DNA from: Gilliamella sp. App4-10
GTDB lineage: Bacteria > Pseudomonadota > Gammaproteobacteria > Enterobacterales > Orbaceae
Length of the DNA: 64,000 nt
Assembly: GCF_001690495.1 (NCBI RefSeq)
Contig: NZ_LZGS01000038.1
Location: forward strand, 1 to 64,000
Reading direction: 5' to 3'
Shown here: positions 1 to 64,000 of the stretch, in pieces
Numbering within the stretch: position 1 is the stretch's first letter
How the letters are laid out: every line of letters begins with the position of its first letter
Notes under the pieces: generated by a model
Seen by the model: only the letters and a program-made list of their open reading frames with translations
Told to the model about the DNA's origin: nothing
The model's database searches: none
Program-made: the position numbers and the translations under genes

Positions 1-301
1 GACAGTTCGGTCCCTATCTGCCATGGGCGTAGGAAAATTGAGAGGGTTTGCTTCTAGTACGAGAGGACCGAAGTGAACGCACCGCTGGTGTTCGGGTTGT
101 GATGCCAATTGCATTGCCCGGTAGCTACGTGCGGAATAGATAAGTGCTGAAAGCATCTAAGTACGAAACTAGCCTCGAGATGAGTTTTCCCTGAAGAGAT
201 TCAGTAAGGTCCGTTTGAGACTAAGACGTAGATAGGTCAGGTGTGTAAGTGTAGTGATACATTGAGCTAACTGATACTAATGAACCGAGAGTCTTAACCT
301 T
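1..301 (+). rRNA. rrl: 23S ribosomal RNA, 3' end (partial)
   Basis: The window starts inside the last ~300 nt of a 23S rRNA gene. The sarcin-ricin loop sequence AGTACGAGAGGACC is present at 56-69, and the conserved 3' end (TGATACTAATGAACCGAG then TCTTAACCTT) ends near 301. The gene is cut off at its 5' side by the window edge. It is followed by a 5S gene in the same orientation, so this is the tail of a standard rRNA operon. About 167 nt separate the two RNAs; I see no tRNA in that spacer. Confidence 0.97.
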
Positions 302-468
302 ACAACTCGGAGTTGTTTTGGGGTTACGCGAGAGTTTTTAATATTCTAGGTTGACTGAGGTTGATTAAAGAATGATAAAGCAGTTTGTTCTGGATTGAGA
401 TATTGATGGTGAAGAGGTATAATATTTTATTATAGCATCATTGATGTAGAAGAAGAGAAGACAGGATA

Positions 469-588
469 TGTCTGGCGGTAATAGCGCGGTGGTCCCACCT
501 GACCCCATGCCGAACTCAGAAGTGAAACGCCGTAGTGCCGATGGTAGTGTGGGTATTACCCATGTGAGAGTAGGGTGCCGCCAGACTT
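469..588 (+). rRNA. rrf: 5S ribosomal RNA
   Basis: This is a full 5S rRNA of about 118-120 nt, nearly identical to the enterobacterial type. The core TGGTCCCACCTGACCCCATG is present, and the terminal helix forms between TGTCTGGCGG at the 5' end (469-478) and CCGCCAGAC at the 3' end (578-586). A reading frame of 81 codons overlaps it but is not a gene. A strong rho-independent terminator follows at 604, closing the rRNA operon. Confidence 0.97.
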
Positions 589-603
589 TTAAATTTAGAG
601 AGA

Positions 604-629
604 GCCCAGCAGTGATGCTGGGCTTTTTT
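604..629 (+). terminator. Rho-independent terminator of the rRNA operon
   Basis: An 8-bp perfect stem (GCCCAGCA at 604-611 with TGCTGGGC at 616-623), a GTGA tetraloop and a run of six T. It lies just after the 5S gene. The rest of 630-821 is very AT-rich non-coding sequence that must hold the rppH promoter; I could not place it with confidence. Confidence 0.93.
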
Positions 630-821
630 GCTTTTTATAAAAAAACATCAAATAGTATAGCAGAATTGTTTATATTAAGTAATATTACTACAATAAATTA
701 TTTAATAGTATGAAAAAATTAAATTAAATCGTATGGTTATTGTATTATTATTTTTTTATTTATTTATTGTTGTATGTATGAAACAATTTAGCTATATAAG
801 AATTAATTTTTGAGGTAGTCA

Positions 822-1391
822 GTGATCGATAATGATGGCTACCGTCCAAATGTAGGAATAGTTATTTGTAACAGGTATGGTCAAGTGCTTTGGGCTCGCC
901 GTTACGGGCAAAATTCTTGGCAATTTCCTCAGGGCGGAATAAAACAAAACGAAACGCCTGAACAGGCAATGTTTCGTGAATTAAACGAAGAAGTTGGTTT
1001 ATTATCAAAAGATGTGAAGATTTTATCCGTTACTAATGGTTGGTTACGATATAAATTACCTAAAAGGATGATTCGTTGGGAAAATCAACCAGTTTGTATT
1101 GGACAAAAGCAAAAGTGGTTTTTATTAGAATTAATTTCAGATGCGTCGGTAATTAATCTAAATATGTCTTCAACTCCTGAATTTGATGACTGGAAATGGG
1201 TCAGTTATTGGTATCCGATTCGACAGGTCATTGCTTTTAAACGAGATGTTTATAGAAAGGCAATGAAGGAATTTTCTTTACCTGTGTTTGCTATACAGTC
1301 TGAAATAGATGCATCAACAAGTATTTCTAAGAAGAAACGATTTAATTTCTTTTCTCATAAACGAAAAAATAAAAAGCGTATAAAAAAATGA
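822..1391 (+). CDS. rppH: RNA pyrophosphohydrolase RppH (Nudix)
   Basis: RppH removes pyrophosphate from the 5' triphosphate of mRNAs and so triggers RNase E-dependent decay in the cytoplasm. The 189-residue product matches the family closely from its first residues ([18 protein letters not shown]) through a full Nudix box at residues 38-60: G38, E44, R52-E53, E56-E57 and G59 are all in place. The [13 protein letters not shown] segment typical of RppH follows. The start is GTG at 822, chosen because it gives the conserved N-terminus and has GAGGTAG about 4 nt upstream. The C-terminus is a lysine-rich tail (from about residue 165) slightly longer than in E. coli. The stop overlaps the lgt start (ATGA), so the two are translationally coupled. 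In E. coli rppH is followed by ptsP; here it goes directly to lgt. Confidence 0.96.
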
Positions 1392-2257
1392 ATAAATATT
1401 TACAATTTCCCAATTTCGATCCAATAGTTTTCTCTATTGGTCCTATTTCACTCCATTGGTATGGTGCTATGTATTTATTTGGTGTGCTGGGTGCGCTTTA
1501 CTTAGCTAAACGTCGAGCAATTAAACCAAATAGTCAATGGACGTCACAACAGGTTGAGAATTTATTATTCTGGGGATTTTTAGGACTCTTTATTGGAGGG
1601 CGATTAGGATATGTCTTCTTCTATAATTTTGATGTTTTTATTAAAGATCCTGTGATTTTGTTTAAAGTGTGGGAAGGAGGGATGTCTTTCCATGGTGGTT
1701 TAATTGGCGCTATTTGTGTTATTGCCATTTTTGCTAAAAAGGCAAAAAAAACTTTTATGCAAGTAAGTGATTTTGTTGCTCCTCTTGTACCTATTGGTTT
1801 GATGTTTGGTCGATTTGGCAATTTTATTAATGGAGAACTTTGGGGAAGAGTAACTAATTCCTCTATTGGTATGTTATTTCCGACATCATCACATGCTGAT
1901 TTTATGTTTGTTCAGTCTCACCCAGAATGGTTTTCACTTTATTCTCAATTAAAAGGTATTTTACCAAGGCATCCTTCACAGCTTTATGAAATGATGTTTG
2001 AAGGAATTGTGCTGTTTATTATTTTAAATGTTTTTATTCGAAAACCAAGACCAACTGGTGCTGTATCCGGGCTATTTTTACTTTGCTATGGTTTATTTAG
2101 ATTTGTTATAGAATTTTTTAGACAACCAGACGAACAATTAGGTTTATTTTTAAATATTATCAGTATGGGGCAAATTTTATGCTTACCAATGATTATGGGA
2201 GGTATTTTTATTCTTTTATTGGCGTATAGATTTAACCAGAAGGATAAAACACGATGA
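1388..2257 (+). CDS. lgt: Phosphatidylglycerol:prolipoprotein diacylglyceryl transferase Lgt
   Basis: Lgt is the inner-membrane enzyme that transfers diacylglycerol from phosphatidylglycerol to the lipobox cysteine of prolipoproteins, the first step in lipoprotein maturation. The 289-residue protein has about seven hydrophobic segments, the HGGLIGA motif (near residue 103) and the Lgt signature [14 protein letters not shown] (near residue 140), which holds the essential arginine and asparagine. Length agrees with the family (~290). It starts inside the rppH stop and ends inside the thyA start, both by 4-nt ATGA overlaps. Lipoprotein clients in this window include LpoA and two LoiP-like proteases. 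Confidence 0.97.
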
Positions 2258-3048
2258 AACAATATTTAGCGTTAATGCAGAAAATTTTAGAAGAAGGTAC
2301 ACCTAAGCCAGATCGAACTGGCACCGGTACGCTATCTATTTTTGGGCATCAAATGCGATTTCATTTGCAAGAAGGCTTTCCTCTTGTTACGACTAAAAGA
2401 TGTCATTTACGTTCAATTATTCATGAGCTGCTCTGGTTTTTGAAGGGAGATACAAATGTTAAGCATCTACAAGATAATAAGGTAACTATTTGGAATGAAT
2501 GGGCCGATGGAAATGGTGATTTAGGTCCCGTTTATGGTAAACAATGGCGCGCATGGGGAGCAGCTGATGGACGTCAAATAGATCAAATATCCCAATTAAT
2601 TGGACAAATTAAAAATGATCCTGATTCTAGGCGTATGATTGTTTCTGCTTGGAATGTTGGAGAATTAGATCAAATGGCATTAGCTCCATGTCATGCTTTT
2701 TTCCAATTTTATGTTGCAAATGGTAAACTTTCTTGTCAACTTTATCAGCGTTCTTGTGATGTATTTTTAGGATTGCCATTTAATATCGCCAGCTATTCAT
2801 TGTTAGTTCACATGATTGCACAACAATGTGAATTACAAGTAGGTGACTTCGTGTGGACTGGCGGCGACACGCATCTTTATTCTAATCATATGGAACAAGC
2901 CCATTTACAATTAAGCCGTGAGCCAAAGGCTCTGCCAAAACTAGCGATCAAACGTAAACCTCCAACAATTTTTGATTATGAGTTTGATGATTTTGAAATT
3001 GTTGGTTATGATCCACATCCTGCAATCAAAGCGCCTGTTGCTATTTAA
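2254..3048 (+). CDS. thyA: Thymidylate synthase ThyA
   Basis: ThyA methylates dUMP to dTMP using 5,10-methylene-tetrahydrofolate. The 264-residue length equals that of E. coli ThyA, and all landmarks align without gaps: R21 near the phosphate site, the active-site Cys146 in APCHAFFQF, the [13 protein letters not shown] loop and the D-T-H-x-Y element near the C-terminus. The start overlaps the lgt stop by ATGA, giving the classic lgt-thyA pair. The C-terminal PVAI matches the family's conserved end. Confidence 0.98.
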
Positions 3049-3112
3049 TTTTCTGTAAAAAAGTTTCAGGTAATTTTGTGTTTCAGTATAAAAGCTGCCA
3101 ATTTTAAGAACT

Positions 3113-3146
3113 GATTATAGCTAATTTCTAATTATTAGCTATAATC
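3113..3146. terminator. 13-bp inverted repeat after thyA
   Basis: A perfect 13-bp inverted repeat (GATTATAGCTAAT, 8-nt loop, ATTAGCTATAATC) sits 65 nt downstream of thyA. There is no T-tract after it on the + strand, so it may stabilise the thyA mRNA 3' end or act as a weak terminator. The remaining 3147-3276 is AT-rich leader of lpxL. Confidence 0.5.
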
Positions 3147-3276
3147 TACCTTAAATATAAATTTTGTTACAAAATGATGATATAACGCCGCTAGATCTGT
3201 TTATTTTTCTGCCCCTAAAATCAATATATGGTATATAATATTCGACTTTATTATTAATAAATAACTTGATCTTAAT

Positions 3277-4227
3277 ATGAGTCAAAATCAAGAAATTCGC
3301 CCTATTTTTACTAAACGTTTACTTCTCCCTCATTATTGGTTAACGTGGTTTGGTATTGGCATTTTATATTTAATCGTATTGTTACCTTATCCAATTATTT
3401 TCCGAATAGGAAAGGGCTTAGGATTACTTTCAATGAAATTAATCGGCAAACGTAAAGAAACGGCGAGGCAAAATCTTAAACTTTGTTTTCCTGAAAAAAC
3501 ACAACAAGAACGTAATCAGATGTTACGTGATAATTTCATTTCGACTGGTTTGGCTATTTTTGAGACTGGCATGGCATGGTTTTGGTCAGATAAACGGCTT
3601 GCCAAGCGCATTTCTATTGTTGGCGACTTTCATATTAAAAAGGTACAACAATCGGGTCAAGGTGTTCTGCTCATAGGTATTCATTTTTTAACATTAGAAT
3701 TAGGTGCACGTATTTTAGGAATGAGCCATCCAGGTGTGGGTGTTTATCGACCAAATGATAATCCTGTAATGGATTATGTTCAGCTTAAAGGGAGACTTAA
3801 GTCAAACAAATACATGCTAGACCGCCATAATACAAAGGGTATGATCCGCGCACTAAAGAATGGTGAGTTACTTTGGTACGCGCCGGATCATGATTATGGT
3901 CCTAAAAATAGCGTATTTGCACCTCTATTTTCAGTCGAAAAAGCTGCAACTACCGTTGGTACGCGCATATTAGTTAAGTTAGGAGAGCCTGCCATTATCC
4001 CTTTTACGCCTAAGCGTGAGAAAAATGGTCACTATACAGTTTATGTTAGTTCAGAGCTTGAAGGCTATCCAATAGATGATGATGTGCTTGCTGCCACTTT
4101 TATGAATAAAGTTATTGAACAAGAAATTTTAAAAGCACCTGAACAATATATGTGGTTACATCGACGATTTAAGACTCGCCCAAAAGGGGAAGCACCTTTA
4201 TATACTGATAATGTTCAATCTGATTGA
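3277..4227 (+). CDS. lpxL: Kdo2-lipid IVA lauroyltransferase LpxL (HtrB)
   Basis: This is a late acyltransferase of lipid A synthesis that adds a secondary acyl chain to Kdo2-lipid IVA at the inner-membrane cytoplasmic face. The 316-residue protein has one N-terminal membrane segment (about 22-45), the catalytic HX4E motif (H136 and E141 in GIHFLTLELGAR), and LpxL-type blocks ETGMAWFW, GVYRPNDNP, WYAPDHDYGP and MWLHRRFKTRP. These match LpxL/LpxP rather than LpxM. The acyl-chain preference cannot be read from sequence. It is transcribed alone, with about 230 nt of leader upstream. Confidence 0.95.
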   Translation: MSQNQEIRPIFTKRLLLPHYWLTWFGIGILYLIVLLPYPIIFRIGKGLGLLSMKLIGKRKETARQNLKLCFPEKTQQERNQMLRDNFISTGLAIFETGMAWFWSDKRLAKRISIVGDFHIKKVQQSGQGVLLIGIHFLTLELGARILGMSHPGVGVYRPNDNPVMDYVQLKGRLKSNKYMLDRHNTKGMIRALKNGELLWYAPDHDYGPKNSVFAPLFSVEKAATTVGTRILVKLGEPAIIPFTPKREKNGHYTVYVSSELEGYPIDDDVLAATFMNKVIEQEILKAPEQYMWLHRRFKTRPKGEAPLYTDNVQSD

Positions 4228-4274
4228 TGTGACTGTTGCTTGTTATGGCGGTTTAATAAATTTAATATACAATT

Positions 4275-5357
4275 ATGCAAAAACTAAATAAGATCATTTT
4301 ATATTGTCGTTGTGGATTTGAAAAAGAATGCGCTGCAGAAATTACAGATAGAGCTGGACAGAAAGAAGTATATGGCTTTGCTAAAGTTAAAGAAAACAGT
4401 GGTTATGTTGTTTTTGAATGCTATCAAGATGGTGATGCACAATTGTTAATAAAAGATTTGGCTTTTCGAACATTAATTTTCGTTAGACAAATGTTTGTTT
4501 CGGGCGATTTATTAATAGATTTGCCGAATAATGATCGTATCTCTCCTATCATGGATGCATTATCTGGCCTTATAGATAATGCTGGGGATCTACGTGTAGA
4601 AGTTGCTGATACTAATGATGGCAAGGCTCTTTCCGGTTTTTGTCGTAAATTTACGGTTCCCCTTCGTCAGGCATTACGAAGTAAACGTATTTTATTAAAA
4701 GTTGAAAACCCATCAAGACCCGTTATTCACTTATTTTTTATTAATAGTAATAGTTGTTATGTTGGTTATTCACTGAGTCAAAATAATTCACCTTTTTATA
4801 TGGGGATTCCGAGGCTAAAATTTCCAACCGCTGCACCAAGTCGATCTACGTTAAAATTAGAAGAAGCATTTCATATCTTTATTCCTTATGAAGAATGGGA
4901 TGAACGATTAAAAGGTGGTTTGAATGCGGTTGACTTGGGGGCTTGTCCTGGAGGTTGGACTTACCAGCTAGTAAAAAGAAGCATGATGGTTTATGCCATT
5001 GATAATGGACTGATGAATGAGAAGCTGATGGAAACAGGACAAGTTAAACATTATCGTGAAGATGGCTTCAAATTTGTACCTAAAAAGCTTAATATTTACT
5101 GGTTGGTTTGTGATATGGTTGAAAAACCAGCTAAGGTCACGGAGTTAATAGCCAAATGGCTAATTAATGGTTGGTGTAGAGAGACTATTTTTAATCTTAA
5201 ATTACCAATGAAAAAACGCTATGAAGAAGTAAAACAAAATTTACAATGGCTAAACGACGAATTAAATAATGAAAAAATTAATGTGCAAATTCAGGCAAAA
5301 CAGCTTTATCATGATAGAGAAGAAATAACCGTTCATGTACAACGAATTTGGGGATAA
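4275..5357 (+). CDS. rlmM: 23S rRNA 2'-O-ribose methyltransferase RlmM
   Basis: RlmM methylates the 2'-OH of C2498 in 23S rRNA using S-adenosylmethionine. The 360-residue product has an N-terminal THUMP-like region, then a Rossmann methyltransferase with the SAM-binding motif [13 protein letters not shown] (near residue 222), D-N for ribose recognition (AIDNG), and the conserved DMVEKP and [12 protein letters not shown] segments that carry catalytic Asp and Lys of the K-D-K-E tetrad. Length is close to E. coli RlmM (366). No clear Shine-Dalgarno precedes the ATG. It lies 47 nt after lpxL and may share its transcript. Confidence 0.95.
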
Positions 5358-5378
5358 TAAAATTACAAGAGAATGGGT

Positions 5379-7223
5379 ATGAATTTAAAACGCTACTTTT
5401 ATGCTATGTTAATAATGCCATTATTTACATTTTTGGTAGGGTGTACTTTAGAAATGTCAAAGAAATCTCTTAACTTTGATGATACTCAAAATTCTAATTA
5501 TTATTTGTCACAAGCAGATAATAGTTCTGGTTCTGTTAAAGCTAATTGGCAATTATTAGCTATTCGCGCTCTGATAAAAGAAAATAAATTTTCGCAAGCA
5601 AGTGTATTATTATCAAATTTACCTCTTAATCTTAATACTGAACAGCAAAAAGAAAAATTATTATCAGAAGGTGAAATTGCCGTAAAGAAGGGAAAGGGAT
5701 TTGATATTAATCAATTTAATATAGAAAATTTGACTCCCTCACAGCTATATCGTTATTATACTATTAAATTAGGCTTGGACATGAACAGTAAAGATATTAA
5801 TGCCCAAGCTCATGATTATCTTCAATTAGAAAAATATGTACTAGAGACCGAGAAAAAGCAATTATTAAATGATACATGGAATTTTTTTAGTAAGTTAACA
5901 TCTAATAAAATTCGTAAAGTTTTAGTGTATGAAAATGAAATTACACTACAAGGCTGGGTTGATTTGGCTTATGCTTATCAAAATGCTAGTAAAGTAATTG
6001 CTTCGCAAGATGATGATACGCAAGAAGTAATTGAAGAAAAATCTCAAAAAAAAATACAGTTATTAAAACAAGCTGTCAACAATTGGGCTACACAATATCC
6101 AGATCACCCAGCTAAACAGATTATTTCGGTATTAACTGGTGAACAGGCACTTGTTGTTGATGCTAATGTAAAAAAAATTGCTTTATTATTGCCATTAAAT
6201 GGCTCTTCACGCATATTTGGTGAAACTATTCGTCAAGGTTACATGGATGCCAATAAGTTTTTTCCACAAGAACCACAACAAAATGTGATCGTGCTCGATA
6301 CAACTAGTAAACCAATAGATACCTTAATCCAGCAAGCAAGGGAACAGAATATTGAATTAATTGTAGGCCCTTTATTAAAAGAAGATGTTATTAAAATACA
6401 AGAGTTAGCACCAACTGTTCCTGTTCTAACCTTGAACAAAGTTGATAACACAACCACGACTGCTAATAAGATGTGTTACTTTGCTTTATCTCCTGACGAT
6501 GAAGCAAAAGATGCTGCAGATCATCTTTATTCTCAGAATAAAATAAAACCGTTGCTATTAGTACCTAATACTAATTTAGGGCAACGTGTTGCGAAAAGTT
6601 TTGCGGCACAGTGGTCTCAACTGTCGACAAATAGTTCACAAGCTTACGTGCAATATTTTGGCAATACTAAAACATTAAGTGCCAATATGAATCGTAATTT
6701 AGGGATTATCCTTGAAGGAGATCCTATTTTAATTAATGACACACCACAATCAGGAGAGATATTATCTGCTGAATTTGATGCTATTTATGTTTATTCTTCA
6801 TACGATGAATTAACGTTGATAAAACCAATGCTTGATATGGGTGCAAATAAGAATATTGGTAATTCATCATCTGTCACGCTTTATTCAAGTTCTAAAAGTC
6901 ATGTAGCCAATGCTTCTGATGATTTTAATTATGATATGAATAAAACTGAATATGCAGAAATTCCTATGATTGTAAATCAAAAAGATAATATAAATATACC
7001 TAGCAACGTTCAGAAAGATTATTCATTAATGCGTCTATATGCAATGGGGATTGATGCCTGGCGACTAGCTAATCGTTTTAATCAACTCAATTCGAATCAA
7101 CCGAATTTTTTAGATGGTATGACAGGTAAACTATCAACTAGTAATCAATGTGAAGTGACTCGCTCACTTTCTTGGCAGCAATATATTTATGGTGAAGCTA
7201 AACCTGATTCAAAGACCGAATAA
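5379..7223 (+). CDS. lpoA: LpoA-type outer-membrane lipoprotein, PBP1A activator
   Basis: LpoA is an outer-membrane lipoprotein that reaches through the periplasm to stimulate the peptidoglycan synthase PBP1A. The signal peptide ends in a lipobox L-V-G-C (Cys22 from this start). An alpha-helical N-terminal half (TPR-like) is followed, from about residue 265 (KKIALLLPLNG), by a periplasmic-binding-protein-like domain of the LppC family. At 614 residues it is a little shorter than E. coli LpoA. Two ATGs lie six bases apart (5373 and 5379); AGAG at 5368-5371 is properly spaced only for the second, so I chose it. The last 35 nt overlap yraN, and the lpoA-yraN-diaA order matches E. coli. Confidence 0.92.
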   Translation: MNLKRYFYAMLIMPLFTFLVGCTLEMSKKSLNFDDTQNSNYYLSQADNSSGSVKANWQLLAIRALIKENKFSQASVLLSNLPLNLNTEQQKEKLLSEGEIAVKKGKGFDINQFNIENLTPSQLYRYYTIKLGLDMNSKDINAQAHDYLQLEKYVLETEKKQLLNDTWNFFSKLTSNKIRKVLVYENEITLQGWVDLAYAYQNASKVIASQDDDTQEVIEEKSQKKIQLLKQAVNNWATQYPDHPAKQIISVLTGEQALVVDANVKKIALLLPLNGSSRIFGETIRQGYMDANKFFPQEPQQNVIVLDTTSKPIDTLIQQAREQNIELIVGPLLKEDVIKIQELAPTVPVLTLNKVDNTTTTANKMCYFALSPDDEAKDAADHLYSQNKIKPLLLVPNTNLGQRVAKSFAAQWSQLSTNSSQAYVQYFGNTKTLSANMNRNLGIILEGDPILINDTPQSGEILSAEFDAIYVYSSYDELTLIKPMLDMGANKNIGNSSSVTLYSSSKSHVANASDDFNYDMNKTEYAEIPMIVNQKDNINIPSNVQKDYSLMRLYAMGIDAWRLANRFNQLNSNQPNFLDGMTGKLSTSNQCEVTRSLSWQQYIYGEAKPDSKTE

Positions 7224-7560
7224 AAAACAAATTGGCGAGCATTATGAAAATATTGCTCGCCAATATCTACTTAAGCAGGGGCTTATATTTCTTGCTCATA
7301 ATATCCAATTTCGCTTCGGCGAACTCGATTTAATTATGCTGGATAATGAATGTCTTGTTTTTATTGAAGTACGTTATCGAAAAAATGCAAATTTTGGCGA
7401 TGCTGAAATGACCGTGACATTAAATAAACAAAATAAAATCAAGCAGGCGGCTCAACTATGGATGATAGAGCAAAATTTAAATATTGAAGGTACAGAGTTT
7501 AGATTTGATGTTTTTGCTATTACAGGTAAAAGCCAAAAGTGGATTATTAATGCATTTTAA
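7189..7560 (+). CDS. yraN: YraN, UPF0102 nuclease-like protein
   Basis: YraN belongs to UPF0102, small proteins with a restriction-endonuclease-like fold and no settled role. The 123-residue product has the family landmarks: G-E-x-Y-E-N-I-A-R-x-Y-L near the N-terminus, then FGELDLIM (the acidic pair) and LVFIEVRYR (the E-x-K-like strand, here E-V-R). The start at 7189 lies within lpoA and gives a 35-nt overlap; later in-frame starts would cut into the conserved N-terminal helix. Synteny with lpoA and diaA supports the call. Confidence 0.88.
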   Translation: MVKLNLIQRPNKKQIGEHYENIARQYLLKQGLIFLAHNIQFRFGELDLIMLDNECLVFIEVRYRKNANFGDAEMTVTLNKQNKIKQAAQLWMIEQNLNIEGTEFRFDVFAITGKSQKWIINAF

Positions 7561-7577
7561 TTTTTAGGTGAAAAAGT

Positions 7578-8156
7578 GTGCAAGATTTAATTAAAAATTA
7601 TTTTACTGAAAGTATTCAAACTCAAATTGTGATGGCTGAATCGCTTGGTTATTCAATTGAAAAGGCTGCAAATATTATTGTTGAGAGTTTACTTAACGGC
7701 AATAAAATTATGAGCTGTGGGAATGGTTCTTCCGCTGCTAATGTACAAAGCTTTACTTCCCGTTTAATTACCAGTATTAATATCGAAAGACCAAGCATTC
7801 CAGCAATAGCTTTAGTCTCGGACAATGTTTTATTAAGTGCTATAGCTAATCATGAAGAAATTTATGCTCGCCAAATTCAAGCTTTAGGTCAACAAAGTGA
7901 TGTTTTAATTGTGGCAACTAGCCAAGGGAATAGCCGAGCTATCATTCGTGCGGTTCAAGAAGCGGTAATTAAAGATATGAAAATCGTTGCATTAACCGCT
8001 TTTGATGGTGGTGAAGTTATTGGTTTACTTGGGCAAAATGATATTGAAATAAGAGTTCCATCTTATAAAAAAGTGATGGCTTACGAAATGCATGCTATGA
8101 TTTTAAATTGCTTATGTCAATTAATTGAAAATACGTTATTTATTCATAACGAATAA
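7578..8156 (+). CDS. diaA: DnaA initiator-associating protein DiaA (SIS domain)
   Basis: DiaA is a tetrameric SIS-domain protein that binds several DnaA molecules at oriC and promotes ordered initiation. The 192-residue product matches DiaA rather than GmhA: it begins MQDLIKNYFTESIQTQI, has CGNGSSAANVQSFTSRLI at the SIS core, ERPSIPAIAL, and ends with the N-C-L-C-Q-L-I-E-N-T-L-F block. The start is GTG at 7578 with AGGTGAA just upstream. It follows yraN by 17 nt. The yraP gene that follows diaA in E. coli is absent here; gyrA comes next instead. Confidence 0.93.
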   Translation: MQDLIKNYFTESIQTQIVMAESLGYSIEKAANIIVESLLNGNKIMSCGNGSSAANVQSFTSRLITSINIERPSIPAIALVSDNVLLSAIANHEEIYARQIQALGQQSDVLIVATSQGNSRAIIRAVQEAVIKDMKIVALTAFDGGEVIGLLGQNDIEIRVPSYKKVMAYEMHAMILNCLCQLIENTLFIHNE

Positions 8157-8200
8157 GTTAAAATAAAAATAGTTTAGTTCTGCATTAATATTGATTTTAT

Positions 8201-8208
8201 GGTACAAT
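8201..8208 (+). promoter_or_regulatory. Likely extended -10 promoter of gyrA
   Basis: The sequence TG-G-TACAAT (8200-8208) is an extended -10 element (TGn plus TACAAT) 45 nt upstream of the gyrA ATG, in the 97-nt gap after diaA. No good -35 hexamer is visible 17 nt upstream, which fits an extended -10 promoter. Inferred from sequence only. Confidence 0.45.
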
Positions 8209-8253
8209 TATGAACTATTTTGATGACTTAAATTAATAAGAGAACATGGTGTT

Positions 8254-10959
8254 ATGACCGAATTAGCCAAAGAAATAACTCCCGTTAATATTGAAGATGA
8301 ATTAAAATCCTCTTATCTTGATTATGCAATGTCAGTCATTGTTGGGCGTGCTTTACCTGATGTGCGAGATGGGTTAAAACCTGTTCACAGACGTGTTTTA
8401 TTTGCTATGCATGAAGCGGGATATGATTGGAACAAACCTTATCGAAAATCTGCTCGTGTTGTTGGGGATGTTATTGGTAAATACCACCCACATGGTGATT
8501 CTGCTGTTTATGACACAATTGTGCGTATGGCTCAGCCGTTTTCATTGCGTTATATGTTGGTTGATGGTCAAGGAAATTTTGGTTCTGTTGATGGCGATTC
8601 AGCTGCTGCAATGCGTTATACCGAAATTCGGATGCAGAAATTTGCAGGGGCATTATTGACTGATCTTGATAAAGAAACAGTTGATTTTTCACCAAACTAT
8701 GATGGATCAGAAATGATTCCCGATGTATTACCGACTCGTATTCCAAATTTATTAATTAACGGCTCTTCAGGGATTGCAGTTGGTATGGCAACGAATATCC
8801 CACCTCATAATCTTCCTGAAGTTATTAATGGCTGTCTTGCTTTTATTGAAGATGAAAATATTTCAATTGATGGGTTAATGGAACATATCCATGGTCCAGA
8901 CTTCCCGACTGCAGCTCTCATTAATGGGCGTAAAGGTATTGAAAATGCTTATCGCACTGGCCGTGGTATTATCTATATTCGTTCTAAAGCTACAATTGAA
9001 GTGGATGACCATTCTGGACGAGAAACTATTATTGTTAACGAAATTCCATATCAAGTTAATAAGAAAAAATTGATTGAGAAGATTGCAGAATTAGTCAAAG
9101 ATAAGAAAGTAGAAGGGATTTCGGCATTACGCGATGAGTCAGATAAAGATGGTATGCGTATTGTGATTGAAATCAAACGAGATGCTGTGGGTGAAGTTGT
9201 ATTAAATAACCTTTTCTCATTGACTCAATTACAAGTTTCCTTTGGCATCAATATGGTGGCGTTACACAAAGGCCAACCGAAACTATTAAACTTACGTGAA
9301 ATGATTGAAGCCTTTGTACTTCATCGCCGTGAAGTAGTCACTCGTCGAACCATATATGAATTGCGCAAAGCACGTGAACGTGCTCATGTATTAGAAGGTT
9401 TGGCGATAGCGCTTGCTAATATCGATCCGGTTATAGAATTAATTCGTTCTGCATCAACGCCTACCGAAGCTAAAACCAAATTATTAACGCAAGCTTGGCA
9501 GCTTGGTCATGTTGCAGCTATGCTAGAAAAGGCAGGTAATGATACGGCTCGTCCTGAAGACTTAGCGCCAGAATTTGGCATTCGTGAAAGGCACTATTAC
9601 TTATCTGAAGCGCAAGCTCAAGCCATTTTAGATCTTCGCTTGCATCGACTGACAGGACTTGAACACGAAAAAATTCTTGATGAATATAAAGAATTACTTG
9701 TGCAAATTGGTGAATTATTACATATCTTGGCTAGTTCAGAGAGATTAATGGAGGTAATTCGTGAAGAGCTTGAAGCTGTTCGAGATCAGTTCCAAGATGC
9801 GAGAAAAACTGAAATTACTGCAAGTAGTGCAGATATTAATATTGAAGACCTTATTGCGCAAGAAGATGTCGTTGTCACACTTTCTCATCAAGGTTATGTA
9901 AAATATCAACCGCTTTCCGATTATGAAGCTCAACGTCGTGGTGGTAAAGGTAAATCTGCAACTAAAATTAAAGAAGAAGACTTTGTCGAAAAATTATTGG
10001 TAGCAAATACCCATGATACGATTCTTTGCTTCTCAAGCCGTGGTCGTTTATATTGGATGAAAGTCTATCAGTTACCTGAAGCCAGCCGTGGATCACGTGG
10101 GCGTCCAATTATCAATTTATTACCGCTTGAGACGGGTGAGCGTATTACTGCGATCCTACCTGTGCGAGAATTTGATGACGAGCATTGCGTATTTATGGCA
10201 ACAGCGCAAGGTACCGTTAAGAAAACGTCTTTAATTGAATTCAGTCGACCTCGTAGTGGCGGTATTATTGCGATTAATCTACGTGATGATGATGAATTAA
10301 TCGGTGTGGATTTAACTAACAACGACCATTTAGCTGCTACTGATGATGAAGATTTGAATGATGATGCGACTATTGATGAAGGTGAAGGTGAAGATGAGGA
10401 TAATGAAGTCGCCGAGAGCTCTAATACAGAGGATATTATGCTGTTTTCTGCCAATGGTAAAGTTGTTCGATTCCCAACGAATAAAGTTCGTTGTATGGGG
10501 CGAACAGCCGCAGGTGTCCGAGGTATAAAACTTGATAGTGATGATAAAGTGGTTTCATTAATTGTACCACGAGGTAATGGTGCAATTCTAACCGCAACTC
10601 AAAATGGTTATGGTAAACGTACACAACAAGAGCTATATCCGACTAAATCAAGAGCAACGAAGGGCGTTATCTCTATTAAGGTTAGTGAACGAAATGGCTC
10701 AGTTGTTGGCGCTGTACAAGTTGATGAGACCGATCAAATTATGCTAATTACGGATGCAGGTACATTAGTTCGTACTCGTGTTTCAGAAGTGAGTGTTGTT
10801 GGTCGAAATACTCAAGGTGTTATGCTTATTCGAACTGCCGAAAGCGAAAAAGTGGTGGGATTACAGCGAATCGCCGAAACAGAAGATGAAGATGGTGAAT
10901 CTGAATTATCGTCACTAAGTGAAGAGCGGAGTGATTCAGAACATGAATCTGAAGAATAA
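8254..10959 (+). CDS. gyrA: DNA gyrase subunit A
   Basis: GyrA is the DNA breakage-reunion subunit of gyrase (A2B2), which introduces negative supercoils. The catalytic Tyr122 lies in AAAMRYTEI. The quinolone-resistance region reads [13 protein letters not shown] with Ser83 and Asp87, the susceptible state. The GyrA box QRRGGKG at the start of the C-terminal beta-pinwheel is present, which is diagnostic for GyrA over ParC. At 901 residues it is longer than E. coli GyrA (875), because of an acidic insertion at about residues 689-725 within the pinwheel domain. The C-terminal tail is also acidic (residues ~880-901). It is monocistronic, with its own promoter and a strong terminator at 10972. 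Confidence 0.98.
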
Positions 10960-10971
10960 TTTTTAATTATT

Positions 10972-11007
10972 AAAAAGGATTAGTTAAATATAGCTAATCC
11001 TTTTTTA
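10972..11007 (+). terminator. Rho-independent terminator after gyrA
   Basis: A 12-bp perfect stem (AAAAAGGATTAG at 10972-10983 with CTAATCCTTTTT at 10994-11005) with a 10-nt loop and a T-run. It separates gyrA from the following transporter. Confidence 0.9.
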
Positions 11008-11039
11008 TTTAGAATAATCTCGAAAAGGAACAGTATTTG

Positions 11040-12362
11040 ATGTCATTTTCTATAAAAAAAATCTTAACAAATCTTGCATGGCAAATTTTGATAGCTTTGA
11101 TCTTAGGGATAGCAGTAGGCGCTTATTTATTTGAACTTTCAGTTCCAAGCCATCCATTACATTCATATTACCAATTTTCAATAGTGAATATTTTTCAACC
11201 TGCAGGCGATATCTTTATTCGATTAATTAAAATGATTGTGCTGCCAATTATACTGAGCACATTAACGCTAGGTATTGCAGGTATTGGTGGTTCTAAACGA
11301 TTAGGGACATTAGGTTTTAAAACAATTCTCTATTTTGAAATTATTACAACGATTGCTATTTTATTAGGTCTTTTTTGGGGTAATATTTTTGCACCAGGCG
11401 CAGGAATTGATTCCTCAACACTAGCAACGGTTGATATTAGTAAGTATACCCAAGCTGCTGAAGAATTAAGTGGAAAGCCTCATGGTTTAATTGTCATGAT
11501 TCTTGATATGATTCCTGCCAATATCTTTAAAGCTATGACTGATGGTGCTGTTTTACCTGTCATTTTCTTCTGTGTCTTTTTTGGTTTAGGCTTAATGTCT
11601 TTGCCAGATAAACAACGCGAACCATTTGTATTCTTCTTAAAAATAGTGTCTGACACTATGTTCAAAGTCACTAATATGATCATGCGTTATGCGCCTGTGG
11701 GAGTATTTGCACTCATTACTGTAACTGTGGCGAAATATGGTTTTGAATCTTTACTTCCTCTACTTAAATTAATTTTAACTGTCTATTCGGCAATGATTAT
11801 TTTTACATTAGTGGTACTGGGGCTTGTTTGTAAAATTTGCCAATTTAATATTTTTACGTTATTGAAAATATTAAAAGAAGAATTAGTTATCGCATTTTCG
11901 ACCGCAAGTTCAGAGACAGCATTACCTAAAATTATTGAAAAAATGGAAGCTTATGGCGCACCTAAATCAATAACAAGTTTTGTTATTCCTACAGGTTATT
12001 CATTTAATCTCGATGGTTCAACACTTTATCAAAGTATTACGGTTATCTTTTTAGCACAGTTATTCCAGATAGATTTAACTATTTTAGATCAGATTATTAT
12101 TGTCATCACCTTGATGATAGCATCAAAAGGGATTGCTGGTGTACCAGGCGCATCAATTCTTGTTTTATCTGCAACGCTTGGTAGTGTAGGTATTCCTCTT
12201 GAAGGGATTGGTTATATTATGGGGGTTGAACGTATTTTAGATATGGGCAGAACAGTCGTTAATGTGGTAGGTAATGCATTAGCAGCGATTGTTATTGCGC
12301 GTTGGGAACATGCTTTTGACGATAAAAAAGCAAGAGCTTATGAACAGCAATATTTGAAATAA
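11040..12362 (+). CDS. Dicarboxylate/amino acid:cation symporter (DAACS, GltP-like)
   Basis: This is an inner-membrane secondary transporter of the DAACS family (GltP/DctA/GltT), which takes up glutamate, aspartate or C4-dicarboxylates with protons or sodium. The 440-residue protein has about eight membrane segments and the family signatures: serine-rich re-entrant loop AFSTASSETALPK (near residue 286), PTGYSFNLDGSTLY, and the C-terminal GVERILDMGRTVVNVVGNALAA with the substrate-contacting Asp, Arg, Thr and Asn. The ATG at 11040 is chosen over a TTG immediately before it, because AAGGAA is 9 nt upstream. GltP is the nearest guess; substrate is not certain. It is monocistronic between two terminators. 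Confidence 0.9.
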   Translation: MSFSIKKILTNLAWQILIALILGIAVGAYLFELSVPSHPLHSYYQFSIVNIFQPAGDIFIRLIKMIVLPIILSTLTLGIAGIGGSKRLGTLGFKTILYFEIITTIAILLGLFWGNIFAPGAGIDSSTLATVDISKYTQAAEELSGKPHGLIVMILDMIPANIFKAMTDGAVLPVIFFCVFFGLGLMSLPDKQREPFVFFLKIVSDTMFKVTNMIMRYAPVGVFALITVTVAKYGFESLLPLLKLILTVYSAMIIFTLVVLGLVCKICQFNIFTLLKILKEELVIAFSTASSETALPKIIEKMEAYGAPKSITSFVIPTGYSFNLDGSTLYQSITVIFLAQLFQIDLTILDQIIIVITLMIASKGIAGVPGASILVLSATLGSVGIPLEGIGYIMGVERILDMGRTVVNVVGNALAAIVIARWEHAFDDKKARAYEQQYLK

Positions 12363-12379
12363 AACTACTGCTGTTTTAG

Positions 12380-12412
12380 CAAGCTTCAGGTTAAAAACTG
12401 GAGCTTGTTTTA
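12380..12412 (+). terminator. Rho-independent terminator after the DAACS symporter
   Basis: A 10-bp stem with one G-T pair (CAAGCTTCAG at 12380-12389 with CTGGAGCTTG at 12398-12407) followed by TTTTATTTT. Confidence 0.8.
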
Positions 12413-12578
12413 TTTTAATGATTTTATAAATGATTGCTGAGTTAAACAGATATAAAATTATCAATAATAATTATATTTTTTTCATTAAATTGTTAGCTTT
12501 TTTATTGCTTAGTTGCTACTCACTAGAGCAATATCAATGAACAAAATATGCAGGTATGTTGTGCGCTAAAAAGGTATA

Positions 12579-12606
12579 AAAAAACCCAGCATAGGCTGGG
12601 TTTTTT
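12579..12606 (-). terminator. Terminator of the rpmB-rpmG operon (bidirectional)
   Basis: The stem AAACCCAGC / GCTGGGTTT with an ATAG loop lies 17 nt beyond the rpmG stop on the - strand, with A-runs on one side and T-runs on the other, so it can terminate from either direction. An overlapping + strand reading frame here is not a gene. Confidence 0.88.
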
Positions 12607-12622
12607 ATTAATTTGTCTAAAA

Positions 12623-12790
12623 CTATTTAATTTTCGCTTCTTTATAAATAACATGCTGACGAACAACAGGATCGTATTTTTTGATCTCCATTTTTTCAGG
12701 CATAGTTCTTTTATTTTTGCTAGTGGTATAAAAATGACCTGTACCAGCAGAAGAAACTAATCTGATTTTTTCGCGTACACCTTTTGCCAT
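12623..12790 (-). CDS. rpmG: 50S ribosomal protein L33
   Basis: This short gene of 55 codons encodes L33 of the large ribosomal subunit. Reading the - strand gives [20 protein letters not shown], then [35 protein letters not shown], which aligns end to end with E. coli L33. This form lacks the CxxC zinc ribbon (C- type), so it does not depend on zinc. It follows rpmB by 15 nt in the usual rpmB-rpmG operon and ends with TAG at 12623. Confidence 0.96.
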
Positions 12791-12805
12791 GATATTGTTT
12801 CCTTA

Positions 12806-13042
12806 TTAGTACTTTTCACCACGGGCACGAAGTTCAGCTAAAACCGCATCAATACCCTTTTTATCGATAATACGCATACCTTTAGCAGATACACGCAATT
12901 TTACAAAACGTTTTTCACTCTCAATCCAGAAACGGTGAGTTTGAAGATTTGGTAGAAAACGACGTTTAGTAGCATTCATCGCATGAGAACGATTATTTCC
13001 TACTAAAGGACCTTTTCCTGTTACTTGGCATACTCGTGACAT
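12806..13042 (-). CDS. rpmB: 50S ribosomal protein L28
   Basis: L28 of the large ribosomal subunit, 78 residues as in E. coli. The start [20 protein letters not shown] is the family's exact N-terminus, and the body includes [15 protein letters not shown] and [10 protein letters not shown], ending ELRARGEKY. An upstream ATG in frame would add eight non-conserved residues; the chosen start at 13042 has GGAGAATT correctly spaced. It has a strong promoter about 150 nt upstream. Confidence 0.96.
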
Positions 13043-13187
13043 GTCAATAATTCTCCGAAATTTCAATGCTTAAGCCTTGGGCGTAATATGTTAATGGAAT
13101 TAACCTCGTCAGGCTTTTAGTTTGCTGCAGTTCTATCTGAGAAGCAGTCTAACCTCTCACACTACACCCATAATAATGAGGTAGCGA

Positions 13188-13216
13188 AGTATACGCTGTT
13201 ATACGCAATTTCTCAA
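13188..13216 (-). promoter_or_regulatory. Sigma70 promoter of rpmB-rpmG
   Basis: On the - strand TTGAGA (-35, 13211-13216) and TATACT (-10, 13188-13193) are separated by exactly 17 nt, a near-consensus housekeeping promoter. It leaves a leader of about 140 nt before rpmB that contains inverted repeats (for example GTTAA/TTAAC and AAGCCT/AGGCTT). The rest of the 13043-13427 gap is AT-rich leader of aroE, with no other gene visible. Confidence 0.75.
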
Positions 13217-13427
13217 GCATTATCTTATTTGTACGTAAAAATAAGTGTATTACCTACATGAATATTAACCAATAGATAACCATTATTACCATAAAACTAT
13301 CATTCTATAGTTAGGGTTATCTTAGTTAAATACAAAAACCGTTTAATTTTATAATAAATATGTTTTAATACTATTGCTTATAGATTTTATCTATTAGGTC
13401 TAATTTTCTAACATTCAAGGAGATTGT

Positions 13428-14258
13428 ATGAACCCGTTCACGCCATATAGTATATACGGTATTATCGGTTATCCTTTAGGACATAGTATGAGCCCCCTTA
13501 TTCATACTACATCATTTCAGGATTATGGTATTCCCTCAGTTTTAGTTCCTTTTGCTACGCCACCCGAAGATATTTCAACCTTATTCAAATCTGTAAGATT
13601 ATTAAACATACGGGGATTGTGTGTCACTATTCCGCATAAGCAAACGATTATCCCCTATTTAGATAAAGTGACTGAGCATGTAAAAAAAGCAGGTGCTGCT
13701 AATTTAGTCTATTGGGAGGGTGATAAGCTTTGTGGTGAGAATACTGATATTGTTGGTTTTATGCAACCTCTTGAACAGAAGAAATTACCGGCTGAATATA
13801 AAAAAGTTTTATTACTAGGAGCTGGTGGTGCAGCACGCGCTGCGGTTGTCGGATTACAGGATCTTGGTTATACCGATATTACCGTGACTGACATAGCGAG
13901 TGACTTACCCAAAGCGTTAGCCAAAGAATTCAATCTTAAAATAGTTGCTTGGGAAGAACGCAGCCACGTTGAAGCGCAAATTATTATTAATTCTACTCCC
14001 TTGGGTATGCAAGGCAAATTTGAAGATCAGACCCCTTATGAACAAGCTTGGTTTAAAGGAAAAGGTTTAGCTTATGATATTGTTTATACACCATATAATA
14101 CACGATTTAGACAAGAGGCAGAAAAAGCTGGCTGGGAATCTATTTCAGGGCGTGAAATGTTTATAGAGCAAGCAAATGCACAATTTAAAATTTGGACAGG
14201 AAAAAATCTTTCCGATAGGGCAAAACAAGCTGTAATAGATGCTTTAGCTGGAAAATAA
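13428..14258 (+). CDS. aroE: Shikimate dehydrogenase (AroE family)
   Basis: The product belongs to the shikimate/quinate dehydrogenases, which reduce 3-dehydroshikimate with NADPH. The N-terminal substrate domain has GYPLGHSMSP (substrate serines), VTIPHKQ (catalytic Lys) and GENTDIVGF (catalytic Asp). The nucleotide domain has GAGGAARAA (near residue 130), and NSTPLGM and DIVYTPYNTRF follow. It starts MNPFTPYSIYGIIG after AAGGAG. At 276 residues it is family-sized. In its details it resembles neither E. coli AroE nor YdiB closely, and it sits in a cluster with ydiL-, aroL- and YdiN-like genes, so it could be a second, quinate/shikimate-utilisation enzyme rather than the housekeeping AroE. 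Confidence 0.88.
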   Translation: MNPFTPYSIYGIIGYPLGHSMSPLIHTTSFQDYGIPSVLVPFATPPEDISTLFKSVRLLNIRGLCVTIPHKQTIIPYLDKVTEHVKKAGAANLVYWEGDKLCGENTDIVGFMQPLEQKKLPAEYKKVLLLGAGGAARAAVVGLQDLGYTDITVTDIASDLPKALAKEFNLKIVAWEERSHVEAQIIINSTPLGMQGKFEDQTPYEQAWFKGKGLAYDIVYTPYNTRFRQEAEKAGWESISGREMFIEQANAQFKIWTGKNLSDRAKQAVIDALAGK

Positions 14259-14362
14259 ATATTGCAAATAGAACATACATTTCATTAAAGTGAATGAGAT
14301 GTATGTTAAATAAAATTAAATGTTTATTGTTTAAATTAGTTATATTATTAAAAGGAGTATTT

Positions 14363-14716
14363 ATGACAAACCTTGAATTGCAAGCTTATCGTCGTTTTCT
14401 GATGCTAAAAGTATCAGAAGCTAGCCAATATATTGGTAAAACGGATGCTAAAACATGGTATGATTGGGAGAATGGTACTATACCCGTGCCTGAGTTTGTT
14501 GCAAACACAATGCAAGAGCTGAAAAAGCTTCGCAATGATAAAATTAATATTATTATCAATAGTATCAATGATCGTGTTGGCAGTAATATAATACGTTACT
14601 TTATGACATATGAAGAATTTAAAAAAATTAATCCTAATCTAGACGTGGTGCAATGGCGATTACATCAATCAATTGCCACAGAGCTCTATTTTCGTGGTTT
14701 AGAAAAACTATGTTAA
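14363..14716 (+). CDS. ydiL: YdiL-like protein (DUF1870)
   Basis: The 117-residue product matches E. coli YdiL, a small helix-turn-helix-like protein of unknown role. Shared blocks are ELQAYRR near the start, W-x-x-W-E-N-G (HTH-like region, residues ~32-38), INDRVGSNIIRYF in the middle and HQSIATELYFRGLEKLC at the end. The start at 14363 follows AAAGGAG and matches the YdiL N-terminus; an upstream ATG would add a hydrophobic 23-residue extension that is probably leader. In E. coli ydiL lies next to ydiM, ydiN, ydiB and aroD, and here it lies between aroE and aroL and near a YdiN-type transporter, so a regulatory role for this shikimate cluster is a reasonable guess. Confidence 0.85.
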   Translation: MTNLELQAYRRFLMLKVSEASQYIGKTDAKTWYDWENGTIPVPEFVANTMQELKKLRNDKINIIINSINDRVGSNIIRYFMTYEEFKKINPNLDVVQWRLHQSIATELYFRGLEKLC

Positions 14717-14897
14717 TTAGCTTTATCAAGATGACTTTTGGAGTCTAAAAGGCTTTTTTATAACTTTTTTAAATAATTATTTACAATCAATCTTATGGAA
14801 ATTTAATTTAATTATCTAAAAAAATATATTGCAAAAATAAGGGCGAATCACTAGCATGGTCAATATATTCTGTAAATCTGGAAAGATAGAACCCGAT

Positions 14898-15410
14898 ATG
14901 AATAAAACAATTTTTTTAGTTGGTGCAAGAGCGGCAGGTAAAACAACAATGGGAAAGATGTTAGCAAATAAACTATCGTTTTCTTTTATTGATACCGATC
15001 GCCATTTACATGAAACTACTCAAAAAACAGTGGCTGAAATTGTTGAAAAAGAAGGTTGGGAAGGATTTAGAGCAAGGGAAAGCCAAGTGCTTGTTGATAC
15101 AACTAAACCCAATAGTGTCATTGCAACTGGTGGAGGCATGGTATTAGCTGAGCATAACCGTCATTTTATGAAACAAAATGGTACAGTTATCTTTTTATCT
15201 GCGCCCGCATCAACACTAGCTGCTCGTTTAATGAAAGATCCGAATGTTGCTCAAAGACCATCGTTAACGGGCTTATCTATTGCAGATGAAATAGATAAGG
15301 TATTAGCTGAAAGACTGCCTTTATATCATGATGCTGCTCATTATGTGGTGAATGTTGATCAAGATGAAAACTTGATCTTAGCTCAAATGCTCGAAATGCT
15401 CGAAGACTGA
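14898..15410 (+). CDS. aroL: Shikimate kinase AroL
   Basis: Shikimate kinase phosphorylates shikimate with ATP in the common aromatic pathway. The Walker A motif GARAAGKTT is near residue 10, FIDTDRHL binds magnesium and substrate, GFRARES carries the shikimate-binding arginine, ATGGGMVL is the second glycine loop, and AQRPSLTG is the lid. The NRHFMKQNGTVIFL segment matches AroL rather than AroK. The start at 14898 aligns with E. coli AroL; an in-frame ATG at 14856 would add 14 unconserved residues, and neither has a strong ribosome site. No TyrR box is evident upstream. It is followed by a terminator. Confidence 0.92.
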   Translation: MNKTIFLVGARAAGKTTMGKMLANKLSFSFIDTDRHLHETTQKTVAEIVEKEGWEGFRARESQVLVDTTKPNSVIATGGGMVLAEHNRHFMKQNGTVIFLSAPASTLAARLMKDPNVAQRPSLTGLSIADEIDKVLAERLPLYHDAAHYVVNVDQDENLILAQMLEMLED

Positions 15411-15428
15411 ATTTAAGTTTTTTATCAG

Positions 15429-15454
15429 ATACCACTTAAAAAGTGGTATTTTTA
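15429..15454 (+). terminator. Rho-independent terminator after aroL
   Basis: A 9-bp perfect stem (ATACCACTT with AAGTGGTAT), AAA loop, then TTTTTATT. Confidence 0.88.
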
Positions 15455-15647
15455 TTAGTAATAGACAACAATAAAATTTAATAAAAATTCTATATAATTT
15501 TAATTTTCTGTCAGATTTTTACTATTTTTTAGGAATAAAGAAGATAAAAGCCAAGTAACAAATCTAGACTTACTCTTTCCGCTTAATATTGATACATATA
15601 TATTGAATAGAGCTAAAGTTTTATGTTTTACATATGGAGTATGACAA

Positions 15648-16847
15648 ATGGAAAATCGAAAGGTCAATTCTTATGGAATTGTTGGATCTATTTATGCAAA
15701 CTACATTATTCAAAGTATTGCGCTAATTGTGATTATGCAATTTTCTCAAGCGCTTTCAAAGCAACTAAATACTGATATAGTTGGGCTTGGTTATGTTGCA
15801 TCAGGTATAGGAATTGGCAAAATATTTTTAATGTTCGTTGGTGGGGTGCTATCAGATAAATTTGGTAGAAAGTTATTTATTTATCTAGGTATGATCTGTT
15901 ACTCTATCTTTTTTGTAGGAATGACCTTTTGTACTAATATTCACGTGGCTTTTTGTTTAGCGATTGCTGTGGGTGCTGGGAACTCTTTTTTAGATACAGG
16001 CTCAATGCCCGCATTAACTGAATGTTTTCCGCGTTCAGCGGGATCTGCTAGTGTACTTATTAAAGCATTCATTTCTATCGGAACACTCATTCTTCCATTT
16101 ATTGTTACCTTCTTTGACACCAATCAAATATGGTATGGTTGGGCGTTGCTCGGATTCACCGCTTACTTAGCGATTAATAGCTTATTGCTATTAACTAAAC
16201 AATTCCCCCATAAAGATACTGCAATAAAAGGATGTCGAGGGGAAGAAAATTATTTTAAAGCAAAACCTAAATTTGAAGTTGAAGGCATTTTATTGATTCT
16301 TATGGGGTTTACAACGACAGCAACATTCGTCATTATTTTGCAATGGTTACCGACTATTGCTATTAATGGTGTTAATATGAATGATCTTGATGGCAAACAA
16401 CTGATTAGCTATTATAGTACTGCATCAATTATCTCTGTATTTGTTACGGCCTTTGTTGTTAAACATGTATTAAAACCTATCTTTTGTATCATTATTTTGC
16501 CTACCTTATCAGCGTTGGTACTAATCGTTTTTTATTTTAATATTTCACCTGCAATGTGTGTTATTGCTGCAATAGGAATGGGGTTTACTGCAGCAGGAGG
16601 CGTACTTCAATTAACTTTGGTTGTGATGCAACAACTGTTCCCAACACGTAAAGGGCTTGCTGTAGGTTGTATGTACACTTTTAGTGGACTATCGTTTGTT
16701 GTCATTCCGCTTATAGTGCCAAAATTAGCAATTCTCAATGTAAGTTATGCTATTTTAATAGACTTTTTTATTGCAGTCTCAAGTGTGGTATTTGGGTCAA
16801 TTGTTTTTTATCGTTTTAAAAAGGTGATTGATTTAACAAAAATATAA
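15648..16847 (+). CDS. MFS transporter, YdiM/YdiN-like
   Basis: A 399-residue major facilitator with about twelve membrane segments. The MFS loop 2-3 signature appears as GGVLSDKFGRK (near residue 65). Matches to E. coli YdiN/YdiM are clear at the D-T-G-x-x-P-A-L-x-E-C-F-P block (near residue 120), at SYYSTASII and at GFTAAGGVLQL. In E. coli these transporters sit beside ydiB and aroD and are thought to handle a shikimate- or quinate-like compound. Here it follows the aroE-ydiL-aroL cluster, but with its own 237-nt upstream region and after a terminator, so it is a separate transcript. Substrate unknown. Confidence 0.85.
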   Translation: MENRKVNSYGIVGSIYANYIIQSIALIVIMQFSQALSKQLNTDIVGLGYVASGIGIGKIFLMFVGGVLSDKFGRKLFIYLGMICYSIFFVGMTFCTNIHVAFCLAIAVGAGNSFLDTGSMPALTECFPRSAGSASVLIKAFISIGTLILPFIVTFFDTNQIWYGWALLGFTAYLAINSLLLLTKQFPHKDTAIKGCRGEENYFKAKPKFEVEGILLILMGFTTTATFVIILQWLPTIAINGVNMNDLDGKQLISYYSTASIISVFVTAFVVKHVLKPIFCIIILPTLSALVLIVFYFNISPAMCVIAAIGMGFTAAGGVLQLTLVVMQQLFPTRKGLAVGCMYTFSGLSFVVIPLIVPKLAILNVSYAILIDFFIAVSSVVFGSIVFYRFKKVIDLTKI

Positions 16848-17033
16848 TTTTACCTATATGGTTATATTGTTGATGTTTTGATTTATTATAGGAAGTAATA
16901 TTAGCTATAGGTGCATTAAAGTGCTATCAAAAATTTTAATTTATAAAAAATATAAAAAAACTTAACATTAAAATAAATTTATAAAATGATTTATTGACCA
17001 GTTATATTTACTAATATTGAGAAAACCCACATC

Positions 17034-17790
17034 ATGAATACCATAAAAAACAGAAAAAATTTCGTTTGAAGCACGCGTTTTTCTAATTCATTGGTTTTGA
17101 ATTTATTTGCAAGCAAGTGGCTCTACTTTATTGTTATAAATAATAGTCACTCAGCAGAAGAATCTTTAAGACTCTCCAAAATTATGTTGTTAGGTTATCT
17201 TTTTGGTATTTTCACTTGAATAACAACTGTTATAAAAATATTCAGGTTAATCCGGTTGAACGCTGGTTTCTTGTTATAGGATTAACAAAAAGTAATGGAT
17301 GACTCCACGTTAAGTTAAAATCGCTGCCGTTAGTTTAATGACAACCAAATTTATGAACAGACTGATGTTAATATTATAGAGCAATCGATTGCCTAACAGC
17401 TGATATTGGTTGAGTACTATGTACTGACTGCATCCATTTCAAAGTAAACCCTAATAAGGGAAAAGCCTTAATGAGCAATGTATTGTTGAACCCAATCAAT
17501 AGATAAAAGTCTTAAATAGAGCCATTAAGGCAAAAAACTGGACAGAAGGAAAAAGCAACATTAATACCAAGGACGGAAGTTAAAGATAAAAACATCAAAG
17601 TGAATGTAACCGGCCCAGTGGCTTTGAGGACAGCTATCGTCATATTTGGGAATGGATGATAAAGAAAAGAGCGAGGATATTTGCTGAGTAAGCATATTTG
17701 CGGTGGAGTACAGAGGTCATGCCAGAGAAAGGAAACGATAAAGTTATTTTTATTACCTTTTTAGATTATTACTTAGTTACGCTCTATGGC
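17034..17790 (+). pseudogene. Decayed IS1182-like transposase
   Basis: No open frame survives, but translating pieces in three frames recovers the order of an IS1182-type transposase. At 17163-17210 the frame reads LRLSKIMLLGYLFGI. At 17243-17284 a second frame reads QVNPVERWFLVIGL. At 17298 a third gives D-D-S-T-L-S-stop-N-R, a worn copy of the family's DHSTxSxNRRRRF box. LVEYYVLTAS follows near 17410, and further downstream (about 17638) HIWEWMIKKRAR. Several frameshifts and stops separate them, so it is dead. I could not find intact terminal inverted repeats. The flanks 16848-17033 and 17791-17903 show no gene. Confidence 0.72.
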
Positions 17791-17903
17791 ATCCAAATTA
17801 AAAACTTATTCTTTTGCTAAAGATAAAACTCGAATTATATCTAGTTTTGTCAATAATTTGAAGGGCCATTAATGGCCTTTCAAATTTATAACAATTACAG
17901 CAT

Positions 17904-18662
17904 TTATTTTTTCATTTCTGCAATTTTTTTACGAATATTAGCAGCACGATCTGATGAGGAAGGATGGCTACTTAAGATTGAAGCATCACCACCACCTAAT
18001 TTATCAAACGCTGAAGCAAGACCTGATGGATCGATATTTCTTTTTACTAGAAAATCAAAAGAGTAGTTATCTGCTTCTTTTTCTTGACTTTGGGAAAATT
18101 GAGCATTAATAACCGAGGTAGCTAAAGCGCCTAGTGAAGATTTAGATAATTTAGCTACAGCCGCATTACCTGATATAGCAACAGTATCATGTGCTACTTC
18201 GGTTGCATAAGCAACTTGCATAGCTTTCTTACTATGGCCTAAAGCAACGTGACCTAATTCGTGACCTAAAACACCTGCAATTTCATTGTCAGTCATCATG
18301 TCCATTAAACCACTATAAACACGAACACAACCATTAGCCATAGCCCAAGCATTAACTTCTTTTGTAATGTATACTTTATAGTTAATTGGCGTACCGTTTA
18401 AATTGTTACCAAGTGATTTAGCGACTTTATTTAATCGTTTAGTATAAGGGCTTTTTTCTGAAGCTATTTTTGATTCAGCATCCATTTCCGCACAAGCTTG
18501 TTTAGCTACTTCCTTTACATCATTATCACTGAGAGTAGCAGCTTTCAAACCTTTCATGCCAAGACTAGTTAGATCATCTACACTCAGATTTTTACAACCA
18601 ACTAGTGACATTGCAGCAACTAAAGGTAGTGCAACTAACAATGTTTTTTGATGTGTTTTCAT
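17904..18662 (-). CDS. loiP: LoiP-like M48 metalloprotease lipoprotein
   Basis: LoiP (YggG) is a zinc metalloprotease anchored to the outer membrane by its lipid. The signal peptide ends in L-V-G-C (Cys23). The zinc motif HELGH is at residues 134-138, preceded by M-T-D-N-E-I-A-G-V-L-G, and the third ligand is the glutamate in QEKEADNYSFDFL. SSHPSSSDRAANI completes the M48 pattern. At 252 residues it equals E. coli LoiP in length. AAGGAAAAAAGT lies before the ATG. It is divergent from queA. A second, more diverged copy lies at 19935-20624 on the same strand. Confidence 0.92.
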   Translation of the reverse strand: MKTHQKTLLVALPLVAAMSLVGCKNLSVDDLTSLGMKGLKAATLSDNDVKEVAKQACAEMDAESKIASEKSPYTKRLNKVAKSLGNNLNGTPINYKVYITKEVNAWAMANGCVRVYSGLMDMMTDNEIAGVLGHELGHVALGHSKKAMQVAYATEVAHDTVAISGNAAVAKLSKSSLGALATSVINAQFSQSQEKEADNYSFDFLVKRNIDPSGLASAFDKLGGGDASILSSHPSSSDRAANIRKKIAEMKK

Positions 18663-18762
18663 ACTTTTTTCCTTATATTAACATAATTCATTTTTCTCAC
18701 TTTCGTTAGTTCGAAGAATTTTAACGTAACTTTAATAATAATCAATGAATAATTACTTGATT

Positions 18763-18800
18763 AGGCATTATGGGGGCTTTAGACTAATGCCTCATTTTTT
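18763..18800 (+). promoter_or_regulatory. Terminator-like hairpin in the queA leader
   Basis: AGGCATTA (18763-18770) can pair with TAATGCCT (18785-18792) over a 14-nt loop, followed by CATTTTTTG. It ends only about 14 nt before the queA start codon, so it looks like an attenuator or a translation-control hairpin. The loop and 3' tail do not match the preQ1-I consensus that I know. Confidence 0.4.
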
Positions 18801-18813
18801 GAGGACCCTAATT

Positions 18814-19854
18814 ATGCAACTATCCGATTTTGATTTTTATCTTCCAAAAGAACTGATTGCCAAACATCCTTCAAAAACCAGAAGTGAATGTCGACTTTTA
18901 TCACTTGATAGTCATACAGGTAAAGTTGAAGATAATATATTTACTGATATTATCGATAAAATAAATCCGGGTGATTTACTTATTTTTAACAATACAAAGG
19001 TTATTCCTGCTCGCGTGTATGGAAAAAAAGCTTCAGGAGGAAAAATCGAAATATTAATTGAAAGGATATTAGATAGTAACCGAGCGCTTGCGCATATTAA
19101 GGCATCGAAATCACCCAAAGTAGGCGCTGAACTGATATTAGGAGAAGATGCGTCAACTCATGTTACGATGCTAGCACGCCACGATACTCTATTTGAATTG
19201 CAGTTTCCCGATGATGTACTGAGCATTTTAAATAAAATTGGCCATATTCCATTACCGCCTTATATCGATCGTCCAGATGATGAACAAGATCGTGAAGTTT
19301 ATCAAACTGTCTATAGTAAAGTGCCCGGAGCAGTCGCAGCCCCCACTGCCGGTCTTCATTTCGATAAACCTTTATTAGAAAGACTAAAACAAAAAGGAGT
19401 TGAAATGGCATTTGTGACTTTACACGTTGGAGCAGGAACTTTTCAGCCAGTTAGAGTCGAAAATATCCAAGCGCATATTATGCATTCAGAATATGCAGAA
19501 GTACCTGAGTCCGTTGTGAATGCTATATTAGCATGTAAAGCAAGAAACAATAAAGTTATCGCTGTGGGGACAACATCTGTTCGTGCTTTAGAAAGCGCCG
19601 CACAAAGAACAGGTAAAATCACACCTTTTTTTGCCGATACCCAAATTTTTATTTATCCAGGCTACCAGTTTAAGGTCATCGACTCCCTCATCACCAATTT
19701 TCATCTGCCTGAATCAACGTTGATTATGCTTGTTTCTGCATTTGCTGGTTACGAAAATACCATGAATGCTTATCAACATGCAGTTAAAGAAAACTATCGA
19801 TTTTTTAGTTACGGTGATGCTATGTTTATCACTGATCTGAATAATCAATCTTAA
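18814..19854 (+). CDS. queA: S-adenosylmethionine:tRNA ribosyltransferase-isomerase QueA
   Basis: QueA transfers and isomerises the ribosyl group of SAM onto preQ1-tRNA, giving epoxyqueuosine. The 346-residue protein starts [19 protein letters not shown], the family N-terminus, with GAGGA 8 nt upstream. Further landmarks are [21 protein letters not shown], the [13 protein letters not shown] active-site block, [11 protein letters not shown] and [13 protein letters not shown]. An upstream start in frame would add 23 unconserved residues. It is close to the family length (356 in E. coli). Its usual operon partner tgt lies 900 nt downstream, separated by an opposing M48 gene. Confidence 0.96.
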
Positions 19855-19870
19855 TAAAATATTAAATAGA

Positions 19871-19911
19871 TAGCCAATCTGATTTGAACTAACCTCAAAT
19901 CAGATTGGCTA
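19871..19911. terminator. Bidirectional terminator between queA and the M48 paralog
   Basis: A perfect 17-bp inverted repeat (19871-19887 with 19895-19911, loop ACTAACC) lies between two convergent genes. T-rich sequence follows on both sides, though not as a clean T-tract. Confidence 0.8.
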
Positions 19912-19934
19912 TTTTCAATTAACTATCCAGATAT

Positions 19935-20624
19935 TTATTTACCGTTTATCCTATTAATAATATTCGTTATGCGTTTTTTGCTTGAAGGGTGAGATGTTGG
20001 ATTATTTGTTGAATGAATAGGCACTTTTACTAGCATTTCAACTAAACTCATCGGATCAATATTTTTACTCTCTAATAAATCAAATGCATAATTATCAGCT
20101 TCGATTTCATATTGTTGAGCAACTTCTTCTTTAGCAATAATAACAAGTTCTTCAATGTTATCAGTAAATTCAATATAAGGGGCTTGTAGAAATAAACTAA
20201 CTGCATGTTTGAGTGCTATATGCGCCTGTTCGTGAGCAAGCACTGCTTGTAACTCATTATCATTTAACAATTTTATTAAGCCACTGTTGACACGTATGCA
20301 ACCATTAGCGGTAGACCATGCATTAGGCTCGGTATTAATATAGACTTTATAATTTATCTCAATATTATTCGCTTTTGTGGGTAAGGTGTTAGCAATTTTA
20401 TTTAGCCTTTGGTTTAATGCATGATCGTCAGCAGGAATCACTGCTCGCTTATCTATTTCAATGCAAGCAAGTTCACTAATGGCGAATATATCATTTTCAG
20501 ATAGCGATTTAAGCCGTTCGGAGGTAATGACTTTTGGATAAGTCTTATCTTGGATCTGACAGCCAGTGATTAAAAACATCAACAAACACAACAAGAATAA
20601 AATAATACGTTTCAAACTATTCAA
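19935..20624 (-). CDS. Second LoiP-like M48 metalloprotease lipoprotein
   Basis: This is a diverged paralog of the 17904-18662 protein, 229 residues. It has a lipobox I-T-G-C (Cys22), the zinc motif HEQAH at residues 131-135 (ligand histidines and the catalytic Glu intact), ANGCIRVNSGLI upstream, QYEIEADNYAFDLLESKNIDP for the third ligand, and SHPSSKKRI at the end. It is predicted to be a periplasm-facing zinc protease anchored by lipid. It is inserted against the direction of queA and tgt, which are adjacent in most relatives. Both active-site motifs are intact, so I expect activity. Confidence 0.85.
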   Translation of the reverse strand: MNSLKRIILFLLCLLMFLITGCQIQDKTYPKVITSERLKSLSENDIFAISELACIEIDKRAVIPADDHALNQRLNKIANTLPTKANNIEINYKVYINTEPNAWSTANGCIRVNSGLIKLLNDNELQAVLAHEQAHIALKHAVSLFLQAPYIEFTDNIEELVIIAKEEVAQQYEIEADNYAFDLLESKNIDPMSLVEMLVKVPIHSTNNPTSHPSSKKRITNIINRINGK

Positions 20625-20750
20625 AGCCTCTTCAAATATTGTTTATTCCAGTCAGGCGCGATAAACTAGGCCCTGCAAATTAATGATACGGCTACGTATT
20701 ATAACAATAATTCGCTCCAAACTGTTTATTTGGTCGCAAGAGGTTAATAA

Positions 20751-21890
<1,140 letters not shown>

Positions 21891-21963
21891 ATACATAACA
21901 AGCATAATTTTTTGTAGTAAGTATTGACACTTTTTAGTTAGCGCAGTATTATGCGCTTCCTAA

Positions 21964-22040
21964 CGGCGAGTAGCGCAGCTTGGTAGCGCAACTGGTTTGG
22001 GACCAGTGGGTCGGAGGTTCGAATCCTCTCTCGCCGACCA
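21964..22040 (+). tRNA. proM: tRNA-Pro (anticodon UGG)
   Basis: The 77-nt sequence folds into a standard cloverleaf with encoded CCA end. The acceptor stem is CGGCGAG / CTCGCCG, the anticodon loop is TTTGGGA with TGG as anticodon, and the T-arm reads GGAGGTTCGAATCCTCT. It appears identical to the E. coli proM tRNA. A strong terminator follows. tRNA genes of this kind are common integration sites; the flanking sequence shows no integrase. Confidence 0.98.
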
Positions 22041-22047
22041 ATTTCAT

Positions 22048-22081
22048 AAAAAAGCCTACTCATTTGAGTAGGCTTTTTTAT
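22048..22081 (+). terminator. Rho-independent terminator after tRNA-Pro
   Basis: AAAAAAGCCTACTCA pairs with TGAGTAGGCTTTTTT (15 bp, tight loop), ending in a T-run. 22082-22216 holds no gene. Confidence 0.92.
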
Positions 22082-22216
22082 TTACCCCTGTTTTGGCTGA
22101 ATTTAAATGGATGATGCTTTGTACAAAGCTAGCTAATACTGTTTTTGCAATACAATCAAAGCAGCGATACTTATCAAGTCAGCACACTTCATTTTATTAT
22201 TTCAGACTAACAAAAA

Positions 22217-23245
22217 CTATAAACTAGCTCTTGATTGAATCATTGGCACTAATACTGATAAGTCTGATTGGTAATTAGTTTCATTTCTTAACTGATTTAA
22301 CAATAAATTAGCTATATATTTGCCAATTTGCTTAGACGGCTGCGCAACGGTTGTTAATGGTGGAAAACTGACTTTGCTAAACTCGCTATCGCCAAACCCA
22401 CTTACCGCTAATTGATATGGAACACCAATATGCCGCCGTTGACACTCATAAAGCACACCACATGCTAATTCATCAGTCGTACAAATTAAGGCATCGATCT
22501 CAGGCCAGTTCAAAAGTACATCCGGTAGTAATTTACTTCCTGTGCTAAAATTAGCAGGCTTTGCAGCATGCATAATCCTATGCGTAGATAAATGGTGATT
22601 TAGCATTGCTTTATGCCAGCCATGTAACCGTTGTTGAAAAAGGTAGTATTGCTGGTTAGCACAAAGCAAACCAATAGATCGATAACCTTTTTTGATCACA
22701 TGTTCAGTCAACATATACATTGCTAAACTATCATCCAATCCCACATTCAGATTGGTTAATTCATCATATTGCTTGCCAATACTCATAACTTGAACGGTTT
22801 TATTTCGAGCTACTTGTCGAATAAAATCATCACTTTCAACATAAAAAAGGAGTATTGCTTCAAGATTATGGCTATATAGTGTATTTAATAATTGTGATTC
22901 ACATTTAAGGTAGTGGTAAGATTCAATGATTAATATGGTATATCCTTCTTGTGCCAAGCTTGCTTGTAACACATTAAGTAATATTTGAGTGGCGTGATCA
23001 TAGATCTTTGTCGTTATAATTGCGATGACCTGATTAGCCGATGCGGATGCTAATAAGCTAGCTGCAACATTTGGTTTATAGCCTAACGTATCAATGGCAA
23101 TTTGAATCTTTTTACGAAGTTTATCAGAGACAAGCTCTGGGCTACGCAAAGCACGAGATACCGTCATAGAGCCAACACCCGCAAATTTAGCCACATCAAA
23201 TAAAGTAACCTGTCCTGTACTTCTGCGTTTTTTTATATCCTGCAT
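22217..23245 (-). CDS. LacI-family transcriptional regulator (GntR-like)
   Basis: A 342-residue LacI-family repressor. The N-terminal helix-turn-helix (TLFDVAKFAGVGSMTVSRAL, residues ~14-33) is followed by the hinge helix NVAASLLAS and a periplasmic-binding-protein-like effector domain (from ~residue 72). The GYKPN motif and C-terminal CTTDELACGVLYECQRR pattern are nearest the GntR gluconate-repressor subgroup, but the effector is unknown. GGAGTGAAAG precedes the ATG. It diverges from an Ula-type PTS, with a perfect palindromic operator between them, so it most likely represses that PTS and perhaps itself. Confidence 0.9.
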   Translation of the reverse strand: MQDIKKRRSTGQVTLFDVAKFAGVGSMTVSRALRSPELVSDKLRKKIQIAIDTLGYKPNVAASLLASASANQVIAIITTKIYDHATQILLNVLQASLAQEGYTILIIESYHYLKCESQLLNTLYSHNLEAILLFYVESDDFIRQVARNKTVQVMSIGKQYDELTNLNVGLDDSLAMYMLTEHVIKKGYRSIGLLCANQQYYLFQQRLHGWHKAMLNHHLSTHRIMHAAKPANFSTGSKLLPDVLLNWPEIDALICTTDELACGVLYECQRRHIGVPYQLAVSGFGDSEFSKVSFPPLTTVAQPSKQIGKYIANLLLNQLRNETNYQSDLSVLVPMIQSRASL

Positions 23246-23434
23246 CTTTCACTCCAATTGCATGTCAATGATAGCCAATTAACAGTGGATGTATCATAAC
23301 CTCATAAAAGGTTATGGATCTGTCTTTTAAATCACAATCTTTTAAATCATATTATTCGGCAAAAGTAGACGTTTCTGATTAATTTATTGAAAATGATAAC
23401 TACATCACATAATGGCTGAAAATTTCATCAACTT

Positions 23435-23448
23435 TGATAGCGCTATCA
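23435..23448. promoter_or_regulatory. LacI-family operator before the Ula-type PTS
   Basis: A perfect 14-bp palindrome TGATAGCGCTATCA with the central CG typical of LacI-family operators lies between the divergent regulator and the PTS EIIA gene. It overlaps a possible -35 (TTGATA, 23434-23439) that is 16 nt from TATTTT (23456-23461), so bound repressor would block RNA polymerase. The rest of 23246-23536 is AT-rich; nothing else recognised. Confidence 0.8.
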
Positions 23449-23536
23449 CATTTCTTATTTTTTTTTATTTCTATTATTACGCGGTGTGTTAATTTCCTAA
23501 TAAGCTCTCAATGAGATCAAATTTAGCGGAGGAAAA

Positions 23537-23980
23537 ATGTTAGCAAAATGGTTAACTAGCCAAACGGTCAATATTGTTGATTCAATCGAGGATTGGCAAA
23601 CAGCGATACAACTTTGTGCAAAACCGTTATTACAAAATAACGCTATTTCACCCGATTATATTCAAGCCATTTTCAAATTACATGAATCAATTGGCCCTTA
23701 TTATGTCTTGGCTCCTGGCATTGCGATGCCACATGCAAGACCAGAACAGGGCGTAAACCAATTGGGTCTATCAATGCTATTGGTCAAAGACGGCGTCAAA
23801 TTTAATTCAGAAGAAAATGATCCTGTTTATTTAATTACTTTATTAGCAGCAAGTGATAGTACTAGCCATATTGAAATATTAACTCAATTGGCAACACTAT
23901 TTGGTACACAAAATGATATCCAGACAATTTTTAATGCGCAAACCCCTGCTCAAATATTGTCTGTTATCAACCATTATTAA
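23537..23980 (+). CDS. PTS EIIA component, ascorbate (Ula) type
   Basis: This 147-residue cytoplasmic protein belongs to the EIIA fold of the mannitol/fructose superfamily, closest in context and size to UlaC. It accepts phosphate from HPr on a histidine; the likely site is His66 in GIAMPHARPEQGV, the classic P-H-A-R-P context. It then passes phosphate to the EIIB at 24013. GCGGAGGAAA precedes the start. It opens a three-gene operon (EIIA-EIIB-EIIC) whose genes are 20-33 nt apart and probably under the LacI-type regulator upstream. Confidence 0.9.
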   Translation: MLAKWLTSQTVNIVDSIEDWQTAIQLCAKPLLQNNAISPDYIQAIFKLHESIGPYYVLAPGIAMPHARPEQGVNQLGLSMLLVKDGVKFNSEENDPVYLITLLAASDSTSHIEILTQLATLFGTQNDIQTIFNAQTPAQILSVINHY

Positions 23981-24012
23981 ATTTAATTAAACTCAATAAA
24001 AGGATAAACAAA

Positions 24013-24285
24013 ATGAAAATTATGGCTGTTTGTGGTTCGGGTCTTGGTAGTAGCTTTATGGTTGAAATGAACATCAAAAAAGTTCTTAAAAAATTAAACA
24101 TTGATGCAGAGGTCACACATGCCGATCTTGCTTCAGCAACACCAGATCAAGCTGATGTATTTGTCATGACAAAAGATTTAGCTGCCAGTTCAGGTATTCC
24201 TGACAATAAATTAGTTGTACTAAACAATATTATTGATATCAATGATTTAGAATCAAAACTTGTTGAACATTTTGCTAAGTACTAA
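24013..24285 (+). CDS. PTS EIIB component, ascorbate (Ula) type
   Basis: A 90-residue EIIB of the UlaB/SgaB (lactate-dehydrogenase-like P-loop) type. The phosphocysteine is Cys7 in MAVCGSGLGSS, followed by the glycine-serine P-loop. It relays phosphate from EIIA to the sugar as it passes through the EIIC at 24306. AAGGATAAAC lies upstream. Small size and the C-G-S-G-L-G-S motif leave little doubt about family; the sugar is not known. Confidence 0.92.
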   Translation: MKIMAVCGSGLGSSFMVEMNIKKVLKKLNIDAEVTHADLASATPDQADVFVMTKDLAASSGIPDNKLVVLNNIIDINDLESKLVEHFAKY

Positions 24286-24305
24286 TCAACCTATGAGGTG
24301 TTGCC

Positions 24306-25667
24306 ATGATTCAAGAAATCGTAAAATTTATTGTAGATATTTTAAAAGTACCTGCGATATTAGTCGGTTTAATTGCGTTGGTTGGACTCATTGCCCAACA
24401 TAAATCATTTGCTGATACCGTAAAAGGCACAGTTAAAACAATTTTAGGTTTTTTGGTATTAAGTGGTGGTGCAAGTGTACTGATTAGTGCAATTACCCCA
24501 CTCGGCATAATGTTTGAACAAGCTTTTAAATTACAAGGTATCATTCCTAATAATGAAGCCATTGTTTCTATGGCATTAAATGAATTCGGTGCAGCAACAG
24601 CATTAATTATGGCATTGGGTATGATCGCCAATATTGTGGTCGCACGGTTTACACGCTTAAAATTTATTTTTTTGACAGGGCATCATACGTTTTATATGGC
24701 TTGTATGATTAGTATTATTTTAACCGTAGCAGGTTTTCAAGGCTGGCAACTCGTGTTCACAGGTTCATTAGTTCTGGGATTAATTATGGCATTTTTCCCT
24801 GCGTTAGCACAACCACATATGCGTAAGATTACCGGTAATGATGATGTTGCATTTGGACATTTTGGTACTTTAGGTTATGTGTTAGCAGGGTGGCTTGGAC
24901 AAGCTGTGGGTAAAAACTCTCGTTCAACCGAAGAGATGAATTTACCTAAAAACTTAAGCTTTTTGCGAGATAGCTCAATTTCAATCTCATTAACAATGAT
25001 GATTATCTATCTCATTTTAGCAATATCTGCTGGTGCAAGCTATGTCGAAACCAATCTCAGTAAAGGTGATAATTATTTAGTTTATGCAATTATAGAAGCA
25101 ATAACTTTTGCTGCTGGGGTATTTATTATTCTTCAAGGTGTACGATTAATTCTAGCTGAAATTGTACCTGCCTTTACAGGTTTTTCGGAAAAATTAGTCC
25201 CTAATGCCAAACCGGCTCTTGATTGCCCTGTAGTATTCCCATATGCACCTAATGCAGTACTCATTGGTTTTTTATTTAGCTTCCTTGGTGGTTTAGTCGG
25301 ATTATTTGTTCTAGGGCAATTAGACTTAGTCCTCATATTGCCGGGTGTTGTTCCCCATTTCTTTTGTGGCGCTACTGCTGGTGTATTTGGCAATGCAACG
25401 GGAGGACGTTGTGGGGCAATGCTAGGGGCGTTTGCGAATGGTTTATTAGTCACATTTTTGCCTGTTATGCTATTACCAGTATTAGGATCACTAGGTTTTG
25501 CTAATACGACTTTCTCGGATGTCGATTTTTGTGGTATTGGAATTATTCTTGGTAATATGGCTAAATGGTTTAACAAAGATATGATAATGGGTATTTTTAT
25601 GGCTATTTTTGCCATATTAGTTATTTATAATTATGTAGCTAAACCTAAAGTGGATGCAAAAAATTAA
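24306..25667 (+). CDS. PTS EIIC permease, ascorbate (UlaA/SgaT) type
   Basis: A 453-residue membrane permease of the UlaA/SgaT family, with around eleven hydrophobic segments. Characteristic parts are GHHTFYMACM, AFGHFGTLGYVLAGWLGQ, and, late in the protein, PHFFCGATAGVFGNATGGR. In E. coli UlaA carries L-ascorbate while it is phosphorylated by UlaC and UlaB. No UlaD, UlaE, UlaF or UlaG homologue is near, so ascorbate breakdown cannot be assumed; the LacI-type regulator is not UlaR (DeoR-type) either. The substrate may be another sugar acid or pentose. Confidence 0.92.
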   Translation: MIQEIVKFIVDILKVPAILVGLIALVGLIAQHKSFADTVKGTVKTILGFLVLSGGASVLISAITPLGIMFEQAFKLQGIIPNNEAIVSMALNEFGAATALIMALGMIANIVVARFTRLKFIFLTGHHTFYMACMISIILTVAGFQGWQLVFTGSLVLGLIMAFFPALAQPHMRKITGNDDVAFGHFGTLGYVLAGWLGQAVGKNSRSTEEMNLPKNLSFLRDSSISISLTMMIIYLILAISAGASYVETNLSKGDNYLVYAIIEAITFAAGVFIILQGVRLILAEIVPAFTGFSEKLVPNAKPALDCPVVFPYAPNAVLIGFLFSFLGGLVGLFVLGQLDLVLILPGVVPHFFCGATAGVFGNATGGRCGAMLGAFANGLLVTFLPVMLLPVLGSLGFANTTFSDVDFCGIGIILGNMAKWFNKDMIMGIFMAIFAILVIYNYVAKPKVDAKN

Positions 25668-25680
25668 GCATACTTACTAT

Positions 25681-25706
25681 AGCCTCTAATCATATTAGGG
25701 GCTTTA
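25681..25706 (+). terminator. Terminator of the Ula-type PTS operon
   Basis: A 10-bp stem with one G-T pair (AGCCTCTAAT at 25681-25690, CAT loop, ATTAGGGGCT at 25694-25703) and a short T-run. 25707-25873 is AT-rich leader of the acetyltransferase. Confidence 0.65.
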
Positions 25707-25873
25707 TCCAAGCGATTAATATCGAAAAATTAAAAATTGTGGCAACGAAAATAACCCGATCATAAGCAAAATGCCATTCTTGTTTTATATTTACCAACAA
25801 AAATTTTACATTTACAACCACTATATCCAACCATAAGATTAAACATTTAGGCATAAAAAAGAAAGAAATAAAC

Positions 25874-26425
25874 ATGAACAATACCAAACAAGCGAGTATT
25901 TATGTTAATAAACATATTTCTCTACAACCACCAGCAAAAGAGCTCGCTGCTGAGTTGTATCGTGTTATAGATTTTAACCGAGATTATTTTAGCCAATTTA
26001 TGGCATGGCCTAAGTTTGTGATTCACCCAAAAGATACCGCTGATTTCTTAGATTCTTGTTTAGCAAAACATCAGAATAATCAGTCAAAAAATTATGTCAT
26101 TATGTTGAATAATCATGCTGTAGGGATGCTTTCTTTTAATCAAATCGATCAAAATAATAAAACAGCCTACCTTGGTTATTGGTTAGATAGCCGAGTTCAA
26201 GGACAAGGGGTCATGTCACAAGCCATTAATGCTCTAACAAAATATTATGCGACAAAGCGAATCATTAAACGCTTCGTTATTAAATGCTCTGTTGAAAATA
26301 GGCAAAGCAATGAAGTGGCCAAGCGATGTGGTTTTAGCTATGAAGGTACACTTAAGCAAGCTGAGTATTTAAATGATACTTTTTACGATCAACACATTTA
26401 TAGTTTAATTTCGACTTATCTTTAA
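25874..26425 (+). CDS. GNAT-family N-acetyltransferase (RimJ/RimL-like)
   Basis: A 183-residue GNAT of the RimJ/RimL type, which acetylates N-terminal amines of ribosomal proteins or other small amines using acetyl-CoA. The acetyl-CoA pyrophosphate loop appears as R-V-Q-G-Q-G-V-M (near residue 116), preceded by YLGYWLD and followed by VENRQSNEVAKRCGFSYEG, the usual C-terminal motif. The specific acceptor cannot be told. It is monocistronic and convergent with proS, from which it is parted by a near-perfect palindromic terminator. Confidence 0.82.
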   Translation: MNNTKQASIYVNKHISLQPPAKELAAELYRVIDFNRDYFSQFMAWPKFVIHPKDTADFLDSCLAKHQNNQSKNYVIMLNNHAVGMLSFNQIDQNNKTAYLGYWLDSRVQGQGVMSQAINALTKYYATKRIIKRFVIKCSVENRQSNEVAKRCGFSYEGTLKQAEYLNDTFYDQHIYSLISTYL

Positions 26426-26440
26426 AAACATTATCTTTGC

Positions 26441-26478
26441 AAATAACAACAACCGTATTAATACGGTTGTTGTTATTT
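26441..26478. terminator. 38-nt palindromic bidirectional terminator
   Basis: The 38 bases form one perfect palindrome (18-bp stem AAATAACAACAACCGTAT with ATACGGTTGTTGTTATTT and a 2-nt centre). It lies midway between the convergent GNAT and proS genes and can terminate both. Confidence 0.88.
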
Positions 26479-26499
26479 CGATTTTAATAATCGAGTTTA

Positions 26500-28221
26500 T
26501 TATGCCTTATGACAACAATTTTTGATAAATTCAATAATATTATCTGTTTTTACCATTTCTTTGTCACCGCCAGCACGGGATTTATATTCAACTTCGCCAT
26601 TTTCAAGATTGCGCTCACCAATGACAATCGTATGAGGAATACCAATAAGTTCAGCATCAGCAAACATCACACCCGGTCGCTCTTTACGGTCGTCAAAGAG
26701 TACCTCAATGCCAGCAGCTTGTAGATCAGCGTAAAGTTTTTCAGCTGTTTCTTGGACTTTTTCTGATTTGTGCATATTCATTGGAATAATCACGACACTA
26801 AACGGCGCAATGGCTTCTGGCCAAACAATACCACGTTCATCATGGCATTGTTCAATAGCCGCTGCTACAATTCGACTAACACCAATCCCATAACACCCCA
26901 TGATCATGACATGATTTTGCCCATCTTCACCTTGCACTGTGGCTTTCATTGCTTGTGAATATTTTGTACCAAGTTGGAAGATATGCCCAACTTCAATCCC
27001 TCGTTTGATTTGTAATGTCCCTTTGCCATCAGGGCTAATATCACCCTCAACCACATTGCGAATATCTTCAATGCGAGGTAAAGCAGTGTCACGTTCCCAA
27101 TTGATATTAAAATAGTGTTTATGATCGATATTGGCACCAGCACTAAAATCGCTCATCACAGCCACGTCACGGTCAATAATAATTGGCATATTTAAGTTAA
27201 TTGGACCTAATGATCCCGGTCCTGCCTCAACTAACGCGCGAATTTCTTCTTCAGTTGCAAACTCCAGTGGCGAGGCAACAATATCAATTTTTTCAGCTTT
27301 TATCTCATTTAAAGTATGATCGCCTCGAACTAATAAAGCGACTAATTGGTGACCGCTTTCTTTGGTGGCTTTAACCATTAAAGTTTTTACAGTTTTTTCG
27401 ATCGGCAAATTGAACTGTTCGACTAATTCGTCAATGGTTTTGGCATTTGGGGTATCGACCAGTTCCATGGCTTTAGTTGGCTCTGCTCGTTTTTGCATTG
27501 GTGCTTGTGCTTGTGCCATTTCGATATTAGCCGCATAGTCCGATTCTGTTGAAAAGACAATGTCGTCTTCACCACTGTCAGCTAATACTTGGAACTCATG
27601 TGACCAGTTACCACCAATCGATCCTGTGTCAGCGCGCACTGCTCTAAAGTTTAAACCTGCGCGTGTAAACACAGCGCTATAGGCTTTATACATATCATCA
27701 TAAGTTTCTTGCAATGATTCTTGTGTGGTATGGAAAGAATAGGCATCTTTCATTATAAATTCACGCGAACGCATCACACCAAAGCGAGGGCGCACTTCAT
27801 CACGAAATTTAGTTTGAATTTGATAAACATTAAGTGGTAATTGTTTGTACGAACTTACTTCATTACGGAGTAAGTCAGTAATCACTTCTTCATGGGTTGG
27901 GCCCAACACAAAATCACGATCACCACGGTCTTTAATCCGTAATAGTTCTGGACCATATTGTTCCCAACGCCCACTTTCTTGCCAAATATCAGCAGGTTGT
28001 ACGACCGGCATTAATACTTCTATTGCTCCTGCTTTGTTCATCTCTTCACGAACAATATTTTCTACTTTTTTAAGGACTCGGTAACCAGTGGGAAGCCAAG
28101 TATATAAACCCGCAGCCACTTTACGGATCATGCCGGCACGTAACATTAATTGATGGCTAATGACTTCTGCATCAGCGGGGGTTTCTTTTAACGTTGAAAG
28201 AAGATATTTACTGGTTCGCAT
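26500..28221 (-). CDS. proS: Prolyl-tRNA synthetase ProS
   Basis: ProS charges tRNA-Pro, and its editing domain hydrolyses Ala-tRNA-Pro. The 573-residue length matches E. coli ProS (572). Class II motif 2 is visible near residue 140 (F-R-D-E-x-R-P-R-F-G-V-M-R), motif 3 at [17 protein letters not shown] (near 443). Between them the bacterial-type editing insertion runs from about residue 225 to 405. The C-terminal anticodon domain has [27 protein letters not shown] precedes the ATG. A YbaK-type deacylase that would clear Cys-tRNA-Pro lies at 61815. The tRNA-Pro(UGG) gene is 4.5 kb away. Confidence 0.97.
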
Positions 28222-28593
28222 AAATTTATCCCGAAAATAATTTATTTATAAATATAATAAAAATGTGAGCTAGTTTAGCAGTACCAAGCACAACACTAAA
28301 GTAATTTTATCGCTATTTTAAATATAAAATTAAAGTTAAAACACTAAGGCAACATTAAGAAAAAGTTTTTTAGGTTATGGGGCAACCGTAAATCATTTTT
28401 GGAATATAAATGTCGATTTTTTTGTATTAATCCCTAATTACTTTTATTTAACCCTAAGTTAATTGGCGTTAGAACGGTAACTTATTTTATCTATTTTTGA
28501 ATCAAAATTGATACTTTAGTTATTTTGAATTCGTTAAGTATCAAAGTGGATATTTTTTATCATGTTGATTATATTTATTTTGTTTGTTGTTTG

Positions 28594-28609
28594 TGTGATA
28601 AGGATCACT
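28594..28609 (+). promoter_or_regulatory. CRP-cAMP site before the serine transporter
   Basis: TGTGA-TAAGGA-TCACT matches the CRP consensus TGTGA-N6-TCACA in nine of ten key positions. Its centre (28601.5) is about 41.5 nt before the start predicted from a TATTAT -10 at 28631-28636, the class II activator geometry overlapping the -35 region. The E. coli sdaC promoter is known to be CRP-activated. The rest of 28222-28593, upstream of proS and this gene, is AT-rich with no visible gene. Confidence 0.72.
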
Positions 28610-28670
28610 TTGTAATAGTCGTTAAATTGATATTATAGATACAGTATTTTAGATTAAGGAGTAGTACAAG

Positions 28671-29975
28671 ATGAATAAGTTAATGACTAACGAAAATGTA
28701 ACGAATTCAATGAGTGAATCAAAATTACCTAAATGGTGTAAAAGTGATACATTATGGATGCTTAGCCTTTATGGTACTGCGATTGGCGCTGGAGTGCTTT
28801 TTCTACCGATTAATGCGGGCATTGGTGGATTAATTCCATTATTGGTAATGTTGGTTCTTGCTTTTCCAATGACATTTTTTGCCCACCAAGCTTTGTGCCG
28901 TTTTGTATTATCAGGCAAAAGTCGTGAAGGAGATATTACCGTTGTGGTTGAAGAAGCTTTTGGACGCACTGCAGGAAACTGGATAACGGGACTTTATTTT
29001 TTTGCAATTTACCCAATATTATTAGTCTATAGTGTTGGCATTACCAACACGGTAGATAGCTTTATGGTTCATCAACTGGGAATGGAATCACTACCACGAG
29101 CTTTACTTTCATTTTTTTTAGTTGCATTTTTAATGTTAATTGTTCACTTTGGAGAGGAACTTATTGTTAAAGTCATGTCAATATTGGTCTTCCCATTCAT
29201 CGTCATCTTAATGATTTTAGCTTTATTTTTAATACCTGAATGGAATGGAGAAATTTTTGCTAATTTATCTTTTAACAGTAGTGGTAGCGAGGGTGGACAA
29301 AGTATTTTAATGACTCTTTGGTTAGTTATTCCTGTTATGGTGTTTGCCTTTAACCATTCACCAATTATTTCATCTTTAGCGGTAGCTAAACGTAAAGAAT
29401 ATAGTGAAGTTTATGTAGAACCAAAGTGTACTAAAATTATTGCTGCAAGTAATATAATGATGGTTGTGACTGTCATGTTTTTTGTTTTTAGTTGTGCTCT
29501 TTGTTTATCGCCAGCAGAACTTTTAGAAGCAAAAGCTCAAAATATTTCGACGTTATCATATTTGGCTAATCGATTTAATTCACCCGTCATTGAGTACATT
29601 GGTCCGCCAATTGCTTTTATTGCAATGGCTAAATCGTTTTTAGGGCACTATCTAGGCGGTAAAGAAGGTTTTAATGGTATCGTTAGTAAAGTATTACGCA
29701 GTCGTAATAGAACCATTTCAGAAAAGAAGCTTGATAAACTTGCTATTGTATTTATGTTTGTAACGGCATGGGGAGTTGCAACTCTGAACCCAAGTATTTT
29801 AGGGCTGATTGAATCACTTGGTGGTCCAATTTTAGCTATACTGTTGTTCTTGATGCCAATTTATGCAATTCATAAGTTACCAGTATTGGCAAAATATCGA
29901 GGAAAACCAAGTAATGTGTTTATTGTTATTATGGGATTTGTTGCAATTTCAGCTGCTATCTATAATTTATTATAA
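28671..29975 (+). CDS. sdaC: HAAAP-family serine transporter (SdaC-like)
   Basis: A 434-residue inner-membrane transporter of the hydroxy/aromatic amino acid permease family, nearest SdaC, which takes up L-serine with protons. About eleven membrane segments; the first holds GTAIGAGVLFLPINAG, the family signature, with LAFPMTFFAHQAL next. The PVMVFAFNHSPIISSLA segment (near residue 220) is a further SdaC hallmark. AAGGAG precedes the start. The next gene on the strand, sdaA, degrades serine, so this pair imports and burns serine, as in the E. coli sdaC-sdaB operon. The gap to sdaA (312 nt) implies sdaA may also have its own promoter. Confidence 0.9.
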   Translation: MNKLMTNENVTNSMSESKLPKWCKSDTLWMLSLYGTAIGAGVLFLPINAGIGGLIPLLVMLVLAFPMTFFAHQALCRFVLSGKSREGDITVVVEEAFGRTAGNWITGLYFFAIYPILLVYSVGITNTVDSFMVHQLGMESLPRALLSFFLVAFLMLIVHFGEELIVKVMSILVFPFIVILMILALFLIPEWNGEIFANLSFNSSGSEGGQSILMTLWLVIPVMVFAFNHSPIISSLAVAKRKEYSEVYVEPKCTKIIAASNIMMVVTVMFFVFSCALCLSPAELLEAKAQNISTLSYLANRFNSPVIEYIGPPIAFIAMAKSFLGHYLGGKEGFNGIVSKVLRSRNRTISEKKLDKLAIVFMFVTAWGVATLNPSILGLIESLGGPILAILLFLMPIYAIHKLPVLAKYRGKPSNVFIVIMGFVAISAAIYNLL

Positions 29976-30287
29976 ACTTTAGCTAATTGATAATTACTGT
30001 ATTGTTTATTTTATAGATACAATCCGTCGAAATCTGTTGAGGGATAAAATAGTCTATCGGATAAGATAACTTACCTGTAAAATAAACTATAAATAAAGCA
30101 AGTGCTAACAATTAATGGGTATTAATAACTTAATTTTATAATCTAAAAAGTGAAGTTTAAATATCACTATGATAAGTGATGAGTTGTATTGTTACGCTGT
30201 TTGCCAATTAACTAGCACAATTAAGTTTAAAAAGATATAACTAGGCCAGCACGATTAATTTATGTTTGGCATCAACAAGGAAAAAAT
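29976..30287. other. Intergenic region between sdaC-like gene and sdaA
   Basis: Very AT-rich, 312 nt, no coding signal in any frame. A short inverted repeat (ATCAC, 7-nt loop, GTGAT near 30165) is visible. No clear terminator follows sdaC. It presumably holds the sdaA promoter; I could not place it. Confidence 0.5.
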
Positions 30288-31655
30288 ATGAGTTCGGTAT
30301 TTGAAATATTTAAAATCGGTATTGGCCCTTCAAGTTCACATACAGTAGGGCCAATGAGAGCAGGGAAGGCATTCATAGATCAACTAATTAATAATGATAT
30401 GATGTCATCAGTAACAAAAATTGTAGCTGATGTTTATGGTTCTTTGTCATTAACAGGTAAAGGTCATCAAACAGATATTGCTATTATCATGGGCTTAGCG
30501 GGTGAAAAACCTGATACTGTTAATATTGATAATATTCCTATTTTTATCGAAAAATTAAGCCAAACTCAACGTTTACCTATTTATAATAAACGTTATGAAA
30601 TCGACTTTCCTATGGATAGTTGTATGGTGTTTCATTCTAAATTTTTGCCATTACATGAAAACGGCATGACGTTGAGTGCCTATAAAGGTGATACATTACA
30701 CTTTCAAAAAACTTATTATTCCGTTGGAGGTGGTCAGATTGTTGAAGAGGAGCAATTTGGTCTGCAAAAACAAGATACTATAACACTTCCTTATCCATTT
30801 TCTTCTGCTGCACAACTATTAAAACATTGTGAAGATAATTCATTGTCTATTTCTAGTATTATGATGAAAAACGAGTTGCAATTACACTCTTATGAAGAAA
30901 TTGAAGAGTATTTTTCTCGCGTTGGACAGATTGTTTTGGAATGTATCAAACGTGGAATGAATACTGAAGGATTATTACCGGGGCCACTTAAAGTTCCTCG
31001 TCGTGCATTTTCATTATATCGTCAATTATCTAACGCCAAAGATAAGATTATTAGTGATCCAATGGTAATTATTGATTGGGTAAATATGTTTGCGCTTGCA
31101 GTTAGTGAAGAAAATGCAGCAGGTGGAAGAGTGGTTACTGCGCCAACAAATGGTGCATGTGGAATTATACCTGCGGTGCTGGCTTATTATGATAAATTTA
31201 TTAATCCGGTTACGCCTGATATTTATATCCGATTTTTCCTAACTTGTGGCGCAATAGGGCAACTTTATCAAATAAATGCTTCTATTTCTGGTGCCGAGGT
31301 CGGATGTCAAGGGGAAGTTGGTGTTGCTTGTTCTATGGCAGCTGCAGGACTTACTGAACTTTTAGGTGGTAATCCTGAGCAAGTTTGTATGGCAGCAGAA
31401 ATAGCAATGGAGCATAATTTAGGATTGACTTGCGATCCGGTTGCAGGTCAAGTGCAAGTACCTTGTATTGAGCGCAATGCCATTGCTGCAGTAAAATCGA
31501 TAAATGCGACGAGAATGGCTTTAAGACGAATTACTGCGGCAAAAGTATCTTTAGATAAAGTTATTAAAACTATGTATGAAACGGGAAAAGATATGAATGC
31601 AAAATATCGAGAAACATCACGTGGTGGGCTGGCAATTACGGTTCATTGTAATTAA
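30288..31655 (+). CDS. sdaA: L-serine ammonia-lyase (iron-sulfur)
   Basis: The enzyme converts L-serine to pyruvate and ammonia, using a [4Fe-4S] cluster. The 455-residue single-chain protein begins [19 protein letters not shown], the domain 1 signature, and its three cluster-binding cysteines are Cys340, Cys382 and Cys393, in [20 protein letters not shown] and [21 protein letters not shown] is the substrate loop. Equivalent residues in E. coli SdaA are 343, 385 and 396. AAGGAA precedes the ATG. The alternative names sdaA and sdaB cannot be told apart from sequence; next to an SdaC transporter it plays the sdaB part. Its cluster is oxygen-sensitive, suiting low-oxygen life. Confidence 0.95.
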
Positions 31656-31700
31656 GTTGGCATTAATTGCAGTAACAAATTTGCCGATTGAAAAAACGGC

Positions 31701-31727
31701 GAAACATTAAATACAATTTAATGTTTC
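31701..31727. terminator. Terminator between sdaA and the XRE regulator
   Basis: An 11-bp perfect stem (GAAACATTAAA at 31701-31711, TACAA loop, TTTAATGTTTC) covers the end of the convergent XRE gene. A weaker hairpin lies just before it (31682-31706). Confidence 0.55.
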
Positions 31728-32077
31728 CAGCACATGGTGTTAACTTTAGAACGCAAGAAATCATTCTCTGTTAGCACATTTATTTGTTCATTTTTTGCAG
31801 CCCGTTGTTTTCTTTTTCGTTTGGGCTGTTCTGCTGAGGTAATATGGATAACTTCATTATAGGCAAGTAAATTATTAAGCTGATCAAGTTCACCTAGTCC
31901 ACGAAGAACAGAAATTAATGTTTGTAATGTAATAGATTCGCCGTGCTCAATACGTTTTATTGTTGCAATACCAATTTTGGATTTTTTAGCAAGCTCTTGC
32001 TGAGATAAGTTTTTCGCAATTCTTGCTATTTTTATTCTACGGCATAACATAGCAATCATTTCGGTAGATTCATTCAT
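31718..32077 (-). CDS. XRE-family transcriptional regulator (HipB-like)
   Basis: A 119-residue protein with a lambda-repressor-type helix-turn-helix at residues ~12-65: LCRRIKIARIAKNLSQQELA, then IGIATIKRIEHGESITLQTLISVLRGL. The LSQQELA and TIKRIEHGE helices and the following LGELDQLNNLL are usual in the HipB-like regulators that pair with HipA kinases. The rest is a basic stretch (KRKRKQRAAK) and a tail ending CWKH. No HipA-like kinase is adjacent, so this is a stand-alone regulator; targets unknown. The ATG at 32077 is chosen over an earlier one because AAGGAT lies 5 nt upstream. Confidence 0.85.
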   Translation of the reverse strand: MNESTEMIAMLCRRIKIARIAKNLSQQELAKKSKIGIATIKRIEHGESITLQTLISVLRGLGELDQLNNLLAYNEVIHITSAEQPKRKRKQRAAKNEQINVLTENDFLRSKVNTMCWKH

Positions 32078-32152
32078 GAAATATCCTTCTTGTATGATAT
32101 GCCACACCACACGATGTGGCATGTTGCATATTGCTATTAAGCTGTTATTAGA

Positions 32153-33538
32153 TTAGTGGTTATTTTCTTGATTTTTGATTTGTTGTTTTTTTAAGCTTTC
32201 TAAAATCTTTTTATGGATTCCATTAAAATCACCATTACTCATAATTAAAATTGCATCTGTTGGTCGAGTTGATTTTGTGATCATTTCAACAAGTAAATCA
32301 ATATCGCCGGTCCAGTAAGCTGGCTGAATACAAGCTTCAACCACATCGGCTACTAACCAAGACAGATGTTCAGGTTGGAAGATGAAGATCTCGTCAGCAC
32401 GCCCAAGTACTGGTGCTAGCTCATCTTTAGAAATCCCTAATTTCATCGTGTTTGAGCGGGGTTCAAGTACCGCCAAAATGCGACGATTAGCTCCGATTTT
32501 ACTACGTAATGCTTCTAATGTTGCTAAAATTGCAGTTGGGTGATGGGCAAAGTCGTCATAGATTTCGATATTATTAATTTCACCGTAAAGTTCTAACCGT
32601 CTTTTGGCATTAACAAACGAACCTAATGCTAAACAAGCATCCACAGGATCAATCCCCACATTGTGGGCTGCTGCGATTGCCATTAATGCATTATGCATAT
32701 TATGTTCTCCCACTAATGAATATTTTACTTCGCCTATTTTTTTATTGTTATAGTACACAGCAAAATGGCTTGCATCGTTATTTATACGTTGTGCTAACCA
32801 ACCAACTTTTGATTCAGTAAATGTTTGTTTGCTCCAGCAGCCTTTAGCTAATACTTGTTTTAAATTTACATCTTCTTGTGGTGCAATAATCAGCCCTTTG
32901 CCGGGCACTAAACGAACTAGATGGTGGAACTGTTTTTGAATTGAATTAAGATCATCAAAAATATCTGCATGGTCAAATTCTAAATTGTTCATGATAAGTG
33001 TTTTAGGGCAGTAGTGCATGAATTTTGAACGTTTATCAAAGAACGAGCAATCATATTCATCCGCTTCAATAACAAAATAGTGACCTTCCCCTAATCTTGC
33101 TGATACATCAAAATTACCTGGTACGCCACCAATAACAAAACCTTGTTTATAATCTTGTTTTTCTAAAATCCAATTGACCATACCTGCGGTTGTTGTTTTA
33201 CCATGAGTTCCTGCAACAGCAATGACCCAACGATCGCATAATACATTATCATGTAACCATTGAGGGGCTGAAATATAAGGAATGTCATTGTCTAATATAT
33301 ATTCAACGCAAGGGTTACCTCTTGATAGAGCATTGCCTATGATGACTAAATCAGGTGAAGATGATAATTGTGATGGATCATATCCTTCAATGATATCAAT
33401 ATGTTCTTTTTGTAAAAGTGTACTCATTGGTGGATAAATGTTTTTATCTGAACCTGTTACTTTATGTCCTAGAGAACGGGCTATTAATGCAATTCCAGCC
33501 ATAAATGTGCCACAAATTCCAAGAATATGAATATTCAT
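32153..33538 (-). CDS. mpl: UDP-N-acetylmuramate:tripeptide ligase Mpl
   Basis: Mpl attaches recycled murein tripeptide (L-Ala-gamma-D-Glu-meso-DAP) to UDP-MurNAc, feeding peptidoglycan recycling. The 461-residue protein has the Mur-ligase order: MNIHILGICGTFMAG at the start, AVAGTHGKTTTAGM as the ATP P-loop (near 110), IEADEYDCSFFDKRSKF for the metal-binding Glu, NNLEFDHADIF, and DDFAHHPTAI near residue 328, all hallmarks of Mpl over MurC. AGGAT precedes the ATG. It is the first of four consecutive - strand genes and lies in a separate unit from recJ. Confidence 0.95.
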   Translation of the reverse strand: MNIHILGICGTFMAGIALIARSLGHKVTGSDKNIYPPMSTLLQKEHIDIIEGYDPSQLSSSPDLVIIGNALSRGNPCVEYILDNDIPYISAPQWLHDNVLCDRWVIAVAGTHGKTTTAGMVNWILEKQDYKQGFVIGGVPGNFDVSARLGEGHYFVIEADEYDCSFFDKRSKFMHYCPKTLIMNNLEFDHADIFDDLNSIQKQFHHLVRLVPGKGLIIAPQEDVNLKQVLAKGCWSKQTFTESKVGWLAQRINNDASHFAVYYNNKKIGEVKYSLVGEHNMHNALMAIAAAHNVGIDPVDACLALGSFVNAKRRLELYGEINNIEIYDDFAHHPTAILATLEALRSKIGANRRILAVLEPRSNTMKLGISKDELAPVLGRADEIFIFQPEHLSWLVADVVEACIQPAYWTGDIDLLVEMITKSTRPTDAILIMSNGDFNGIHKKILESLKKQQIKNQENNH

Positions 33539-33657
33539 TTTGAATCCTCAACGTTGTATAAATTCTATATCGATGATGTAGGGTAATCATTGTTGATTTG
33601 ACCGGCAATCAGATGTAAATTCAGCGTGATTTTGCAATTATAATCGATTCTAGTTGC

Positions 33658-35394
33658 TTATGCGATAGGCCATAGATGTCTAATCAGTAATTGTGGTGCT
33701 TGGTTGCCGCGAAATTCATCTACATCTAAATGATAAACGATTTTTACTTTTTTTATCGTTTTATCAGGCCATTCTTGTCTATTGACATTAAAAAATACCC
33801 CTTCAATAAGTGGACCGCCATTTTGAGGTTCTAATACTAATTTAAGGTGTTTTTCTGCCAATAATCGTTGTTGATGAATAATAAATTCACCATCAAAAGT
33901 TGGTGTACAAAACCCTTCTCCCCATGGACCTGATTCTTTTAACTGTTTAGCGATTTCGTAAGTAAAATATTGACTATCTATTTCACCATCGGTTTCAATG
34001 ATAGGTTCTAGTAGCTCCGGTTTTAATCGCATATCTAAAAGTGTTATAAAGCTACTTTTAAAACGTTCTAAATCTTCTTCGCGTATGGTTAATCCAACAG
34101 CCATTGCGTGTCCACCAAAACTGACAATTAAATTAGGTTGTTGCTGACTTAATTCATCAATAAGATCACGCAGATGAACGCCCTGAATTGAGCGCCCAGA
34201 ACCTTTTAAAAAACCATCTTGTGTTGAGGCAAATGATATAACTGGTCGATAATATTTATCTTTTAAACGAGTAGATAGTATTCCAATAATGCCTTGATGC
34301 CACTCAGGATGATAAAACACGAGCGAGTTAGGAATTGATGTGTTTTGTTTTTCAATTTTTTGAATAAACGATAAAGCCTCTTTATGCATTGTTTGTTCAA
34401 TTATCTTTCGATCGTTATTGAGATTATCAAGATCAGTAGCTTTGCTGATTGCTGAATCATAATTATCACAAAGTAATAATTGAACACCTAATGCCATATT
34501 ATCCATTCTGCCCGCTGCGTTTAATCGCGGGGCGATATAAAAAGCTAAATCGGTTGAAGTAAAAGAAGTTGGATCCTTTTTAGCTATATGCAATAAGGCT
34601 TTGATTCCTTCACAACTATAACCAGCTCGGATTCTATTTACACCCTGATGAACTAAAATACGATTATTATGATCAAGTTTAACTACGTCAGCAATAGTAC
34701 CTAACGCAACTAAATCTAATAAATTTGCCAGATTATATTCGATCAAATTATTATCAACGAACCAATTCTCTTGTCGTAATTTTGCGCGTAAAGCCATTAT
34801 AAAGTAAAAAGCCACACCAACTCCAGCTAAATGCTTAGATGGAAAAACACAATTAGGTAAATTAGGATTTATTATGGCATCAGCATTAGGTAACCGTTCT
34901 GGGCATAAATGGTGATCAGTAATAATGACCGACAAGTTTGATTGCTTCGCAAATTCAACAGCGTCAACAGCGGAAATTCCGTTGTCAACAGTAATAATAA
35001 GCCTGGCTTTTTGTGAAATAGCTTTTTTAACAACTGAAACACTTAACCCATATCCATCGTCAAAGCGATCTGGAATGATATAATCAACAAATCGGCAACC
35101 CATATTTTTAAGTGCTTTGACAGTTAATGCGGTGCTTGTGGCACCATCAGTATCAAAATCGCCAACAATCATAATCTGTTCATTATTCTTCATTGCTAAA
35201 TAAAGAATTTCAACGGCTTTTTCAATACCTTCTAATTTATCGTAATGGCACAGATTGCGTGTGGTATAGTCCAGTTCTTGCATGCTAGTAACCCCACGCA
35301 AAGCATAGATCCGCTGTAATAATAACGGAATATCTTCAGGAAATTCTGGATATACTTCATCTAATTTGCGACGAATTATTCTATTTCTTTTCAT
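33658..35394 (-). CDS. recJ: Single-stranded-DNA exonuclease RecJ
   Basis: RecJ degrades single-stranded DNA from the 5' end in recombination and mismatch repair. The 578-residue protein (E. coli 577) has the DHH phosphoesterase motifs in order: IVGDFDTDGATSTAL (motif I), ITVDNGISAVD (II), ITDHHLCPE (III, the DHH itself), NPNLPNC, then the DHHA1 domain with APRLNAAGRMDN and, later, SFGGHAMAVGLTI. The start has a weak ribosome site. It follows dsbC by 72 nt in the standard recJ-dsbC-xerD order. MutH at 49639 suggests full methyl-directed repair, in which RecJ can take part. Confidence 0.97.
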   Translation of the reverse strand: MKRNRIIRRKLDEVYPEFPEDIPLLLQRIYALRGVTSMQELDYTTRNLCHYDKLEGIEKAVEILYLAMKNNEQIMIVGDFDTDGATSTALTVKALKNMGCRFVDYIIPDRFDDGYGLSVSVVKKAISQKARLIITVDNGISAVDAVEFAKQSNLSVIITDHHLCPERLPNADAIINPNLPNCVFPSKHLAGVGVAFYFIMALRAKLRQENWFVDNNLIEYNLANLLDLVALGTIADVVKLDHNNRILVHQGVNRIRAGYSCEGIKALLHIAKKDPTSFTSTDLAFYIAPRLNAAGRMDNMALGVQLLLCDNYDSAISKATDLDNLNNDRKIIEQTMHKEALSFIQKIEKQNTSIPNSLVFYHPEWHQGIIGILSTRLKDKYYRPVISFASTQDGFLKGSGRSIQGVHLRDLIDELSQQQPNLIVSFGGHAMAVGLTIREEDLERFKSSFITLLDMRLKPELLEPIIETDGEIDSQYFTYEIAKQLKESGPWGEGFCTPTFDGEFIIHQQRLLAEKHLKLVLEPQNGGPLIEGVFFNVNRQEWPDKTIKKVKIVYHLDVDEFRGNQAPQLLIRHLWPIA

Positions 35395-35466
35395 ATTTTA
35401 TATGTTAGTGCATTTGTACTAACATGTATTTTTACCTTATATTTAAATTTCAATAGCGATAAAAGT

Positions 35467-36174
35467 CTAATTATTATTTGGTTTTTTATCTAAAACTTTA
35501 ATTAATTTATCTGCTGGCACATAACCTGAAACAAGCTGTCCATTAGGTAAAACAATTGCTGGTGTTCCACTAATTCCAAGTTTCTTACCAACATTAAATT
35601 GTTGTGTTACATAAGGTATCATGCTACTTGCTGGTGAAATTGTATTACCTTTATATGCATTTTCAAATGCTGCTTTGCGGTTAGCCATGCTCCAAATAGA
35701 TTGCATATTTTTACCAACTTCACTATCGGCTCCGGCTCGAGGAAATGCGAAATAGTGTACTGAAATACCCGCTTCTAAATATTTATCGATATTCTCGTGT
35801 AGTAGTTTACAGTAATGGCAAGTGTAATCAGTAAAGACAGAAATGATATATTTTTCATTATTAGCTTTATAAACAATAGCATCTTTTTCAATTGATTTCA
35901 TTAGATTAAGATTGATACTATTGGCAATGTTTTCAGGTTCATCACCTTGTACGTCATAAATAGAGCCTTGAATTAAATATTTACCATTTTCTGTAACATA
36001 TAAAATACCTTCAGGCGTAATAACACTTTTAAATCCTTGAATTGGACTATCATTAATTTTTAATTCTTTGCTATCGTAACCCAGTTTATTTAAAGAATTT
36101 ATAATATCAGTATTATTTGCTAATACTGAAGTTGAAATTAAAGCTAACCCTAAACATAAAACTAATCTTTTCAT
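35467..36174 (-). CDS. dsbC: Periplasmic thiol:disulfide isomerase DsbC
   Basis: DsbC shuffles wrong disulfides in the periplasm and is kept reduced by DsbD. The 235-residue precursor has a signal peptide (MKRLVLCLGLALISTSVLA, cut after ALA-like sequence), an N-terminal dimerisation domain (to ~residue 75), and a thioredoxin domain with the active-site CxxC in TDYTCHYCKLLH (near 116). The cis-proline loop G-T-P-A-I-V-L is near residue 205. AAGGAT precedes the ATG. It lies between xerD and recJ in the usual order. Confidence 0.95.
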   Translation of the reverse strand: MKRLVLCLGLALISTSVLANNTDIINSLNKLGYDSKELKINDSPIQGFKSVITPEGILYVTENGKYLIQGSIYDVQGDEPENIANSINLNLMKSIEKDAIVYKANNEKYIISVFTDYTCHYCKLLHENIDKYLEAGISVHYFAFPRAGADSEVGKNMQSIWSMANRKAAFENAYKGNTISPASSMIPYVTQQFNVGKKLGISGTPAIVLPNGQLVSGYVPADKLIKVLDKKPNNN

Positions 36175-36199
36175 TCAATTATCCTTATTTTTTCGAGCA

Positions 36200-37114
36200 T
36201 TATGCTCGTGGATGATGTTTACTGTGTAACTGTTTTAATCGTTCTGTCGCCACATGTGTATAAATTTGTGTAGTTGATAAACTACTGTGCCCAAGCAACA
36301 TTTGTACAACACGCAAATCTGCGCCGTGATTAAGTAGATGCGTTGCGAAAGCATGTCGAAGCACATGAGGTGAAAGCGCTTCAATATTGATACCGGTTAG
36401 TATGGCATAATATTTAATTCTATGCCAGAATGTCTGTCGTGTCATTTTTTTGCCTAATCGGCTTGGGAAAATTACATCTATAGGGCCTGTTTTTAGAAGA
36501 TTGTTTCTAGCATATTTAAAATAATATTCAAGCCAGTAAACTGCTTCTTCACCAAGTGGTACTAAACGTTCTTTATTACCTTTACCTATCACTCTTACAA
36601 CCCCTTGGCGTATACTAACATCACTAAGTTCTAAATTCACTAACTCAGAGACACGTAAACCTGTGGCATAAAGCACTTCTAACATTGCTTTATCTCGAAG
36701 TTCAATGGGATCTTCTATACTTGGTGCTTCAAGTAGTGCATCAACCTGTGATTCAGTTAAATCTTTAGGTAATTTTTTTGGAAGCTTGGGGGATGACAAC
36801 ATCGCAGAGGGATTATCTGTTCGATAATTTTCTTGATATAAATATTGGAAAAAACGTTTAGTTGCGCTAAGTAAACGTGCTGAACTACTTGCTTTATACC
36901 CATCTTTTACTCGCTGCATTAAAAAGTGTTGTAAATTAAACGTTTGGGCATTCAAAAGTGTGGCATTTTGCTGTTGCAAAGATTGACTTAATACCAACAA
37001 ATCAAGTCTATAAGATTCAATCGTATTTTCAGCTAAGTTTCTTTCTAACCATAATGAATCTAAAAACCTTTCTATTAGCATTTTATTTTGTTCTAGTGTG
37101 TCTTGGTTAGACAT
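36200..37114 (-). CDS. xerD: Site-specific tyrosine recombinase XerD
   Basis: XerD with XerC resolves chromosome dimers at dif under FtsK control. The 304-residue protein has an N-terminal SAM-like core-binding domain and a catalytic domain with all active residues in context: R in ATGLRVSELV, K in IGKGNKERLVPLG, H-x-x-R in SPHVLRHAFATHLLNHGADL, H in LLGHSSLSTTQIYTH, whose Tyr is the nucleophile. It matches XerD rather than XerC (MLEVLYATGLRVSELVNL, TRQTFWHRIKYYA). A start at 37123 would add three residues, but only the ATG at 37114 has properly spaced AGAG. No dif site is seen in the window. Confidence 0.95.
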   Translation of the reverse strand: MSNQDTLEQNKMLIERFLDSLWLERNLAENTIESYRLDLLVLSQSLQQQNATLLNAQTFNLQHFLMQRVKDGYKASSSARLLSATKRFFQYLYQENYRTDNPSAMLSSPKLPKKLPKDLTESQVDALLEAPSIEDPIELRDKAMLEVLYATGLRVSELVNLELSDVSIRQGVVRVIGKGNKERLVPLGEEAVYWLEYYFKYARNNLLKTGPIDVIFPSRLGKKMTRQTFWHRIKYYAILTGINIEALSPHVLRHAFATHLLNHGADLRVVQMLLGHSSLSTTQIYTHVATERLKQLHSKHHPRA

Positions 37115-37429
37115 TAAAATCATCTCTACATTCTATTTATTTCTAACATTATATACTAACTGTCAATAAGTTGCAGTTTTGGGCAATAAGTTATTTTTTA
37201 TAACAGCTGTAGTACTTTATGTATAGTCCTTATATTCATATAAATCTTTATTAAAAAGTAGTATTTTATACGGAAACGCCATATTTTTGAAATTTTTCGA
37301 CAATCATTATTAGATAGATTAATTTAATGCATTATTGTAAATTTTTATTTTATTTATTAAATAATTACTATATACTGCACTTTTTTGGTTATTTTTTACA
37401 ATTTTCACTATTTATGGTTGAAGAGAATT
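37115..37429. other. Intergenic region between xerD and the Pr6Pr gene
   Basis: A 315-nt divergent gap, strongly AT-rich, with no coding signal. It must hold promoters for the xerD-dsbC-recJ unit and for the membrane-protein gene. Candidate TATACT-like -10s are numerous and I cannot choose one. Confidence 0.4.
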
Positions 37430-38056
37430 ATGTTAAAGCGAATTGTTAATCTTTTTATTGCTCTGTTTGCTATCTCTATTATTGCCATGGAAACTTGTAT
37501 TTATTGGCACACTAAGTTTCATCTTTGGCACCCAGATTCTTCAATACAACGATTAATTTATTATTATAGTTTCTTTACAGTTTTATCAAATTTAATGCTG
37601 GCATTGAGTTGTTTTTGTTTAGCTATCAATCCTAATTGCAATCAATATAGTTTTAAAGTACTTCGTTTGAATAGTTTGATTGGCGTTACTATAACTGCTG
37701 TTGTATATAACTTAGCGGCAAGAGATATTCATGTACCACCTAATATGTTACTGAAAATTGCTAATGAGAGTTTACATGTTGTCATTCCCGCTTTGGGTTT
37801 ATTAAGTTGGTTTATTTGGGGACCATTTCGAAGAATTGATTTAAAAGTCTTTATGGGGTCGTTATTGTCGATGATTGGATATGGCATTTATATTTTTATT
37901 CGAGGTCATTATACCAATCAATATCCTTATCGATTTATTAACGTTGTGCAAATAGGATATCCTCAAGCACTGTTAGGTGTGAGTCAGGTTTTTTTGTTGT
38001 TTTTTCTATTAGCCTTTTTATATTGGATGATTGAATGCTTAAGAAGTCGAAAATAA
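37430..38056 (+). CDS. Pr6Pr-family membrane protein
   Basis: A 208-residue integral membrane protein with about six hydrophobic segments. Features of the Pr6Pr (FAR-17a/AIG1-like) family are seen: an early FFTVLSNLMLALS block, NLAARDIHVPP, then NESLHVVIPALGLLSWFIWGP, and finally HYTNQYPYRFINVVQIGYPQ. The family's function in bacteria is unknown; eukaryotic relatives hydrolyse fatty-acid esters of hydroxy fatty acids. The ATG at 37430, with AAGAGA just upstream, is preferred over an earlier TTG. It stands alone, ending at a terminator shared with the convergent lacD. Confidence 0.75.
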   Translation: MLKRIVNLFIALFAISIIAMETCIYWHTKFHLWHPDSSIQRLIYYYSFFTVLSNLMLALSCFCLAINPNCNQYSFKVLRLNSLIGVTITAVVYNLAARDIHVPPNMLLKIANESLHVVIPALGLLSWFIWGPFRRIDLKVFMGSLLSMIGYGIYIFIRGHYTNQYPYRFINVVQIGYPQALLGVSQVFLLFFLLAFLYWMIECLRSRK

Positions 38057-38078
38057 AACTGTACATTATTACAAGAGA

Positions 38079-38115
38079 GAACAGGGAAAATAGGAATAAA
38101 ACCCCTGTTCTTTTT
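38079..38115 (+). terminator. Rho-independent terminator after the Pr6Pr gene
   Basis: An 8-bp perfect stem (GAACAGGG at 38079-38086 with CCCTGTTC at 38103-38110), loop of 16 nt, then TTTTTG. It lies between convergent genes. Confidence 0.75.
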
Positions 38116-38145
38116 GTTATTAATTATTTTAGATAGTTATGCTAA

Positions 38146-39186
38146 TTAATTACCTAATTTAAGATCAATCACTTCAATATTATCTTTACCACCATAGATA
38201 TCATACCAAGGCTTCGCATATTGCTTTAATATCTTGTTAAGCTGTTCAACATTTTCACGACCAGTTTGATCTAACCAACGTTTTAAACCTTCTTTGCCTC
38301 CATTTGCATAGCTTGCAACACCTTCAAACCATGTTGCTCGTCCACCAAGAATACCACTATATTTTGCGCCATTCTCACCAGCAAAAATGAGTTCTTGGTG
38401 GAAGGTTTTTGTTGGTACGCCCGCACTTAAATAAATGAAAGGACGTGTTGCCGTATCACTTGCTTGTTTAAAGTATTCAGCTGCTTGTTTTTGCGTGTAA
38501 ACAACTATGTTGTTATCGTTAAAGCCTTCTACATGTTTAAATAACACCGGAACTTCGACTTTTAATATATCAATGTAATACTGTTCTTTAGTAAACTCTT
38601 TAATGGTATTAATGACTTTTTGGGGTTTTATTTTTGCAAATTCAGGGCTTTTATCGTCAATTATTACATTATCATATACAATAGGCTCAACAAAAACTGG
38701 AATATCTGCGGCTCTAGCTTCATTGCCTAAACGCTCTAAAAAAGCGTGTTTTTTATCTAAAATATCTTGAGGATCATCAGGATTATAATAAACCAATACT
38801 TTTGCGGCATCCGCGCCTTTTTTTATTAAACGTTGTAATGAATCTTCTGGCAAAATATCGGGCAATCGTCCTGGCGTATTGGCGTCATAGCCCGTCTTTT
38901 CGTATGACATGATTAATCCAGCATTGCTATTTTTGGCAGCCATGCCTTTAAAGCCATATTCTTCATCTAACAAAATTGCACTGACATATTTTGTCAATTC
39001 TTGAGAGACAAGTTCCTTAAATTCATACACCATATCAATATTATAACGATCTTTGCCAACCGCAGATTCCATCATCTTCACCATTGAACCTCGTTGATCG
39101 ATTGCTAATGCAGCGATAACGCCATCTTGGTTTGATAATTGCTGCATACGTGTGAATTTACCGCGAGATATACATTTTCTAGCCAT
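38146..39186 (-). CDS. lacD: Tagatose-1,6-bisphosphate aldolase, LacD type
   Basis: LacD is a class I (Schiff-base) aldolase that splits tagatose-1,6-bisphosphate (and often fructose-1,6-bisphosphate) to dihydroxyacetone phosphate and glyceraldehyde 3-phosphate. The 346-residue protein fits: AALAIDQRGSM, SAILLDEEYGFKGM, KVLVYYNPDDP, IDILKVEVPVLFKHVEG with the likely Schiff-base lysine, and LGGRATWFEGVA. LacD is common in Firmicutes; in gammaproteobacteria tagatose aldolases are mostly class II (GatY, KbaY). No lacA, lacB, lacC or PTS gene flanks it. The ATG at 39186 has GGAGAG upstream; an earlier start adds five residues. Confidence 0.9.
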   Translation of the reverse strand: MARKCISRGKFTRMQQLSNQDGVIAALAIDQRGSMVKMMESAVGKDRYNIDMVYEFKELVSQELTKYVSAILLDEEYGFKGMAAKNSNAGLIMSYEKTGYDANTPGRLPDILPEDSLQRLIKKGADAAKVLVYYNPDDPQDILDKKHAFLERLGNEARAADIPVFVEPIVYDNVIIDDKSPEFAKIKPQKVINTIKEFTKEQYYIDILKVEVPVLFKHVEGFNDNNIVVYTQKQAAEYFKQASDTATRPFIYLSAGVPTKTFHQELIFAGENGAKYSGILGGRATWFEGVASYANGGKEGLKRWLDQTGRENVEQLNKILKQYAKPWYDIYGGKDNIEVIDLKLGN

Positions 39187-39325
39187 TTTATAGCTCTCCA
39201 TTTAATAAGATATTTCATTGTAGTTTTTTTGTTTGGCTATTTATTCATCATTTGTGCTGGTTTTAACGATATACTCAAATTAAGCGAATTTAATTGTTGT
39301 GTAATGCCATGATAATTTAAGTTAA

Positions 39326-39580
39326 GTGCTCGTGAGCGATCCGTACCGTATCATTATTGCTTCTTCGTTAGCTGGTTTTGATGTTGAGTTATTTGCTTAT
39401 TTTATGGTGAAAGTATTTTTTGACTCAAATCTGTTATAGTGGCGCGCCTTCTTGTTCAATATAGTCTACGCTATTGCGAGCAGATCAACGCTTTTACTTA
39501 TTTAGTTTTATGTTTATTTGGTTGGATTGTTTGGAATCAGTGCATTAGTTGAGTTATTTTTATTAATTAATGATAACAGC
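39326..39580 (+). pseudogene. Possible decayed MHS-type transporter remnant
   Basis: In the 713-nt gap between lacD and adhP, the frame from 39326 reads V-L-V-S-D-P-Y-R, then IIIASSLAGFDVELFAYF, then MVKVFFDSNLL and a stop at 39437. This resembles the first membrane segment of metabolite:H+ symporters (ShiA/ProP class, usually A-x-x-x-G-x-x-x-E-W-Y-D-F). Directly after the stop, W-R-A-F-L-F-N-I-V resembles a later part of the same family. It is suggestive only; chance similarity of AT-rich hydrophobic sequence is possible. The remainder, to 39899, is AT-rich adhP leader with no visible gene. Confidence 0.25.
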
Positions 39581-39899
39581 CAAAAATATATTACAGAATG
39601 AAGTTTAACCATAGAATTTTCATTATTAGTTAGAATATAGTATATTGAAATTGGAAGGTGGAAAATTTATTATTATCTTGACTTATCATAAATTCTGACC
39701 GGTATACTTCATTCGTTTATAACGGTTATTCGAATTTATGTTGTCGAAAAATTTCAGAAAATACTAGTTTTTAATATAAATTATTACATAATCAGTGCTA
39801 TTTAATAAAATTGTGAAATTACTCATATTTTTCCAAAATAATTAGTTTAGAATAATAATTAATCATATTTTAACTTTAAAAATTATTTAGGAGAACAAA

Positions 39900-40934
39900 A
39901 TGAAGGCAGCGGTGATTAGGCAAGAGTGTGATGGTCAAGTCGAAATTAAAGATATCCCTATTCGTCCTTTATTAGCCGGTGAGGCTCTAGTTGATGTTGA
40001 GTATTGTGGTCTTTGCCATACTGATCTTCATGTTGCGGCTGGAGATTTTGGTAAAAAACCAGGTCGTGTTATCGGTCACGAAGGCGTGGGGATTGTGACT
40101 AAAATTGCTCCTGATGTAAAGAGCCTAAAAATTGGTGATCGTGTTAGTATTGCTTGGTTTCATGCAGGTTGTGGTACTTGTGAATATTGTATATCAGGCC
40201 ATGAAACATTTTGTCGTAATGCATTAAATTCTGGATATAGTGTTGATGGCGGTATGGCAGAACAGTGCATAGTTAAAGCCGATTATGCAGTAAAAGTGCC
40301 AGAAGGATTAGATCCGGCACAAGCAACAAGTGTAACTTGCGCAGGCGTGACTACCTACAAAGGCATTAAAGTCGCCGGTACTAAACCGGGTCAATGGCTT
40401 GCTGTATTTGGTATCGGTGGTTTAGGAACACTCGCTATCGAATATGGTAAAAAAGTGTTTAACAATAAAGTTGTTGCTATTAGTAATAGCGATAGTCAAT
40501 TAGACTTGTGTAAAAAGTTAGGAGCTGATTTAGTTGTTAACCCTAAAAAAGTGACTGATGTAGGGACATATATTAAAGAACATACTGAAGGTGGTGTACA
40601 TGGTGCTGTTGTGACCTCTGTAACTAAAACTGCATTCAATCAGGCTATTAATTCAGTACGACCTTTAGGACGTGTTGTTGCGTTAGGCTTACCTTCTGAA
40701 AATATGGAGTTAAGTATTCCTAAAACAGTGTTAGATGGCATTCAAGTTTTAGGCTCACTGGTTGGTACTCGTGAAGATTTGGCTGAAGCATTTCAATTTA
40801 GTGCTGAAGGTAAGGTTGTACCGATAGTTGAAAAAAGACCATTGGAAGATATTAATGATATGATCGACGAAATGAAAGCAGGTAAAATTCGAGGTCGTAT
40901 GGTTGTTGATATGAAAATGAAGAAAACTAAATAA
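39900..40934 (+). CDS. adhP: Zinc-dependent alcohol dehydrogenase AdhP
   Basis: A 344-residue medium-chain alcohol dehydrogenase that interconverts ethanol and acetaldehyde (and propanol) with NAD. Catalytic zinc ligands lie in [13 protein letters not shown] (Cys) and IGHEGVG (His-Glu); the structural zinc comes from four cysteines in [16 protein letters not shown]. The NAD motif GIGGLGTLA is near residue 180. The match to AdhP of E. coli and streptococci is close. GGAGAACAAA precedes the ATG. A terminator follows, so it is monocistronic. In a fermenting cell it would dispose of reductant as ethanol. Confidence 0.93.
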
Positions 40935-40955
40935 TTTAACCTCATTTTTAACTCA

Positions 40956-40982
40956 AAAGCTGGCTTTATGCTGGCTTTTTTT
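40956..40982 (+). terminator. Rho-independent terminator after adhP
   Basis: AAAGCTGGC pairs with GCTGGCTTT (with two G-T pairs) and ends in TTTTTTTA. Confidence 0.7.
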
Positions 40983-41117
40983 ATAAATAAAAAAATTATT
41001 TATTTGATTTATTATGGTTATTATATGAAAAACTTTAATCTTTCTTGTGTTTTATGAATAAATCCCTATTATAACTAAATTTGGCTCATTAATTTTATAT
41101 GTTTTAAGAGGAACTTC

Positions 41118-42566
41118 ATGGCAGATCACAATTTAGAGAATAATTTGCGAAAAGATCTTGGTTTAGTTTCTGCATTATCACTGGTTGTTGGAATGGTTTT
41201 AGGTGCAGGCGCTTTTATGAAACCACCAGCTGTATTAGAAGCTACTGGTGATTATAATTATGCACTATTAGCATGGATAATAGGAGGTGTTTTTTCTATT
41301 TGTGGCGGCTTAACACTTTGTGAACTAGGCGTCATGTTTCCGCGTACTGGGGGCATGCTGGTTTATCTTGAAAAAATTTATGGTCCAAAAGTTTCTCATC
41401 TTTATGGATGGATGATTACTGTTATTTTTGCTCCGTCATTAGTTGGTGCGTTGGTTGGATATTTCAGTTCAGTATTTTGTTTATTATTTAGCATTAATGA
41501 TACTTATCGAATGGCAGTGAGCGCTGGTGTTTTGGGTTTTATCGCCTTTATTAATGCTATTGGCGTTAGAGAAGCCGGTTATTTACAAACGATTGCTACA
41601 GTTTGTAAACTAATTCCTATATTGCTGTTGGCCATATTTGGTTTGTGGAAAGGTAATGGTCAAGTAGTATTATTTACGGCGAGTGGTCAAGGTATTGAAT
41701 CATACGCCCCTTTTGCTGTGGCTATTCTTGCAACTCTTTTTGCGTACGATGGTTGGGCACAGGTAGCGTCAGTTGCTGGCGAAATTCATAATCCCTCAAA
41801 AGTATTACCTAAGGCTATTATTTTGGGGATTGTTTTTCTTGTGATAGTTTATGCCTGTATTAATATTGCATTATTCAAAATTTTTCCTGTGCAAGAAATG
41901 GTTTCGCTTGGTCATGATGCTTCTGCCGTAGCATCACAACGTATGTTTGGGCATTTTGGTGGTAATTTAGTTGCTGTTGGCATTATGGTCTCAATTTTGG
42001 GAGGTATTAATGGGTATGTTATGACTCTATCTCGTACTATATTTAGTATGGGGGAACGAGGAACTATTATCGGTGCTCGTTATTTAAGTTCCATTGATGA
42101 TGATAGTCGTTCGCCGGTTAATGCCATTATTGTATTGATTGTTTTTTCTTTCTTGTATTCAACGCTTCTTGATGCAGATCGTTTATCCGAAATTTCAATG
42201 TTTGCAATTTGGGTATTTTATCTATTAACGTTTATTGGTGTAATGATTGCACGTAAAAAATATCCGAATGAGCCTAGATCTTATAAAGTTATTGGTTATC
42301 CAATAATTCCTATTATTGCAATGTTAGGGGCGATTTATGTTATTTATGGTATGTTAGTTTACCAAACCATAAATGGAATTGCTTCAATAGTAATGACTTT
42401 GATTGGTCTACCTCTGTATTATTATTACCATGGCAAAAATAAAAACAAAAATCTTTCGCTTGGTGAAATGAAAAAGTATAAAGTAAAAATAAGATATACC
42501 ATTGCTGTTTCAGCAATTATTATTGTGGCTCTGTTAATTATTTATGGTTATATGACGATAAATTAA
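41118..42566 (+). CDS. APC-superfamily amino acid transporter (LAT/SteT-like)
   Basis: A 482-residue amino acid transporter with twelve predicted membrane segments. The first carries the APC substrate loop (LVVGMVLGAGAFMKPPAVLEATG); TLCELGVMFPRTGGMLVYL is the next signature; then FAYDGWAQVASVAGEIHNPSKVLPKAI (segment 6 to loop). These fit the LAT-type exchangers such as SteT (serine/threonine) or YfnA. Substrate not certain. AAGAGGAACTT precedes the start. It is monocistronic, between adhP's terminator and one at 42647. Confidence 0.85.
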   Translation: MADHNLENNLRKDLGLVSALSLVVGMVLGAGAFMKPPAVLEATGDYNYALLAWIIGGVFSICGGLTLCELGVMFPRTGGMLVYLEKIYGPKVSHLYGWMITVIFAPSLVGALVGYFSSVFCLLFSINDTYRMAVSAGVLGFIAFINAIGVREAGYLQTIATVCKLIPILLLAIFGLWKGNGQVVLFTASGQGIESYAPFAVAILATLFAYDGWAQVASVAGEIHNPSKVLPKAIILGIVFLVIVYACINIALFKIFPVQEMVSLGHDASAVASQRMFGHFGGNLVAVGIMVSILGGINGYVMTLSRTIFSMGERGTIIGARYLSSIDDDSRSPVNAIIVLIVFSFLYSTLLDADRLSEISMFAIWVFYLLTFIGVMIARKKYPNEPRSYKVIGYPIIPIIAMLGAIYVIYGMLVYQTINGIASIVMTLIGLPLYYYYHGKNKNKNLSLGEMKKYKVKIRYTIAVSAIIIVALLIIYGYMTIN

Positions 42567-42646
42567 TAGATAATAAACTTATTTTTCGTTAAATGGCTTG
42601 TTTGATGTTATTTTTGAAATGGCAGTAAAAGAAATCAACAAGCTGT

Positions 42647-42674
42647 AGGTATGCTAATATGGCATGCCTTTTTT
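42647..42674 (+). terminator. Rho-independent terminator after the APC transporter
   Basis: AGGTATGC pairs with GCATGCCT (one G-T pair), followed by TTTTTT. The remaining part of 42567-42868 is AT-rich and holds no gene. Confidence 0.75.
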
Positions 42675-42868
42675 AGGCTAACATTTTTTAAATTTTAATT
42701 TAATCTTCGTGACTAACAGATCAATGTTTTGTTAATCAGTTATTTTTCAATCAAATAATCATCGATTTTAAGCTTTTATTTTTATTAATAGTGAATTTTA
42801 AGATTATTTATAAATACTTAAAATATTACTTGCCTTTAGAATGAAAACAAATAAAATCACATAAAATA

Positions 42869-42882
42869 TGAATAAATATTCA
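42869..42882. promoter_or_regulatory. ARG box (ArgR operator) of argA
   Basis: TGAAT-AAAT-ATTCA matches the ARG box core (TGAAT, four A/T, ATTCA) in all defined positions. It is 18 nt before the argA start, where bound ArgR with arginine would block transcription or initiation. A second box, usual 3 bp away, is not clear. Confidence 0.75.
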
Positions 42883-42900
42883 CTTAAGGTGATTGTAAAA

Positions 42901-44229
42901 ATGAAAGAACGTACAACCGAGTTAGTTAATGGGTTAAGACATTCTGTACCTTATATTAATGCACATCATGGTAAAACATTTGTAATCTTACTCACGGGTG
43001 CACTGTTAAAAAGTAATAATTATTCAAGTATTATCAGCGATATTGGTTTACTCTATAGTCTTGGTATTAAACTTGTTATTGTCAATGGCGCTCGTAATCA
43101 GATCGATGAAGCTTTAAAAAATCATAATATTGAACCTAAATATCATAAAAATACGCGCATTACGGATGCAACAACACTAGACATCATTAAACAAATTACA
43201 GGATCATTACAACTTAATATTACTGCAAGTTTATCAATGAGCTTAAATAATACCCCATTACAAGGTGCTCATATCAGTGTTATCAGTGGTAATTTTGTGA
43301 TTGCACAACCTTTGGGTGTAGATGATGGTGTTGATTACTGCCATACAGGTAAAATCCGCCGTATAAACAACGAGGCTATAGCGGAACAGCTAGATCGTGG
43401 CTCTATTGTATTATTAAGTCCAGTTGGTGTTTCGGTTACTGGTGAAAGTTTTAATTTAGCATCTGAGGATGTTGCCGCTGAAGTTGCCATTCGCTTAAAA
43501 GCGGATAAATTAATCAGCTTTTGTGCTGAACAAGGTGTTTTAGATGAACAAGGCTGGGTTATTACTGACCTTTATCCTGTTGATGCGGATAATTATGTCA
43601 AACAAAAAGAACAACAAGGCAAATATTTATCTAGTGAAGCACGTTTTTTACGTGCAGCATCCAAAGCATGCCGTAGTGGAGTTAGGCGAAGTCACTTAGT
43701 AAGTTATTTGATTGATGGCTCCATTTTACAAGAATTATTTTCGCGCGATGGTATTGGAACACAAGTTTCGATGGAACATTCTGAACAGGTTCGTTCGGCA
43801 ACCATTAACGATATCGGTGGAATTTTAGAGCTCATTCGTCCGCTTGAAGAGCAAGGTATTTTGGTCAAACGCTCACGAGAACAATTAGAAATGGAAATTG
43901 ATAAATTTACCATTATTGAACGAGATAACATGACAATTGGTTGTGCTGCGCTTTACCCTTATTTTGAAGAAAAAATGGGCGAAATAGCCTGTGTGGCTAT
44001 TCATCCAGAATATCGTAATTCGTCTCGAGGAGATATTCTCATTGAAAAATTAATGGAGAAATCAATCCAGTTAGGGCTTGAAAAAGTTTTTGTTTTAACG
44101 ACATGTAGCATCCACTGGTTTAGAGAAAAAGGCTTTAATCCAGCAGAAGTGGAAGACTTGCCCATTAAAAAGAAACAACTTTATAATTATCAAAGAAATT
44201 CGAAAATTCTAATATTTGATATCTTTTAG
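42901..44229 (+). CDS. argA: N-acetylglutamate synthase ArgA
   Basis: ArgA makes N-acetylglutamate from glutamate and acetyl-CoA, the first, arginine-inhibited step of arginine synthesis. The 442-residue protein has an amino acid kinase-like domain (to ~290) and a GNAT domain (from ~295). Matches to E. coli ArgA (443) run the length: [86 protein letters not shown] and [12 protein letters not shown]. One oddity: the glycine loop that reads LGGEA in E. coli reads LTGAL here. The ATG at 42901 follows AAGGTG; an in-frame ATG at 42868 lies in the ARG box. A match to ArgR control is noted above. Confidence 0.94.
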
Positions 44230-44309
44230 CTTTTTATAGTATTAAGCCTTATAGACAATATTATTGTGTAGTAACCAAGGCTATTTGCTAATCGTTTTAG
44301 TTGAAAAAA

Positions 44310-45281
44310 TTAGTTAATTAATTGGGCGGACATTTCATCACTAATTACTAATATATCAATATAATTCGCATTTAGTGCCGCTTTTAAACTATTAATTTTT
44401 TCGCAATCACCACTTGCACATATTTTTAAAGGAATTTTTTTCAGATTGTCTAATGTCACTCCGATAATTTGATTGCAAAATGGCGTCGTTAATTCATGCC
44501 CATTTTGATCGAAAAAGCGGGATAGTATATCACCTACAATATTTTTATTGGCAATCGTTTGGAACAACTCTCCATAAAACCCATACCAAATTGAACTTTT
44601 TGAGATAGCAGGACAACCGATACTAAATAGCGCGACTGTTATCTTACTCCACCAATCTTTCAACTCTTTCATATGTTGAGTTTTTTCAATTTCTATTTTT
44701 AAAGGCTCGGTATCAACAATGGCAGGGTAATCAATCAGTATAGCTTGACTATTTAATTTATTCGAAAGTTTATAAGCAATATTATTGACGTGATATTTTG
44801 TTTCAATTTTTCCTGATGGTCCCCCAATCATTGGTACAATAGTCGTATTATTGAATTGAGTGTTGTCATTTTTTAAACTGCTAACAATATAATTAATTGT
44901 GCGTCCCCATGAAATGCCAATAACATCGTTATCATGAATATTTTTGACTAATACATTTGCAGCAACACTACAAACAATTTGATTTTTGCTGTCATTATCA
45001 ACATTTTGATTGACAGGTACAACAATAACTTGTTTCAAATTATATTTATTAAGAATTTTTTCTTCTAATGCAATATTGGGAAGTAGATCGTAATTTATTG
45101 AGATAGAAACAATACCTAATTCTCGTATTACTTTTAGCATTCGACTAATACTTGATCTATGTATATTAACGATTTTGGCTATTTCGGATTGAGTTTTATT
45201 TTCTTCATAATAGAGTTGAGCTATTTTTATTAATAATTTGTGTTGCTCAAAATCGTAGTTACCAAAGTTATTATTGATCAT
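44310..45281 (-). CDS. sorC: SorC-family transcriptional regulator of the sorbose operon
   Basis: A 323-residue SorC/DeoR-type regulator. The HTH is near residues 32-52 (KTQSEIAKIVNIHRSSISRML), followed by the sugar-phosphate-binding domain with ISWGRTINYIVSSL and MIGGPSG, typical of the family. It is the last gene of a - strand cluster of PTS genes and sorE; in Klebsiella sorC comes first. It is therefore inferred to sense sorbose or its phosphate and to control the cluster. A strong hairpin lies between sorE and this gene, which would lower its expression. The start has no strong ribosome site. Confidence 0.85.
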   Translation of the reverse strand: MINNNFGNYDFEQHKLLIKIAQLYYEENKTQSEIAKIVNIHRSSISRMLKVIRELGIVSISINYDLLPNIALEEKILNKYNLKQVIVVPVNQNVDNDSKNQIVCSVAANVLVKNIHDNDVIGISWGRTINYIVSSLKNDNTQFNNTTIVPMIGGPSGKIETKYHVNNIAYKLSNKLNSQAILIDYPAIVDTEPLKIEIEKTQHMKELKDWWSKITVALFSIGCPAISKSSIWYGFYGELFQTIANKNIVGDILSRFFDQNGHELTTPFCNQIIGVTLDNLKKIPLKICASGDCEKINSLKAALNANYIDILVISDEMSAQLIN

Positions 45282-45335
45282 GGTCGTATTATCTTATTAG
45301 TCATGTTTTTTTTAATCACTATTTATTTAAAGAAT

Positions 45336-45378
45336 ATCAAGATGTCATGAATGATAATTCATATTATGGCATCTTGAT
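45336..45378. terminator. Intercistronic hairpin between sorE and sorC
   Basis: A 13-bp stem with one G-T pair (ATCAAGATGTCAT at 45336-45348 with ATGGCATCTTGAT at 45366-45378) lies 24 nt past sorE on the - strand. Followed by only moderately T-rich sequence, so partial termination or mRNA stabilisation is likely. Confidence 0.6.
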
Positions 45379-45401
45379 GCTATTAAAGTATAACAAAAAA
45401 A

Positions 45402-46646
45402 TTAAGACTCAATATCAGGAAAATTGTTTAATACAAAATCTTCGGCTTCTTTTGACCAAATATTATGGTTTTTATGTAATATTTTCTTTAATGCTACATC
45501 ATCACTACTATCTGTTAACGATTCTAAACTTTTAAGCTCAAATTGCTTATGAGTGTAAACTAATTTTTTTCCACCTCTAATTTTATCTTGTCGTTGAGTT
45601 ATTTCACAGGCTTGAGCGATTCCCATTATATGCGAAACAATTTTAGCAACTTCAATCTTGCCTGACTCAATTAACTTAACAGCTAAGCGCATATCATCAG
45701 TATTTCCTCCTGATGTTCCAACAATATGAGTAAAATTATAATGGACATCATAAAAATTAATTTCTGCTTCGAAATTTTTATCTTGAGGGCCAGCAAAAAA
45801 ATTCAGACAACCGTCAAATGCTAATAATTGCGATGCTAAATGAATTAACTCTTTTGATGGTAAAAAGATAAAGATATCATCAAAACAATTTTTGGAAGAT
45901 TGATTTTGCAATAGAGACAATTGATCTTCGCATTCAGATATATTGACGAATTCAAGTTCAACCCCATTGCGTGATTGATATAGTGTTTTTAGATGTGCTA
46001 TTTTTTCTTTGTTTCGCCCAGTGACAACCACTTTTTTGGGTTTTATCGCCCCCCCTAAAGCATAGTCTATTGCAAGCATCCCCATAGGGCCTGTTCCCCC
46101 TAATATAAGCAATTCACCATTAGGCTTTATTCCCATAATATGATCGTAACTATTTGGTTTCAAATGATAGCTAGCATTAAAAGCACCAATAACACAGGAT
46201 AAGGGTTCAATTAACGCACCTTCAAAATAAGTTTTTCCATTATAAGGTATTAAACAATCTTGTTGTAATACGTCGCGATTGACTATCATATAGGTTGCAC
46301 ATCCCCCCATATTAGGATAAGAGTAACCCACACAATAAGGGCTATTAGTGAGCTGTAAGTTGGCTTGTATGACATATTTTTGCCCTTGTTTAAATTTATG
46401 TTGCCAATTTTTACCTACTTGCAAAATATCACCACAGCATTCATGTCCAATAATGATTGGATTGTTTTCTAGATCTGGTGGGGTTTTTTTATGGTTTTCA
46501 CCTTGATTTACTAGCTTTAATGAAGACATGCACATACTGTCAACAATGACAGATACTAACACTTCATCATCTGTGATAGGTGGAAGTTCAAAAGATTCTA
46601 ATCGAAGATCATTTTTCCCATATAATCGAACAGCTTGCGTTTTCAT
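45402..46646 (-). CDS. sorE: L-sorbose-1-phosphate reductase SorE
   Basis: SorE reduces L-sorbose 1-phosphate to D-glucitol 6-phosphate with NAD(P)H. The 414-residue protein belongs to the zinc medium-chain dehydrogenases: VDSMCMSSLKLVNQG in the catalytic domain, GHECCGDILQVG, LIEPLSCVIGAFNASY, and a nucleotide motif GGTGPMGMLAIDYA. These fit SorE, and so does its place beside mannose-family PTS genes. The ATG at 46646 follows AGAGGA; an upstream start would add 15 residues. Its product needs a glucitol-6-phosphate dehydrogenase, not found in this operon but encoded as srlD at 53878. Confidence 0.9.
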   Translation of the reverse strand: MKTQAVRLYGKNDLRLESFELPPITDDEVLVSVIVDSMCMSSLKLVNQGENHKKTPPDLENNPIIIGHECCGDILQVGKNWQHKFKQGQKYVIQANLQLTNSPYCVGYSYPNMGGCATYMIVNRDVLQQDCLIPYNGKTYFEGALIEPLSCVIGAFNASYHLKPNSYDHIMGIKPNGELLILGGTGPMGMLAIDYALGGAIKPKKVVVTGRNKEKIAHLKTLYQSRNGVELEFVNISECEDQLSLLQNQSSKNCFDDIFIFLPSKELIHLASQLLAFDGCLNFFAGPQDKNFEAEINFYDVHYNFTHIVGTSGGNTDDMRLAVKLIESGKIEVAKIVSHIMGIAQACEITQRQDKIRGGKKLVYTHKQFELKSLESLTDSSDDVALKKILHKNHNIWSKEAEDFVLNNFPDIES

Positions 46647-46809
46647 ATATTCCTCTTTAATAAAATAAATTTGATACAAATTTATACTCAATAATGCATA
46701 AACACCTTGTTATACCTGCAGTTGTAAGGAAAAATGTATTGATAACAATTTGTTTTATTTCCTTTAGTTAAAAATATTACATATCTTTTTAAGACTTTTT
46801 AGTTGTATT

Positions 46810-47640
46810 TTAAGCTAAAATACCTAACCCATAGCCAATAATACCCACGGTAAATAATGCAAAAATTAAGATAATTGGGCTGACTTTTTTTCGGAGCAAT
46901 TTCATCATTAAAAGTGTTAGACCCAACGGTAGTAAACCTGGTACAAGGTCATTGAGTATACCTTGTACTGTCATAACGATTTCATTACCATTTGTGTCGG
47001 CAGTTTTAGATACAACTAAAGGGACATTTATTGAAGTCCATTGGGTCACTAATACGCCCATAATAAATAAACCAAGAATAGAAGCACCTTCTGTCAGTTT
47101 AGGCAAGATATTACCTGAAAGATCTTTAACAATACCGATTCCTTTCGATAATCCATAGGTTAAACCATACCATTTCATGGCAAGTCTGACGAAATTAAAC
47201 AAAATAAAAAATAATAATGGACCTGCCATATTTCCATTGAGTGCTAAAGATGCGCCAAGTGCTGCAGTAATAGGTCGTAATGTACCCCATACAAGGGGAT
47301 CTCCGACCCCTGCTAAAGGTCCCATTAATCCAATTTTGAGGCTATTGATTGTTCCATCATTAATTGGTGCGCCATTTGCTCTTGCTTCTTCCATCGCTAT
47401 AGTGACACCAAGCACGGGCCCACACATTGTAGGGGTCGTGTTGAAAAACGCTAAATGCCTTTTTAATGCTTGGCGTTGTTCCTCTTGGGTTTGATAAACT
47501 CGTTTGATTGTCGGAATCATATCCACACAAAAAGCAAGCGCATGAATACGCTCATAATTAAAAGAAGCTTGTTGGAAATTAGAACGAATAAAAGTACTAA
47601 TCACATCTTTTTTTTGAATGGTTTTTGACATTTCTTTCAT
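46810..47640 (-). CDS. sorM: PTS EIID component, mannose/sorbose family
   Basis: A 276-residue EIID of the mannose family, the membrane partner of EIIC. Landmarks: SNFQQASFNYERIHALAFC near the N-terminus, FFNTTPTMCGPVLGVTIAMEE, and LKIGLMGPLAGVGDPLVWGT, the EIID signature; a hydrophobic C-terminus. By order it matches SorM of the Klebsiella sor operon. AGGAAG precedes the ATG. It forms the third-to-last gene of the - strand cluster. Confidence 0.9.
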   Translation of the reverse strand: MKEMSKTIQKKDVISTFIRSNFQQASFNYERIHALAFCVDMIPTIKRVYQTQEEQRQALKRHLAFFNTTPTMCGPVLGVTIAMEEARANGAPINDGTINSLKIGLMGPLAGVGDPLVWGTLRPITAALGASLALNGNMAGPLLFFILFNFVRLAMKWYGLTYGLSKGIGIVKDLSGNILPKLTEGASILGLFIMGVLVTQWTSINVPLVVSKTADTNGNEIVMTVQGILNDLVPGLLPLGLTLLMMKLLRKKVSPIILIFALFTVGIIGYGLGILA

Positions 47641-47657
47641 AATATACTTCCTATAAA

Positions 47658-48476
47658 TTATTCTTCTAATTCATCATCAGTGATTATTTGGTTGGTATTT
47701 GTCATTGAATTTCCAATTTCGTTATTAGTTTTTATTACATTGAACTTTGGGTTTAATTGAACATAAATAATGGCAAAAATAACCCCCAAAATACCAAATG
47801 AAAGTAAACTAAAATTTAGATATCCACCTAAAACAAAACCTAAATAGAAAAAAGGGGCTAAATATTTAACAATCATCATGTTTAACACCATTGCATAACC
47901 GACAACAACGATAAATCCACCAGCAACAGCAAGCCCACCAGTGACAATATCGGGTAACATGTTTAATAGGGATTGCACAGTATTTGCATTAACATAAATG
48001 GCAACAAGAGTGGCAGGGATAGAAACTCTTAATGCTTGTACAAAAAGAGCACTAAAATGGAGTAATTCAATCTTTCGGAATTGAACTTTGTCTGCTGCTT
48101 TATCTGCTTCATGCTGAAAAATTACCGTGATAGTTCTTGCAAAAACGGTTAATATTTGCCCTGCCGCGGCAACAGGAAGTGCTATGGCTATCCCTGTTTG
48201 GATATCTTGCTGTCCTATAACAACTAAGATTGTTGATATCACACTTGCCAACGCAGAATCGGGAGATTGTGCGGACCCAATATTCATCCAACCCAATGCG
48301 ATTAGCTCAAGCGTACCACCTAAAATGATACCTGTTTTTATATCTCCTAATATTAGGCCAATTACGGTACATGCAATCAATGGACGATGTGTTTGAAACT
48401 CATCAAGTACGCTTCCCATTCCTGCGATACACGAGAAAATAAATATGAACATGATTTGCAGTATTGAAATGTCCAT
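47658..48476 (-). CDS. sorA: PTS EIIC component, mannose/sorbose family
   Basis: A 272-residue EIIC permease of the mannose family, with about six to seven membrane segments. It has FIFSCIAGMGSVLDEFQTHRPLIACTVIGLILGD near the start and LGWMNIGSAQSPDSALASVI further on, both conserved in the family. A charged tail (from ~residue 240) ends TDDELEE. GGAGGAAAAC precedes the ATG. With the following EIID it would carry L-sorbose, judged by its place next to SorE. Substrate inferred from context. Confidence 0.92.
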   Translation of the reverse strand: MDISILQIMFIFIFSCIAGMGSVLDEFQTHRPLIACTVIGLILGDIKTGIILGGTLELIALGWMNIGSAQSPDSALASVISTILVVIGQQDIQTGIAIALPVAAAGQILTVFARTITVIFQHEADKAADKVQFRKIELLHFSALFVQALRVSIPATLVAIYVNANTVQSLLNMLPDIVTGGLAVAGGFIVVVGYAMVLNMMIVKYLAPFFYLGFVLGGYLNFSLLSFGILGVIFAIIYVQLNPKFNVIKTNNEIGNSMTNTNQIITDDELEE

Positions 48477-48522
48477 GTTTTCCTCCTACCATTTATTATG
48501 TTAGTTAATTTGAATAACCTGG

Positions 48523-48996
48523 TTAAAGAAATTTAATAAAATCAACATTCGGATCGGTAATAACGGCTTTTAAACATAGATTGATACCCATCTCATGCAT
48601 TTTTTTGAATGCAGATATGTCATTTTCGTCGACGGAAACCGCTTTGGTAATTTGTTTTTTTCCCTCTTTAAACGACATTCCTCCAATATTAACCTCTTTA
48701 ATAGGAACGTCTGCATTGACTAATCGCAAGACATCGGTTGGATTGGTGAAAAGATAAAAAACAGTATCATTTTCATATTTAGGATTTTTATAGACCGCAG
48801 CGGCTTTATCAATACTAACCACAGACACTTTAATTCCAGGAGGAGCTGCCTGTTTAACTAGTGCTGAACGAATTTGATCATTAGCAACCTCATCACTCAC
48901 AATGATAATTCTTTCTGCTTTGGCTTCTTTTGTCCAAACGGTGGTAACTTGACCATGAATCAATCGGTCATCGATACGAACTAAATTTATGATCAT
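48523..48996 (-). CDS. sorB: PTS EIIB component, mannose/sorbose family
   Basis: A 157-residue cytoplasmic EIIB. The phosphohistidine is His14 in RIDDRLIHGQVTTVW, the exact family motif. Further conserved parts are IIVSDEVANDQIRS and NIGGMSFKEGKKQITKAV. It receives phosphate from the EIIA upstream and passes it to the sugar in EIIC-EIID. GAGGAG precedes the ATG. It abuts the EIIA stop with no gap, so the two are coupled. Confidence 0.93.
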   Translation of the reverse strand: MIINLVRIDDRLIHGQVTTVWTKEAKAERIIIVSDEVANDQIRSALVKQAAPPGIKVSVVSIDKAAAVYKNPKYENDTVFYLFTNPTDVLRLVNADVPIKEVNIGGMSFKEGKKQITKAVSVDENDISAFKKMHEMGINLCLKAVITDPNVDFIKFL

Positions 48997-49416
48997 TTAT
49001 AACTCCTCATCTGTAGATATATTTTTAGATAGTGATTTGAAAGATTTAATAAAATCCAATTTAACTTCGTTAAGTTGTTCATAGGCGTTTTCAATATTAA
49101 TTAAAGACAAATCAAGATTTAATAACTCTAAGCAAAGTGGTAGAGATAAGCCGCTAATTATTTCGATATTACCTAACTGCATGGCTAGAATGGAGGCTGC
49201 GTTATAAGGACTACCAGAAAATATATCAGTGATAATAATGAACTGTTTGGATTCTGATTGGTTAATAATTTTTAGATATTTATCTTTTAGGTTATCAATG
49301 CTATCCCCTGGTTCAAAAGTTATCGCATATAAATTAGAGTATTGTCCCGCAATCATCTCAATACTATTTTTCATTTCATAGGCAATTTTTCCGTGCCCAG
49401 CCAAAATAATATTCAT
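48997..49416 (-). CDS. sorF: PTS EIIA component, mannose/sorbose family
   Basis: A 139-residue EIIA of the mannose family. The phosphorylation site is His8 in ILAGHGKIAYEMKNSIEMI. FIITDIFSGSPYNAASILA, later on, matches the family (D-x-x-x-G-S-P-x-N). It takes phosphate from HPr. GAGAGG precedes the ATG. First gene of the - strand operon EIIA-EIIB-EIIC-EIID-sorE-sorC, the order of Klebsiella sorFBAME apart from the regulator and sorD. Confidence 0.92.
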   Translation of the reverse strand: MNIILAGHGKIAYEMKNSIEMIAGQYSNLYAITFEPGDSIDNLKDKYLKIINQSESKQFIIITDIFSGSPYNAASILAMQLGNIEIISGLSLPLCLELLNLDLSLINIENAYEQLNEVKLDFIKSFKSLSKNISTDEEL

Positions 49417-49471
49417 TTAATACCTCTCACAAATTCTCTGTTTAAATCACAAATGTTAATTTAACTTTATA

Positions 49472-49505
49472 TTCACACTTTCTCAAAGTAAATCACTAAT
49501 GTGAA
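49472..49505. promoter_or_regulatory. Candidate SorC operator region
   Basis: TTCACA (49472-49477) and TGTGAA (49500-49505) form an inverted repeat spaced by 22 nt, 56 nt upstream of the sorF start. A nested TCAC-TAAT-GTGA overlaps the right arm. The spacing is not that of a CRP site; a SorC operator is a guess from position. The gap 49417-49638 holds no gene. Confidence 0.3.
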
Positions 49506-49638
49506 GAAATGTGATGTAGATTGGATTTTTTGTAAAATGAGCAGAAAGAAGTTCTTTATTTTTAGAAAGGTATCGTGATTTATTGCCAAAAATTTTACTA
49601 TTTCTCAATGATAAAATATTTTGTTGGCATTAAAGTAA

Positions 49639-50307
49639 TTAACTTATTGAAGCTTGTAAAATTTGCATCGTAAATGTTTTTTTTAAATAAAAACCACGTG
49701 GGCGCGTTAAAATAATTTGACCATTTTCACCAATTGCTTCGGTGAGTGCTTTTCCATTGGCTGCTTTCGGCCTAATTTGTAGATAAGTGCCATATCGAGC
49801 TGTAATTTTTTCAACTTGCCCTAGAGCTATCATATCCATCAATTCTTGCCAATCTTGTTTAAGCTGCTGTTCTTGTTCAGGAGTTGGCGTCCATAAAATA
49901 GGGAGCCCAACTTTTCGCTCGACTAACGGAATGGTTCTTTGCCCTTCGATTGGGATCCACAGTACTTTGGAAAGTTTATATTTAACATGGCTTGTTTCCC
50001 AAATAACGCCATGATTAGCCATTAAGGGTGTAACACTGACAAAGGTGGTTTCTAATGGTTTACCTTGTTTATCAACAGGAATGGTTTTTAGTTCTATACC
50101 AAGGTTAGCAAAATCTTGCTCAGCTTTACTTCCAGCATTTGCACCTAAAAAATTTTCAATAAGATTACCCACCCAACCTTTTTGTTTGTTTAAGTTAGCT
50201 GGTATAGGAATGTTTAAATACTCAGCTATCTCACCAAAAGAATAGCCTGCAACTAACTGAGCACGATACAATAATTCTTGTTCACTTGTTGGTATTAATA
50301 TTTTCAT
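49639..50307 (-). CDS. mutH: DNA mismatch repair endonuclease MutH
   Basis: MutH nicks the unmethylated strand at hemimethylated GATC sites, directed by MutS and MutL. The 222-residue protein has the restriction-enzyme-like catalytic triad Asp65, Glu72 and Lys74 in the segment [17 protein letters not shown], preceded by [14 protein letters not shown] and followed by FVSVTPL, all family marks. Its presence implies Dam methylation in this organism. I chose the ATG at 50307; a GTG immediately before it is possible. Neither has a clear ribosome site. Confidence 0.95.
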
Positions 50308-50386
50308 CACAGAGGAATATAAAAGACTAATTTAATCAGATGCACAGCCAATTATTTTTGGCTGTGAATGTGGAAATTTATATCAA

Positions 50387-50935
50387 TTAACTTAATTTTT
50401 CAACCCAAGTAGCATAAGTATTAATAAATAATGACAAAAACTCTTTACTCTTTTCAGTAATATTGTTTTGCTTATCAAAAGCAGCGCTAACACCACCAAA
50501 ATAAGCTTCTGGTTGTTGTAATGTTGGCATATCAAGAAATACTAAAGATTGGCGTAATTGATGATTTGCACCAAACCCACCAATTGCACCTTGCGAAACA
50601 GAAATAATTGCAGCCGGTTTTTCTGACCATATGCTCTTACCATAAGGGCGCGAACCAACATCTGTCGCATTTTTGATAACCGCAGGAACGCCACGATTAT
50701 ATTCTGGCGTCACAAAAATAACACCCTGACAATCGGCTATTTCTTTGCGGAAACGAGTATAACAGGCAGGTGGGGTATCATTATCAATATCTTCATTATA
50801 TAAAGGTAAATCCCCAATTTGGATGATTTGTAATGAAAGTGATGGTGGTGCAATTTTCTGAAAAACTTTTGCCACTTTTAAGTTATAAGAGTCTTTACGT
50901 AAACTCCCGACCAGTACAGCAATTCTTTTACTCAT
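50387..50935 (-). CDS. NADPH-dependent FMN reductase (ChrR/YieF-like)
   Basis: A 182-residue flavodoxin-like quinone/chromate reductase. GSLRKDSYNLKVAKVF near the N-terminus binds the FMN phosphate, and FVTPEYNRGVPAVIKNATDVGSRP is the conserved flavin loop. Such proteins (ChrR, YieF) reduce quinones, chromate and some azo dyes with NADPH, and are thought to guard against oxidative stress. GGAGAT precedes the ATG. It neighbours dps on the same strand with 73 nt between, so both could be co-transcribed stress genes. Confidence 0.88.
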   Translation of the reverse strand: MSKRIAVLVGSLRKDSYNLKVAKVFQKIAPPSLSLQIIQIGDLPLYNEDIDNDTPPACYTRFRKEIADCQGVIFVTPEYNRGVPAVIKNATDVGSRPYGKSIWSEKPAAIISVSQGAIGGFGANHQLRQSLVFLDMPTLQQPEAYFGGVSAAFDKQNNITEKSKEFLSLFINTYATWVEKLS

Positions 50936-51008
50936 CTTAAATCTCCACTTATGTTAAATAAAAGGCATTGTTTATGCCTCTTATTTTATTGTCATTAATA
51001 ATGATTTA

Positions 51009-51545
51009 TTAATGTCCTGATGAGTCAACTTTTCGACCGGCTTCAAATAAGAACCATGCCCGTTTTTCAGTTTGATCTATCCATTCTTCAATTAAACTTG
51101 CAGTTGCGGTGTCATTGTATTTACCACAAATATCATGGGCTACACGCATACGCTCTGTTAGTCTTACATTATCTTGGCAAAGCTCGGCTAGCATATCAGA
51201 AGGTTCAACAAAATCAGCATCATTATCCGAAATGCTTTGTAATTTAGCAATGTGTCCAATTGAACGTAGTGTTGTACCACCTAATTTGCGGACACGTTCA
51301 GCAATTGGATCTGTCATTGCAAATAGCTCTTCACCATGATCATCTAGCATTAAGTGGTAATCACGAAAATGGGGACCACTAACGTGCCAATGAAAGTTTT
51401 TGGTTTTTAAATATAAAGCAAATACATCTGCTAAAACAGAATTCATTGCTCCAGAAATATCTTTTGATGCCTTTTGACCTAAATCAGTAGGAAACAAAAT
51501 TGCTGCTTGTTGTAGTTTTTTAGCAGAAGTCGTACTTTTAGCCAT
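51009..51545 (-). CDS. dps: Dps DNA-binding ferritin-like protein
   Basis: Dps forms a 12-mer that oxidises Fe(II) with H2O2, stores iron, and coats DNA in starved or oxidised cells. The 178-residue protein has the inter-subunit ferroxidase ligands at His52, His64, Asp68, Asp79 and Glu83 in KTKNFHWHVSGPHF, DYHLMLDDHGEEL and MTDPIAERVRKLGG. The N-terminal tail has several lysines (residues 3-28), as in DNA-binding Dps. AAGGAG precedes the ATG. It is divergent from srlA. Confidence 0.95.
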   Translation of the reverse strand: MAKSTTSAKKLQQAAILFPTDLGQKASKDISGAMNSVLADVFALYLKTKNFHWHVSGPHFRDYHLMLDDHGEELFAMTDPIAERVRKLGGTTLRSIGHIAKLQSISDNDADFVEPSDMLAELCQDNVRLTERMRVAHDICGKYNDTATASLIEEWIDQTEKRAWFLFEAGRKVDSSGH

Positions 51546-51816
51546 GATATATTCTCCTTAAATTGAATAATAAATAACCGTATTGACAAAATTACGCCAA
51601 CTTAATGTTAATGTCCAATAAAAAACATTAATTTTTTACTATCATTGTTATTTTAGAAACCTATGGTTCTTTGTTTCATTTCTTTCTTTTTCCTATTCAT
51701 TTGAAATTTTATCTTTCAAAATAAAACAAAATATTTCAAACTGTGATCATCTTAAAAGATTTTAGTTTTTAGACTTGATACTATTTTTCATGAAATTTAA
51801 CTCAATAGGAGACAAT

Positions 51817-52365
51817 ATGATTGATTCTATTTCATTTGGTGCCGAGTGGTTTATTGGTTTATTCCAAGAGGGAGGCAAAGTATTTGTGGGTATGGTAACT
51901 AGCATTTTGCCGTTATTAATTTCATTACTTGTAGTGATGAATGCAGTAATTAAATTTATAGGGCAAGAAAGGATTGAGCATTTAGCGCAAGCTTGTGCGG
52001 GTAATCCAATTTCTAGATACATGCTATTACCGCTCATTGGGACTTTTGTTTTTTGTAATCCAATGACATTAAGTTTAGGTCGATTTATGCCGGAGTTTTA
52101 CAAACCAAGTTATTATGCGGCGGCTTCTTATAGTTGTCATTCAATGAATGGATTATTTCCACACGTTAATCCTGGAGAGCTTTTTGTTTATTTGGGGATA
52201 GCTGCTGGTTTAACTACATTAAATTTACCTTTAGGTCCTCTTGCTGTGAGCTATTTTCTTGTCGGTTTAGGTACTAACTTCTTTAGAGGTTGGATTACTG
52301 ACTTTTGTACCGCTATTTTTGAAAGAAAAATGGATATTAAATTAGAAAAAAAAGTTCATTTATAA
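51817..52365 (+). CDS. srlA: PTS glucitol EIIC component SrlA
   Basis: SrlA is the membrane EIIC of the glucitol (sorbitol) PTS. The 182-residue protein begins [20 protein letters not shown], with several hydrophobic segments, and includes [31 protein letters not shown] and GNPISRY, features of the family. It starts at 51817 after AGGAGA; an upstream in-frame start would add 14 residues. It opens the operon srlA-srlE-srlB-srlD-srlM-srlR. In the 271-nt gap to dps, TGTGATCATCTTAAAA at about 51742 looks like a CRP half-site. Confidence 0.93.
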
Positions 52366-52386
52366 CCATGTTAAGGAATATAAAAA

Positions 52387-53394
52387 ATGCCTAAATTTAT
52401 TCATATTGAAAAAGGTGAATCTGGTTGGGGTGGACCTTTGGAACTTCCCGTCATTGCAGGAAAAAAAATTGTTTATATTGCTGCAGGTACTCGTCCAGCG
52501 ATAGTTGATACACTGTTGGAATTAACTGGATGGCAAGCCATTGATGGTTTCAAAGAGGGTGAGCCGCCTAAAGAAGAAATAGGTGTAGCTGTTATTGACT
52601 GTGGTGGAACATTACGTTGTGGTATTTACCCAAAAAAACGCGTTCCAACAGTTAATATTCATGCAACAGGTAAATCTGGGCCACTTGCTCAATATATCAT
52701 CGAGGACATCTATGTTTCAGGGGTAAAACCTCACAATATTAAGTTGATAGAAAAATGCGGTGAAGTTTTAAGCGAAACGCCACCAGTAGTCAAAGAGCCA
52801 CAAATAGATAATAAAACATCTGAATTTAAGAAATATGATAGCAGTAAGAAAATCACTGAACAGAGCGATGGATTATTAGCAAAAATTGGTATTGGTATGG
52901 GATCTGGTGTTGCAATTTTCTTTCAGGCTGGTCGTGATACTATTGATACAGTATTTAAAACAATACTTCCTTTTATGGCGTTTGTATCGGCATTAATAGG
53001 GATCATTATTGCTTCTGGATTAGGTAACTTTATTGCGCATGGACTTGTTCCGCTAGCAAACAATCCAGTTGGTCTTATTATATTAGCCTTGATCTGCTCC
53101 TTCCCATTGTTGTCTCCGTTTTTAGGTCCTGGAGCGGTTATTGCTCAAGTTATTGGTACTTTAGTTGGTGTGCAAATTGGACTTGGAAATATTCCTCCTC
53201 ATTTAGCATTGCCAGCATTGTTTGCAATTAATGCACAAGCTGCATGTGATTTTATTCCTGTTGGTTTATCACTTGCTGAAGCTAAACAAGAGACGGTGAG
53301 AATAGGGGTGCCATCAGTGTTGGTTAGTCGCTTTTTAACTGGCGCACCAACAGTATTAATTGCCTGGGCCGTTTCGTTATTTATATATCAGTAA
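52387..53394 (+). CDS. srlE: PTS glucitol EIIBC component SrlE
   Basis: SrlE joins a cytoplasmic EIIB domain (residues ~1-150) to a membrane domain (~175-335). It phosphorylates D-glucitol as it enters. Candidate phospho-cysteines are Cys72 and Cys78 in [17 protein letters not shown]; the L-R-C-G context is the family's active site. The membrane part contains [19 protein letters not shown] and [26 protein letters not shown]. Length 335 is close to E. coli (319). Lies 21 nt past srlA; the 103-nt gap to srlB holds a G-tract hairpin. Confidence 0.93.
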
Positions 53395-53403
53395 ATGATT
53401 TTA

Positions 53404-53438
53404 AAGATGGGGGGGGGGAGATACATCCATCCCATCTT
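53404..53438 (+). repeat. Ten-G tract inside a hairpin between srlE and srlB
   Basis: A run of ten G (53409-53418) lies in the 103-nt gap. AAGATGGG (53404-53411) pairs with CCCATCTT (53431-53438), so part of the G-tract can shift register in the hairpin. In a low-GC genome such a run is conspicuous and could be slippage-prone. It sits outside coding sequence; it could vary the srlB expression level. Confidence 0.8.
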
Positions 53439-53497
53439 AAGCAACCGGTAGAAATGAAAAGACTTATATCAAATGTAAAAAAATAAGAAGGTTAATC

Positions 53498-53866
53498 ATG
53501 TCAAATGTTATCTATAGTTCAAAAATAAAACAAATTGGTGAGTTTGCCCAAGAAGCATTAGCTGACGGTATGTTGATCCTATTTAAAAACGGCGCACCTG
53601 TAGATTTAGCTGATTACTGTTTTATTCACAGTCATGATGATTTGAAGCAAGATTTGCAAGCCGGACAGATCATTCAATTAGGTAAACATATTTATAAAAT
53701 TACTGCGGTAGGTGATGTAGGTAGTGTTAATTTTCGAGAATTGGGACATATCACATTAAAGTTTGATGGTAATAGCCAAGCTGAATTACCAGGAGCTGTT
53801 CACGTAGAAGGTGAAATTCCGACTCAGCTTTTTGTAGGTGATGAAATTAGAATTGTAAACGATTAA
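53498..53866 (+). CDS. srlB: PTS glucitol EIIA component SrlB
   Basis: A 122-residue cytoplasmic EIIA of the glucitol family that moves phosphate from HPr to SrlE. The motif YCFIHSHDDLK holds the candidate phosphohistidine (His44, with His46 close by), matching YCFIHCHGELK of E. coli GutB. FRELGHITLKFDG and LPGAVHVEGEIP are also family features. AAGAAGG precedes the start. It is 103 nt from srlE and 11 nt from srlD. Confidence 0.93.
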   Translation: MSNVIYSSKIKQIGEFAQEALADGMLILFKNGAPVDLADYCFIHSHDDLKQDLQAGQIIQLGKHIYKITAVGDVGSVNFRELGHITLKFDGNSQAELPGAVHVEGEIPTQLFVGDEIRIVND

Positions 53867-53877
53867 GGAACATAAAA

Positions 53878-54657
53878 ATGAAACAAGTAACAGTTGTTAT
53901 TGGTGGTGGTCAAACGTTAGGTGAATTTTTATGCAAAGGTATAGCGGATGCTGGTTATAAAGTTGTTGTTGCTGATTTAAATATTGCTAATGCGAATAAA
54001 GTCGCAGAGGAAATTAACCAAAAACATGGCGAAGGTACAGCAAAAGGCTTTGGTGTTGATGCAATAAATGAAAACAGTGTAATTAAACTTGCCCAAGATG
54101 TCGATGATGCTTTCAAACGCGTTGATTTAATGGTCTATAGCGCAGGTATTGCGCGAGCAGCACCTATTACTAATTTTGCATTAAACGATTTTCAATTATC
54201 GGTCAATGTAAACCTTACCGGCTATTTTTTATGTGCGCGTGAGTTTGCTAAATTAATGGTAAAATACAAAATTCATGGGCGAATTATTCAAATTAACTCC
54301 AAATCAGGTAAAGTGGGTAGTAAACATAATTCTGGTTACAGCGCAGCTAAATTTGGTGGTATTGGACTAACCCAATCGCTTGCACTTGATCTTGCCGAGT
54401 ACGGTATTACCGTAAATTCATTAATGTTGGGTAATTTATTGAAATCACCAATGTTTCAATCCCTAATACCACAATACGCTAAAAAATTAGGTATTCCAGA
54501 AAATCAAGTTGAGCAAGTTTATATTGATAAAGTACCACTCAAACGCGGTTGTGATTATCAAGATGTGCTTAATGTATTGTTATTTTATGCAAGCGATAAA
54601 GCATCTTATTGTACAGGGCAATCAATCAATATTACTGGCGGACAAGTGATGTTCTAG
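53878..54657 (+). CDS. srlD: Sorbitol-6-phosphate 2-dehydrogenase SrlD
   Basis: SrlD oxidises D-glucitol 6-phosphate to fructose 6-phosphate with NAD, feeding glycolysis. The 259-residue short-chain dehydrogenase has the nucleotide loop GGGQTLGEFLCKG, the N-x-A-G-like YSAGIA, and the catalytic Ser-Tyr-Lys set in QINSKSGKVGSKHNSGYSAAKFGG. E. coli SrlD is also 259 residues. AAGGAA precedes the ATG. It also supplies the step missing from the sor operon, because SorE makes the same glucitol 6-phosphate. Confidence 0.95.
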   Translation: MKQVTVVIGGGQTLGEFLCKGIADAGYKVVVADLNIANANKVAEEINQKHGEGTAKGFGVDAINENSVIKLAQDVDDAFKRVDLMVYSAGIARAAPITNFALNDFQLSVNVNLTGYFLCAREFAKLMVKYKIHGRIIQINSKSGKVGSKHNSGYSAAKFGGIGLTQSLALDLAEYGITVNSLMLGNLLKSPMFQSLIPQYAKKLGIPENQVEQVYIDKVPLKRGCDYQDVLNVLLFYASDKASYCTGQSINITGGQVMF

Positions 54658-54664
54658 CTAAAAT

Positions 54665-54700
54665 AAAGTGCAAAAGTTGATTGAAAACTTATTGCACTTT
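54665..54700 (+). terminator. Terminator-like hairpin between srlD and srlM
   Basis: AAAGTGCAAAAGTT pairs with AACTTATTGCACTTT with one bulged A; T-rich sequence follows (TTTTGATTTTATT). It may cut expression of srlM and srlR relative to the PTS genes. Confidence 0.65.
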
Positions 54701-54741
54701 TGATTTTATTCTAACTTAAACTAAATGGGGAAACCACAAAT

Positions 54742-55104
54742 ATGACCACCACTTTAATTGCTATTGCTCTAATTGCATGGTGTACCCAAATTATTTTTAG
54801 TTGGTTTCAAATTCGTCGTTTTAATCAAGCTTTCTTAACCATGAAAAAAGGTACTTACTTAGGTGTTGGTCGTAGTAAAAGTAAACGATTTAAACCAAGA
54901 GTATTAATTGCGATTTCATTAGATAAAAATAAGGTCGTAATTGATTCAATATTAATGAAAGGAATCACCGTTTTTGCTTTACCTAAGCCGATTATTCAAT
55001 TACATGGTTTACCTGCTTGTGAAATTATTCCTGAAAATATTTTCCCAAATGATCCGACTTGCCAAAGTGCACTGGCAGTAGCATTAACCACAAATAACAA
55101 ATAA
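54742..55104 (+). CDS. srlM: Glucitol operon activator SrlM (GutM)
   Basis: GutM is a small regulator that stimulates the srl operon in E. coli. The 120-residue protein matches: a hydrophobic N-terminus (TTLIAIALIAWCTQIIFSW), then QIRRFNQAFLTMKKGTYLGVGRS, then RFKPRVLIAISLD. Its mode of action is unsettled, and the hydrophobic start suggests a membrane anchor. It lies after srlD and the intercistronic hairpin, and before srlR, as in E. coli. Confidence 0.9.
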   Translation: MTTTLIAIALIAWCTQIIFSWFQIRRFNQAFLTMKKGTYLGVGRSKSKRFKPRVLIAISLDKNKVVIDSILMKGITVFALPKPIIQLHGLPACEIIPENIFPNDPTCQSALAVALTTNNK

Positions 55105-55205
55105 TTCACTTTTATTTTGAAAAATATTCCCTTTCATTCTGAAATAATATATTTTAAAGTGAGTTAGTTTATTATGTATGCCAATCATGGTAATGGGATT
55201 TAATC

Positions 55206-55985
55206 ATGAAAGTAAAACAACGACAAACAGCTATTTTAGAATATTTGCAAAGCAATGGGCAAGTTAGTGTAGATGAATTAGCTGAGCATTTTAAAACAAC
55301 AGGAACGACTATTCGTAAAGATCTCACTCAACTTTATGAGAGTGGTTTAGTTTTGCGCACTTATGGTGGAGCTATGCTGAATCGAGAAATTGGCGATAGA
55401 GCCATTGATCATAAAACCTATATCAATACGGCACAAAAAAAAGCCATAGCTGAAGAAGCAGCTAAGTTAATTCATGAGGGTGACTCAATTATTTTTGATG
55501 CAGGAAGTACGGTTGCTCAAATGATTCCTACGCTTGCTAAATTTAACAATCTAACGATTATGACAAACAGCTTGCATATGGTTAATGAGTTAGTTGCTAA
55601 TGATAATGATCAAACCATTATTTTAACGGGAGGAACGTTTCGTAGAAAATCAGCTTCTTTCCATAGTAATAATGAGTTAGCTATTGCGGCGTTTGAGTCT
55701 TATACATTTGATATGTTATTTATGGGCGCTGATGGTGTTGATTTAGTTGGTGGTGTTACGACTTTTAATGAAAGTTACCATGGTAGCGTCGCTATGAGTA
55801 AAGCAGCTGCAAAATTAATACTATTAGCTGACGCAACCAAATTTGGAAGACGTAGCCCCAATGTAGTATGTGATTTAATCGCTGTCGATACAATTATCAC
55901 TGATGATAATTTAGATGATAGATATTATGATGCGCTAACTCAAAGTGGTATTAAAGTGATTAAAGTAAAGAGCCGCGGAAAGTAG
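55206..55985 (+). CDS. srlR: DeoR-family glucitol operon repressor SrlR
   Basis: SrlR (GutR) represses the glucitol operon and is released by glucitol or its phosphate. The 257-to-259-residue protein has a DeoR helix-turn-helix at residues 6-55 ([21 protein letters not shown] then [13 protein letters not shown]), and the C-terminal sugar-phosphate domain with [24 protein letters not shown] and [10 protein letters not shown]. It is the last gene of the operon, as in E. coli, and probably feeds back on it. gutQ does not follow. Confidence 0.93.
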
Positions 55986-56180
55986 ATCAAAGTCAATTTT
56001 GTTAAAATTTCCAGAAAAATAGATTTCTTATATATTGAAAATTTAATTATTTTTTCAGTTAATCGTTTAATCTACGTAATAACTACAAAGAGATGACGTA
56101 CATTTCATCCTTTTAGTAATAATAAATTTACTTTACTTTCTAAAAAACTTGTATAAGTTAGTATGGCTCATTAAGAGCAT

Positions 56181-56205
56181 TAGATAGCAATATTTTTGCT
56201 ATCTA
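56181..56205. terminator. Hairpin between srlR and serA
   Basis: A perfect 10-bp stem (TAGATAGCAA at 56181-56190, TATTT loop, TTGCTATCTA) in the 309-nt gap between two convergent genes. No long T-tract on either side. The rest of 55986-56294 is AT-rich, with nothing recognised. Confidence 0.5.
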
Positions 56206-56294
56206 TATAGTAGTAATATAGTGACTGACTTAGTGTTATATTTATTATGCCACTGATCAAATGATAAGTGACATATTTGTTTATTTTGTCAAAA

Positions 56295-57536
56295 CTAAAA
56301 CAACAGCCTTGCTCGGATCGTTCCTGGTACGTTTTTGAGTTTAATTAACAACTCTTCAGCTTTACCTTGTTCAACTCTCTCAATATCAATTACAACATAA
56401 CCAATTTTAGGATCGGTTTGTAAATATTGTGCTGAAATATTAAGCCCTTGTTCCGCAAATAAAGTATTGATAGCAGTTAGTACACCAGGCTGATTATGAT
56501 GTATATTAATAAAGCGACTTGAACCTTTAGCTGGAATAGGTAAAGAGGCTTCAGGAAAGTTAACCGCCGAAAGTGTTGCACCAGTATCCGAATATTTTGC
56601 GAGTTTTGTGGCAACTTCAATCCCAATGTTTTCTTGCGCTTCGCTAGTTGAGCCACCAATATGCGGTGTAATAATCACGTTATCAAATTGACATAATGGT
56701 GATTCAAAGGGCTCGCTGTTACTTGCAGGTTCTGTTGGGAAGACATCAATAGCTGCTCCGCTGAGTTTATTAGCTTTTAGTGCTTGAGTTAATGCATCAA
56801 GGTCAATAACTTTACCGCGTGAAGCATTAATTAAAATTGCGCCTGGTTTCATTGCATCAATTTCGTTGTTGCTGATCATTTTGATTGTTGTTGCGTTTTC
56901 TGGGACATGCATGGAAACAATATCGCTTAACGCCAGTAATTCATTCATTGATGACATTTGCTTAGCGTTACCCAACGGTAATTTGGTTTCAATATCATAA
57001 AAGTAGACATTCATGCCCAGTGATTCTGCTAAAATGCTTAATTGACTACCAATATGTCCATAACCAATAATACCTAAATTTTTACCTCGTGCTTCGTGCG
57101 AACCCGTGGCAATTTTGTTCCATTTGCCTTGGTGCGCTTTAGCATTCGCTTCAGGCACGCGGCGCAATAATAAAATTGCTTCAGCTAGCACCAGTTCTGC
57201 AACAGATCGTGTATTAGAAAATGGCGCATTAAACACTGGGATGCCTTTCACTGTTGCAGCATCTAAATCAACTTGATTAGTACCAATACAAAAGCAGCCA
57301 ATCCCTGCAAGCTTGGGGGCTGCATCAATTATATCTTTGGTTAAATGTGTTCTTGAACGAATACCAATAAAACGAACATCTTGCAGGGCTTGTTTCAGCT
57401 CTGCTGGTGATAATGCGCTTTTATGATATTCAATATTGGTAAAACCAGCTGATTTTAATATTTCAATGGCACTAGGATGAACGCCTTCAAGTAATAAAAA
57501 CTTGTTTCCATCTTTGGTTAAAGCCTGAACAACCAT
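56295..57536 (-). CDS. serA: D-3-phosphoglycerate dehydrogenase SerA
   Basis: SerA oxidises 3-phosphoglycerate to phosphohydroxypyruvate, the first step of serine synthesis, and is inhibited by serine through a C-terminal ACT domain. The 413-residue protein has the NAD motif GIIGYGHIGSQLSILAESLG, catalytic segments INASRGKVIDLDAL and DVFPTEPAS, then TPHIGGSTSEAQENIG, and an ACT domain from ~residue 340 (HHNQPGVLTAIN). E. coli SerA has 410. AGAGGGGAAA precedes the ATG. It runs in serA-rpiA order, both - strand, with argP divergent, as in E. coli. Confidence 0.96.
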   Translation of the reverse strand: MVVQALTKDGNKFLLLEGVHPSAIEILKSAGFTNIEYHKSALSPAELKQALQDVRFIGIRSRTHLTKDIIDAAPKLAGIGCFCIGTNQVDLDAATVKGIPVFNAPFSNTRSVAELVLAEAILLLRRVPEANAKAHQGKWNKIATGSHEARGKNLGIIGYGHIGSQLSILAESLGMNVYFYDIETKLPLGNAKQMSSMNELLALSDIVSMHVPENATTIKMISNNEIDAMKPGAILINASRGKVIDLDALTQALKANKLSGAAIDVFPTEPASNSEPFESPLCQFDNVIITPHIGGSTSEAQENIGIEVATKLAKYSDTGATLSAVNFPEASLPIPAKGSSRFINIHHNQPGVLTAINTLFAEQGLNISAQYLQTDPKIGYVVIDIERVEQGKAEELLIKLKNVPGTIRARLLF

Positions 57537-57615
57537 TTTCCCCTCTCTTCCTTTCTGTATACAAAATTGGTATTTATTGTGATATACCGTTATAAAATTG
57601 TTTTAGTAAATGATT

Positions 57616-58272
57616 TTACCTTAGTTCTTTTACTCCCGTGCTACATCCGACAAGCGCAACATCAGCGCCTTTATTGGCAAATAATCCCACCGTTACCACA
57701 CCTGCAATGCTATTGATTCGATTTTCTAATTCCATTGGTTTGGCAATGATAAGATCATGGACATCTAAAATCACATTACCATTATCCGTAACTACACCTT
57801 GACGATAGATGGGTTTACCACCTAGTTTAAATAGTTCGCGAGCAACATAAGAACGCGCCATCGGAATCACTTCAACAGGTAATGGAAATTGACCTAATAC
57901 ATCAACCACTTTTGATTCATCAACAATACAAATAAATTGTTTGGCAATGGCTGAAACAATTTTTTCACGTGTTAAAGCTGCACCGCCGCCTTTAATCATT
58001 TGCAAATGATGATTTATTTCATCAGCACCATCGACATAAACATCTAAACTATCGACTTCATTACAATCAAGTACTGGAATGCCATAGCTTTTTAATTTTT
58101 GAGTGGATGCTTCTGAACTTGAAACAGTGCCTTTGATCTGATCTTTTATTGTGGCTAACGCATCAATAAAATGCGCTGCCGTCGAGCCTGTTCCTACACC
58201 GACATAAGAATCAGGTTTGATAAATTTTAATGCTGCCCAGCCTACGGCCTTTTTTAATTCGTCTTGTGTCAT
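57616..58272 (-). CDS. rpiA: Ribose-5-phosphate isomerase A
   Basis: RpiA interconverts ribose 5-phosphate and ribulose 5-phosphate in the pentose phosphate path. The 218-residue protein has [16 protein letters not shown], the phosphate loop [34 protein letters not shown] with the catalytic Asp/Lys/Glu, and [13 protein letters not shown]. coli RpiA is 219 residues. GGGTGATAT precedes the ATG. It is 79 nt upstream of serA on the same strand. Confidence 0.97.
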
Positions 58273-58492
58273 GATATCACCCTATTTTGAGGATAATTTT
58301 TCTTAAAAAAATAAAATTTTGAAAGCAAAATGATTGAATATATGGCATAGTACCCAATTGGAAAGCAAAAATCATTAGGATTTTAAGAAAATATATCAAC
58401 TCAAAGTTTGATATGTTTAAAATTTATTGCGATATTAAAGTAACTTGAATATTCAAGCAATGAGCAAAGATCAAATCATTAGTAAAGAGATT

Positions 58493-59380
58493 ATGAAGCG
58501 TCCAGATTATAGAGCATTACAAGCATTAGATGCAGTGATAAAAGAACGAGGATTTGAACGGGCAGCAGATAAACTATGTATTACACAGCCTGCAGTATCG
58601 CAACGTATTAAGCAACTAGAGAGTTTTTTTGGTCAACAATTGTTGGTTAGAACAATTCCACCAAAAGCCACTAAGCAAGGCGAACATCTATTAGGGTTAT
58701 TGCACCAAGTTGAGTTATTAGAACAACAATGGTTGGGTGATAATGAACAAAGTACAACGCCATTGTCATTATCGATTGCAATCAATGCTGATTCTTTAGC
58801 GACATGGCTGTTACCTGCATTAAAACCCGTCTTAGATAAAAATATTTTACGTTTTGATATACAAGTCAAAGATGAAGAACATACGTTAGAACTTCTCCGT
58901 TTAGGTACGGTGGTTGCAGCAATTAGTATTCAACCCAATCCTTTACCTGGTTGTTTATCTGATTTGCTAGGTGCATTAGATTATATTTTTGTGGCTTCGC
59001 CTGATTTTGCTAAAAAGTACTTCCCACATGGCGTGACTCGGTCATCTTTACTAAAAGCACCTGCAGTTGCGTTTGACCATTTAGATGATATGCATCAGGC
59101 CTTTTTGCAAGAAAACTTTAACCTTACCCCTGGTAGTGTAGTTTGCCATATTACCAGTTCATCCGAGGCTTTTGTGCAATTGGCTAAACAAGGCTCAGCT
59201 TGTTGCATGCTACCAAAGTTACAAGTTGAACAAGAATTAAAAAATGGTGAATTGATTAATTTAACGGAAGGATTATATCAAAGACGTATGCTATATTGGC
59301 ATCGTTTTGCGCCTGAAAGCAGTGTAATGCAAACTATTTCTGAGACTTTAATTCGCTATGCTCAAAACACATTATCATAA
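58493..59380 (+). CDS. argP: LysR-family regulator ArgP (IciA)
   Basis: ArgP is a LysR-type regulator; in E. coli it activates argO with arginine and other genes when lysine is low. The 295-residue protein begins [20 protein letters not shown], has the winged [26 protein letters not shown], and an effector domain. Near-identity over the N-terminus and E. coli length (297) support the call, as does the argP-rpiA-serA arrangement. The ATG at 58493 has AAAGAGA before it; a TTG at 58445 would add 16 unconserved residues. Confidence 0.93.
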
Positions 59381-59492
59381 CCTCAGGCTTTAGATCACAA
59401 TTAATAGATTAATTAGGTGATTTTTATACTGAAACGCATACTTTCCTGAAATTTTTTGACAAAATATAGTCTTTACTTAAAGAGCTGAAGAT

Positions 59493-60566
59493 ATGAGCCA
59501 ATTAAAAAATGACCGTTATTTACGTGCCTTACAATGTTTACCTATAGACTACACTCCGATCTGGATGATGCGTCAGGCTGGACGCTATTTGCCTGAGTAT
59601 CGTCAGTTGAGGGCAAAAGTGGGTGATTTTATAACTATGTGCCAAACACCAGAATTAGCGTGCGAAATCACTTTACAGCCATTACAACGATTCGATCTTG
59701 ATGCTGCTATTATCTTTTCTGATATTTTAACTATTCCTGATGCTATGGGGCTTGGCTTATATTTTGAGTCGGGCGAAGGCCCAAAATTTGCAAAATCGAT
59801 ATCTTGTCTGTCCGATATTGAGCAATTACCCATCCCCGATCCTGAGCAATCACTTAAATATGTGATGGATGCGATTCGATTAACGAAAAAAGAACTCAAT
59901 AGTAAAGTGCCATTAATAGGTTTTTCGGGGAGTCCATGGACATTAGCGACCTACATGATTGAAGGGGGCAGTAGTAAAGCATTTACTAAAATCAAAAAGA
60001 TGCTCTATAGTGAACCAAAAGCACTGCATCTGCTGCTTGAAAAGCTCGCCAATAGTATTGCGTTATATTTAAATGCGCAAATCCAAGCTGGAGCGCAATC
60101 GATTATGATTTTCGATACTTGGGGCGGTGTATTGAGTCATCAAAATTATCAAACATTTTCACTTGACTATATGCAATTAATCTTGTCGCAATTAAAGCAA
60201 GGTAAAAAAAGTGAAACGATAACCTCGTATATTCCTGTTACTTTATTTACTAAAGGGGGAGGATTATGGCTGGATAGTATAATCAACACAGGCTGTGATG
60301 CAGTGGGGGTGGATTGGACGGTGAATTTAAGCCAGATCACTCAAAAAGGGCAAGTTGCGGTGCAAGGGAATTTAGATCCTTCCGTTTTGTATGCAGAAAA
60401 ACAAACAATTGAATCCAATGTAGAAGCCGTTCTTAGTGAATTTGGTCATTACAATGGACATATTTTTAATTTAGGGCATGGTATTCACCAAGATATACCC
60501 ATAGAACATGTACAGCATCTAATTGAAGCAGTACATCGGCAGTCAAAAAGGTTTCATCATGATTAA
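59493..60566 (+). CDS. hemE: Uroporphyrinogen decarboxylase HemE
   Basis: HemE removes the four acetate carboxyls of uroporphyrinogen III, giving coproporphyrinogen III in haem synthesis. The 357-residue protein has the family signatures [16 protein letters not shown] (near residue 22), then [17 protein letters not shown] with the catalytic Asp, [17 protein letters not shown], and [11 protein letters not shown] near the C-terminus. Length is right (E. coli 354). Its stop overlaps the yjaG start by 8 nt. The hemE-yjaG-hupA order is kept, but nfi is absent. Confidence 0.97.
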
Positions 60567-61152
60567 AAATCCTGTTCAATTAAGAGTAGAAAAGTTACCA
60601 CAATGGCAACAACGTTTATTTATGGTTTGCCTGTGCGAACGGATGTATCCTAATTTTGTTTTTTATTGTCAACAACAGCAAAATGACGACGATGCAAAAA
60701 GTTACAAAAAAATACTAGATTTAGTTTGGGAATCATTATTAGTTGAAGATGTAAAAATCAATTTTGATTTACAGCTTGAAAAATTAGAAGCAATAATTCC
60801 GATTGTCACTGAAGATAGTCCATATATGGTTTACCCAGCTATTGATGCTTGCCAGGCGCTAGGTGAAGTTTTACACTCTTATTTGAGTGGTGAAATAGCC
60901 GAACATACCGCTAAAGTTAGTAGTATATCAGCAACGACTGTTGCTGAATTTGAAATGACCAAAACAAATGTTACCCTTTCAGAAGATGAACAGCAAAATT
61001 TACCCAGTGTCATTGATGAATTTGATTTACAGTGGGAATTATTCCGATTATTACGTGATCAAAATAATGAAATGATTGAATTGATAAAAGGATTAAAAGC
61101 TGAAATTCGAGCAGAGGGAATAAGTAATATTGGTGTTTTTTTGAGCAGTTAG
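60559..61152 (+). CDS. yjaG: YjaG, DUF416 protein
   Basis: YjaG is a DUF416 protein of unknown role, conserved between hemE and hupA in Enterobacterales. The 197-residue product matches: [23 protein letters not shown] near the start, [20 protein letters not shown] in the middle, and [12 protein letters not shown] late. The ATG at 60559 (AAAAAGG upstream) overlaps hemE by 8 nt; an earlier in-frame start would add 12 residues. Mostly alpha-helical and soluble. Function not known. Confidence 0.9.
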
Positions 61153-61331
61153 GGCTTTTGAAGTGTAATTTTTTTATTTTTTATTAAATTTTTCTTTAAT
61201 ATTAGACAAATATAGACTACATTTATTAACATGTAATATAAACTTTTCACAGTAGCGAAGCTGAAATTTTGAGTTTTAGCTTCATTTATGATGTTAACAT
61301 TAACAATAAAATAATATGTAAGGATATACCC

Positions 61332-61604
61332 ATGAATAAAACAGAACTTATTGACGCTATTGCTAGCAAAGCTGATATTACTAAGGTCGCTGCTAAAACA
61401 GCATTGGAAGCTACATTAGCTGCTATTACTGAATCATTAAAAGCGGGTGAACCAGTCCAATTAGTTGGCTTTGGTACATTTAAGGTTAATGCTCGTAAGG
61501 AACGTACTGGCCGTAACCCTAAAACGGGTAAAGAAATTAAAATTGCTGCAAGCAAAGTACCTGCATTCGTATCAGGTAAAAGTTTAAAAGAAGCAATCAA
61601 ATAG
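61332..61604 (+). CDS. hupA: DNA-binding protein HU-alpha
   Basis: HU is an abundant dimeric nucleoid protein that bends DNA. The 90-residue product has the family length and marks: [18 protein letters not shown] at the start, [20 protein letters not shown] with the beta-arm (R-x-G-R-N-P), then [21 protein letters not shown]. Near residues 61-64 lies the proline of the beta-arm tip that intercalates DNA. It matches HupA over HupB. AAGGATATA precedes the ATG at 61332; upstream in-frame sequence is leader. A small hairpin terminator overlaps the stop. Confidence 0.97.
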
Positions 61605-61616
61605 TTGCTTTTTTCT
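61587..61616 (+). terminator. Terminator overlapping the hupA stop
   Basis: AAGCAA (61591-61596) pairs with TTGCTT (61605-61610) across the TAG stop, extended by A-T and G-T pairs, followed by TTTTCTTTC. Confidence 0.65.
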
Positions 61617-61814
61617 TTCTGTCGATTTTATTGATGGACATTATTTTAAGGCCATGGCTGTAGGTTACATAGGGCATAGGGAAAAGGGCATAAGGCATAG
61701 TCTTGTGACCTTATCATTGCCCTAAAGAATAAAGTACTTTAGAAAAACAGTACTTCTTTTTTCTATCCTATTTATAACATTGCATCTCAATTAAGAATCA
61801 TGCTACTAATAATT

Positions 61815-62300
61815 TTAAGCGATTATTTCAGTCAATTTGGCTTGTAATATATTAGCTAAATCTTGAGGCGTGATTTCGATTTCTACTCCTCTCCTGCCGC
61901 CTGATATAAATATTGTTGAGTGCTGATTTGCACTTAGATCAATAATTGTAGATAGTTGTTGCTTTTGACCTAGTGGACTAATTCCCCCCACTAAATAACC
62001 AGTTACTCTTTGGGCTAAATTAGGATCAGCTAAATCTATTTTTTTGCAGTTTAATGCTTTTGCTACTTTTTTAAGATCCAAATGACTATCGACAGGCAAT
62101 ACGCAAACCGCTAACGTTTTATTATTACCATTTAAACTCACAACTAGAGTTTTAAATACCTGTGCTGCGGTGACATTTAAACTGGGATCAAGTTTATCAA
62201 CCGCTTCTTGCCCATAGTTAGTTTGGTTTGGATCGTGTTTATATTGGTGGATGTTAAATTTGGTTTTTAACTTCTTAAGTAAATTAATAGCTGGTGTCAT
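61815..62300 (-). CDS. ybaK: Cys-tRNA(Pro) deacylase YbaK
   Basis: YbaK clears Cys mischarged on tRNA-Pro by ProS. The 161-residue protein has the INS/YbaK fold: [19 protein letters not shown] at the N-terminus, the Lys-containing segment [14 protein letters not shown] (family catalytic lysine), [16 protein letters not shown], and [13 protein letters not shown] (the G-G-I-S-P loop), followed by [15 protein letters not shown]. coli YbaK is 159 residues. GGATAA precedes the start. It goes with the proS gene in this window. Confidence 0.93.
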
Positions 62301-62353
62301 AGCCGTTATCCAATAGATAGAAATAATATTAAGTGATTTTTGAATTTTAGAGC

Positions 62354-62377
62354 CCCTATTAACTTAAGTTAATAGGG
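62354..62377. terminator. 24-nt perfect palindrome downstream of the YciC-like gene
   Basis: CCCTATTAAC-TTAA-GTTAATAGGG reads the same on both strands. It is between ybaK and the YciC-like gene, both - strand. With no T-tract, it is a transcript-stabilising hairpin or weak terminator. Confidence 0.5.
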
Positions 62378-62425
62378 TAATGATGAAATTGTGCTTTTTT
62401 AAATAATTAAATTATAATTTTTATC

Positions 62426-63217
62426 TTATTCATGCGTATTAAATACTGTCTCATTATTTTTCGATAGGATATTAAGACGATAAAAGAAGCACATAGTAAA
62501 AATATCAAAGAACAATGATAACGTTGTGCTAACAATCGTTGATAAAATATTATCACCACAAATAGCATTTAAAGTTGGCGGTATCACAATTAAGATAAGA
62601 TAATAGATTAAAACCATTGGGACTGCTAATTTCCAATAAGATAGTGCATATTTATGGCTTTCAGCAAATTTCTGAAAAAAAGGTTTCACTGTCGGTTGAA
62701 TAATGGAACCAACAAAATAATAATAAATTGTTGTTAAAACAATTGAATAGATAAGTGCTATTGCAATAAATAAAAAAACCACCAGATTTTTGGGAAAAAT
62801 GAAACCTAAAACGATAAATATCAATGCTGCAAATATAAAGCCCACAATAGATATGGCTATATAAACAACATTAAAAGCAACTATATTTAAGACATTCGGT
62901 AACATTCTAAATAATATTAAATTTATATTGAATTTATCATTGATAGAAAAGTTATATATAACTGCAAGCACTATAGATTTTATTATGAGAGATAGTAAAC
63001 TAAAAATCATGAAAGGTTTTAGTAAATATGATAGTGTTGCTTTTGGATTTGCTGTTTGAGTTAATTGGATAAGCGCTTGTTTATCATATAAATTGTTATA
63101 AATCATTGTAGTAATTAAACTCAGCACCAAACTGACTATAGCTATTTGCCAGAACCGATTTCGAATAAAATTAATGGATTGATTAAAAATCAAAGAAAAA
63201 GATAATGTTGTTTGCAT
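62426..63217 (-). CDS. UPF0259 (YciC-like) membrane protein
   Basis: A 263-residue membrane protein with about six hydrophobic segments. The layout (short soluble N-terminus with FNQSINFIRNRFWQIAIVSL, long hydrophobic body, and an F-Y-R-L-x-x-L end) resembles E. coli YciC, UPF0259, function unknown. The similarity is modest and the residues are mostly hydrophobic, so family assignment is tentative. It is downstream of glyS on the same strand with a hairpin between them, and its start has a weak ribosome site. Confidence 0.7.
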   Translation of the reverse strand: MQTTLSFSLIFNQSINFIRNRFWQIAIVSLVLSLITTMIYNNLYDKQALIQLTQTANPKATLSYLLKPFMIFSLLSLIIKSIVLAVIYNFSINDKFNINLILFRMLPNVLNIVAFNVVYIAISIVGFIFAALIFIVLGFIFPKNLVVFLFIAIALIYSIVLTTIYYYFVGSIIQPTVKPFFQKFAESHKYALSYWKLAVPMVLIYYLILIVIPPTLNAICGDNILSTIVSTTLSLFFDIFTMCFFYRLNILSKNNETVFNTHE

Positions 63218-63234
63218 ATTTGTATCGTTGCCTT

Positions 63235-63264
63235 ATTAGCGGTAACGGACAAGTTACCGCTAAT
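63235..63264. terminator. 12-bp hairpin between glyS and the YciC-like gene
   Basis: A perfect 12-bp stem (ATTAGCGGTAAC at 63235-63246 with GTTACCGCTAAT at 63253-63264), loop GGACAA. It follows glyS by 20 nt on the - strand; weak T-run. Confidence 0.6.
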
Positions 63265-63283
63265 TGTTATGATTAAATATAAA

Positions 63284-64000
63284 TTATGATTGTAGTAGCG
63301 AAATATCAGCCACTTTCAAAAATAAGTTTTGCAGTTTTTTCAAAAGTGCTAATCGATTAAGTTTAATCTGTTCGTTGTCAACCATAACCATGACAGAATC
63401 AAAAAACGCATTCACCGTTTCTTTTAGTGACGATAATTCAACTAACGCATCTTGATAACGACCTTCATTAAAATAAGGTGAAAGTTTATCGGTTAAAATT
63501 GCCAAATTTTTAGCTAATTCGCCTTCAGCGCCTGCTTCTAGCAAGGCTGCATTGATCTGCTCTGGAATAGCAATCTCGGCTTTAGATAAGATATTTGATA
63601 CTCGTTTATTCGCTTCTGCTAATGATGAGGATTCTGGCAAGGTTCTAAAGTGAGTGACTGCTTTAATGCGCGCATCAAAATCAGCCGGTTTTGTTGGATT
63701 AAGCGCTAAAACTGCTTGAATAGTATCAATGGCAAAGCCTTGTTCTTGATACCAAGCGCGGAAACGACCTTGCATAAAATTAACAATATCTTCAACTACA
63801 TTTTTATTATTCAGTTTTTCGCCATATAACGATGCGGCATAATTGGCTAATTCAACAAGATCTAAAGGTAATACCTTTTCGACAATAATTCGTAAAATAC
63901 CAATCGCAGCACGTCGCAATGCAAAAGGATCTTTATCACCTTTAGGATGCTGACCAATGCCAAAAATACCAGCTAGAGTATCCATTTTTTCAGCGATAGA
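63284..64000 (-). CDS. glyS: Glycyl-tRNA synthetase beta subunit, C-terminal part
   Basis: This is the C-terminal ~238 codons of GlyS, cut off by the window edge. The reading frame stays open through 64000, where the next upstream residues are S-I-A-E-K before the Met at 63985, matching the family's A-L-A-D-K-I-D-T-L-x-G-x-F-G-I-G-Q block. Clear matches continue: [21 protein letters not shown], then [30 protein letters not shown], and [22 protein letters not shown] near the end. GlyS pairs with GlyQ as an alpha2beta2 enzyme and carries the anticodon-binding module. glyQ should lie upstream, outside the window. Confidence 0.95.

Follow-up and report, generated by a model that had tools for sequence, protein, structure and literature searches.

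The aroE-ydiL-aroL-ydiN locus of Gilliamella: probable remainder of a two-layer shikimate/quinate cluster of the Orbaceae

Comparison of a 64,000-nt stretch of the Gilliamella sp. App4-10 genome (the window) with the genomes of its family points to a shikimate/quinate locus built in two layers, a biosynthetic core and an accessory module, of which the window would hold what is left of a longer ancestral cluster. Taken as a whole, we regard this reading as fairly probable. Gilliamella is a bee-gut bacterium, and the Orbaceae are a family of insect-gut bacteria.

The locus and its relation to one ancestral cluster

The four genes that the first-pass annotation had grouped together, aroE, ydiL, aroL and a YdiN-like MFS gene, are all present at this place on the plus strand of the Gilliamella genome, and their families were confirmed by profile scores. 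The features are as follows.

13428..14258, plus strand: aroE (TIGR00507, AroE, shikimate dehydrogenase; 212 bits, above the curated cut-off of 200.2)
14272..14307, plus strand: inverted repeat with 15-nt arms and a 6-nt loop, directly after the aroE stop codon
14363..14716, plus strand: ydiL, 117 aa, helix-turn-helix protein of the Aca2/YdiL family (PF08965)
14768..14785, plus strand: TyrR-type box before aroL, with one mismatch in the window copy
14829..14857, plus strand: predicted aroL promoter (TTGCAA, 17 nt, TAGCAT; by eye)
14898..15410, plus strand: aroL, shikimate kinase II (PRK03731, 238.6 versus a cut-off of 161)
15576..15604, plus strand: conserved block resembling a promoter, ahead of the MFS gene (TTTCCG, 17 nt, TATATT; by eye)
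15648..16847, plus strand: gene for the YdiN-like MFS transporter (PF07690, 103.3 bits versus 33.4)

The starts at 14363 (ydiL) and 14898 (aroL) are likely the true ones, since the starts of relatives are conserved there; the ydiL ATG listed at 14294 falls within the hairpin. By eye, the inverted repeat between aroE and ydiL keeps its pairing among relatives while its letters change between species. For this reason, and because it directly follows the aroE stop codon, we read it as a terminator-like end of aroE; no T run follows it in the window. The same features led us to reject this 36-nt repeat as a YdiL operator.

The aroE-ydiL-aroL order is not a product of chance. In 32 genomes of the family an intact ydiL lies shortly after aroE; the next gene is aroL in 31 of these, and in the remaining one the contig ends. 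The proposed description as a shikimate/quinate cluster holds; the first-pass reading as a whole is borne out in part.

In G004, G011, G043, G038 and G039, aroE-ydiL-aroL-ydiN..ydiB-aroD lies within 8–12 kb, and G036 carries the same one-stretch cluster without ydiL and the second MFS gene. The E. coli locus reads ydiL-ydiM-ydiN-ydiB-aroD, with essentially the same order in three further genomes. It had been suggested that YdiL is associated with shikimate genes in two separate layouts; judged by the one-stretch clusters of the five Orbaceae genomes, these rather resemble remnants of a single ancestral cluster. Both loci share homologues of YdiL, the YdiN-type MFS, YdiB and AroD (identity of the Gilliamella proteins to those of E. 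coli: 34%, 36%, 53% and 55%, respectively), whereas aroE and aroL are added to the cluster in Orbaceae and ydiB-aroD sit on another contig in the window's genome. A second YdiM/YdiN-like gene was not found in that genome at E 1e-40. The window would hold the part retained by Gilliamella from an ancestral cluster of the Orbaceae with the order aroE-ydiL-aroL-ydiN-(ydiM-TIM barrel)-ydiB-aroD.

AroE and AroL

Seven AroE residues (Ser22, Thr67, Lys71, Asn92, Asp107, Tyr220 and Gln248) are present in all 42 family AroEs, and position 20 is Ser in 34 and Thr in 8 of them; for the catalytic Lys/Asp and the substrate residues of the window AroE we assume the roles described for E. coli AroE. The protein stays below the cut-offs of the YdiB model PRK12749 (100.7 versus 349) and of the NAD+ quinate/shikimate dehydrogenase model PRK14027 (87 versus 515), scores that rule it out as a quinate dehydrogenase. 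In AroE, we take the N-R-T sequence that closes beta 2 to be the NADP+-binding motif. This motif is altered here: the window AroE carries Asp155 where Asn is expected, as do 40 of the 42 family AroEs, and Arg at the following position occurs in 1 of 42. The earlier description of this AroE as atypical is right. It lacks the usual NADP+ motif, and its nearest outside relatives are Desulfovibrionaceae. As predicted from its sequence, it may prefer NAD+.

The question of a second aroE, raised by the first-pass annotation, has a divided answer. Two further AroE-family genes exist in the genome, one of SdhL type and one adjoining aroD, which scores 379.9 with PRK12749, above 349, and is YdiB; but a gammaproteobacterial-type aroE was not found in the Gilliamella genome, and the window gene is the only classical AroE found. 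Family-wide, the window-type AroE is present in 42 of 44 Orbaceae genomes, the other two being incomplete.

Outside the Orbaceae, the nearest AroEs, at 41–52% identity, are encoded at 20 loci in Desulfovibrionaceae or closely related bacteria, some of which bear no more specific title than 'delta proteobacterium' or 'Deltaproteobacteria' (best 80 of 560 matches, from scan patterns drawn from Orbaceae AroE, which favour look-alikes). In 36 other genomes of the order, identity to the window AroE is at most 34% among the matches listed. Because the nearest kin are Desulfovibrionaceae and the genome yielded no aroE of gammaproteobacterial type, the Orbaceae AroE is probably a transferred replacement of the native gene, which the ancestor of the family would have taken from a Desulfovibrionaceae-like donor. 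The two groups differ in the cofactor loop, which is T-D-I in Orbaceae and mostly N-R-T/S or C-T-P-S-D in Desulfovibrionaceae.

Alternatively, AroE could be vertically inherited and fast-evolving, its likeness to Desulfovibrionaceae being an artefact, which we consider very improbable. We compared trees of 78 and 35 rows. The larger set comprises all 20 Desulfovibrionaceae-group loci, 31 of 54 'other' loci (thinned by position) and 13 gammaproteobacterial loci, namely E. coli and 12 (two of them SdhL-type, as it turned out) hand-picked from the order's 36 other genomes; the smaller set consists of rows that we chose from the 78 after the first AU test. A clade of Orbaceae and gammaproteobacterial AroE was not rejected with the 78 rows (AU p 0.18), and the long gammaproteobacterial branch in both trees as well as the origin of the scan patterns in Orbaceae AroE likewise leave room for vertical descent. 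However, the same clade was rejected with the 35-row set (p 0.028), the grouping of Orbaceae with Desulfovibrionaceae is starred in both trees, and the difference in identity described above also argues for transfer. Placements of Orbaceae AroE inside the Desulfovibrionaceae and as their sister did not differ significantly (p 0.39 and 0.135).

aroL is found at 38 of the 42 Orbaceae aroE loci; G035, G037 and G040 showed no aroL there, and in G033 the contig ends. Of 38 aroL upstream regions, 33 carry a TyrR-type box with at most one mismatch, 14 of them a perfect one; shuffles reach this threshold in 0.8% of cases. The box is poor in G010 (2 mismatches) and absent in G009, G020, G028 and G026, where the best site has 3. 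None of 39 aroE, 33 ydiL and 27 MFS upstream regions carries such a box. The pattern TGTAAA-N6-TTTACA upstream of aroL presumably represents the TyrR box consensus; a search of the Gilliamella genome for the exact box gave 0 matches, as did the control, the window box having one mismatch. A TyrR-like protein is encoded in the genome (480 bits, below the cut-off of 576, with the profile matched from position 175 on only), and a TrpR gene is present. Moreover, the predicted aroL promoter overlaps a conserved CACTAG, which we take to be a candidate TrpR half-site. By eye, this arrangement resembles the E. coli aroL promoter, which likewise has a TyrR-type box well upstream and ACTAG close to the −10 position, although the Orbaceae promoter directly follows ydiL and the exact spacing differs. 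We infer that aroL is under TyrR-type control from its own promoter. Given the near-universal presence of aroE, the presence of aroL at most aroE loci and the box before aroL, both genes look like the housekeeping part of the cluster, in which AroE would reduce dehydroshikimate to shikimate and AroL would phosphorylate the latter.

The YdiN-like transporter and YdiB

These observations could also mean that the locus is plain housekeeping, with aroE and aroL confined to aromatic amino-acid synthesis and with ydiL and the MFS gene as unrelated neighbours; in line with this, all four genes seem, by eye, to be separately promoted in most of the genus. We nevertheless consider it improbable: the linkage recurs in E. 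coli, ydiB-aroD beside an MFS gene moved between genera, and presence of the MFS gene equals presence of ydiB in 44 of 44 genomes; the pattern of joint absence already weakens the housekeeping explanation.

Both genes occur in 37 of the 44 Orbaceae genomes, and these are the same 37 (Fisher p 2e-7, uncorrected for kinship), which bears out the proposal that the YdiN-like transporter belongs with the shikimate/quinate genes. On a tree built from the aroE genes of 42 genomes, both are lacking on the same four separate branches; a sign test on four independent pairs gives p 0.125, significance being out of reach at n=4. It is a single-gene tree, and counts of change do not separate loss from gain. 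In G041 and G042, each joint absence could reflect one deletion, since MFS and ydiB are near neighbours in their relatives; two deletions seem to be required in the two Gilliamella events alone. In both G041 and G042, which lack ydiB, aroD follows aroL. Six Gilliamella-genus genomes have the MFS gene apart from aroL, 0.5–3 kb from ydiB, and in a seventh (G033) it lies on a contig other than that of the cut cluster. In four of those six genomes read, ydiB and aroD cluster with other Orbaceae genera, and a single Gilliamella clade was rejected for both (AU p 0.048 and 0.0001). Some Gilliamella ydiB-aroD pairs beside an MFS gene are of foreign ancestry. Because of its shared distribution and joint absence with ydiB and its position next to such foreign pairs, the MFS is coupled to quinate/shikimate chemistry. 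The spacer of the block before the MFS gene is well conserved, and the block is a possible regulator site.

The window MFS is closer to YdiN than to YdiM of E. coli (36% versus 31% identity) and matched no curated model named YdiN. The cargo of E. coli YdiN is described as not established, and about 75% of YdiM/YdiN homologues adjoin shikimate genes (PMC10588857), a neighbourhood shared by the MFS studied here; the section on these neighbourhoods makes no mention of ydiL. Our analysis adds to this the absence shared with ydiB and a movement inside the Orbaceae. In a producing strain of E. coli, carbon limitation is accompanied by a joint rise of ydiB, aroD and ydiN (PMC4585142).

The transporter would carry quinate and/or shikimate across the membrane, and import of plant-derived shikimate or quinate, as the first-pass annotation suggested, is plausible. 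Alternatively, it might be an overflow valve through which surplus shikimate, quinate or dehydroshikimate leaves the cell, and not an importer of plant acids; this reading is possible, though rather doubtful. One review proposes both roles for E. coli YdiN, export of aromatic by-products and import (PMC4585142), whereas ydiN deletion in an E. coli producer raised shikimate ~1.3-fold, which the authors of that study explained by reduced re-uptake (PMC8788726). Both sources concern E. coli YdiN and have no direct bearing on the Orbaceae MFS. In the accessory module that we favour, YdiB would interconvert quinate and dehydroquinate as well as shikimate and dehydroshikimate, and AroD would join these two conversions, opening a route from outside quinate or shikimate to chorismate, or an exit for excess.

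YdiL and the accessory module

The ydiL product matches PF08965 (Aca2_YdiL) over the full model (113.8 bits versus a gathering cut-off of 23.8), the family of Aca2 (PDB 7B5J, 7EZY) and Salmonella YdiL (1S4K), with E-values of 7e-25 for 1S4K and 8e-20 for 7EZY. YdiL could therefore be a domesticated phage-type Aca2 autorepressor that is merely located here and does not act on shikimate genes. A true Aca2 lies in a phage-like context in G126, and in G035 and G037, two genera with ydiL among unrelated genes, ydiL has a kefB-like antiporter gene on one side and a purine-permease-like gene on the other (identified by eye). Still, we regard this explanation as the less likely one: the neighbours of ydiL, which the first-pass annotation had suggested surveying, are far from random, with 32 of 34 intact Orbaceae ydiL genes within ~1 kb downstream of aroE and ydiL next to ydiM in 4 of 4 E. 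coli-like loci. Furthermore, R71, E107 and a C-terminal Cys are common to Orbaceae and E. coli-like YdiL and lacking from both Aca2-like proteins in the comparison. Just one of these two has N69 and G73, which YdiL also conserves. Arg30 in the recognition helix of Aca2 is needed for autoregulation (PMC8434428), whereas this position is Lys in the window YdiL and Arg in 0 of 32 Orbaceae YdiL; this helix, together with helix 4, is the least conserved part of the protein. The shikimate genes beside it also set the window YdiL apart from Aca2.

The case for YdiL acting on the shikimate pathway is weak. In three of four events ydiL is missing together with the MFS-ydiB module; however, G008 (with a ydiL remnant), G036 and G040 lack ydiL but have the module, and G041 has ydiL without it. 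Alignment of the ydiL upstream regions by eye revealed no conserved inverted repeat and no operator. The lack of Arg30 and the poorly conserved recognition helix also count against a regulatory role, as does Salmonella ydiL, which is reported to be silent in 22 conditions and dispensable (PMC8434428). In favour of it, inverted repeats near Salmonella ydiL, one over the −10 site, have been noted as candidate autorepression sites (PMC8434428). Taken together, our data weakly suggest an action of YdiL on the pathway, where it would most likely be a dimeric helix-turn-helix repressor that tunes the accessory module.

It is improbable that a transferred NAD-linked AroE, a removable YdiN-YdiB-AroD salvage of pollen acids and a YdiL repressor sensing quinate or shikimate all hold at once. 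For sensing, the conserved C-terminal domain of YdiL, with N-x-R-x-G and the terminal Cys, would be the candidate part.

The two-layer organization ties the orphan transporter YdiN to a single removable module through its pattern of occurrence, and not through neighbourhood alone, and the orphan protein YdiL more loosely to the same YdiN-YdiB module; the roles of both become directly testable. If the repressor/sensor reading of YdiL is true, it would provide a function for the long-orphan E. coli YdiL. Moreover, a core biosynthetic enzyme, AroE, has apparently been replaced across an insect-gut family, with a predicted change of cofactor, and glyphosate and pollen quinate lend practical interest to shikimate metabolism in these organisms.

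AroE of the window and its ancestry

The four genes of the cluster lie on contig C38 of the 2.43-Mb, 53-contig genome of App4-10, which encodes two further AroE-family proteins besides the AroE of the window.

AroE-family genes and the cluster under study in the App4-10 genome
13428-16847 (window), all on one strand: aroE, ydiL, aroL and the YdiN-like MFS gene
Contig C35, immediately 5' of aroD: YdiB gene
Contig C10: SdhL-type AroE-family gene

The first-pass annotation, which called the AroE atypical, had asked for a check for a second aroE; additional AroE-family genes are indeed present, namely the YdiB gene on C35 and the SdhL-type gene on C10, and the search of this genome turned up no aroE of the gammaproteobacterial type. 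The window-type AroE occurs in 42 of the 44 Orbaceae genomes, the remaining two being 67% and 81% complete. Its closest relatives outside the family, among the best 80 of 560 scan results, are 20 loci from Desulfovibrionaceae or close kin (41–52% identity); the matches listed for 36 further genomes from the order stay at or below 34%. Trees place Orbaceae AroE with or inside Desulfovibrionaceae. The AU test did not reject a single clade of Orbaceae and gammaproteobacterial AroE in the full set of 78 rows (p 0.18), and did reject it when run on 35 rows picked later (p 0.028).

The catalytic positions are intact in all 42 family AroEs, and in 39 of them the N-R-T cofactor motif is replaced by D-I. 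Read in the light of what is generally known of Rossmann enzymes, this replacement predicts a preference for NAD+ over NADP+. Elsewhere in the window, two mutually related M48 peptidase genes (37% identical; 17904-18662 and 19935-20624, minus strand, lipoprotein-like by eye) flank a gene at 18745-19854, named queA by eye.

Neighborhood of ydiL and the two layouts

An intact ydiL is found in 34 of the 44 Orbaceae genomes, a remnant in two (G003 and G008) and none in eight, two of which are less than 85% complete. The proposed association of ydiL with shikimate genes is borne out by its neighbors, as 32 of the 34 intact Orbaceae copies follow aroE at a distance of about 1 kb or less; the other two (G035 and G037) are flanked by kefB-like and purine-permease-like genes, named by eye. 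In an even draw from the order, the YdiL family was matched in 50 of 394 genomes (43 above the cut-off), and in a phylum draw of 398 genomes, including that of App4-10, in five. In the order draw, only four genes from outside Orbaceae exceed 90 bits: three have ydiM as a neighbor, which is the E. coli arrangement, and the fourth is an Aca2 gene within a phage-like stretch. Aca2-type genes (L101:8809-9186 and L107:7460-7798) occur in G126, where the product is an Aca2 that reads like the chain of 7EZY and is encoded near a terminase-like ORF (by eye), and in G010, whose copy is a short relative with phage-like surroundings.

Five genomes (G004, G011, G043, G038 and G039) carry aroE-ydiL-aroL-MFS-second MFS-ydiB-aroD inside about 8 to 12 kb, with the second MFS gene on the opposite strand in the last three and with rsmB and a Na+/H+ antiporter gene also inside the cluster in G004 and G011 (in G011 by eye). 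G036 has the same cluster without ydiL and the second MFS gene. Because this full cluster exists in Orbaceae and E. coli K-12 has the order ydiL-ydiM-ydiN-ydiB-aroD, essentially repeated in three more genomes from another family of the same order, the window and E. coli layouts are best read as overlapping parts of a single ancestral cluster. The two layouts noticed initially are both real, and probably not separate associations. Seven genomes coded as belonging to the window's genus consist of one contig (G001, G002, G006, G007, G012, G026 and G029); in all of them the native or only ydiB is more than 100 kb from aroE. At one locus a DkgA-like aldo-keto reductase gene (L069:6977-7852) lies between aroE and ydiL, and L068 and L072 carry inserts of ~1 kb that look similar by eye.

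Transporter and ydiB as a probable accessory module

The YdiN-like MFS gene and ydiB are present in the same 37 of 44 family genomes; G003, G009, G020, G024 (only 67% complete), G028, G041 and G042 have neither. When 42 aroE genes are placed on a tree, the MFS gene and ydiB are absent on the same four branches, and ydiL is absent on three of these plus three others. Fisher tests, which ignore kinship, gave 2e-7 for MFS with ydiB and 4e-4 for MFS with ydiL; a kinship-aware sign test, with too few events, was not significant for joint absence. In six genomes (G005, G012, G019, G025, G026 and G032) the MFS gene lies 0.5–3 kb from ydiB and away from aroL; G033 is uninformative, as its MFS gene and cut cluster are on separate contigs. 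In trees, ydiB and aroD of the four of these six genomes that were read (G012, G025, G026 and G032) cluster with other Orbaceae genera, and a single Gilliamella clade was rejected (AU p 0.048 for ydiB and 0.0001 for aroD). Joint absence, adjacency and foreign ancestry of ydiB-aroD together indicate that the module seems to have been lost and transferred as one unit. The foreign-ancestry pairs lie at L232, L240, L241 and L244, their aroD being closest to genus g5, and G012 has a native ydiB alongside a foreign one.

Sixteen of the 44 family genomes, that of App4-10 not among them, carry a TIM-barrel gene (L069:13642-14463 and relatives; AP_endonuc_2, weak match to QuiC dehydroshikimate dehydratase, nearest solved chain Lmo2234), which is broken in two of them. 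Twelve of the 14 intact copies are directly upstream of ydiB and two (G035 and G037) elsewhere. Its product could convert dehydroshikimate to protocatechuate.

Putative control elements, YdiL and quinate

TGTAAA-N6-TTTACA, which we take to be a TyrR box, occurs with at most one mismatch upstream of aroL in 33 of 38 genomes, in 0.8% of dinucleotide shuffles, and in none of the regions upstream of aroE (39), ydiL (33) or the MFS gene (27). E. coli aroL has similar upstream elements (by eye), and the App4-10 genome encodes TyrR-like and TrpR proteins. The box is lacking before aroL in G009, G020 and G028 (L085, L126 and L133), a clade without MFS, ydiB and ydiL, and in G026 (L131), which yet has the module. 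Upstream of the MFS gene a block resembling a promoter is conserved. Across most of the genus, a hairpin closes aroE, with base pairing retained where the sequence itself is not, and ydiL seems to be transcribed from a promoter of its own; in G004 and G011 about 10 bases separate the aroE stop from the start of ydiL.

In sequence comparisons, YdiL matches the structures of Salmonella YdiL (1S4K) and of Aca2, a DNA-binding autorepressor according to PMC8434428 and PMC9410906. The former had already put YdiL forward as a regulator and pointed to possible repeats in its vicinity; it also reported no expression of Salmonella ydiL across 22 conditions. Conservation among the 34 Orbaceae YdiL proteins, as mean top-residue frequency, is lowest in the recognition helix (0.71) and helix 4 (0.74) and highest in the last helix (0.95) and the C-terminus (0.97). 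At least 95% of Orbaceae YdiL and 4/4 E. coli-like YdiL share N69, R71, G73, E107 and a Cys as the last residue; the two Aca2-like proteins compared both lack R71, E107 and this Cys, and N69 and G73 occur in one of the two. A variable recognition helix and conserved C-terminal residues partly absent from Aca2-like proteins would favor a conserved C-terminal function, which may be ligand sensing, rather than one fixed operator.

The literature searched, on aroE and quinate in Gilliamella, on transfer of shikimate dehydrogenase between Desulfovibrio and Orbaceae and on YdiL with shikimate, showed no earlier report of the points made here, as far as its text was accessible. Several bee-gut bacteria deplete quinate, probably pollen-derived, with Gilliamella not named among them in the accessible text (PMC5726620), and winter bees show raised quinate and shikimate, interpreted there as intermediates of bacterial synthesis (PMC9600256). 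According to the survey in PMC11325843, quiA, encoding a membrane shikimate/quinate dehydrogenase, is present in 7 of 95 Gilliamella genomes, and no quinate transport gene was found in those seven. The YdiN-like MFS protein is a candidate quinate transporter in Gilliamella, and it may plausibly import quinate or shikimate.
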